This document shows, one piece after another, positions 1-24,887 of a stretch of 24,887 nt of DNA. A model generated the notes under the pieces. The model had not been told where the DNA came from. It saw nothing but the letters and a program-made list of their open reading frames with translations, and ran no database searches. Numbering within the stretch: the stretch's first letter is position 1; every line of letters starts with the position of its first letter. The stretch comes from a virus. The translations under genes and the position numbers were made by a program. The stretch is taken from the IMG/VR virus record IMGVR_UViG_3300009127_000031, positions 1 to 24,887 of that record. One strand, 5' to 3'.

Positions 1-701
1 CTTGTCAGATACCCGCCGCCTTCTTTCGGTATCATGCGCGCCATGATTCTTTGTACGTCTTCAAGGTCGGGATTAATGACAACGATTTCATGTTTTGAGG
101 GGTCGTATATACTTCGAAAAGGATGCTCAACACCGCGATTACCAAAACAAACATGGTCTGGTGCTTGTGACATTCCTGTCAATATACCATTTTCATATAA
201 TAAAAATATCCAATGAAATTCCCCCGAAGCTGAAACGTAATACCATTGGGCATAGTTTTGACCACCGCCCGATTGATCCCAACCAATATCAGTTGCATAT
301 GACGTTTGAGTTTGTTGGTATCCGATATAAAAATCGGTTGTATTTCCTGCTTGAACCTTTGTTTGAGGGTAATAACAATACAAGCCGCCTGTCATGGCAT
401 AATTACCGTCAGACGGATTATTCACGCTGGCAGAGGATGTTTTTAACTCAGATTGACCGACTGCGTTGGCGGCAATATCGCCTTGTGTTATTATGTTGCC
501 GAGGTTGCCGCCGTCAATAGCATCACTGCCGACCTGATTTGTGCCGATCATCGCCGAAACAACATAATCGTTTGCAAGTACGGGCGCACCCGACGCCTTT
601 TCAAACGCCGCCGTGATATTGTCGCGAAGGTTCTGCATTTGCGCCGACGTCAATTTCGTGCCATAGCCGAATGCACCGGCTAAATCAGTCCATGTTGCCA
701 T
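1..701 (-). CDS. Tail-fibre-like protein, 3' truncated by window edge
   Basis: This frame is open from an ATG at 701 to the left edge of the window, giving 233 residues with no stop, so the C-terminus is missing. It begins MATWTDLAGAFGYGTKLTSA. The N-terminal part is Ala/Gly/Asn-rich and polar, and the middle (about residues 100-190) is rich in Tyr, Gln, Thr and Gly, as is common in tail fibres and receptor-binding proteins. AAGGA lies 6 bases before the ATG, which is 2 bases after the stop of the zinc protein upstream. The position, last in the visible tail module after the tail-tip genes, supports a fibre or tip-attachment role. I recognise no specific family. The gene is more AT-rich than the head genes. 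The reading frame is secure; the function is inferred from context. Confidence 0.75.
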   Translation of the reverse strand, partial: MATWTDLAGAFGYGTKLTSAQMQNLRDNITAAFEKASGAPVLANDYVVSAMIGTNQVGSDAIDGGNLGNIITQGDIAANAVGQSELKTSSASVNNPSDGNYAMTGGLYCYYPQTKVQAGNTTDFYIGYQQTQTSYATDIGWDQSGGGQNYAQWYYVSASGEFHWIFLLYENGILTGMSQAPDHVCFGNRGVEHPFRSIYDPSKHEIVVINPDLEDVQRIMARMIPKEGGGYLT

Positions 702-703
702 AC

Positions 704-889
704 TTAATCCTTGTTATTTAGCCATATTTTAATATGCATCATACACTCGGGGCAAAGATGCGGCCCTTCACCCTCTTCATCAATAATGCCAATAATTTCG
801 CCCCACGACGGATGACCCTGGTTGAAATGCTCTTCCTTGTGCGTATTTTCGCATCCCTTTTTTGAGCAAAAAATTTTGTCGCGCCTCAT
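704..889 (-). CDS. Small putative zinc-binding protein in tail module
   Basis: This 61-residue protein has two cysteine pairs, C8/C13 near the N-terminus and C46/C49 (CPEC), plus several histidines (H17, H21, H26, H44). This pattern suggests a single structural zinc site. Its ATG overlaps the stop of the preceding tail-tip gene (ATGA), and it ends 2 bases before the fibre-like gene, so it is translationally coupled in the late operon. There is no signal peptide or membrane segment. I do not recognise a family. It could be a small tail-tip or fibre-assembly factor, or an unrelated cargo gene. Confidence 0.7.
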   Translation of the reverse strand: MRRDKIFCSKKGCENTHKEEHFNQGHPSWGEIIGIIDEEGEGPHLCPECMMHIKIWLNNKD

Positions 890-2064
890 AATAACCTATC
901 ACTCCCATCCAGATTTGAAACATCAAGATAAAACGCCGGAATTGTCGCCGCTTCATCTAATATAAATTTGTTTTGACCTTTATCCATATTAAAATCTATT
1001 TCGACAAATCGCCAACCGCTGGCTGATGTGATATTATAAAAACTATCCACCAGACGTATTGTTTCTCCAATCTGCCGATTTAAACCAAACAGGCTGGCAC
1101 CCAGCTCAAATTTTTTCGGAGGATGTTCCAGCAACATGGTTTTACGTTGTGCCAAATTAATAGCCGCGCCTGAATCGACATACCAAACGGATTCGTCCCT
1201 CAAAATATTCTCATGCGCACCGAATGTGTTAACCGATGAGGTATTTTGATCCAGTATGGTATGCTGCCAATAGTCAGATTCGACGGCATAATTGATCCCG
1301 ACATATTGTTTATTGACGACTCGCAAACTTTCTACATCTATCTGCAGGTGTGTATATTCATCGTGTGTGAAAGTAATATCTAACGAATCGGCCTCGCTGA
1401 ACCGTTTAAACCTCAATTTCCCGTCGCCCTCGATCCAGATGGCCGAATCGGTCATTGCCGCCAGTTTTGTCAATCCTTTGGTAATTTTCATGCCCTGATA
1501 ATTGGCGGTCATCAAAACACTGTCGGCCGAAAATTGTTCCGCCCATGCTAAAAAATCATCATATTCGATATCCGGGTTGGACGTGCTGGCAACATTGGAC
1601 AAGCCGCCGTAACAAGTACACAGCGTCCAGGCTATGTCACTCGGGATTGTCGAGCCGATATCGACATGCGCATCCGAATCGCCGACCTTGCGCTGGGCAA
1701 AATCCCACATGCGATCTCTAAGCCGCAAAATACAATCCTTTTTGCTATATTTAACATTTTTGAGATGTCCCGTAAAAATGGTGATCAGCTCGTCGCCGCT
1801 GGTGGGATGGGTAAAACCGATCTGTAATGTACAGGTCTGAACCATCGAATAGGTCTGCTCATGAAACATATTAAAATGGCCATCAGCGTTGGTTAGCGGT
1901 ACATCTATCTTGATAGATTTGATCTCATTGGCCGTGCGTTTGAATTTCGGCCAGCGATTCACGCGCTCGGAATAGTCCGATGTGCCGATTGTAAAAACCC
2001 GCTTCGGCTCCGAAGATCGCGTTTCCAGTTGCTGCTGAAACCAACTTGTAACGTCATAGGCCAT
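886..2064 (-). CDS. Tail-tip / hub-like structural protein
   Basis: A 392-residue soluble protein with alternating beta-rich segments and no membrane spans. It begins MAYDVTSWFQQQLETR, and residues about 25-110 contain repeated short strands of the type seen in phage hub and distal-tail proteins (for example TCTLQIGF and LITIFTGHL). It lies directly after the tape measure and a 120-residue tail protein, where siphophages encode distal tail and hub proteins. It shares an ATGA overlap with the next gene. The ribosome binding site is weak (GGAAACC about 11 bases upstream), so translation probably depends on coupling to the upstream gene, whose stop is 2 bases away. The hub assignment rests mainly on gene order. 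Codon use is noticeably AT-richer than in the head genes. Confidence 0.6.
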   Translation of the reverse strand: MAYDVTSWFQQQLETRSSEPKRVFTIGTSDYSERVNRWPKFKRTANEIKSIKIDVPLTNADGHFNMFHEQTYSMVQTCTLQIGFTHPTSGDELITIFTGHLKNVKYSKKDCILRLRDRMWDFAQRKVGDSDAHVDIGSTIPSDIAWTLCTCYGGLSNVASTSNPDIEYDDFLAWAEQFSADSVLMTANYQGMKITKGLTKLAAMTDSAIWIEGDGKLRFKRFSEADSLDITFTHDEYTHLQIDVESLRVVNKQYVGINYAVESDYWQHTILDQNTSSVNTFGAHENILRDESVWYVDSGAAINLAQRKTMLLEHPPKKFELGASLFGLNRQIGETIRLVDSFYNITSASGWRFVEIDFNMDKGQNKFILDEAATIPAFYLDVSNLDGSDRLL

Positions 2065-2066
2065 TT

Positions 2067-2429
2067 TTAATAGGTTTCCAGTTGTATTTTGCCGCGCATC
2101 TGATCATTATACGGTTTGTTATAGCCAATCAGCGGTCGCGATTTACCCCGCAGCATCACGCTGTTGACTTCCGTTGCAGAGCCGGACGTCACAAAAAACA
2201 GCAACTCGGTATTGGTATCATACCAAGAGTTGACAACAGCGGCATCGGCTACCGGCACGTAGTTGACCGTAAATTTCCAACGGTGATAATCACCCCATTT
2301 ATATGCCCACATGCGGCCTGATGGCGTGCGCATCACAGTTTCGATTTTGCGCAAATCAGGTGCGTAATCATATTCCGGATAAAGTTGAATCGCATCGGCG
2401 CTGGATATTCCCAATTCGTAGATGCTCAT
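2067..2429 (-). CDS. Minor tail protein (distal-tail-like)
   Basis: A 120-residue protein starting MSIYELGISSADAIQLYPEY. It is rich in aromatic residues and beta-strand-like segments (WAYKWGDYHRWKFTVNY, about residues 41-57), with no membrane segment. It sits 6 bases after the tape measure stop and 2 bases before the tail-tip gene. The sequence before the ATG is A-rich with no clear Shine-Dalgarno, so translational coupling to the tape measure gene is likely. The position after the tape measure is where short distal-tail or tail-completion proteins are found in Mu-like siphophages. Family membership is not certain. Confidence 0.6.
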   Translation of the reverse strand: MSIYELGISSADAIQLYPEYDYAPDLRKIETVMRTPSGRMWAYKWGDYHRWKFTVNYVPVADAAVVNSWYDTNTELLFFVTSGSATEVNSVMLRGKSRPLIGYNKPYNDQMRGKIQLETY

Positions 2430-2435
2430 TTTTTA

Positions 2436-4361
2436 TTATACCGTAATCCCAAATTCGGCCAACTTACGCATGGCCGGAATAATTTCATCCTCGGTCATAT
2501 CTTCCCAGTTGATTTCATCCAAAGGCTCGGCCGTCTGAATAATAATATCACCGAAATACACATTACCGCCGCCGGAGGCCAAAAACTCGGTCAAGTCGCG
2601 GTTCTGTACCGGCGATAGCACCCGTTCGCCCCTATCCAACAAATAAGTCGCTTCTTTGGGCACGTAGTCGAGTCCGCCGTGGGGCGCTCCGGCGATCCCC
2701 AAGGCCTCCACGACCCCCAAACGGGCGCCACCGTAAAGCATCACCGCCGCCGCTGCGGCCGCGCCCAGGGCCGGGCCGATAATCGGTATTCCGGCCATTG
2801 CCTCATAGGCCTTGATGGCGCCGGTATGAGTCGAGCGCATGATTTCCGGTATCGCCGCCGCCTTAGATAGGTCAAACCCTTTAAACGCGCCGGTTTTTTG
2901 AATGCCGTAGATAGTCTGCTGCTTCCAATCCTCGCTGGAGGCCTGCTCTTTATCGGATTTTTTCTTTATAGCGGCTTTTTTCTTTTCATAGATGGCCTGC
3001 AACTTGGCCAGGGCTTCCTGGTTGGCCTTATATTTATTTTGCTCCTCGGCATACCAGTTGTCCAGACGCTCGGCCTCGCTCAAGAAGTGCTCGTCATACA
3101 TCTCCTGGAGGCGCTCCATGTTGGCCTGGGTGACTTCCATGTTGGCGCTGGAAAAGGGACTGATGCCCTGGGGTCCCTCCTCGCCGTCTCCGATCGGCGC
3201 GGTCCCGGCCGCACGGATCTCGGCCAAAGCGGTCTTGATCTTTTCGGTATATTCATCTACTTTTTCCGTGGCCAGGCCTTCGGCGGCCAGGTCGTTCAAC
3301 TGGGCCTGAGACTCAACGGCCAGCGCCTGCATTTCGGCGATGGCCTCGGTGTTGATCTGTTTGTAGTTTTGGACGCCGGCAATAGCATCGTCGAAAACGC
3401 CGCCGACATTGACGGCCTCCATAAAGGCCAGCAATTTCTCAGTCAGAAAATCGATTCCGGTCCACAGAGCCTCGGAAAAGCCCGCAAAACCGATCTGGAG
3501 CACTTCCCAGGTCATTTGCAAACCGCGCCAGGAATCCACCAGTACCGCCGCGGCATAGGCCCCCTTTTCAGCCACACCGCCCATTGCGAACAAAAAATTT
3601 TCGGCAAATTGAACGATCCCCTCGCGGTTTTCGGCGATGAATTCGGCGAAGCGATTTCCCAAACCGGTCAGCGTCGGCATAACCTCTTCAGCGATGCCGT
3701 ACTTGACGCCTTTGAGCGATCCCCACACCCGGGTGAGCATATCGTTGAACTCGGCCGCGTTAGCGCCGGCCTTGGCCGATATTACCAGGCCGAAACGCTC
3801 GGCCTCATCGGTCATGGCTTCCAGGCCCGCCTGGCCATCTTTGAACATCTGGAGCATGGAAATGCCGCGCTGGCCGAAAATTTTGCTGGCATATTCGGCC
3901 CGCATGGTGGCATCTTCGACATTGTGCAAGGCCTCAGCCAATTCCGGCATGATAGTCTCGGCGGTTTTTAATTTGCCGCTGGCATCAGCCACAGAAACGC
4001 CCAGGGCGTCGAAAACCTCCTTGCCCTGGCCTAACCCCCGGTTGGCCTCGCCGATGCGAACCTGGAGCATTTGGATTGATTTGTTAAAGGTTTCCTGCTT
4101 AATGCCGGAAAACTCAGCCGCCATACCATGTCTGGACAAAAACTCGGTGGAAACGCCCAACTGGTCGGAAAACTTCTGCACGCTGTCATAGGCCGTTGCC
4201 GTGCTTTTAACCACCGCCAGCACGGACCCGCCCAGGGCAGCCACCCCTCCCGCGGCCCCGATGGCCAGCGTTTTAAGTGAGGGCAATGCGCTCCGGAGCT
4301 TGCCAAACACCCCGGAAAACTTGTCCTGCGCTCCGATAATTATTTCCAGCTTCTCAGCCAT
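2436..4361 (-). CDS. Tape measure protein
   Basis: This is the longest gene of the tail module, 641 residues. It begins MAEKLEIIIGAQDKFSGVFG, a typical tape-measure opening, and has a hydrophobic Gly/Ala segment at about residues 29-51 and another at about 523-548 (GIPIIGPALGAAAAAAVMLY). Between them is a long helical, Ala/Glu/Gln-rich region with coiled-coil character (about 345-480). The C-terminal motif around GGLDYVPKEATYLLDRGERV is common in tape measures. The ATG directly follows the stop of the G-T chaperone frame. This order (tube, G, G-T, tape measure) is the classical one. At about 1.5 angstrom per helical residue, 641 residues would suggest a tail near 95 nm, which is an inference. 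The short length fits a D3112/B3-type siphophage. Confidence 0.93.
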   Translation of the reverse strand: MAEKLEIIIGAQDKFSGVFGKLRSALPSLKTLAIGAAGGVAALGGSVLAVVKSTATAYDSVQKFSDQLGVSTEFLSRHGMAAEFSGIKQETFNKSIQMLQVRIGEANRGLGQGKEVFDALGVSVADASGKLKTAETIMPELAEALHNVEDATMRAEYASKIFGQRGISMLQMFKDGQAGLEAMTDEAERFGLVISAKAGANAAEFNDMLTRVWGSLKGVKYGIAEEVMPTLTGLGNRFAEFIAENREGIVQFAENFLFAMGGVAEKGAYAAAVLVDSWRGLQMTWEVLQIGFAGFSEALWTGIDFLTEKLLAFMEAVNVGGVFDDAIAGVQNYKQINTEAIAEMQALAVESQAQLNDLAAEGLATEKVDEYTEKIKTALAEIRAAGTAPIGDGEEGPQGISPFSSANMEVTQANMERLQEMYDEHFLSEAERLDNWYAEEQNKYKANQEALAKLQAIYEKKKAAIKKKSDKEQASSEDWKQQTIYGIQKTGAFKGFDLSKAAAIPEIMRSTHTGAIKAYEAMAGIPIIGPALGAAAAAAVMLYGGARLGVVEALGIAGAPHGGLDYVPKEATYLLDRGERVLSPVQNRDLTEFLASGGGNVYFGDIIIQTAEPLDEINWEDMTEDEIIPAMRKLAEFGITV

Positions 4362-4637
4362 CTAAAAACCTGCCTGCATGCGATTTTCTTCGTCCTTGAT
4401 CGTAGTGAATATATCCACCACGATTTGGTATTGATCCATGACCCCGCCCGGGTCCGGCCACTCCAGGCGCGAATAATACCCGGTTTTGGCAAACTTACCC
4501 GCCTTTAACATGCGGCCGCCGTCCCAGCGCCACTCGTGGCAAGTGCGAAACAAACTAATCCATCTCCAGGCCGGCTGGCCGGCAACCGGTGTGCTTACGC
4601 GCCGTCCTGTTTCGTAGAATCGGACGGCGCTTTTGAG
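4362..4637 (-). CDS. Tail assembly chaperone T part, read by -1 frameshift
   Basis: This is the -1 frame extension of the tail chaperone G. After slippage at the heptamer 4637-4643, reading resumes at 4637 and stays open for 91 codons to the TAG at 4362-4364, just before the tape measure ATG. The G-T fusion would be 135 residues of G followed by 91 of T, 226 in total. A TTG-initiated stand-alone frame exists from 4553, but it has no good ribosome binding site, and the -1 frame is open upstream of it as far as the slip site, which favours frameshift expression. In siphophages such as lambda, G and G-T chaperone the tape measure during tail tube assembly, with T recruiting tube subunits. Confidence 0.85.
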   Translation of the reverse strand, partial: LKSAVRFYETGRRVSTPVAGQPAWRWISLFRTCHEWRWDGGRMLKAGKFAKTGYYSRLEWPDPGGVMDQYQIVVDIFTTIKDEENRMQAGF

Positions 4638-5041
4638 TTTTTTGCCGACATTTCGTCCAGGCTGGAAATGGCCGCCAGTTGCCCGCTGATCTCAACGGCC
4701 AGGGTCATGAAAATGGTTTCTTCGGCCAGGTGCTCCCAGGTCACAGGCTCTTTATTGACGGTGATCCCCTGGATGTTTTGCACGTGCTCCGGAAAAATGT
4801 CTTTGGCCAGCCCCTGGATCTTGCGGCTGCTCTTCGACAGTTTCTCTTTCTGTTCCGGCGTCAGGCGCTTAACAAAATCCTTTACGCTTTCATCGGGCTT
4901 GCGCCGCTCGCCTTCCAGGTACGGCGCCAGGGCAAACATGGCCCAGCTTTTCAGCGGCCGCAGTTCCATCGTCACTTTGTGGCCGTGAAATACGGTTTCA
5001 TACGGCTGCCAGCCGATCACGATATCCAATGGCATAGACAC
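4595..5041 (-). CDS. Tail assembly chaperone G
   Basis: A 148-residue protein lying between the tail tube and the tape measure, the canonical position of the G chaperone. It is soluble and mostly helical, with a charged middle (about 45-75, many Lys/Glu) and a polar C-terminus (MSAKNSKAPSDSTKQDGA). The slippery heptamer falls at codons 134-135. A GGGGGG tract sits just before the first ATG at 5041; a second in-frame ATG at 5035 is an alternative start. Ordinary termination at the TAA gives G, and -1 slippage gives the G-T fusion. In known systems a fixed G to G-T ratio controls tail assembly. Identity rests on context plus the frameshift signal, not on recognisable residues. Confidence 0.85.
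   Translation of the reverse strand: MSMPLDIVIGWQPYETVFHGHKVTMELRPLKSWAMFALAPYLEGERRKPDESVKDFVKRLTPEQKEKLSKSSRKIQGLAKDIFPEHVQNIQGITVNKEPVTWEHLAEETIFMTLAVEISGQLAAISSLDEMSAKNSKAPSDSTKQDGA
4599..4643 (-). promoter_or_regulatory. Programmed -1 ribosomal frameshift signal
   Basis: Read on the minus strand, the G frame contains A AAA AAC (4643-4637), with AAA and AAC as zero-frame codons. This is a canonical -1 slippery heptamer. Six bases later (TCAAAA) begins a perfect 9-bp stem: GCGCCGTCC at 4630-4622 pairs with GGACGGCGC at 4607-4599 across a 14-base loop. The -1 frame is open for 92 codons from the slip point. Slippery site, spacer and stem all have the expected geometry. Confidence 0.92.
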
Positions 5042-5047
5042 CCCCCT

Positions 5048-6016
5048 TTAATAAGCGCTCAATGTGTTGACCAGCGTAAATTCGATCATAGTGCCCGAAT
5101 CGGCGTGATAATCAGCTTCGCCCACAAAACCGGCTTCAACCATGCCGGGCCCGCCGATGTTTACCGGAAAGCTGTTATAGCGCATTCGCGGTATATCGAC
5201 CTCGAATTTGGCCGGATATCCTGAGCCGACGTCCTGGCCGGTCACCGTTACCACCACGCGCTGAGCCGCTTGGTTGCGGTAGTGATCGAACTCGTCGTCA
5301 TTGATAAACAGCATAGTCCCGGCCAGCTCGATTGCCCTGAACTCTTTGCGCTTGATGCGATTGGGCAGCTTGGTGCCGTCCAGGGTGCCCTTGGCTTCCA
5401 GGTTGTTTTTCATGGTCAGCGTCATTTGCGAAAGATCGTCGATGGCGCCGTCGGCCGATCCCTGAAAGCTGGCGCTGGCCTGGTCCCAGGTGTACTCGGA
5501 CCCGCCCAGATACGACGGTATGGTTTTGGCCACCTTGCCGAAATTGGCTCCGATCACCGTCATGGTGGCCTTGACGATCTGCCCGTAGGCGATCTCGATG
5601 GCCAGCATGTCGCACAAACAGTCATAATACTGGTGGGCGCTGCCGGCATCGCGGTACACTTCGATGGTCATGGGCGGCACCGCCGCCTTCTCATCGAAAT
5701 CGTCCGTGCACGGCTGAAATTCATGCGTATAGCATGAGTCGTTCAGGGTGCCGCTGCTCTGGCCGCACCAGGCCTTGAGCACCTTGCCGAGCAAAATCGG
5801 GTGCGCCGGAAACACCACGTCGCCGCCGATTTCATGGGCCCCTTCGTAGACATCGCCCTTTTCATAGCGGCCGCGCATGCCCTCAGACGGCAGCGCCGGA
5901 ATGTTTTCGGAAAGCGACTCGCTGATGATCGGAAAATAATGAAAACTGTTTACGTTGGCCGTGCCAAAGCTGTCCTGAAACGCTATGGCTACATGGCTTC
6001 TCATTCCGTATGGCAT
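5048..6016 (-). CDS. Phage tail tube protein
   Basis: A 322-residue protein with beta-rich character, starting MPYGMRSHVAIAFQDSFGTA, which resembles the opening of many siphophage tail tube proteins. It has repeated strand/turn patterns (ATMTVIGANFGK near the middle; ELAGTMLFINDDEFDHYRNQ in the C-terminal half) and no membrane segment. It lies directly before the chaperone pair G/G-T, exactly where the major tail subunit is expected, and there is no sheath gene upstream. The start overlaps the preceding stop (TAATG) and has an extended GGAGGTGATGA ribosome binding site 9 bases upstream, fitting an abundant virion protein. Confidence in a major tail subunit is high; the exact family name is less certain. 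Confidence 0.85.
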   Translation of the reverse strand: MPYGMRSHVAIAFQDSFGTANVNSFHYFPIISESLSENIPALPSEGMRGRYEKGDVYEGAHEIGGDVVFPAHPILLGKVLKAWCGQSSGTLNDSCYTHEFQPCTDDFDEKAAVPPMTIEVYRDAGSAHQYYDCLCDMLAIEIAYGQIVKATMTVIGANFGKVAKTIPSYLGGSEYTWDQASASFQGSADGAIDDLSQMTLTMKNNLEAKGTLDGTKLPNRIKRKEFRAIELAGTMLFINDDEFDHYRNQAAQRVVVTVTGQDVGSGYPAKFEVDIPRMRYNSFPVNIGGPGMVEAGFVGEADYHADSGTMIEFTLVNTLSAY

Positions 6017-6219
6017 TAATCATCACCTCCTTGCTCTTTTTCGTCCGCCGGCGCCGGATCACGGGACTCCGGCTTCTTTTCTTTGGTTTCGACGGCCTGT
6101 TTCTGATCGATCAGGCTGTCAGCCAGCGCTTTGTCAATCGTACGCACATCGCCGGTATTGATCCGGCCAATGCCCGGCACAATGCGCTCGCCATCGGTCC
6201 ACTTGATGGTTTTTGTCAT
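6016..6219 (-). CDS. Mu gp38-like small protein (DUF2635-like)
   Basis: A 67-residue protein, MTKTIKWTDGERIVPGIGRI at the N-terminus. A short beta-like N-terminal half (PGIGRINTGDVRTIDKALADSL) is followed by a charged, probably disordered tail (EKKPESRDPAPADEKEQGGDD). In Mu a small DUF2635 protein (gp38) lies just before the sheath; here the equivalent position is just before the tail tube. The start overlaps the preceding stop (ATGA) and the stop overlaps the tube start (TAATG). Its last codons include the strong ribosome binding site of the tube gene. The family call is from position and general resemblance. Confidence 0.55.
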   Translation of the reverse strand: MTKTIKWTDGERIVPGIGRINTGDVRTIDKALADSLIDQKQAVETKEKKPESRDPAPADEKEQGGDD

Positions 6220-6641
6220 GCCCGCACCTCCGCTAAAATGGTTATGGTTGCCGAGTGATGATAGATTTGCTCACTCGGGTTATATTCATATTCAATTTCA
6301 TAGCCGTTGGTCATCAGCACCGTGCCGCTCAGGGTTTTATTGGCGGTCAGCACGTCCAGCACCGCCTTTTCGGCGTCCTGGAGGCCGTCTTCGGCATCTT
6401 CTTTGTTCATAGCGGCATACTGCACTTCCACCTTGGGCATTACGCTGACCAGCCAGGGCGTGCTTCCGGTGGTAAACGGTTTGTAAGCCGTCTTGCCGCG
6501 CATCACATTGATCCAGCCGTTGCCCTGGGCCGCGACATTGGCGTCATCGTTGCGCTCAGCATTGCGCTCGATGACATAGCCGTCCAGGTTGGCGGCCAAA
6601 AGGTCTTTGATCGCTTTGGTGATATTGGCGACATCGATCAT
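6216..6641 (-). CDS. Mu gp37-like protein (DUF1834-like), probable tail terminator
   Basis: A 141-residue alpha/beta protein starting MIDVANITKAIKDLLAANLD. Its layout of N-terminal helix, strand, central amphipathic helix (DGLQDAEKAVLDVLTANK, about 84-101) and C-terminal strand is that of tail terminator proteins. In Mu-like phages this slot, between the gpG/gp36 connectors and the tube or sheath, holds gp37 (DUF1834). The start overlaps the stop of the gpG-like gene (ATGA) and the stop overlaps the next start (ATGA), so translation is coupled at both ends. It probably caps the tail tube and joins it to the connector; this is inferred from position. Confidence 0.6.
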   Translation of the reverse strand: MIDVANITKAIKDLLAANLDGYVIERNAERNDDANVAAQGNGWINVMRGKTAYKPFTTGSTPWLVSVMPKVEVQYAAMNKEDAEDGLQDAEKAVLDVLTANKTLSGTVLMTNGYEIEYEYNPSEQIYHHSATITILAEVRA

Positions 6642-7090
6642 TTCATGGCTCTCCCGATAAATTTTTCATAAAGCTTTTTCAGCGCAGGCCAGATCTGCTT
6701 GTCCGTGGGCAAAATGCGGCGCACCGGCAGGCCGTACATGCCGTAATGATGATGTCTGGCATAATCGACACCCGACTGCACCTTGGCCAGCCCCGCCGTC
6801 CACAAGTGCTTCCATTTCTTTTTCAGGGTGCCGGTGTCCTGCAATATTTTGGCCGATCCCGTACCGAAGCCCTTGCGCCGCATGGCCAGGGTTTGGGCCG
6901 CCAGCGGCCGCCATCCCGAACCGCCCATTGCCAGCCGGCCTTGCTCGTCGAAGTTTTTCTGAATCCAGCGGTCCACCACCACCGTGGCCTGGGCGTTGAC
7001 CTTCTCGCGGTTTTTGAGTTTCTGCATGCGACGATCCATCGCCCATTGCAACAAGTTGAACCCGACAGCTTTTATCAACATATCAGACAT
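6638..7090 (-). CDS. Phage virion morphogenesis protein (Mu gpG-like)
   Basis: A 150-residue protein starting at the ATG at 7090 (MSDMLIKAVGFNLLQWAMDR). An in-frame upstream ATG at 7279 is rejected because it lies inside the gp36-like gene and its translation is Arg/Pro/Ser-rich shadow sequence. Typical features of the gpG/virion morphogenesis family are visible: an N-terminal helix, the GWRPLAAQTLAMRRKGFG segment (about 55-72), the ILQDTGTLKKKW segment and the VDYARHHHYG motif. The family acts in tail completion or head-tail joining. It overlaps the gp36-like stop by 8 bases and has only a weak ribosome binding site. In Mu, G lies next to F; here it is beside gp36/gp37, an order also found in siphovirus relatives of Mu. 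Confidence 0.82.
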   Translation of the reverse strand: MSDMLIKAVGFNLLQWAMDRRMQKLKNREKVNAQATVVVDRWIQKNFDEQGRLAMGGSGWRPLAAQTLAMRRKGFGTGSAKILQDTGTLKKKWKHLWTAGLAKVQSGVDYARHHHYGMYGLPVRRILPTDKQIWPALKKLYEKFIGRAMK

Positions 7091-7538
7091 CGCGTTCGTC
7101 CGCCTCGTCCTGCAGCCGCTCCGAACTGACCATCGTGAGCGAGTCATCCGCATCCAGCATGGAGTGCACCGGGTGGTAATCCATCGTGGTCGACCAGATC
7201 TCTTCGCCGGACCCAGACGGCTCGATGGTGGTCCCGGAGCCGGTGTAAATGTATTCCTCGCCGTCCTTGATATCGTCAATGCGGCCCTTGATATCTTCGC
7301 GTATCTCCCGGGCCTTTTTGGGGTCTTTCATGCGCAGCGCCCGGTAGTAGGCCAGGTCGATGGTCAGATCCTTGACGGTCGGGTGCGCGGCCGCAAACGG
7401 CACCGTAAAATGCGACGCCAGCAGGCTGTTGAGCTCCATTTCGGCAAAATAGAGCAAATCGCTCTCCACGTTGGTCTGGGACCAGGTGGCCAGCAGCGGA
7501 TAGCGCTGGATCGCTTCGGCATAATTCGCATATGGCAT
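7083..7538 (-). CDS. Mu gp36-like protein (DUF1320), head-tail connector
   Basis: A 151-residue protein beginning MPYANYAEAIQRYPLLATWS. The N-terminal helical region with ESDLLYFAEMELNSLLASHF (about 25-44) and then TVKDLTIDLAYYRALRMKDPKKAREI is characteristic of DUF1320 / Mu gp36, an adaptor protein at the portal-tail interface. A GGGGG ribosome binding site overlaps the stop of the 966-residue enzyme gene upstream and is 5 bases from the ATG. The C-terminal 45 residues are acidic and Ser/Gly-rich and look disordered. The gene is separated from the gp35-like coiled-coil gene only by the large glycan enzyme, so that enzyme sits inside a conserved structural gene pair. Confidence 0.8.
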   Translation of the reverse strand: MPYANYAEAIQRYPLLATWSQTNVESDLLYFAEMELNSLLASHFTVPFAAAHPTVKDLTIDLAYYRALRMKDPKKAREIREDIKGRIDDIKDGEEYIYTGSGTTIEPSGSGEEIWSTTMDYHPVHSMLDADDSLTMVSSERLQDEADERDV

Positions 7539-7547
7539 TGCAGCCCC

Positions 7548-10448
7548 CTAAAAGTATTTTTCGCCGTAATGCCGGGTCTGCTCGGCGATCAGTTTATTCA
7601 TAAAATCTTCAATGTCCTGTCTGCCGGCAAACTTGCCGAAGATCGGGGTTTCCGGCAGGTGCACGTCCGCTCCGTTGGCGGACGCCGCCAGGTTGACAAC
7701 AAATTCGATGCCGCCGCCCAATAGGTTGACGGCCTCGCTGTAATATGGCAATCCTTCTACTACCATGCGCATTTCATCCATTTCCAGTAGCCCGCGCCAC
7801 AGCTCGACGATGGTCTCGGCCTGGGCACCGATCTCCGGTGTCAGTCGGCGGCCGTTGGCCTCAAAGGTGTAGCGGATATTATGGGCCAGGTCGCGCAGAT
7901 ACAAAAACTTGCCCAATTTGCGGTCCGGGTAGGCCTCGCGATCGCGCTTAATCAACGGGAAATTGCGGTCGAACCGTTTGCGGCGAATGGCCTCGGTGGC
8001 ATAGCCGGTATGCATGACTGCCACGTCCGGCAAAAGCATGACCTTGCCCACGCCCTCATTGGGCCCTTCGGGCCGGCTGGGATGCTCGTGGACCAGGCCG
8101 AAAAAGCAGATGCCTCTGTGATTGCGAAAACAGCGCACTGGAAAATCGGTCTTGATCAAGTCGGCCGGCTCAGCCGCAAAGTGGAGCTGGCTGACGCCGT
8201 AGCCGGTGAAGCAATTAGGCCGCAGATATTTTTTAAGGTTTTGGGCGTTCTCCAGGGTCTCGTCGGCGTCAACCCACAAAATCCAGTCCATTGTTGCCTG
8301 CTCGATGGACAGGTTGCGCGCGGCGTCAAACCCGATCTCCAGCGGCGACGGGATCTCGATACAGCGGGCCCCGAAACTTTCGGCAATCTCCCGGGTGTTG
8401 TCCGTGGTCGTTTGATCGATCGCCACAATGATCTCATCGGCGATATCCTTGACCTTGCGCAGCGTGCGGCCGATACTGTCGGCTTCGTCTTTGGCAATCA
8501 TGCACACGCTTAAAGTTTCCCGGGGGGCCTGTTGATTGAGCTTGCGCTGATAATCGATGCGCCCGATCGGCTCTCCGGACGGATTAAACGTCAGCACAAA
8601 ATGCCCCAGTTCGCCGCGGTGCGGCAGGGCCAGCAAATTGTAGTTTTCCTGGGTGCCGAATATCTCGTACAGGTCACGGCGCTCGAAATGGTGGATGTGG
8701 GCGCGCCAGCCCGGATGATCCGCGTACCCGATGGCCTCCCAGGGGCCGTAGGGCGTTGAAATCAGCATGGTGCCGTCCGGGTTAAGGTGTTTCATCAGGC
8801 TTTCGACCATCTCTACCGGATCAGGCACGTGCTCGAGGATCTCGGCCGCGATGATCATGTCGAATTTGTACTCATCCGGTATGCCCTTATGGGTGCCAAC
8901 GTGAAACTCGGGCCTAAACCGATGCTGTTTTTCTTCTTTTTCGGCCCATTTAATTGCGGCTAAGATGTTTGATTCATTGATGTCGAAACCAACAAACTCT
9001 ATGTCCGGAAACCGTTTCAAGAGGTTCATCACATAATGACCGTGGGCGCAGCCGTAATCGAGCACGGTCTTGGGCGCGGCCTTTTTGACCATCTCGGATA
9101 TGCACTCAAAGCGGTTGTTGTCGGTCAGATCCTCGGGGCCGTATTCGACACCCCGGTCCTTTTCATATTGATAGTAGCGATCGTAGTGGCGCTCGAAATC
9201 CATGTCCAGATAGAAATAATAATTGCGCGAAAAGTCGGGCAAGATGTCATTTATGGCGTCAAAGGGATAACCGCGCTCCTCTGCTTGGGCAATCGGATAT
9301 TCATGCTGGAGAATCGCCTTGATATCGCTTAAGCGCTCCAGATGTTTGTACAGCCGCACTTTGTTCGAGGATCGTTTCTTCAGCAGATCGGCAAAAAGTA
9401 CTTCCCATTGTGCGGCAGCCTGGGTCCAGGACTGGCGCTTCTGTTTGGCCTTTGAATGCAGTTTTTCCCACTGGCCGGGAACGTTCAGGATTTTACGCAC
9501 GGTCTTGACGAATGCTTTTTGGTCGACCTCGCCGTCCTTAAACGGCAAAAGCATTGCGCCATCCCGGCCGATGGTTTCGGGCAGGGCCGCATTTTTAAAT
9601 CCGACAAACGGCGTGCCGGCGGCATTGGACTCGATGGATACGATGTTTGAAGTGTCTTCGAACGTGGTCGGGTAGACGTACAGCATCGATTTTGCCATCA
9701 GTTCATAAAGTTGGCGCTTGCCCAGAAAGCCCACGTTGGTCACGTTGGGCAGCTCCTCGCAGCGGCGCCACAAATATTCGTAAAACCCGCGCATCTGATC
9801 GGGCACGTTCTTGTAGCTGCACACGTACAAATGGCAGTCGCTAAGCTGCTCCATAATGCCGCCTGCTTCCACCAAATTTTCCAGGCCGCGCTCCGGGCGC
9901 GAGGCAAACACCAAAGAGCGCGGCTCGCGCTCGAAGTGTTCCAGGTTCTTGAAGGTATCGTAATCCACGCCGTTGATGGTGGCCGTGACAAATTCCTTAT
10001 CGATGCCGTATATTTCACTGACCTGGCTGCGGTGAAACTCCGAAACCGTCAAAACCCGATCGATATTGACCAGGTGCTGCTGCACTATGCCGGCGCTGCG
10101 GTATAGCGCCAGATCATGCAACCACCAGATGTTGAGCTTGCTGTTGTACTGCGAGGCAAACGCTAAAGGATGGCGCTGGGCGATCACCACGTCATTGGGC
10201 GCCTGCATGGCAAAATGAAAATGATAGCCCATCGGAAACTGCTCGCTGATCTGGCCCAGCCATTCGTAGCGCACGCCGTCCCAGCTCCCGGTCTTTTGGG
10301 AGTTGGTAAACAAAATCACCGTGTGCCCCAGTTTGGCCAGCTCCAGAGCCATGTAATAAGCCGCCGATTCGGACCCGCCCAGACTTTCGCCTTTGGGGAT
10401 GGTTTCGCCGTTAAACGGCATGCCCCCGCAGTGGATGGCAATATGCAT
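7548..10448 (-). CDS. Three-domain glycosyltransferase-methyltransferase-glycosyltransferase
   Basis: A 966-residue fusion. Residues about 1-360 form a GT4-type (GT-B) glycosyltransferase: GGSESAAYYMALELAKLGHT at 24-43, and the acceptor/donor segment FEDTSNIVSIESNAAGTPFV at 263-282. Residues about 400-620 form a class I SAM methyltransferase: motif I VLDYGCAHG (462-470), acidic D489 in FVGFDI, and IIAAEILEHVPDP (532-544). Residues about 645-900 form a GT2 (GT-A) glycosyltransferase: SVCMIAKDEADSIGRTL (647-663) and a D-x-D in WVDADE (D727, D729). There is no signal peptide or membrane anchor, so it should be cytoplasmic. AAAGGAG lies 5 bases before the ATG, 13 bases after the gp35-like stop, without its own terminator. 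Inside the late structural operon it most plausibly modifies a virion protein with a methylated glycan; changing host surface glycans is the alternative. Domain calls are secure, the substrate is unknown. Confidence 0.93.
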   Translation of the reverse strand: MHIAIHCGGMPFNGETIPKGESLGGSESAAYYMALELAKLGHTVILFTNSQKTGSWDGVRYEWLGQISEQFPMGYHFHFAMQAPNDVVIAQRHPLAFASQYNSKLNIWWLHDLALYRSAGIVQQHLVNIDRVLTVSEFHRSQVSEIYGIDKEFVTATINGVDYDTFKNLEHFEREPRSLVFASRPERGLENLVEAGGIMEQLSDCHLYVCSYKNVPDQMRGFYEYLWRRCEELPNVTNVGFLGKRQLYELMAKSMLYVYPTTFEDTSNIVSIESNAAGTPFVGFKNAALPETIGRDGAMLLPFKDGEVDQKAFVKTVRKILNVPGQWEKLHSKAKQKRQSWTQAAAQWEVLFADLLKKRSSNKVRLYKHLERLSDIKAILQHEYPIAQAEERGYPFDAINDILPDFSRNYYFYLDMDFERHYDRYYQYEKDRGVEYGPEDLTDNNRFECISEMVKKAAPKTVLDYGCAHGHYVMNLLKRFPDIEFVGFDINESNILAAIKWAEKEEKQHRFRPEFHVGTHKGIPDEYKFDMIIAAEILEHVPDPVEMVESLMKHLNPDGTMLISTPYGPWEAIGYADHPGWRAHIHHFERRDLYEIFGTQENYNLLALPHRGELGHFVLTFNPSGEPIGRIDYQRKLNQQAPRETLSVCMIAKDEADSIGRTLRKVKDIADEIIVAIDQTTTDNTREIAESFGARCIEIPSPLEIGFDAARNLSIEQATMDWILWVDADETLENAQNLKKYLRPNCFTGYGVSQLHFAAEPADLIKTDFPVRCFRNHRGICFFGLVHEHPSRPEGPNEGVGKVMLLPDVAVMHTGYATEAIRRKRFDRNFPLIKRDREAYPDRKLGKFLYLRDLAHNIRYTFEANGRRLTPEIGAQAETIVELWRGLLEMDEMRMVVEGLPYYSEAVNLLGGGIEFVVNLAASANGADVHLPETPIFGKFAGRQDIEDFMNKLIAEQTRHYGEKYF

Positions 10449-10461
10449 TGAAGCTCCTTTA

Positions 10462-10713
10462 TTAGCCGGCTTTAAGTTTTTTGTTCTCTTTTTCCAGGGC
10501 CGTCAGTTTTTTCTCCAGTTCCGCGATCGTTTCTTCCTGGGCCTTGAATGTCTTCTCAGCATCGTCCAGGGCCGCTTCCGCCGCTTCCAGTTTTTTCAGC
10601 GCTTCGGCCGCGCTTGCAGCTTCCTGCTCGGCGGCCTCTTGGGCCTTGGCCAGAGCGTCCGCCTCTTTCTGCTGGACTTTTTTGTATTTTTCCGTGTCCG
10701 ACGTCAGTGTCAT
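10462..10713 (-). CDS. Coiled-coil protein, Mu gp35-like position
   Basis: An 83-residue protein that is almost entirely a predicted coiled coil, dominated by Ala, Glu, Lys and Gln (ALAKAQEAAEQEAASAAEAL, then AEALKKLEAAEAALDDAE and EELEKK-like heptads at the C-terminus). It follows the capsid region and precedes the glycan enzyme. In Mu the slot between the capsid (T) and gp36 holds gp35. GGAGG lies 10 bases before the ATG, and the ATG overlaps a TGA ending the amber-interrupted frame upstream. A role as capsid accessory or assembly factor is inferred from position only. Confidence 0.7.
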   Translation of the reverse strand: MTLTSDTEKYKKVQQKEADALAKAQEAAEQEAASAAEALKKLEAAEAALDDAEKTFKAQEETIAELEKKLTALEKENKKLKAG

Positions 10714-10907
10714 TTGCTTTTTTCCTCCTCGTTAAATTTGACTTTATATAAGAAATCATTAATGGCTGAGCTTCGGGGAATCACCTCCTTTTTTCTTTTT
10801 GTATGCAAGATGAAAGCGCACATCTCACAGAAGTTAAATCGTCGTCGCAAATACTACCAATCTGCTCTGCGAACGCTTTCGACTTCATCTATTGTTAATA
10901 TTTTCAA
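10710..10907 (-). pseudogene. Small reading frame with an in-frame amber codon
   Basis: Between the capsid stop and the coiled-coil gene one frame reads, from a TTG at 10907, KILTIDEVESVRRADW, then TAG at 10856-10854, then YLRRRFNFCEMCAFILHTKR and on to a TGA at 10712-10710 that overlaps the next ATG. Ignoring the amber codon gives about 65 residues that look like one protein, with a CxxC pair (FCEMC) and a coupled end. There is no good ribosome binding site for the TTG; a downstream ATG in the same frame (in CEMC) is another possible start. It may be a recently disrupted small phage gene, a read-through gene or chance. TAG terminates at least five other genes here, so general reassignment is unlikely. 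Confidence 0.4.
10777..10790 (-). promoter_or_regulatory. Orphan perfect Shine-Dalgarno sequence
   Basis: The minus strand reads AAGGAGGTGATTCC, an 11-base match to the complement of the usual 16S rRNA 3' end. No ATG, GTG or TTG lies 4-12 bases downstream in a frame that leads to a plausible protein; the first ATG (10759) opens only a shadow of the coiled-coil gene. The same motif precedes real starts at the capsid, decoration, scaffold and tail tube genes. It may be a relic of a lost start, a ribosome-pausing site, or part of the interrupted frame. Confidence 0.5.
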
Positions 10908-10911
10908 CTCT

Positions 10912-11880
10912 CTACTGCGCCGATCCCACACCGGTGATCAGAAATCCCAGGGTGTCCGCCGTGATCTTTTCGTCCTGATAATAGCCCAGTTCGACTTCTT
11001 CGGCCTTGGCCCGGGGCAGTTGATGCACCTGGGCCTCCATATTCATGATCTTGTTCCAGCGGAAGCTGTACATGAAGCTGGGCTCCTCCTGGTCCGGTCC
11101 GGCCGGCTGCATGGGCGCAAAGTAAATCAGCACGTTGTCATTCCAGAGTTGTGACAGGGCCACGGCCTGGCCTTCGTCGGCCGTGCTGTAATAGGCCCCG
11201 CCGATGAGCACGCGGTCCACCTCGAACAGGGCCTTGACCTGCTCGATGGTGACGATGCGAGCGCTCTTGCCCTTATCCACTTCGCCGTAGATCCGGGCGA
11301 TCACGTCGGCGTGCTCGCGGAAATGGCGCCAGGCATAGCGGCCGAAAATGATCGAGTTGGGCCGGTACCCGGTGGAATCCTCCACGTTCTGGATGCCGGT
11401 GTTGATGTCGGCAATCGGCGCGCTCTTGCCGGCCGTGTAATCGGTCCAGGCGCTGGCCACAGCACTGTAACTGCCCACGTTGGAACCGCTGGTGCATTTA
11501 AGCGCCACCCGTTTTTCCATCGAGAGCATCAGCTTGTTCTTAATAAACCTGGCCCGTGAGCTGCGCTTGGCGAATATGAATCCCGCGTCGGCGTTCTCGA
11601 TGTCCTCGTAGGGGATACGGTCTTTGAGCGCATAATTGCGCGCAAAAAACGTGTCGCTGGTAACGCCGCGGGTGATCACGTTGGCCTCGGTGCCCGGCGC
11701 GCGCAGATCGTCGTCCACGCGAAAAGCGTCGGCCTGGCTCCAGATGTAATACCCGTCCGACTGCTTGTTGACCGGCACGACCGGGGCGATCTGGTCGGCA
11801 ATAAAGCCTCTGGGTGTATATCCGATGGCCACGTTGGATAGCGGCACATCAATATGTACGTCTCTACCTGTTGCTGGCAT
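10912..11880 (-). CDS. Major capsid protein
   Basis: A 322-residue protein starting MPATGRDVHIDVPLSNVAIG. The N-terminal arm (SNVAIGYTPRGFIADQIAPV), the central helix-rich segment with RNYALKDRIPYEDIENAD (about 82-99), and the C-terminal GGAYYSTADEGQAVALSQLW segment fit the HK97-fold major capsid proteins of Mu-like and related phages. It lies after the protease/scaffold and decoration genes, the expected place. AGGAGGTGAT is 7 bases from the ATG, one of the strongest ribosome binding sites in the window, as expected for the most abundant virion protein. It ends with TAG. I cannot identify the exact capsid subfamily from sequence alone. Confidence 0.88.
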   Translation of the reverse strand: MPATGRDVHIDVPLSNVAIGYTPRGFIADQIAPVVPVNKQSDGYYIWSQADAFRVDDDLRAPGTEANVITRGVTSDTFFARNYALKDRIPYEDIENADAGFIFAKRSSRARFIKNKLMLSMEKRVALKCTSGSNVGSYSAVASAWTDYTAGKSAPIADINTGIQNVEDSTGYRPNSIIFGRYAWRHFREHADVIARIYGEVDKGKSARIVTIEQVKALFEVDRVLIGGAYYSTADEGQAVALSQLWNDNVLIYFAPMQPAGPDQEEPSFMYSFRWNKIMNMEAQVHQLPRAKAEEVELGYYQDEKITADTLGFLITGVGSAQ

Positions 11881-11892
11881 AAAATCACCTCC
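11881..11892 (-). promoter_or_regulatory. Extended Shine-Dalgarno of the capsid gene
   Basis: GGAGGTGAT (GGAGG at 11892-11888) with a 7-base spacer to the capsid ATG at 11880. This is near-complete complementarity to the anti-Shine-Dalgarno and confirms the start. Confidence 0.85.
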
Positions 11893-11898
11893 TCTCGG

Positions 11899-12285
11899 TT
11901 ACCAGGCAAATGAGCTTGAAAATGCGTATACAGGTGCCGTAAAATTGAACAGCCCTGTGCCGATAGAACCGGAAGTTACAGCGGCTGCCTTGTTGCGACC
12001 CACGATATAATCACCGCTCCCCGCTTCTGTAAGCCAGCCGGAGGTCGTAACGGTCAATGGTTTCGAGGCCGCAACAGCCCCGCCGGCCGCATACTTCAGT
12101 TCACCCTGGTACCCCAAGGTGCCGCCGTCGCCGCTTTTGGGCTTGGACAGCAGAATGCCGGAGGCCTCCTCGCCGCTGTTTGCCAGCTTACCGTCGTCCA
12201 GGGCAATGGCATGGTAGATGCACCCGCTGTTCAGGTCTTCGCCGGCTTCAAACGTGGTTTCAAGTCGTCTTCCTTCGGTTGCCAT
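11899..12285 (-). CDS. Head decoration-like protein
   Basis: A 128-residue Gly/Ala/Ser-rich protein starting MATEGRRLETTFEAGEDLNS. Its short strands and turns resemble small capsid decoration proteins (DUF2190-like or lambda gpD-like beta-tulip folds), in particular the N-terminal beta-arm followed by GEEASGILLSKPKSGDGGTL. It sits between the scaffold and the major capsid, where decoration proteins are common. The ATG overlaps the upstream stop (TGATG) and is served by GGAGGTGAT (GGAGG at 12299-12295, 9-base spacer) embedded in the end of the scaffold gene. The strong site suggests high expression. Confidence 0.72.
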   Translation of the reverse strand: MATEGRRLETTFEAGEDLNSGCIYHAIALDDGKLANSGEEASGILLSKPKSGDGGTLGYQGELKYAAGGAVAASKPLTVTTSGWLTEAGSGDYIVGRNKAAAVTSGSIGTGLFNFTAPVYAFSSSFAW

Positions 12286-12821
12286 CAGTCATCACCTCCT
12301 TCGTCGGCCTTGGGCGATTCGGCCAGATAGCGCTTGGCCAAATCTTCGTCGTCAGCCAGAATGGCCTCGACGGCTATACCGTAATCGACCTTATGCTCGG
12401 TCGAGTATTTCTTGGCCTTGGCATCCAGTTCTGCACCGGCGCCGGCATAGGTTTTGGTGTCTTTGTCCTTGTCATTTTCATCAGTAGCCACTTCGCCCGT
12501 AGGCAGTACTTTGCCGTGGGTTTCGGCGTACTTTTTGAACGTCTCGAACGAAATGGTCCAGCCGGCGACTTCGGAATAAACGTGCAATCCGCTGTCCAGG
12601 CCGCTTGTAATTACGTCCCGGCCTGCAGGCGTCATTTTGCCGTCGGCGACCATCTGCTCGCAGAACGTCTTGATCTCGTCAGCATCGGCCTTTTTCGCTT
12701 TTTCAGCGTTCTTTTTGCGCTCGGCTTCAAGATCATCGGCGTATTTTTTGGCATCAGCCTCAGCCTTTTCACGCGCTTTGCGTTCGGCCTCGAGCTTAGC
12801 CTCCAACTCTTTGTTGGGCAT
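12285..12821 (-). CDS. Scaffold protein from internal start (Mu Z-like)
   Basis: This frame starts at an internal ATG (12821) within the protease gene and shares its last 178 residues. GGAGGTGATGAT (GGAGG at 12833-12829, 7 bases before the ATG) is an excellent ribosome binding site inside coding sequence. The product starts MPNKELEAKLEAERKAREKA and continues with a highly charged coiled coil to about residue 50, then an acidic C-terminal region. This matches a head scaffolding protein. In Mu, scaffold Z is made from an in-frame start inside protease gene I; the same arrangement is inferred here. The protein would guide capsid assembly and be removed by the protease. Confidence 0.8.
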   Translation of the reverse strand: MPNKELEAKLEAERKAREKAEADAKKYADDLEAERKKNAEKAKKADADEIKTFCEQMVADGKMTPAGRDVITSGLDSGLHVYSEVAGWTISFETFKKYAETHGKVLPTGEVATDENDKDKDTKTYAGAGAELDAKAKKYSTEHKVDYGIAVEAILADDEDLAKRYLAESPKADEGGDD

Positions 12822-13550
12822 ATCATCACCTCCATTGTCTGCAGTGATTGATCCATCCTCTCCATAGGCGAATTCACAAACCTTCAGTGCGTCAAACGAG
12901 CCCGATTCGTCATCGGTGGATTGACTCATAAAAGCCTGGAGATCCGCTAAGTCCTTTACTATCGGAACGTCCTGTCCCAGCAAAGACACCGCGTATAGGA
13001 CGCGCCGGTAGGTTTTTCCCTCGTGTTTGAAATTCCATAAAATCTCGGCGCTGGCACGCCGGTACAATTTGCGTTTGATGGCTCGGTACACAATGTCCGG
13101 AACATCTGAAAACTTGGCGATCAGCTTTTGGCCGACTCTTCGCAGCTTGGTGGTCCAGCCGGCCGCAGGTTTGCCGTCCACTATATGCATTTTGCTGCGG
13201 TGACCGAACTTGACCGGCGGCTTGATCACGTCTTTGAGGGCCGCAAAGTTGCTGACCATATCGTCCAGATCATCTTCGGTATAAGGGTCGCCCCCGTGCA
13301 CGCCGGTGCTAAATACTTCCAGCTCAAATTCGTGGGTCTCGGCATGGTCTTTTTTGACCCATTTATCGTTTTCGCCCTTTTCAAAACCTGCATTTTTAAC
13401 CGCGCCCCAGGCAGCCTGCCGGGCTGCGTCCTCATCGTCGGGCTTTTTCTCGATGGTGGCATTAAATACTTCTCGCCATATGTTTTGGGCCTCGGCCGGC
13501 AGTGCGTTTCTCACTCCCTCCGGCAAATCGTCATTGCTTTTGTACGGCAT
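12285..13550 (-). CDS. ChaB-fused prohead protease/scaffold polyprotein (Mu I-like)
   Basis: A 421-residue polyprotein. Residues 1 to about 66 form a ChaB domain (MPYKSNDDLPEGVRNALPAE and WGAVKNAGFEKGENDKWVKK). Residues about 70-210 form the phage Mu I-type prohead protease: EVFSTGVHGGDPYTEDDLDD, PPVKFGHRSK and RRASAEILWNFKHEGKTYRR are typical. Residues 244-421 are the scaffold, also made separately from the internal start at 12821. GGAGG lies 6 bases before the ATG, and the portal gene ends 18 bases upstream. The protease matures the capsid by cutting scaffold and itself. The ChaB domain at the N-terminus of a head protease is a variation on Mu, where it is absent. I cannot place catalytic residues with certainty. 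Confidence 0.87.
   Translation of the reverse strand: MPYKSNDDLPEGVRNALPAEAQNIWREVFNATIEKKPDDEDAARQAAWGAVKNAGFEKGENDKWVKKDHAETHEFELEVFSTGVHGGDPYTEDDLDDMVSNFAALKDVIKPPVKFGHRSKMHIVDGKPAAGWTTKLRRVGQKLIAKFSDVPDIVYRAIKRKLYRRASAEILWNFKHEGKTYRRVLYAVSLLGQDVPIVKDLADLQAFMSQSTDDESGSFDALKVCEFAYGEDGSITADNGGDDMPNKELEAKLEAERKAREKAEADAKKYADDLEAERKKNAEKAKKADADEIKTFCEQMVADGKMTPAGRDVITSGLDSGLHVYSEVAGWTISFETFKKYAETHGKVLPTGEVATDENDKDKDTKTYAGAGAELDAKAKKYSTEHKVDYGIAVEAILADDEDLAKRYLAESPKADEGGDD
12822..12833 (-). promoter_or_regulatory. Internal ribosome binding site for the scaffold
   Basis: GGAGG at 12833-12829 with a 7-base spacer TGATGAT before the in-frame ATG at 12821, inside the protease/scaffold gene. It decides the start of the nested scaffold protein. 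Confidence 0.82.
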
Positions 13551-13568
13551 AATATGCCTCCTTCTAAC

Positions 13569-15812
13569 TCACGCGAATCCTTTCTGCGGCTGCAGCCTTG
13601 GTTTGGGCGACTCCTTACCGTCCCAGTCGTCCATGATGGTTACCGGCACCAGCAGGGCGCGGCACATATGATGATTGGGCGGCGTATAGACGCCGAAATC
13701 CTTCAATATTTTGCCGTGCAAATGCTCGCAGATCTCCGAGATGCGATTGTCCAGCACGGCCGAGTATTCACTCGCCAGGACAAACCCTTTCAATTCGGGC
13801 TCGCCGAACAAGGCTGTGCGCGCCGTGTTGAGGGCGTCCGACGTATTGGTGCGCGCGATATTTTCAATCCGCGCCGGCTTATTGATCGGCCGGCCGGCTG
13901 CATCGGTTTCCGGCAGCAGCTTTAAAAGATCGGTGTCATCGCTAATGGCGTCGATGGTCTGCTTGAGCGTCTTGTCATATCTGATGCCGTTTTCCAGTAC
14001 GCGCGACACCCCTTTGAGCACGTCCTGTTCGATCACCCCGGCGATCTTCATGGCCTTGCGCGACAGGAATTTTTCAGCCTGGGTTTTGTCCATGCCCGGC
14101 CGGATGGCGGCGTGCTGTTTTTTAGGCAGTTCCTTGCGCGCCATTTCATAACCGTCCTTTAGAATCGTTTGCAGATTGTCCCGGATGGTTTTGCGCAGAC
14201 CCGACACCAAATTGACCGGTATTTTAACGGCCTCGATCTCCTGGGGTTTGACATTTCCAAGGGAGCGCTGACCCACGATCTTGATGATCTGGCTCTCGAC
14301 GGAGGTGCGCACCCGGGCCATGATATTCAGCATTTCCGCCATAAAGCGGTCATCCTGGGTGTTCAGGGTCTCCTCGATGCGGGCAAAATTGACCCGGCGC
14401 ATCCAGGGTTTTTCGGCCATTTCCTTACGGACCGCCTCGGGATCTTCCTGATCCTCGATCCACTGCTCGTTTTCCGGCACATCCATTGGCGCCGTCTCAT
14501 CGTCATCACCGGGCTTATCCGGCGTAGCCTCCGGCTCTTCGGGCTCGGCTTTTTCCGGCGCGCCGATCAACTGCCGTATCCAGGCCTCGTCGCTGTCGGA
14601 TTTGGTTACCGCGTTGCCGGCTACCAGCTCTTTCCAGGTTTTGGCCAGCTCGATCTTCTGGGCCTCGGAGATTGGCTCAAAGCAAAACGGCGGATAATCA
14701 TCGGTCCCGAAATTCCACAATGCCAGTTGTTTGAACATCTGTTCGTTCAGCGTTTCGGCCAGGTCGTTGGCGATGGAATCCAGTATCCAGCAGAACACGT
14801 CAAACTGGGTTTGAGACTGGCTGTACGACCCGGTTTCGCCCTGCTCGGACAAACCCAAAAGATTCGGGACCAGCAGGCTTTTGGCAATGGCCTTGTCATG
14901 CTGGGCCATTGCGCGGTCGTAGGCGTCGGTCCGCAGCGGGTTAAACTGATTCAGCGTTACCGTATCCGGCAAGTGCGCGCCCATGCGGGCCGATACGTTT
15001 TTGAGCAGATTCTCCAGATCGGTCTTCTGGCCGCCGGTCAACCGCCCTTTGACCTGGGCCCAGATAAACCCTCCGGCATGCCGCTCCAGGTGAATATTCT
15101 GGAATTTGATGGTGATGTCCTTGGACCACCAGGAACGATAGGCTGCCCGCAGATCTGACTCGCCGTAATGCTCGTCAATATCTGGCTGGTGCACGAAATG
15201 GATCACTTTTGACAGCGGAATTTTCCGGGCATTGCCGACCTGGAGCTGTCTGAGCCGCAGAATGTTGCCGTGCGGATCGCACTCGAATCCACCGTCAAAA
15301 CTGTCAAATGGCCGCAGCTTCAAAGACTGAATGCCCCACATGATTTTGTCTCGCCATTTGATCGGCGTAAATACTTTCTCGGTAATGGAAAACCCGTTTT
15401 GCAATGCCGAGAGAATATTGGTCATGTTTTTGGTGAACGTGCCCTTGATTTTTTTAACGGCGCTTTTGAAGAACTCGGCCATATCTTCATGATCGCCGCG
15501 TTTCTCGCCGGCATCGTCGGTGCCGACATCAAAATACCAGTCGCGGCTGACCACGGCCACACGCTTGAACCCCAGTACGGCCTTGACCTGGTCGTCCAGC
15601 ATCATTTTGCGGTAGATATCCTTACCCTTACGCTGCAGCAGAAGATCTGGATTGTATTTGGGGAAATCCTTGGCCGTGTATAAAACACTGTCGGCATAGC
15701 CGATCTCGCCCGCTTCCCCGGGCCCCGGCCCGGACGGCGTCGTCGGCGCTTCCGGTTTTTCTCTCGCAAACAATCTCACTATCGGCCAGTTTCTAATCCT
15801 GTCGACAATCAT
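13569..15812 (-). CDS. Portal-MuF fusion (DUF935 portal plus Mu F head morphogenesis domain)
   Basis: A 747-residue fusion. Residues about 40-415 are a Mu gp29/DUF935 portal protein: DQVKAVLGFKRVAVVSRDWY (74-93), IHFVHQPDIDEHYGESDLRA (204-223), VPNLLGLSEQGETGSYSQS (315-333) and KLELA-like helices. An acidic Pro-rich linker follows at about 420-460. The C-terminal domain carries Mu F/SPP1 gp7 hallmarks: RTNTSDALNTAR, then LDNRISEICEHLHGKI and PPNHHMCRALLVPV near residues 700-725. In Mu these are two genes, gp29 and F. The ATG overlaps the terminase stop (ATGA). The portal anchors packaging and MuF domains aid capsid assembly or are ejected with DNA. No internal ribosome binding site for a separate MuF was noticed. 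Confidence 0.92.
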   Translation of the reverse strand: MIVDRIRNWPIVRLFAREKPEAPTTPSGPGPGEAGEIGYADSVLYTAKDFPKYNPDLLLQRKGKDIYRKMMLDDQVKAVLGFKRVAVVSRDWYFDVGTDDAGEKRGDHEDMAEFFKSAVKKIKGTFTKNMTNILSALQNGFSITEKVFTPIKWRDKIMWGIQSLKLRPFDSFDGGFECDPHGNILRLRQLQVGNARKIPLSKVIHFVHQPDIDEHYGESDLRAAYRSWWSKDITIKFQNIHLERHAGGFIWAQVKGRLTGGQKTDLENLLKNVSARMGAHLPDTVTLNQFNPLRTDAYDRAMAQHDKAIAKSLLVPNLLGLSEQGETGSYSQSQTQFDVFCWILDSIANDLAETLNEQMFKQLALWNFGTDDYPPFCFEPISEAQKIELAKTWKELVAGNAVTKSDSDEAWIRQLIGAPEKAEPEEPEATPDKPGDDDETAPMDVPENEQWIEDQEDPEAVRKEMAEKPWMRRVNFARIEETLNTQDDRFMAEMLNIMARVRTSVESQIIKIVGQRSLGNVKPQEIEAVKIPVNLVSGLRKTIRDNLQTILKDGYEMARKELPKKQHAAIRPGMDKTQAEKFLSRKAMKIAGVIEQDVLKGVSRVLENGIRYDKTLKQTIDAISDDTDLLKLLPETDAAGRPINKPARIENIARTNTSDALNTARTALFGEPELKGFVLASEYSAVLDNRISEICEHLHGKILKDFGVYTPPNHHMCRALLVPVTIMDDWDGKESPKPRLQPQKGFA

Positions 15813-17344
15813 ATGCTCCCTTCATACGCAGCGGACTCGGCCACGGCCCCGCCGCAATCCTCGGCCCATTCACCGGCGCCGGACTGCGACATGTTGACAG
15901 CACCTTCCAGGGCGTCCGGCCCGTCGTCATTAACGTTTTTATTCAAAATGTAAATTAACTGTTCGATCAAAAGATCCTGGTCGCTGTGATGCTTTTCAAA
16001 CAGCAGGTGCCCGTATTCCACCAGGTAGCTCAATGTGCCCACAATGCGGGCCTCTTTGTTAGTGGTATGCTTCATCGGCTCCCAGGATAAAAAGCGGCCC
16101 ACGTCCCGCGCATAGTTGTAAATGGCATCATGCAGAAAATCTTCCAGCATGTTCTCCTCAATGCCGATGCGGCCGCCGTAAACATCAATGCGCCGGTAGC
16201 TTTCACCGAACATTTCGCCGATGGTGGCGCGCCTGATCCAGGCGTGCAGACAGCGAAACTTCATAATGGCCAGCTCCAGCCCCACGGTGATGATGGCCTT
16301 GTAATCGTTGGACTCGCCTTGTTTGGCCGACGGGTCCACAAAGGTGGCAATCTCCATTTCCGGGATAATCAGCTCGATGTGCGGCCGCTCGAAAAATCGA
16401 AACCACTCTTCCCGGAAGGGGCTGTCTTCGGCGCCGGTCAGGTTCATCATCTCGGCGTTGAAATCGACCGTGCCCATCTGGCGCTGCTTTTTCTTCAGGC
16501 GCTCCGGAGGCCACAACGCCGGCCACAAGGGCCGCTGATCCGGCTTGCCATGATCGATCCAGGCCCGGTAGATCCGGCTAACATATAGGGGTTGGCCTTC
16601 TTCGTCTTTCTCGGCGATAAATTGTGAAAGAACACTTTTGGGGTGGAACAGGTTGCCTATCATCAAAAACGTGTAGCCCGCTCCCATCGAGCCGATCACG
16701 GCCCGCTTTAACCACTGCATGCCTTTTTTGATCAGCCTGGGGTTTTCGACGTTCACGTCGTTTTCATAGTCATCGACAATGACTTTGTCCGGACGGTACT
16801 GGCGGTTTTTCAGGCCGCGCACCTTTTCGCCCCGCCCCCGAGCCAGCACCCGCACACCGTTGGAAGTGGTAAAATCGTTTTGCTTCCAAACTCGCCCTAT
16901 CAGATGACCGAAGTCGTGTTTGATGCGCGGGTTGTCCTCCAACTCCAGGCGGATCGGCAGGGTAAACCCGGTGGCCTGATCGTTGGTGTCCGAGACGATA
17001 ATGATGAACCAGCGCAGCTCATAGCAAATGTCATGGATCGGATCGCCGAAGGTGTAAAATGTCGATTTGGCATGCTCCCGGGGTGCAGCCACAAAAACAC
17101 ACTCGTCGCGGATCTCGCTCAGGTCGCCCCACTCTTCATGAAAATCGCCGAATGCCACCGTAAAGTAATGCGGCAAATAGGTCTTCATAAAAAACAGCTT
17201 GTCCCATTTCCCGCGCTCGATGCGCTCGGCCTGCTTTTCCGGCGAATCATCCTCGAACGGTGAAACGGAATCCTGTATCCAGGTTTTCAGATTCTCCGCC
17301 CACTGGTCGAAGCTGTGTTCAGTTAATTTAGGTCGCTTGCGCAT
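15809..17344 (-). CDS. Terminase large subunit (Mu gp28-like)
   Basis: A 511-residue packaging ATPase-nuclease. The Walker A position reads APREHAKST (87-95), a deviant P-loop with Ala in place of Gly before the Lys, as in some phage terminases. Walker B is VIVDDYE (188-194), and the LMIGN segment (227-231) fits the coupling motif. The C-terminal RNase H-like nuclease has FVDPS (D337), GIEEN (394-398) and DGPDALEGA near residues 475-483 as likely metal ligands. The start overlaps the small terminase by 17 bases, and the stop overlaps the portal start. The product cuts and translocates DNA into proheads; in Mu-like phages packaging begins from the integrated end by a headful mechanism. Confidence 0.93.
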   Translation of the reverse strand: MRKRPKLTEHSFDQWAENLKTWIQDSVSPFEDDSPEKQAERIERGKWDKLFFMKTYLPHYFTVAFGDFHEEWGDLSEIRDECVFVAAPREHAKSTFYTFGDPIHDICYELRWFIIIVSDTNDQATGFTLPIRLELEDNPRIKHDFGHLIGRVWKQNDFTTSNGVRVLARGRGEKVRGLKNRQYRPDKVIVDDYENDVNVENPRLIKKGMQWLKRAVIGSMGAGYTFLMIGNLFHPKSVLSQFIAEKDEEGQPLYVSRIYRAWIDHGKPDQRPLWPALWPPERLKKKQRQMGTVDFNAEMMNLTGAEDSPFREEWFRFFERPHIELIIPEMEIATFVDPSAKQGESNDYKAIITVGLELAIMKFRCLHAWIRRATIGEMFGESYRRIDVYGGRIGIEENMLEDFLHDAIYNYARDVGRFLSWEPMKHTTNKEARIVGTLSYLVEYGHLLFEKHHSDQDLLIEQLIYILNKNVNDDGPDALEGAVNMSQSGAGEWAEDCGGAVAESAAYEGSI

Positions 17345-17825
17345 ATTCCGCCTTGAATTTCACGATCAGCGCGTCAAAATTACGCGCTAGAATTTTAAGC
17401 CCTTCCGGGTCCATATCTCTGAGCACTTGGGCAATCCATTCCAGATTCTCCAGAAATATTTTAGGCCGGTCGATATCCGGACGACTCTTCTCAGATTCGT
17501 ATGCTTCCCATCTATGCACCAATGCCCCCAGCTTCGAGATCGCATCAATCACTTGGGCATTTCTTTCGATGGCATTCAGTTCTTCCAAATGTTTGAGCTG
17601 CTCATCGTAGACATCTCTTAAGCGCTGGCAATAACTGCGCTTTTGCTGCCGTGCTTTGTCCCAACCGTCGATATCTTCGCCCGGGACCTTGTCTTCACTC
17701 TTCCAACGCCTGAGCGTGGTGTCGCTGATATCGAGCTGCCTGGAAATCTCGGCCAGACTGGTGCCGTCCGCATACATCTTTTTGGCCAGCGGCTCCTTGG
17801 CCGCTCTGTCTCCCTTCGTTCCCAT
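17328..17825 (-). CDS. Terminase small subunit (Mu gp27-like, DUF1804)
   Basis: A 165-residue DNA-binding protein with an N-terminal helix-turn-helix, GTSLAEISRQLDISDTTLRR (21-40), then KSEDKVPGEDIDGWDKARQQ and a helical C-terminus. This is the DUF1804/Mu gp27 layout, the small terminase that recognises the phage packaging end. The start overlaps the preceding stop by one base (TAATG), and the gene overlaps the large terminase by 17 bases. The HTH is well formed and the neighbour is the large terminase, so the assignment is secure. Confidence 0.88.
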   Translation of the reverse strand: MGTKGDRAAKEPLAKKMYADGTSLAEISRQLDISDTTLRRWKSEDKVPGEDIDGWDKARQQKRSYCQRLRDVYDEQLKHLEELNAIERNAQVIDAISKLGALVHRWEAYESEKSRPDIDRPKIFLENLEWIAQVLRDMDPEGLKILARNFDALIVKFKAEYAQAT

Positions 17826-18073
17826 TAGCCCAAGGCCCTTTCCAGCTTGGCGATATCACCATCAATTATTGCGAGGTCCGTATGCACTTTTTGAAAATCC
17901 TCAAAAAGCGCCAGTGCTCTCGCAAGATCGGTTTTTTCAACCGAAATCAATGCTGTATTCAACTCGCGCCGAATATCTTCGTGGACGATCTCAGCTTTGA
18001 CGATGAGCGTCTTTTTTTTATCCTTCAGATCGGCCAGCTTGCTTTTCATGGCTGCACGTTCAAGGTTCATCAT
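17825..18073 (-). CDS. Mu gp26-like small helical protein
   Basis: An 82-residue, all-helical charged protein. I chose the ATG at 18073 (MMNLERAAMKSKLADLKDKK) over a TTG at 18100, because the ATG is preceded by AAGGTGGGG and overlaps the upstream stop in ATGATGA. Its Lys/Glu/Leu pattern suggests a coiled coil (about residues 5-30 and 50-80). In Mu, gp26 occupies this position between gp25 and the small terminase. The role is not established; this order is conserved in Mu-like phages. It ends with a TAATG overlap to the small terminase. Confidence 0.65.
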   Translation of the reverse strand: MMNLERAAMKSKLADLKDKKKTLIVKAEIVHEDIRRELNTALISVEKTDLARALALFEDFQKVHTDLAIIDGDIAKLERALG

Positions 18074-18426
18074 GTCCCCACCTTTCTGACCGCCGGACAA
18101 TATTGGTTGTTTGTGATTGCATTGGTCAGGTTGGTCTGTGTTTGGGTATTCAGAGATATTACCGATATCGTTTCGCTGTATAAATTTTCCAACCGTTTCT
18201 CATTTTCCTGACTGCGTTCAACCAGACGAACGTTGCTCTCATATAGCTGCCTAATCGCGCTTACATCCTCACGATATTGATTTAGGATGGAATGCATTTC
18301 TTTTTTGCGGGCATCTTCCTGTCGCTGGAACCTACGATTGTCGAAATGCCATATGATGAATATCAGCCCAGGCAGCCCCAGGATCTGCATGATAACCACG
18401 CCCCACGTCAGTGATAATGACTCCAT
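18070..18426 (-). CDS. Mu gp25-like membrane coiled-coil protein (DUF2730-like)
   Basis: A 118-residue protein with one N-terminal membrane segment (WGVVIMQILGLPGLIFIIWHF, about residues 8-28) and a long charged helical tail (about 35-95). GGAGG lies 5 bases before the ATG at 18426; a GTG at 18432 is in frame but overlaps that site, so I prefer 18426. The topology fits Mu gp25/DUF2730, and also an inner-membrane spanin (Rz-like). It follows the endolysin and holin-like genes, so a lysis role cannot be ruled out. It ends in an ATGA overlap with the next gene. Confidence 0.65.
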   Translation of the reverse strand: MESLSLTWGVVIMQILGLPGLIFIIWHFDNRRFQRQEDARKKEMHSILNQYREDVSAIRQLYESNVRLVERSQENEKRLENLYSETISVISLNTQTQTNLTNAITNNQYCPAVRKVGT

Positions 18427-18452
18427 CGCCACCTCCCGTTAAGATTTTCCGG

Positions 18453-18962
18453 CTAAATAACACCCCTGGCTTTCATCAGCTTCTCGATGCTGGTCCCCGT
18501 TACATAGGCCAGAGGAATTCCGGCGATAACGATAATCAGCATCAGCACGAGCCAGGCCATAGTTCCTTTCAGATTTCCGTTAGCCAGTGCTTCTATTACC
18601 TTGGGTGTCAGCACCGTCTTGATGATGCCGTGGGCCTCGAATGCCGCATAACCCACGATGATCCAGCGTATCGATGCCCGGCCCAGCAGAATGATCTTGC
18701 CGATCGCAAAGGTTTTGAGAACCTCTGCCGATCCGAAATGTTTGAGCTGATAAGTGCGCTGCGACTCGGCTTCCTTGAATTCGTATTCCAATTCTGTCAG
18801 CTCACCGTTCTGGTGCATCTGCTCGATGGCCAGTTTGGTATGCTCCTTCAACTCTTCTTTGGAAAATTCGAGTCGCTCTTTATCGCCTTTGTCCATCCAG
18901 ATTTTGTCGGCGGCCTTGTTCAGCGTCGCCGACACCGCTTTGACGATGCCTTCACCGATCAT
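18453..18962 (-). CDS. Holin-like membrane protein
   Basis: A 169-residue protein with a charged soluble N-terminal half (1 to about 80) and a membrane region behind it: ASIRWIIVGYAAFEAHGII (about 96-114) and a strongly hydrophobic segment WLVLMLIIVIAGIPLAYVTG (137-156), with a weaker segment near 84-94. This resembles the three-TM phage holin family found next to amidases. It follows the endolysin directly with an ATGA overlap, and GGAGG is 6 bases before the ATG. A holin releases the cytoplasmic endolysin at lysis; the amidase upstream has no signal peptide, consistent with that need. It ends in TAG. Confidence 0.7.
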   Translation of the reverse strand: MIGEGIVKAVSATLNKAADKIWMDKGDKERLEFSKEELKEHTKLAIEQMHQNGELTELEYEFKEAESQRTYQLKHFGSAEVLKTFAIGKIILLGRASIRWIIVGYAAFEAHGIIKTVLTPKVIEALANGNLKGTMAWLVLMLIIVIAGIPLAYVTGTSIEKLMKARGVI

Positions 18963-19495
18963 CCTGCACCTCCAACTCCAGCTGCTATCGCTCGCGCGAT
19001 CCCGCGCTGATTTCCCGGTTCTTTCAAAAACCTGCGCGTCTCCGGGTTACTCAGAAACTCGCACTCCACCAGCACAGCCGGCATGATCGTGTTTCTGAGC
19101 ACATGAAAATTCGACAGCTTAACGCCCCGGTCGACATGGCCCGGAAACCGCATCATCAATGCCTCCTGGATACTCTCAGCCGTCAGATATGATATCTGGT
19201 TGCATCCCAGGTAGACATGCGTCGATATTCCTTTGACCGTAACATCGTGAAACGCATCACAGTGAATTGAGATAAACAAATCTGCCAGTTTGCTGTTGGC
19301 CAGATCGACCCGCTCCTGTAGCGACACTCGCCGGTCCGTATGACGAGTCAGCAATACTTCGTGGCCCTGCTTTTCCAACTCGCACTGCAGCAAAAACGAT
19401 ATGATCAGATTGACATCGTCCTCTTCGGTATAGCCCCACACCGCGCCGTTGTCGTCGCCGCCATGCCCTGGATCTACAACGATCAATTTTTTCAT
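18959..19495 (-). CDS. N-acetylmuramoyl-L-alanine amidase (endolysin, Amidase_3)
   Basis: A 178-residue zinc amidase of the Amidase_3 family. The first zinc ligand motif is VVDPGHGG (H11); an acidic ligand is E24 or E25 in TEEDD; SIHCDAF supplies H78; and VLVECEFLSN supplies the catalytic Glu (E144). It cuts the amide bond between N-acetylmuramic acid and L-alanine in peptidoglycan. There is no signal peptide, so export should rely on the adjacent holin. GAGG lies 8 bases before the ATG. It is the first gene after the strong terminator at 19516-19559, as lys is the first gene of the Mu late region. A late promoter between the terminator and ATG is likely but I cannot define it. Confidence 0.94.
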   Translation of the reverse strand: MKKLIVVDPGHGGDDNGAVWGYTEEDDVNLIISFLLQCELEKQGHEVLLTRHTDRRVSLQERVDLANSKLADLFISIHCDAFHDVTVKGISTHVYLGCNQISYLTAESIQEALMMRFPGHVDRGVKLSNFHVLRNTIMPAVLVECEFLSNPETRRFLKEPGNQRGIARAIAAGVGGAG

Positions 19496-19515
19496 TTTTC
19501 AAGCCTCATAAACGC

Positions 19516-19559
19516 AAAAAGCCCGGCCCTCCCCGCAAATTGCGGGAAGAAACCGGGCT
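19516..19559 (-). terminator. Nested intrinsic terminator before the lysis genes
   Basis: On the minus strand an outer stem AGCCCGG/CCGGGCT (19559-19553 with 19526-19520) encloses an inner stem CCCGC/GCGGG (19546-19542 with 19536-19532), followed by TTTTT (19520-19516). It faces leftward and would end transcription coming from the dksA/com genes. The T-run is on the minus strand only. It separates the early/middle block from the lysis and late genes. Confidence 0.85.
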
Positions 19560-19639
19560 GTGAAAGCCGCTCAATTCATAATGAGACGGGCGAGCCGTGC
19601 TTAAATTTTATATAACTTTACCTGTTTTTGTATTTAGGG
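19560..19639 (-). other. Intergenic gap between com-like gene and terminator
   Basis: AT-rich sequence with TATATAAAATTT on the minus strand. No gene and no convincing -35/-10 pair with normal spacing was found. A promoter or a small RNA is possible, but neither can be called from sequence. Confidence 0.3.
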
Positions 19640-19816
19640 TCAAGCTTTGCGAAGAAACACCCATTTTCCGCAGTGCTTGCACCTGGTTAAAAACTTAAGA
19701 ACATCCCCCTCCATTAAAATCTTTTTGCATTTGGGACACCGGATCTCAGGCCCGGCATCCACTTTAGGTTTGCGTGCCCCCGTTTTGGCGATGTATCCAG
19801 GGTTTACTGTTTTCAT
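19640..19816 (-). CDS. com: Com-like zinc finger regulator
   Basis: A 58-residue zinc finger protein. The ligands are C27/C30 (RCPKCKKIL) and C46/C49 (RCKHCG), with the spacing and flanking pattern of the Com family of Mu, small zinc finger proteins that bind the mom mRNA and activate its translation. A basic N-terminal stretch (KTVNPGYIAKTGARKPK) precedes the finger. The start overlaps the stop of the DksA-like gene (TAATG), and GGAGG lies 14 bases upstream, inside that gene. In Mu, com is next to mom at the right end; here no mom is seen in the window. Its target could be another phage mRNA or a mom gene outside the window. Confidence 0.8.
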   Translation of the reverse strand: MKTVNPGYIAKTGARKPKVDAGPEIRCPKCKKILMEGDVLKFLTRCKHCGKWVFLRKA

Positions 19817-20013
19817 TAAGCTTCAGCAACCTCCTGGCACGGCACGCACCGGGTGCATCCGGGCACGGCTTTGCGGCGGGCTTCCGGGATCTCGATCCCG
19901 CAGTCCTGGCATTCGCCCAGGCTTTCGCCCGTGACTGCATGGTCCAGCACCGCCGCAATTCCCGCTTTTAAATAGCGATCATTCATCACCTGGGCATGAT
20001 CCGCTTCGTCCAT
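19816..20013 (-). CDS. DksA/TraR-type C4 zinc finger protein
   Basis: A 65-residue protein with the TraR/DksA C4 zinc finger: C35 and C38 (CQDCG), IP, then C56 and C59 (CVPCQ), in the family order CxxCGxxI...CxxC. The N-terminal helix (MDEADHAQVMNDRYLKAGIA) resembles small TraR proteins, which bind RNA polymerase through the secondary channel and alter promoter choice without ppGpp. It lacks the long coiled coil of host DksA, like other short phage TraR homologues. AGGG lies about 7 bases before the ATG. Just upstream are operator-like palindromes (20015-20060). It forms a two-gene unit with the Com-like gene, ended by the nested terminator. Confidence 0.85.
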   Translation of the reverse strand: MDEADHAQVMNDRYLKAGIAAVLDHAVTGESLGECQDCGIEIPEARRKAVPGCTRCVPCQEVAEA

Positions 20014-20014
20014 T

Positions 20015-20060
20015 CCAAATCCCTAAATTTGGTATACTTTGTAAGTAAAAGTATACTTTT
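20015..20060. promoter_or_regulatory. Operator-like palindrome cluster upstream of dksA/com unit
   Basis: Two structures lie in this 46-base gap. CCAAAT (20015-20020) and ATTTGG (20027-20032) form an inverted repeat around a 6-base spacer. AAAAGTATACTTTT (20047-20060) is a perfect 14-base palindrome, and its half GTATACTTT recurs at 20032-20040. Regulator-binding sites are likely. A TATACC element on the minus strand could be a -10, but I found no matching -35. Confidence 0.55.
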
Positions 20061-20062
20061 GA

Positions 20063-20266
20063 TTACTGACTACCGGCTTCTTTCGTGTCAACCACCTCGG
20101 CCTTGTACCCTCGATATAAATTTAAACGCTCTGCCGTGCGACTGGGAGACTCTCTGCGCATAAACCGACCCAGGTTGATGGCCTGCTTGCCGTCTATTGA
20201 TAGCAGTAACACATAGCGCTGCCAGGGAATCCAACCCAAAGATACTATTGTCTCGCATTGGCTCAT
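20063..20266 (-). CDS. Small hypothetical phage protein
   Basis: A 67-residue protein starting MSQCETIVSLGWIPWQRYVL. It has a hydrophobic, aromatic N-terminal half (LGWIPWQRYVLLLSI, about 10-24), too short to be a clear membrane span, and a basic C-terminal half. It is spaced 6 bases from the preceding gene's stop, with GGGG about 9 bases before the ATG. I do not recognise it. It is the last gene before the operator-like cluster. Confidence 0.6.
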   Translation of the reverse strand: MSQCETIVSLGWIPWQRYVLLLSIDGKQAINLGRFMRRESPSRTAERLNLYRGYKAEVVDTKEAGSQ

Positions 20267-20272
20267 AACTGT

Positions 20273-20467
20273 CTAACCCCAGTCGAAGTCATCCACAAAT
20301 TGATCCAATATCAACCTTGCTCCGCCGGTAACATAATCAAATTCTACATCGACAACATCAAAATACATATTATCGTATTGATGTCCTCTCAAAACAGCCT
20401 TGACTTTTCGGCTATTCGACAGCGCCGGCGGATTTTTGATTTTCTCTTTCAATTCCTCCAGGATCAT
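20273..20467 (-). CDS. Small hypothetical phage protein
   Basis: A 64-residue acidic protein starting MILEELKEKIKNPPALSNSR. It has a short N-terminal helix, then a region rich in aromatic and acidic residues (VEFDYVTGGARLILDQFVDD). Its ATG overlaps the Gam-like gene's stop (ATGA), so it is translated by coupling. I do not recognise a family. The location next to gam suggests an early accessory role. Confidence 0.6.
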   Translation of the reverse strand: MILEELKEKIKNPPALSNSRKVKAVLRGHQYDNMYFDVVDVEFDYVTGGARLILDQFVDDFDWG

Positions 20468-20913
20468 TTTTTCAGCTCATAATTGAAGGTTTCCACCTTT
20501 CTGCGTTTGGCCCCGATCATCACCAAACGCTCCACCGGCCATTTTTCCACTACGGCACGGTCCACGCTTTTGGCAATTTTAACGGCCTCGTCCCAACCCT
20601 GGGCCTCGATCTTCTCCAGAGCACCCTTGGGGATGGTCACCTTGGTTTCTTTGCCGTGCAGCAAAATGCCGTGCGGCAGGGTGAGCTGGTCTTTGCCGTC
20701 GAAAATCTCAACATTGGCTTTGGACAGCTTTTTGACCTCTTTGTCCAGGTCCTTGATTTCGTCGGAGATCCTGCCGATTCGTGCGCCGTATTTTTCGCGC
20801 ACGGCTGCAATCTCAGACTCGGCTTTCTCCTGGAGCGCGGCCAGTTCGGCCGATCTTCTACCCAGTTCGTCGAGTACACCGTCAATGGTTGTTTTGATAT
20901 CTTCGGTCATCAT
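20464..20913 (-). CDS. gam: Gam-like host-nuclease inhibitor
   Basis: A 149-residue protein of the Mu Gam family. It has a long N-terminal coiled coil (AELAALQEKAESEIAAVREK and ISDEIKDLDKEVKKLSKANV, about 17-68), then the family core DGKDQLTLPHGILLHGKETKVT (about 72-94) and the C-terminal IEAQGWDEAVKIAKSVDRAV segment. Mu Gam is a Ku-like dimer that binds DNA ends and protects phage DNA from RecBCD-type exonucleases. The start has two ATGs; the first overlaps the upstream stop (ATGATGA), and GGAG lies 5 bases before it. It sits in the early cluster after GemA, as is common in Mu-like phages. Confidence 0.85.
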   Translation of the reverse strand: MMTEDIKTTIDGVLDELGRRSAELAALQEKAESEIAAVREKYGARIGRISDEIKDLDKEVKKLSKANVEIFDGKDQLTLPHGILLHGKETKVTIPKGALEKIEAQGWDEAVKIAKSVDRAVVEKWPVERLVMIGAKRRKVETFNYELKK

Positions 20914-21293
20914 CTTTTCTCCACAAGATTGAGTGTCATCTGTCCCAGCATTTCGGGCAACCCGATCTTTTTCATGCTGCTGATCATGCGCAGTTTTTTC
21001 AGGGCTTCGTGTATGCGGCGCTCGAAAAACTCGTTGAGCTCTGAGACGCTGCGGGCCAGGTAATACCCGCCCCGGTCGCGACGCCGGACCTCGCCGATCA
21101 GACAGCCCTCGTAACGCAGCTCCGTAATGATCTCGCGCAGCTTGCGCGTGTCGTTAATCTTGTTGCGCCATTCCTTGCCATACACCCGGCGATAAAGCTC
21201 GCCCATGTCGATGGCCTTTTCCTCGCCCACGTGCCTTGTCAAAATCGCCAGGACTCTGGCCTTGGCCTGATCACGCGACACTTTTTGTTTCAT
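20910..21293 (-). CDS. Winged-helix DNA-binding protein
   Basis: A 127-residue basic protein. Residues about 10-80 (AKARVLAILTRHVGEEKAID, then TRKLREIITELRYEGCLIGE and RRRDRGGYYLARSV) read as a winged helix, with a wing near RRRDRGGY. The C-terminal helix is basic. GGGGG is 5 bases before the ATG. It overlaps the Gam-like start (ATGATGA). Proteins of this kind in Mu-like early regions may be transcription regulators. No Mor/C protein is recognised in the window, so a regulatory role in middle transcription is possible but unproven. Confidence 0.7.
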   Translation of the reverse strand: MKQKVSRDQAKARVLAILTRHVGEEKAIDMGELYRRVYGKEWRNKINDTRKLREIITELRYEGCLIGEVRRRDRGGYYLARSVSELNEFFERRIHEALKKLRMISSMKKIGLPEMLGQMTLNLVEKR

Positions 21294-21302
21294 ACTTCCC
21301 CC

Positions 21303-21509
21303 TTATCTCAGCCACGCCACGGCCTCATCATACGCCAATTCGTAGCCGTCACCGATAAGCTGGTACAAAGCGATCCGCATAACACCGGGCAGCGAGTAAA
21401 AGCATTTTTTACAAAACAAATGTCCAGACTTTTTCGACCGTCCGCAAAAACACTTATCGCTTTTTAGGCTGTCCAAATAAAACTGCGTATCTCTCTGCGC
21501 CTGGTTCAT
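21303..21509 (-). CDS. Small zinc-ribbon-like protein
   Basis: A 68-residue protein with C20, C22, C33 and C36 (KCFCG and LFCKKC), likely one zinc site. I chose the ATG at 21509 (MNQAQRDTQFYLDSLKSDKC) because GAGG lies 7 bases upstream and the ATG overlaps the stop of the 48-residue membrane gene (ATGA); a longer frame to 21599 runs through that gene. The C-terminal half is helical (GVMRIALYQLIGDGYELAYD). The function is unknown; a nucleic-acid-binding early protein is plausible. Confidence 0.7.
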   Translation of the reverse strand: MNQAQRDTQFYLDSLKSDKCFCGRSKKSGHLFCKKCFYSLPGVMRIALYQLIGDGYELAYDEAVAWLR

Positions 21510-21652
21510 TCCATTTCCTCTGCGATTTTCTTGAAAATCGAATAAAACTGATACACCAGGGCCGAGCTCACAATCAGCAACACAATCGGCATGATCCACA
21601 TCCGGTTGGTACTGATAAAATTAACAGTATCTAAAAATATGCTTTCCATCAT
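21506..21652 (-). CDS. 48-residue single-pass membrane protein
   Basis: A short frame from ATG at 21652 (a second ATG follows at 21649) encodes a 48-residue protein. It has one clear membrane segment (MWIMPIVLLIVSSALVYQFY, about residues 18-37) and a charged C-terminal tail ending KKIAEEME. Its TGA overlaps the next ATG (ATGA), and it starts 5 bases after the GemA-like stop. The ribosome binding site is poor, so coupling to the upstream gene is likely. Tight spacing on both sides and a good membrane segment support a real gene. It might be a superinfection-exclusion or regulatory peptide; this is speculation. Confidence 0.6.
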   Translation of the reverse strand: MMESIFLDTVNFISTNRMWIMPIVLLIVSSALVYQFYSIFKKIAEEME

Positions 21653-21654
21653 CC

Positions 21655-21675
21655 TGATCACCGATCACTGATCAC
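21655..21675 (-). repeat. Three tandem heptamers at the gemA 3' end
   Basis: The plus strand reads TGATCAC, CGATCAC, TGATCAC in direct succession. The repeat encodes the last residues of the GemA-like protein (VISDR) and its TGA stop. It is one of two heptamer repeats in this gene. Confidence 0.75.
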
Positions 21676-22116
21676 TATTTCCCCCAGGATCTTCAATATC
21701 CGCTTGAGCTGCCCCACATTTCGGCACCAGTCCAACTCATCAACCCCGGCGATCTTCTTCACCAGGCCCTTGAGCCGCTTCTCGCCGTTCTCGATCTTGG
21801 CGGCCTCTTCCCTGATACGCTCCCGCAACGCCTCGGCCTGGTCTTTGACCCTCTGCCCTTTGCTCTTAGCTCTCTGCTTTTTTACAAACCCCCGGCGCTC
21901 GAAATGCTGCACCAGGTTCTCCAACTCAGGAATCGATAGGGCCGCTGCCGATGAAACGCCGTAATTTTTCAGCACCTCCCGGTAGAGATGATCCGGAAGC
22001 CCCAGCTCTTTCTTGGCAATATGCACCAGGGCCAGCAGCCCATTGCGCTGCTTTTGAATCCTATTCGGCGACTTTTTCCCGCCTTTTTTAGCAGTTCCAC
22101 TGTTAATTGCGCGCAC
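21658..22116 (-). CDS. gemA: GemA / Mu gp16-like protein (DUF1018)
   Basis: A 152-residue protein if it begins at the GTG at 22116 (VRAINSGTAKKGGKKSPNRI). I chose it because AGGGGG lies 9 bases upstream; the ATG at 22185 would overlap the preceding gene by 83 bases. The core is clear: QRNGLLALVHIAKKELGLPD, YREVLKNYGVSSAAALSIPE and LENLVQHFERRGF match DUF1018/GemA, which in Mu modulates host gene expression and DNA topology functions. The C-terminal part is a Lys/Arg/Glu helix (about 80-125) then LDWCRNVGQLKRILKILGEI. Two heptamer repeats lie within the gene, one in the variable helix and one at the stop. It sits between the two-winged-helix gene and a small membrane gene. Confidence 0.82.
   Translation of the reverse strand: MRAINSGTAKKGGKKSPNRIQKQRNGLLALVHIAKKELGLPDHLYREVLKNYGVSSAAALSIPELENLVQHFERRGFVKKQRAKSKGQRVKDQAEALRERIREEAAKIENGEKRLKGLVKKIAGVDELDWCRNVGQLKRILKILGEIVISDR
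21843..21877 (-). repeat. Five degenerate tandem heptamers within gemA
   Basis: The plus strand reads ctttgac, cctctgc, cctttgc, tcttagc, tctctgc, five heptamers in a row that share a pyrimidine-rich pattern ending in gc or ac. They encode the charged, low-complexity stretch KQRAKSKGQRVKD between the GemA core and the C-terminal helix. Because seven is not a multiple of three, each unit is read in a different frame. Confidence 0.65.
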
Positions 22117-22600
22117 GGCAGTTGTCCCCCTGTACGATATCGACGTAGAATTTGTCGGCATGCCGCACCCGGAACACCTTTTCACGGCCCTTGCGGCCGG
22201 TATCTTCGAGGTGTTCGGCCTTTACCAGTTTGCGAGTCAGCGCCTGGATGTAGCTGCTGTCCGCATCCGTCAGCATTCTGATCTGGGCGGTTGTAAATGC
22301 TCGGCGCACATACATGGCCCGGAATATCTTTCGGCGCACGTCCGGCTTGGGTGCCAAGCCCTTGACATACCGATATTTGGCATGTCCAAACCGTTTGATC
22401 TCGCCGCGTTTTCTAAAATCCTCCCAGGTTCTGGAAAAGGTTTTTTCTTCCGCAGACGACAAAGGCTTAATATTGTCGATATAGTGATACACGTCACTCC
22501 GTGAAAAGCCTTCGGGACAGTCCAGTTTCTTTGCTGCCGACCGGACCCGGCCGGCCATGCCTGTCTGATATGGTTTTTTTGCTATTTTTCCGTCTTGCAT
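22103..22600 (-). CDS. Two-winged-helix early phage protein
   Basis: A 165-residue basic protein. Two winged-helix-like units can be seen: about residues 33-80 (FSRSDVYHYIDNIKPLSSAE to IKRFGHAKYRYV) and about 90-155 (RRKIFRAMYVRRAFTTAQIR, then YIQALTRKLVKAEHLEDTGR and a strand-like wing). It starts 19 bases before the MuB stop. The ribosome binding site is weak, so coupling to MuB is likely. It has no clear relative that I can name. Placed between MuB and GemA, it may be a regulator or DNA-transposition accessory factor. Confidence 0.68.
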   Translation of the reverse strand: MQDGKIAKKPYQTGMAGRVRSAAKKLDCPEGFSRSDVYHYIDNIKPLSSAEEKTFSRTWEDFRKRGEIKRFGHAKYRYVKGLAPKPDVRRKIFRAMYVRRAFTTAQIRMLTDADSSYIQALTRKLVKAEHLEDTGRKGREKVFRVRHADKFYVDIVQGDNCRARN

Positions 22601-23271
22601 ATTTCGTCGATTATTTTATCGGTGGTTGCCTCGATGCCTGACGCCGTCATGATCCGGTCGGCCTGGACCGCCGCCGTCAACACCTTGCGAAAATCGCCCT
22701 CGGAATGCTTCAGTAATTTTGCGGCCTGCTCCGGCGTTAAGGCCTGGTCCATCGCCGACTTGAAAAATACCATCACGTCGGCCTGGGATACCGGCTCAAA
22801 ATTGACCATGCTGCGTACCCGGCTGATCAGCCGGCGCTCGCGTCCCAGTTTGCGGGCCAACACTTCCTCGCCGATCAAAAGCACCGGAACCTTGCAAACG
22901 TCGTGAACATTGCGCAGTACGTTCAGGCATTTCAAATTCATGCGATCGGCCTCATCCACCATGATGATCCTGCGATGAGCCGCCAGTTCGGTCTGGATCA
23001 TGTCGAAGCACGTCTGGCGGAACCGGGGCCGCTCATTGCACAGCCTGAAGGTAATTTCCCGCAGCAATTCATTGTATGGCCAGTCTTCATGGTACAGCAC
23101 ATAGACCGTGTTCTCGTTGACGGCGTAGATCCGCTCCGCAGCCGTGGTTTTGCCGCGGCCGGCGCGGCCCAGCACCGCCGCCATCTCCACGCCCAGGGCC
23201 GGCCCTAAAAGCTCGTCGCACAAAACCTGCATCTTCTGAAAATTCTGTGTCGCAATAAAAACGTCTTCCAA
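22582..23271 (-). CDS. MuB-like AAA+ ATPase, transposition target protein
   Basis: A 229-residue AAA+ ATPase. Walker A is GRAGRGKT (35-42) and Walker B is IIMVDEAD (102-109), followed by a sensor-like LLIGEE (131-136). A TTG at 23271 is chosen: GGAGG (23283-23279) is 7 bases upstream. An in-frame ATG at 23481 lies within the transposase gene and is rejected. In Mu, B binds DNA with ATP, activates MuA and selects the target site. The Mu protein is 312 residues with an N-terminal HTH domain; that domain is missing here, so this is a short form like the ATPases of other Mu-like phages. The gene starts 13 bases after the transposase stop and ends in TAG. Confidence 0.9.
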   Translation of the reverse strand: MEDVFIATQNFQKMQVLCDELLGPALGVEMAAVLGRAGRGKTTAAERIYAVNENTVYVLYHEDWPYNELLREITFRLCNERPRFRQTCFDMIQTELAAHRRIIMVDEADRMNLKCLNVLRNVHDVCKVPVLLIGEEVLARKLGRERRLISRVRSMVNFEPVSQADVMVFFKSAMDQALTPEQAAKLLKHSEGDFRKVLTAAVQADRIMTASGIEATTDKIIDEICKTEK

Positions 23272-23283
23272 AATTGATCCTCC
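23272..23283 (-). promoter_or_regulatory. Ribosome binding site deciding the TTG start of MuB
   Basis: GGAGG at 23283-23279 lies 7 bases before the TTG at 23271, immediately after the transposase stop. No ATG is available at this distance, so the TTG start is favoured. Confidence 0.75.
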
Positions 23284-23284
23284 A

Positions 23285-24886
23285 TTAATTATAAATAGCT
23301 GTTTCCATGCCCAAGCTCTCTTTGTAAATCTGCCAGTAATTCCTGGTGTCTGCATCCATGCGGGATTCATAATCTGCAACAAATTTGCGGTCTTCTTCGC
23401 CCAAGCCTTTGCGCTCCGCAATCTGCGACAGGCACCATTGGTATCGATCAACTTCGCTGGAGAATATCGGCCGGTTTTCATGGCGATAATTTTCTATCTT
23501 GGCGATATCCGCCGCCAGCTCTTCCTCGGTTTTCGGTCTTAATCGCTCGGCATCCTCGATCTGCTTGCGGCTCCTTACAGGCAGCGGCCGCTCATCTTGC
23601 GGCACCTGCGAGTATTCCAGAAAATCCGGCACCTGGGATGTCAGCTCGCGATATCTTTGCGCTACTGCTTTACGTCGCGCCGCCTTTTCCCTGATCTTGC
23701 GGGTCGCCAGGTCCATATCCTTCATGGAGGAATATTCCACCGGCACGGCCCGGCAGACGAATTCGCCATTGTGAAAACACAGCACCCACCCCGCGTCCAT
23801 CGGATCATGGCGAACGTCCACCCGCGTTTTGTGCAGTTCGATCAAATTATCATGCTCATAAAGCTGGTTGTTTAACGATATCCGGCCGCGATCCACCACC
23901 CGACCGCCGCGATCGGCCCGCGCCAGAAACACCAGATCGATCTCTTTGTGGTTAAGCCACCTGGGCCGCCAGCCGTTTTTCTCCAGAAAACACGCTTTCA
24001 AGCAATCCATCGGCACAGCTTTTTTCAGCTTCGGCTTCCAGGGCCACTCCCGGATTACCCCCCGGTGGCTTTTTTCCTGATTGTAATAGTCCATCGCCCG
24101 ATACACCGTCAGAACGAACTCGGAAAATGTGAGCAGCTTCCCGGCGGCAGCCAGGCGCTCGATCTCTTTCTGATCCACGTCCTGCTCTTCGCCGGAGTCG
24201 GTCAACCGCTTCACATGCCCCGGCATTTTGAAGTGATCCCGCAAAATTCCTTCTAAAACATTGAATGTGCCTTCGATCATTTTTGCTTTGGCATTACGGA
24301 CAATCGCCTTGCGGTGGGTGCCCGGCAGGATAAAACAGGGGTTGATGGTTTCCGGGTCTGACTTGGATAGGTCCAGGGGTGCTTCCACGGTTTTTTCAAC
24401 CGCAAGGCCCAGGGTGCGCATAGCCGCCAGGATACCCATAATGTAGCGGCTAAGCTCCGGCTTGCCATGATCCGTGTAGATACTGCCGAACGCGCCGAAT
24501 TTGATAATCCCGATGCGCAGGGCCAGCCCGATTAGGTGGGAGTCGTAGCGTTTGTCGATAGCACCGCCGTAAAAACACCGGGTCCGCAGATCTTGCCAGA
24601 AATACCCCTCCGGCCGGAACACTTCGCCGGTATCGTCGTCCATCACCCAGAAGTCGAACCGGTGCTGATCGCCCACCAAGATCTCGAACGGCTCAAGATC
24701 GGCATAGCTTCTAAGCACCGGAGGCAGGGTGTTATCCAGCGCCCGCATCCCGCCGCGCTGCAGCGCTTTGAGTTGCGGCGTCGTTTTTTTATTGTACCAT
24801 CCCAGGGCTGACTCGTAGCAGCCGATCTTCCAACCCCGTTTATGCGCCTCCGGAATCAGGATGTCATAATACAGTGCGTCCTTGGC
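23285..24886 (-). CDS. MuA-like DDE transposase, 5' truncated by window edge
   Basis: The frame is open to the right edge, giving 533 visible residues; the N-terminal DNA-binding domains lie outside. An ATG at 24748 is internal and not the true start, since 46 more residues upstream read well (for example WKIGCYESALGWYNKKTTPQ). The catalytic triad is visible: Asp in VGDQHRFDF (codon 24670-24668), Asp in YTDHGKPE (codon 24472-24470) and Glu in KMIEGTF (codon 24274-24272). The C-terminal beta-barrel region contains ISLNNQLYEHDNLIELHKTR. The enzyme joins phage ends to target DNA during replicative transposition and integration. A short gap separates it from MuB, its partner. Confidence 0.95.
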   Translation of the reverse strand, partial: AKDALYYDILIPEAHKRGWKIGCYESALGWYNKKTTPQLKALQRGGMRALDNTLPPVLRSYADLEPFEILVGDQHRFDFWVMDDDTGEVFRPEGYFWQDLRTRCFYGGAIDKRYDSHLIGLALRIGIIKFGAFGSIYTDHGKPELSRYIMGILAAMRTLGLAVEKTVEAPLDLSKSDPETINPCFILPGTHRKAIVRNAKAKMIEGTFNVLEGILRDHFKMPGHVKRLTDSGEEQDVDQKEIERLAAAGKLLTFSEFVLTVYRAMDYYNQEKSHRGVIREWPWKPKLKKAVPMDCLKACFLEKNGWRPRWLNHKEIDLVFLARADRGGRVVDRGRISLNNQLYEHDNLIELHKTRVDVRHDPMDAGWVLCFHNGEFVCRAVPVEYSSMKDMDLATRKIREKAARRKAVAQRYRELTSQVPDFLEYSQVPQDERPLPVRSRKQIEDAERLRPKTEEELAADIAKIENYRHENRPIFSSEVDRYQWCLSQIAERKGLGEEDRKFVADYESRMDADTRNYWQIYKESLGMETAIYN

Positions 24887-24887
24887 G

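Follow-up and report, generated by a model that had tools for sequence, protein, structure and literature searches.

A probable -1 frameshift of the lambda G/G-T type between the tail tube and tape measure genes of a viral sequence and nine related loci

Introduction

Frameshifting in tail chaperone genes is well known, with wide conservation among long-tailed phages. The slippery heptamer of phage lambda is G_GGA_AAG. In lambda, the tape measure protein is bound by G as well as by G-T, and the tail shaft subunit by T (PMC5009743). HK97 likewise uses a chaperone frameshift (PMC5313236), and the tail chaperone of Mu uses a -2 shift (PMC5009743, PMC2628397). The heptamer A_AAA_AAC has been predicted at the tail chaperone gene of the Acinetobacter phages Loki and IME_AB3 (PMC5313236) and of the haloarchaeal HCTV-2 (PMC5009743), and possibly also, again as a prediction, in the Paenibacillus phage Dragolir (PMC6003738). 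In E. coli, A_AAA_AAC is a weaker -1 site than A_AAA_AAG (PMC5009743); one study measured frameshifting of 6-7% at tail chaperone sites cloned from phages (PMC3711429).

Here, we analysed a virus record of 24,887 nucleotides (IMG/VR IMGVR_UViG_3300009127_000031, called the window for simplicity), in which two overlapping reading frames, G and T, lie in the gene order tail tube - G - T - tape measure, and we very probably see in them a programmed -1 ribosomal frameshift of the lambda G/G-T type that would make a G-T fusion. As in lambda, the locus is flanked by the tail tube and tape measure genes, the shift site falls close to the 3' end of G, the direction is -1 and T adjoins the tape measure gene; unlike lambda, the window has A_AAA_AAC, a strong 3' hairpin and a G and T outside the recognised sequence families. 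With Mu it shares a Mu-like transposase, portal and gp36, whereas its shift is -1 and its tail genes look siphovirus-like (Phage_tube_2 tube). Loki, IME_AB3, Dragolir and HCTV-2 have the same heptamer in the same gene, and no sequence link between them and the window was found.

Results and discussion

Locus and slippery site

The structural genes of the window are encoded on the minus strand, and the features relevant here are:

5048..6016, minus strand: tail tube protein, upstream of G (Pfam Phage_tube_2, 1.3e-23)
4595..5035, minus strand: gene G, putative tail assembly chaperone, 146 aa, ATG at 5035, stop TAA at 4597-4595
4643-4637, minus strand: slippery heptamer A_AAA_AAC, 0-frame codons GCA AAA AAC in G
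4631..4636, minus strand: 6-nt spacer TCAAAA (4-7 nt in relatives)
4599..4630, minus strand: putative stimulatory hairpin, 9-bp stem with a 14-nt loop (4621-4608)
4362..4643, minus strand: T extension in the -1 frame, AAA AAA CTC ... TTT TAG
2436..4361, minus strand: tape measure protein (PHROG tape measure, 1.5e-51)

The Pfam model PhageMin_Tail also matched the tape measure protein (3e-7), narrowly below the family cut-off. The ORF finder prolongs G to a GTG at 5041; alignment with relatives indicates that the ATG at 5035 is probably the true start.

The heptamer lies near the 3' end of G and in the G (0) frame. Past it the -1 frame is open for 91 sense codons (LKSAVRF...) and closes with the TAG at 4364-4362, which directly abuts the tape measure ATG at 4361; the extension carries a conserved CHEWRWDG...GYYSRLEWP motif. 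The initial annotation had placed the whole signal at 4599-4643, and these coordinates and their geometry, i.e. an in-frame A_AAA_AAC, a six-base gap and a perfect 9-bp stem, were borne out. Its statement that the -1 frame stays open up to the tape measure gene was also correct, its 92 codons being a count that includes the stop.

By itself, AAAAAAC carries little weight as evidence, since the window contains 15 copies against 5.7 expected. The combination with a stem is more selective: among the 300 X_XXY_YYZ strings on both strands of the window, only two are followed by a stem this strong at a spacer of 4-9 nt, namely the G site and a plus-strand site at 9874, which is tied for the strongest stem but is antisense to the gene there.

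Hairpin in the window

The stem is formed by GCGCCGTCC (4630-4622), which pairs perfectly with GGACGGCGC (4607-4599). The 59-nt stretch starting at the heptamer folds at -19.9 kcal/mol into exactly this 9-bp stem, compared with a mean of -10.8 kcal/mol for dinucleotide shuffles (z -3.5), none of 200 being as stable. An Rfam search gave no match, and a Shine-Dalgarno-like stimulator upstream of the heptamer is absent in the window and also in L003, one of the relatives described below.

Relatives of the locus

Nine further distinct homologous loci from IMG/VR (L002, L003, L004, L008, L010, L013, L014, L018 and L019) were reached via the tape measure protein and then by alignments of G and T, and counts of ten loci given below refer to the window plus these nine. 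Their identity to the window is 37-50% in G and 29-62% in T. Other routes returned nothing: G as a single query retrieved nothing related from viral contigs or annotated phages, a search with T gave no phage match, the tail-tube protein retrieved no relatives from viral contigs, and a scan of genome contigs with the T alignment found no match and hence no host. Vibrio K303, Marinitoga virus 1 and L005-L007, which are more distantly related through the tape measure or the tube, were excluded from the counts; the small ORFs that precede the tape measure gene in them are not recognisably related to G or T. One alignment containing an artificial linker was left out of every count.

Heptamer, frame and entry into T

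A 0-frame X_XXY_YYZ heptamer near the 3' end of G was found in ten out of ten loci, and so was a homologous T domain in the -1 frame. Loss of the heptamer or of the open -1 frame in relatives had been named by the initial annotation as an outcome that would speak against the signal; both are kept in all nine. The heptamer of the relatives is A_AAA_AAC in eight cases and A_AAT_TTA in L003, so that the slippery pattern, and not merely an A run, is conserved. In no locus does T lie in the frame that a -2 (or +1) shift would give, and the +1 frame holds only short, non-conserved open stretches.

The A-rich heptamer raises the question of whether the frame is changed during transcription, with RNA polymerase slipping on the A run to give mixed mRNAs and the hairpin being either incidental or an enhancer of slippage. 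A runs can cause such slippage, and the heptamer holds six A residues in the window and A7 stretches occur in six relatives. Polymerase slippage, however, usually needs runs longer than 6-7, against which the run in the window is short, and the L003 heptamer (AAATTTA) contains no A run at all. These two points render transcriptional slippage unlikely, and a 3' stem 4-7 nt past the heptamer in all loci fits ribosome pausing instead; we consider this explanation very improbable.

Another possibility is that T is a separate protein, translated after the G stop by reinitiation or from its own ribosome binding site. G and T overlap, G ends right at the heptamer in L004 and L019, and GTG or TTG codons in the T frame precede the T core in L004, L003 and L013. 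In the window, though, the T frame has no ATG, GTG or TTG before codon 30, which is a TTG inside the conserved core, and the first start codon comes no earlier than codon 33 in L010 and L014, codon 44 in L008 and codon 69 in L002 and L018. KKLRRAV, the T-frame stretch directly past the heptamer, is nevertheless conserved, and over the 7 codons past the heptamer identity is 59% in the T reading versus 41% in the G reading. On the other side of the heptamer, an upstream stop closes the -1 frame 0-1 codons before it in seven of the nine relatives and three codons before it in L004. Because of these upstream stops and because a T start before the conserved core is mostly lacking, entry into T must take place at the heptamer, and independent translation of T appears extremely improbable.

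Some relatives show further sequence elements around the site. A second in-frame heptamer is present within the G/T overlap of L010 (A_AAA_AAG, 2806-2812) and of L018 (G_GGA_AAA, 3333-3339, overlapping the main site). Purine-rich, Shine-Dalgarno-like sequences (AAGG or GGAG) ending 6-8 nt before the heptamer in L013, L014, L018, L019 and L004 resemble the dnaX stimulator; they are suggestive of a third element in some relatives, and we do not claim them as a component of the signal.

Covariation of the stem and position of its 3' arm

The helix begins 4-7 nt past the heptamer in all ten loci, and in each of them the downstream stem is better than that of dinucleotide shuffles (shuffle fractions 0 to 0.03). 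Conservation of heptamer and stem, which the initial annotation had proposed to examine in related prophages, thus holds for the slippery site and for the presence of a downstream stem (nine out of nine relatives) and not for the stem sequence itself, which differs. The paired sequences vary among the loci, with loops of 14-50 nt, and 86 of 90 cells in the aligned stem arms pair. Two-sided changes were seen at position 2 (G-C to C-G), position 4 (C-G to G-C) and position 5 (C-G to T-A). A permutation test of the stem (0/20,000) is biased, the arms having been chosen as best-pairing, and the shuffle test is the fairer one; we rely on it and on the common position of the 3' arm in six relatives.

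In L004, L008, L010, L013, L014 and L019 the 3' arm is located at T-frame G-x-P codons (loops of 31-44 nt). The window and its closest relative L002 use a nearer 3' arm (14-nt loop), and the distal site no longer matches. The 3' arm thus looks as if it had been relocated in these two, as judged from ten sequences compared without a tree. It is possible, and we put this forward tentatively, that the loci represent an unannotated chaperone family, carried by Mu-like phages whose tails are siphovirus-like. In this family, selection would keep the stem while its 3' arm moves, and in several relatives an upstream Shine-Dalgarno-like element may be an addition. If this were true, the hairpin would be rebuilt without loss of its pausing function.

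Protein identity of G and T

G and T of the window have no Pfam or PHROG match, and scans of all ten family members against both collections yielded only sub-threshold, chance-level matches. The AlphaFold model of G (mean pLDDT 83) consists of an N-terminal beta hairpin and helices. Its top PDB fold match is 3fgx, an uncharacterised protein from Bacillus stearothermophilus (Z 5.3), followed by 2ob9, the HK97 tail assembly chaperone (Z 4.3, rmsd 5.5, 87 residues aligned), whose fold is similar to that predicted for G in a weak match with 12% identity over the aligned part. Both score above the other PDB entries for G, with modest values, and Foldseek of the G model against the PDB gave no significant match. 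For the T model (mean pLDDT 80, pTM 0.56), the fold search returned no meaningful match and none that was viral.

With neither protein matching a sequence family and the T fold having no viral match, G and T might be some other frameshifted structural or regulatory pair. The locus, however, sits between tail tube and tape measure, the HK97 chaperone ranks second among the PDB fold matches of G, and several weak BFVD matches of G carry the name "tail assembly chaperone"; a pair of a different kind is accordingly improbable. The tail-chaperone identity given in the initial annotation therefore stands as a reading suggested by the position of the locus, the architecture of the frameshift and a weak similarity of fold, and not by a sequence match to known chaperone families. 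As judged from these sequences, G and T would form a new, uncharacterised family of lambda-type frameshift chaperones.

Proposed mechanism

A lambda G/G-T type frameshift is favoured because a 0-frame heptamer, a conserved T in the -1 frame, a stem, its covariation and the position between tube and tape measure genes come together at one site. Most ribosomes would reach the G stop and produce the 146-aa G. A minority, paused at the hairpin, would slip back one base on A_AAA_AAC, with tRNA-Lys and tRNA-Asn slipping in tandem from AAA AAC to AAA AAA. Translation in the -1 frame would then give a G-T protein of ~224 aa, composed of 133 G residues ending in Asn and the 91 residues that start with LKSAVRF. 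On the model of lambda, the tape measure protein would be coated with many copies of G, few copies of G-T would recruit tail tube subunits through T, and the G to G-T ratio set by the signal would control tail assembly. Slippage at the heptamer, its efficiency and the chaperone role are what we infer. The sequence supports the -1 frameshift signal of the initial annotation, whose textbook geometry does not imply high efficiency, A_AAA_AAC being weaker than A_AAA_AAG.

The understanding of the frameshift mechanism is unchanged by this finding; what is new is small, namely the covarying stem and, in the window and L002, the apparently relocated 3' arm. A single gene with two products can be annotated in place of an otherwise unmatched ORF pair, in a phage family that lacks Pfam or PHROG models for G and T. 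The ten loci, with one slippery site and diverse covarying stems, also provide a clean comparative set for the evolution of frameshift stimulators.

Other genes in the window

Three further minus-strand ORFs have unusual domain arrangements. A 966-aa protein (7548-10448), which sits in the structural block between the capsid and gp36-like genes, combines GT4-like glycosyltransferase, methyltransferase and GT2 glycosyltransferase domains and possibly modifies virion or host-surface glycans. A single 747-aa ORF (13569-15812) encodes a fusion of Mu-type portal and Mu F-like domains, and the ORF in the protease/scaffold position (12285-13550) starts with a ChaB domain (PF06150, 5.6e-16).

Follow-up and report, generated by a model that had tools for sequence, protein, structure and literature searches.

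The locus and its enzyme gene

The DNA analysed (the window) is a stretch of 24,887 nucleotides, positions 1 to 24,887 of the IMG/VR virus record IMGVR_UViG_3300009127_000031. Its genes are those of a Mu-like transposable phage, with a Mu transposase (C-terminal domain), GemA, the Mu portal, and gp36 (PF09299, PF06252, PF06074, and PF07030). An AAA ATPase, a major capsid protein (MCP) of the phrog_1005 family, and genes for tail completion and the tail tube were recognised as well. None of the window genes examined was recognised as encoding a sheath, a result suggestive of a non-contractile tail. The features discussed here are listed in Table 1.

Table 1. Enzyme gene, its modules, and neighbouring virion genes in the window
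Feature	Position	Strand	Basis
GT4-methyltransferase-GT2 enzyme, 966 aa	7548..10448	(-)	ORF, Pfam, AlphaFold2
GT4 (GT-B) module, residues ~1-360; EX7E variant D265/E273	9369..10448	(-)	Pfam, structure match, motif counts
Class I SAM methyltransferase module, residues ~420-641; DxGC(A)HG, E536/E539/H540, PYGPWE	8526..9191	(-)	Pfam, motif counts
SunS/ThuS/GmaR-type GT2 module with helical tail, residues 640-966; D727xD729, H787-E788	7551..8531	(-)	Models, profiles, motif counts
Major capsid protein (MCP), leading candidate acceptor	10912..11880	(-)	phrog_1005 2.3e-70
Small decoration/scaffold-like head protein, alternative candidate acceptor	11899..12285	(-)	phrog_673 1.6e-9
83-aa coiled coil between MCP and enzyme	10462..10713	(-)	Sequence relatives not found
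gp36-like head-tail connector, next downstream of enzyme	7083..7538	(-)	PF07030, above its cut-off
Tail completion protein	6638..7051	(-)	phrog_26, PF05069
Tail tube protein, alternative candidate acceptor	5048..6016	(-)	PF18906 1.3e-23

The first-pass annotation had described a three-domain gene of 966 codons, and its ORF, Pfam domains, and quoted motifs were all confirmed. The ORF is intact on the minus strand, from an ATG at 10448 to a stop at 7548-7550, and the start codon is preceded by a good ribosome-binding site, AAAGGAGCTTCAATG (AAAGGAG site). Upstream lie the MCP, the small decoration/scaffold-like protein, a protease, and the portal; downstream, the connector annotated as gp36-like does adjoin the enzyme gene and is followed by the tail completion gene. 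The flanking intergenic gaps are 13 and 9 bases long and neither holds a promoter-like or terminator-like site, in agreement with the earlier statement that the gene has no promoter or terminator of its own. The coiled coil called gp35-like in that annotation had a sequence relative in none of the fetched loci. In the gap of about 200 bases between the MCP and the coiled coil, a long stretch complementary to the anti-Shine-Dalgarno sequence (AAAAGGAGGTGAT, 10775-10790, minus strand) is present, and a well-placed start codon is absent close downstream of it.

Enzyme modules

Pfam searches placed a GT-B/GT4 domain at approximately residues 24-321 (PF13692, 4.6e-9; PF13439, 1.8e-7), a methyltransferase at residues 456-602 (PF13489, 5.1e-20), and a GT2 domain at residues 647-741 (PF00535, 4.6e-15), with the motifs VLDYGCAHG at 462-470, IIAAEILEH at 532-540, and WVDADE at 725-730; FVGFDI was also found. 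The AlphaFold2 model, built using 55 relatives as input, was confident (mean pLDDT 92.4, pTM 0.91). No transmembrane segment was apparent in the enzyme (maximum Kyte-Doolittle mean of 1.37 over 19 residues). Comparison with the "viral" fold library gave no good-quality full-length match, the long alignments having rmsd near 29.

The N-terminal module belongs to GT4 by its GT-B fold and its EX7E-type acidic pair. Its structure matches MshA, BshA, tll1590/1591, and PimA over residues 1-360, with Z of approximately 27-33 against GT4 and other GT-B enzymes. The central module is a class I SAM methyltransferase by its PF13489 match and the retention of D464, G466, and G470 (motif I, DxGxxxG) and D489; its fusion with two glycosyltransferase modules suggests that it may be a sugar O-methyltransferase. 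In a set of 55 diverse relatives, each module keeps its catalytic motifs in 53-55: E273 in 55 and E or D at position 265 in 54 (one gap) for GT4, D464 in 53 and G470 in 55 for methyltransferase motif I, and D727 in 55 with D729, H787, and E788 in 54 each for GT2.

VIA-align of the full model covered the GT4 part alone, so the C-terminal part was modelled separately (pLDDT 95.5). Residues 1-318 of the 327 in this model aligned with SunS/ThuS (Z 23.6, 22.9, and 21.4; next entry 16.0), a match that takes in the helical tail; like SunS and ThuS, the module has a GT-A fold with a DxD motif and a helical tail. In a profile search, the nearest solved relatives of the C-terminal third were GmaR (2.3e-34), SunS (3.9e-24), and ThuS (1.6e-22), and GmaR was also the nearest solved GT2 by sequence (7.5e-18). 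The module scored 50.1 bits against the SunS equivalog TIGR04195 (NCBIfam), under its cut-off of 350, and therefore resembles SunS without being a member of that equivalog. SunS and ThuS glycosylate peptides, and none of SunS, ThuS, and GmaR is known to require a lipid carrier. GmaR glycosylates flagellin (PMC9638930). The GT2 module is closest to polypeptide glycosyltransferases, which put sugars directly on polypeptides, and its nearest relatives make a polypeptide side chain the probable recipient of its sugar.

Relatives and gene neighbourhoods

Viral contigs scanned with the single enzyme protein yielded two relatives, each with a gp36-like gene downstream of it. The same single-protein scan of bacterial genome contigs gave zero matches; an alignment-based scan then gave six prophage-like loci in bacterial genomes (SAR324, Deltaproteobacteria, and Zixibacteria) and 79 viral loci. 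Over all fetched loci there were 128 distinct full-length relatives (at least 900 aa). The MCP lies at most eight genes upstream of the enzyme in 85 of the 95 relatives that are sufficiently flanked, and seven or fewer genes downstream a neck or tail gene follows in 47 of 67. The architecture search proposed in the first-pass annotation thus found the full three-domain form recurring between MCP and neck/tail genes in most sufficiently flanked relatives. In the six host genomes, full-length matches were in prophage-like or short contigs and the remaining matches were single domains. Neither the 52 genomes searched in one phylum nor the 132 searched in a second contained a further enzyme match, no plasmid had a place with 80% of the enzyme query covered, and no record of annotated phages reached 80% query coverage by tblastn. 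Full-length homologues situated mainly in host polysaccharide loci, the finding that would have spoken against a virion role, were thus not seen in the 52 and 132 bacterial genomes or the plasmids.

These loci had been found via the enzyme, and viral contigs were therefore searched by MCP instead, using scans that require a conserved peptide in the MCP and counting a profile match as presence of the enzyme; a mixed MCP alignment was dropped because its diversity was too high for scanning. The enzyme lay downstream of 82 of the 86 distinct MCPs having at least 4 kb of downstream sequence, i.e., a glycosyltransferase is consistently kept with the virion genes. The enzyme-less MCPs are L194, on a contig that stops after 4.2 kb, together with three distant ones (L222, L274, and L275). 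In the cultured annotated phages RDJL Phi 1, KPP23, and Enterobacter phage Mulvp2, the MCP is ~25-30% identical and the site is empty. The MCP tree has three changes of enzyme state, and its enzyme-less rows sit on long branches except for L194. Enzyme and MCP distances correlate with a Spearman coefficient of 0.77 over 108 phages, a value reached by none of 500 permutations, and this correlation may be partly due to physical linkage and alignment quality, just as MCP adjacency may reflect mere gene order. The same comparison with MCP distances, on separate phage subsets, gave 0.54 for the protease (90 phages) and 0.50 for the tail completion protein (43 phages). Because of its presence in the MCP-led scans and this distance tracking, the enzyme behaves as a core gene of the head module and not as sporadic cargo.

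Phage glycosyltransferases frequently alter host surface polysaccharide, and the fold matches of the GT4 module extend to WaaG and further enzymes of surface glycans, which would fit a prophage cargo gene for serotype conversion or superinfection exclusion. Such a role is nonetheless quite unlikely here: the gene sits within the late head operon with gaps of 9-13 bases, is present across nearly the whole MCP lineage, has relatives in prophages of SAR324/Deltaproteobacteria and Zixibacteria and none found in host polysaccharide loci of the genomes searched, and has neither an apparent membrane segment nor a flippase partner. A serotype-conversion module would be expected to comprise a membrane glycosyltransferase/flippase set and to be sporadic cargo; the present protein shows no hydrophobic segment suggestive of a membrane enzyme, and its gene is core to the lineage.

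In five loci (L048-L051 and L069), the enzyme adjoins an SbcC-like (DNA-metabolism) gene and a radical SAM-like gene (approximately 4151-10970) and not a recognised MCP; the same sequence recurs in several of the contigs. Phage glycosyltransferases are known for DNA hypermodification (PMC12619734), and the group just described adjoins a nuclease subunit gene, as might be expected if the enzyme glycosylated and methylated modified bases in phage DNA. This is very unlikely, given that neither a base hydroxylase nor a gene for nucleotide hypermodification is among the window genes scanned, that the GT2 module belongs with enzymes that modify polypeptides, and that the locus is a head module.

Variants at the same site

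Several relatives carry further enzymes at the junction between MCP and enzyme. These include radical SAM genes (L038:6415-7137, L041:4952-5668, L043:6995-7855, and L055:3853-5413), possibly for a further tailoring step, extra methyltransferases (L038, and two in L118), and a separate GT4 gene (L137 and L152, and by profile also L082, L141, L146, L150, and L151). The earlier description of a self-contained module is therefore right only in part: one chain does hold all three domains, and a second GT4, additional methyltransferases, or a radical SAM enzyme is encoded alongside it in several relatives. At L080:7971-11381, an enzyme relative with an intein-splicing-like segment within its GT4 domain follows a different MCP family (phrog_1328) by ~2.3 kb, and in Podoviridae sp. 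ctKR88 (MW202524) the MCP and the head-tail connector are separated by methyltransferases and a GT2-TPR-GT4 gene fusion. These two arrangements and the junction extras look like independent uses of the same idea.

Other departures were seen at single loci. In L073:1653-4717, the enzyme is divided between two genes that overlap, one for GT4 (444 aa) and one for methyltransferase-GT2 (576 aa), which suggests that the modules are able to function as separate chains. The relative at L044:6111-9341 ends in a methionyl-tRNA synthetase match in place of the remaining GT2 and is possibly an assembly chimera. Some phages have large genes (458-867 aa) separating the enzyme from the neck/tail genes, at L033:10968-13568, L027:11909-13468, L032:5680-7053, L037:12673-14658, and L071:12322-14766; the first three were scanned and gave no Pfam match. 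A glycoside hydrolase-like protein (L062:5081-6259) and a lectin-like (laminin G) protein (L055:1047-3038) are encoded near the enzyme.

Proposed function

The enzyme probably puts a glycan on a virion protein, with GT2 priming (MCP being the most likely acceptor), GT4 extending, and the methyltransferase capping. As a soluble cytoplasmic enzyme made together with the head genes, it would use its GT2 module to link a first sugar, from a host nucleotide sugar, directly to a side chain of the virion protein. The N-terminal GT4 module would then add a second sugar, and the central methyltransferase would methylate, and so cap, the glycan. Direct priming on polypeptide would suit head decoration because the capsid is assembled in the cytoplasm, and the extension and methyl-capping steps are proposed from the parallels with WsaE and with the flagellin system of C. 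difficile type B. We infer the acceptor, the sugars, the order of the steps, and the benefit, which could be particle stability, adsorption, or particle protection. Since nearly every member of the lineage has the enzyme, the methylated sugar chain is probably a built-in assembly step and not optional cargo. The interpretation in the first-pass annotation is partly supported: its preference for virion decoration over host-surface cargo agrees with the position between MCP and neck/tail genes, the absence of a match in any host polysaccharide locus of the bacterial genomes searched, and the kinship of the GT2 module, and the host-surface reading is disfavoured. The retained catalytic motifs and the head-gene settings in L080 and MW202524 also favour a virion role, while the SbcC-adjacent group (L048-L051 and L069) and the three distant MCPs lacking the enzyme speak against it.

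The target could instead be a non-virion protein such as host flagellin or pilin, glycosylated at a late stage of infection so as to prevent superinfection or change motility, as GmaR, the nearest solved GT2 by sequence, acts on flagellin (PMC9638930). This seems unlikely, as a function of that kind would have no need of MCP linkage, whereas the enzyme keeps its head-gene position and tracks MCP divergence, and even the relative beside a different MCP (L080) retains a head-gene neighbourhood.

Within the virion reading, the acceptor may conceivably be the decoration/scaffold-like protein, the tail tube, or a fibre and not the MCP, a sub-case that overlaps the preferred one and that we consider possible but doubtful. 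The C-termini of both capsid and tail-tube proteins are glycosylated in mycobacteriophages, according to work cited in PMC12619734, and the small head protein is likewise conserved next door to the enzyme; distance tracking and adjacency favour the MCP, weakly. Conserved Ser/Thr columns inspected as candidate acceptor sites are present in both (S75 and S133 in the MCP, and S90 and S105 in the small head protein), but with enzyme-less comparators numbering only five they are not taken as evidence for either protein.

More tentatively, the enzyme might be an obligatory particle-assembly step in a widespread, mostly uncultured lineage, one chain priming, extending, and capping a capsid glycan, with the MCP-enzyme junction a hot spot at which that glycan is diversified by additional GT4, methyltransferase, and radical SAM genes. 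The phages would then possess the capsid's equivalent of an O-antigen locus.

Comparison with known systems

Phage particles are usually regarded as bare protein, and there are few phages in which glycosylation of the capsid has been demonstrated. Across the whole capsid lineage described here, which occurs in prophages of SAR324, Deltaproteobacteria, and Zixibacteria and in numerous metagenomes, an enzyme that builds glycans looks to be a core head gene. Should this be confirmed, glycosylation would count as a routine part of assembly in a large group of phages, and the enzyme, being a single chain, would offer a compact means of attaching a defined methylated glycan to a protein in the cytoplasm. 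No description of the three-module enzyme or of its fixation in a capsid lineage was found in the part of the literature covered.

Virion glycosylation has been described in mycobacteriophages, Che8 among them (Freeman et al. 2023, Cell Host Microbe, cited in PMC11256854 and PMC12619734). According to these citing accounts, phage-encoded glycosyltransferases and capsid (and tail tube) glycans are involved there, as in the glycan predicted here from genes, but the glycosyltransferase genes are separate and in Maravista lie near the genome 3' end, whereas here a single polypeptide combines GT4, methyltransferase, and GT2 beside the MCP across a Mu-like and related lineage. The glycocin S-glycosyltransferases SunS and ThuS share with the GT2 module the fold, including the helical tail, the DxD and HE motifs, and act on polypeptide, but are stand-alone enzymes with a small bacteriocin as substrate. 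GmaR, the Listeria flagellin O-GlcNAc transferase, has a helical repeat domain beside its catalytic domain and a self-assembling structural protein as target (PMC9638930); unlike the present enzyme, it is also an anti-repressor and lacks GT4 and methyltransferase modules. In C. difficile type B, one protein with glycosyltransferase and methyltransferase domains (GT2, CDR20291_0242) extends the O-linked flagellin glycan and is proposed to methylate it (PMC5207246), but it is encoded in a bacterial flagellar locus and the first sugar comes from a separate GT1. WsaE of Geobacillus stearothermophilus is likewise soluble and trifunctional, with one methyltransferase and two glycosyltransferase domains, and caps its glycan by methylation (PMC2943079); its methyltransferase is N-terminal, however, its glycosyltransferase domains are two rhamnosyltransferases, and its S-layer glycan is built on a lipid carrier and not directly on protein. 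The GT2-TPR-GT4 fusion of MW202524 is similar in lying with methyltransferases in a head gene cluster and differs in module order, in its separate methyltransferases, and in belonging to a different phage type. Virion glycosylation is thus already known, and what appears new is the single-chain architecture and its clade-wide fixation.
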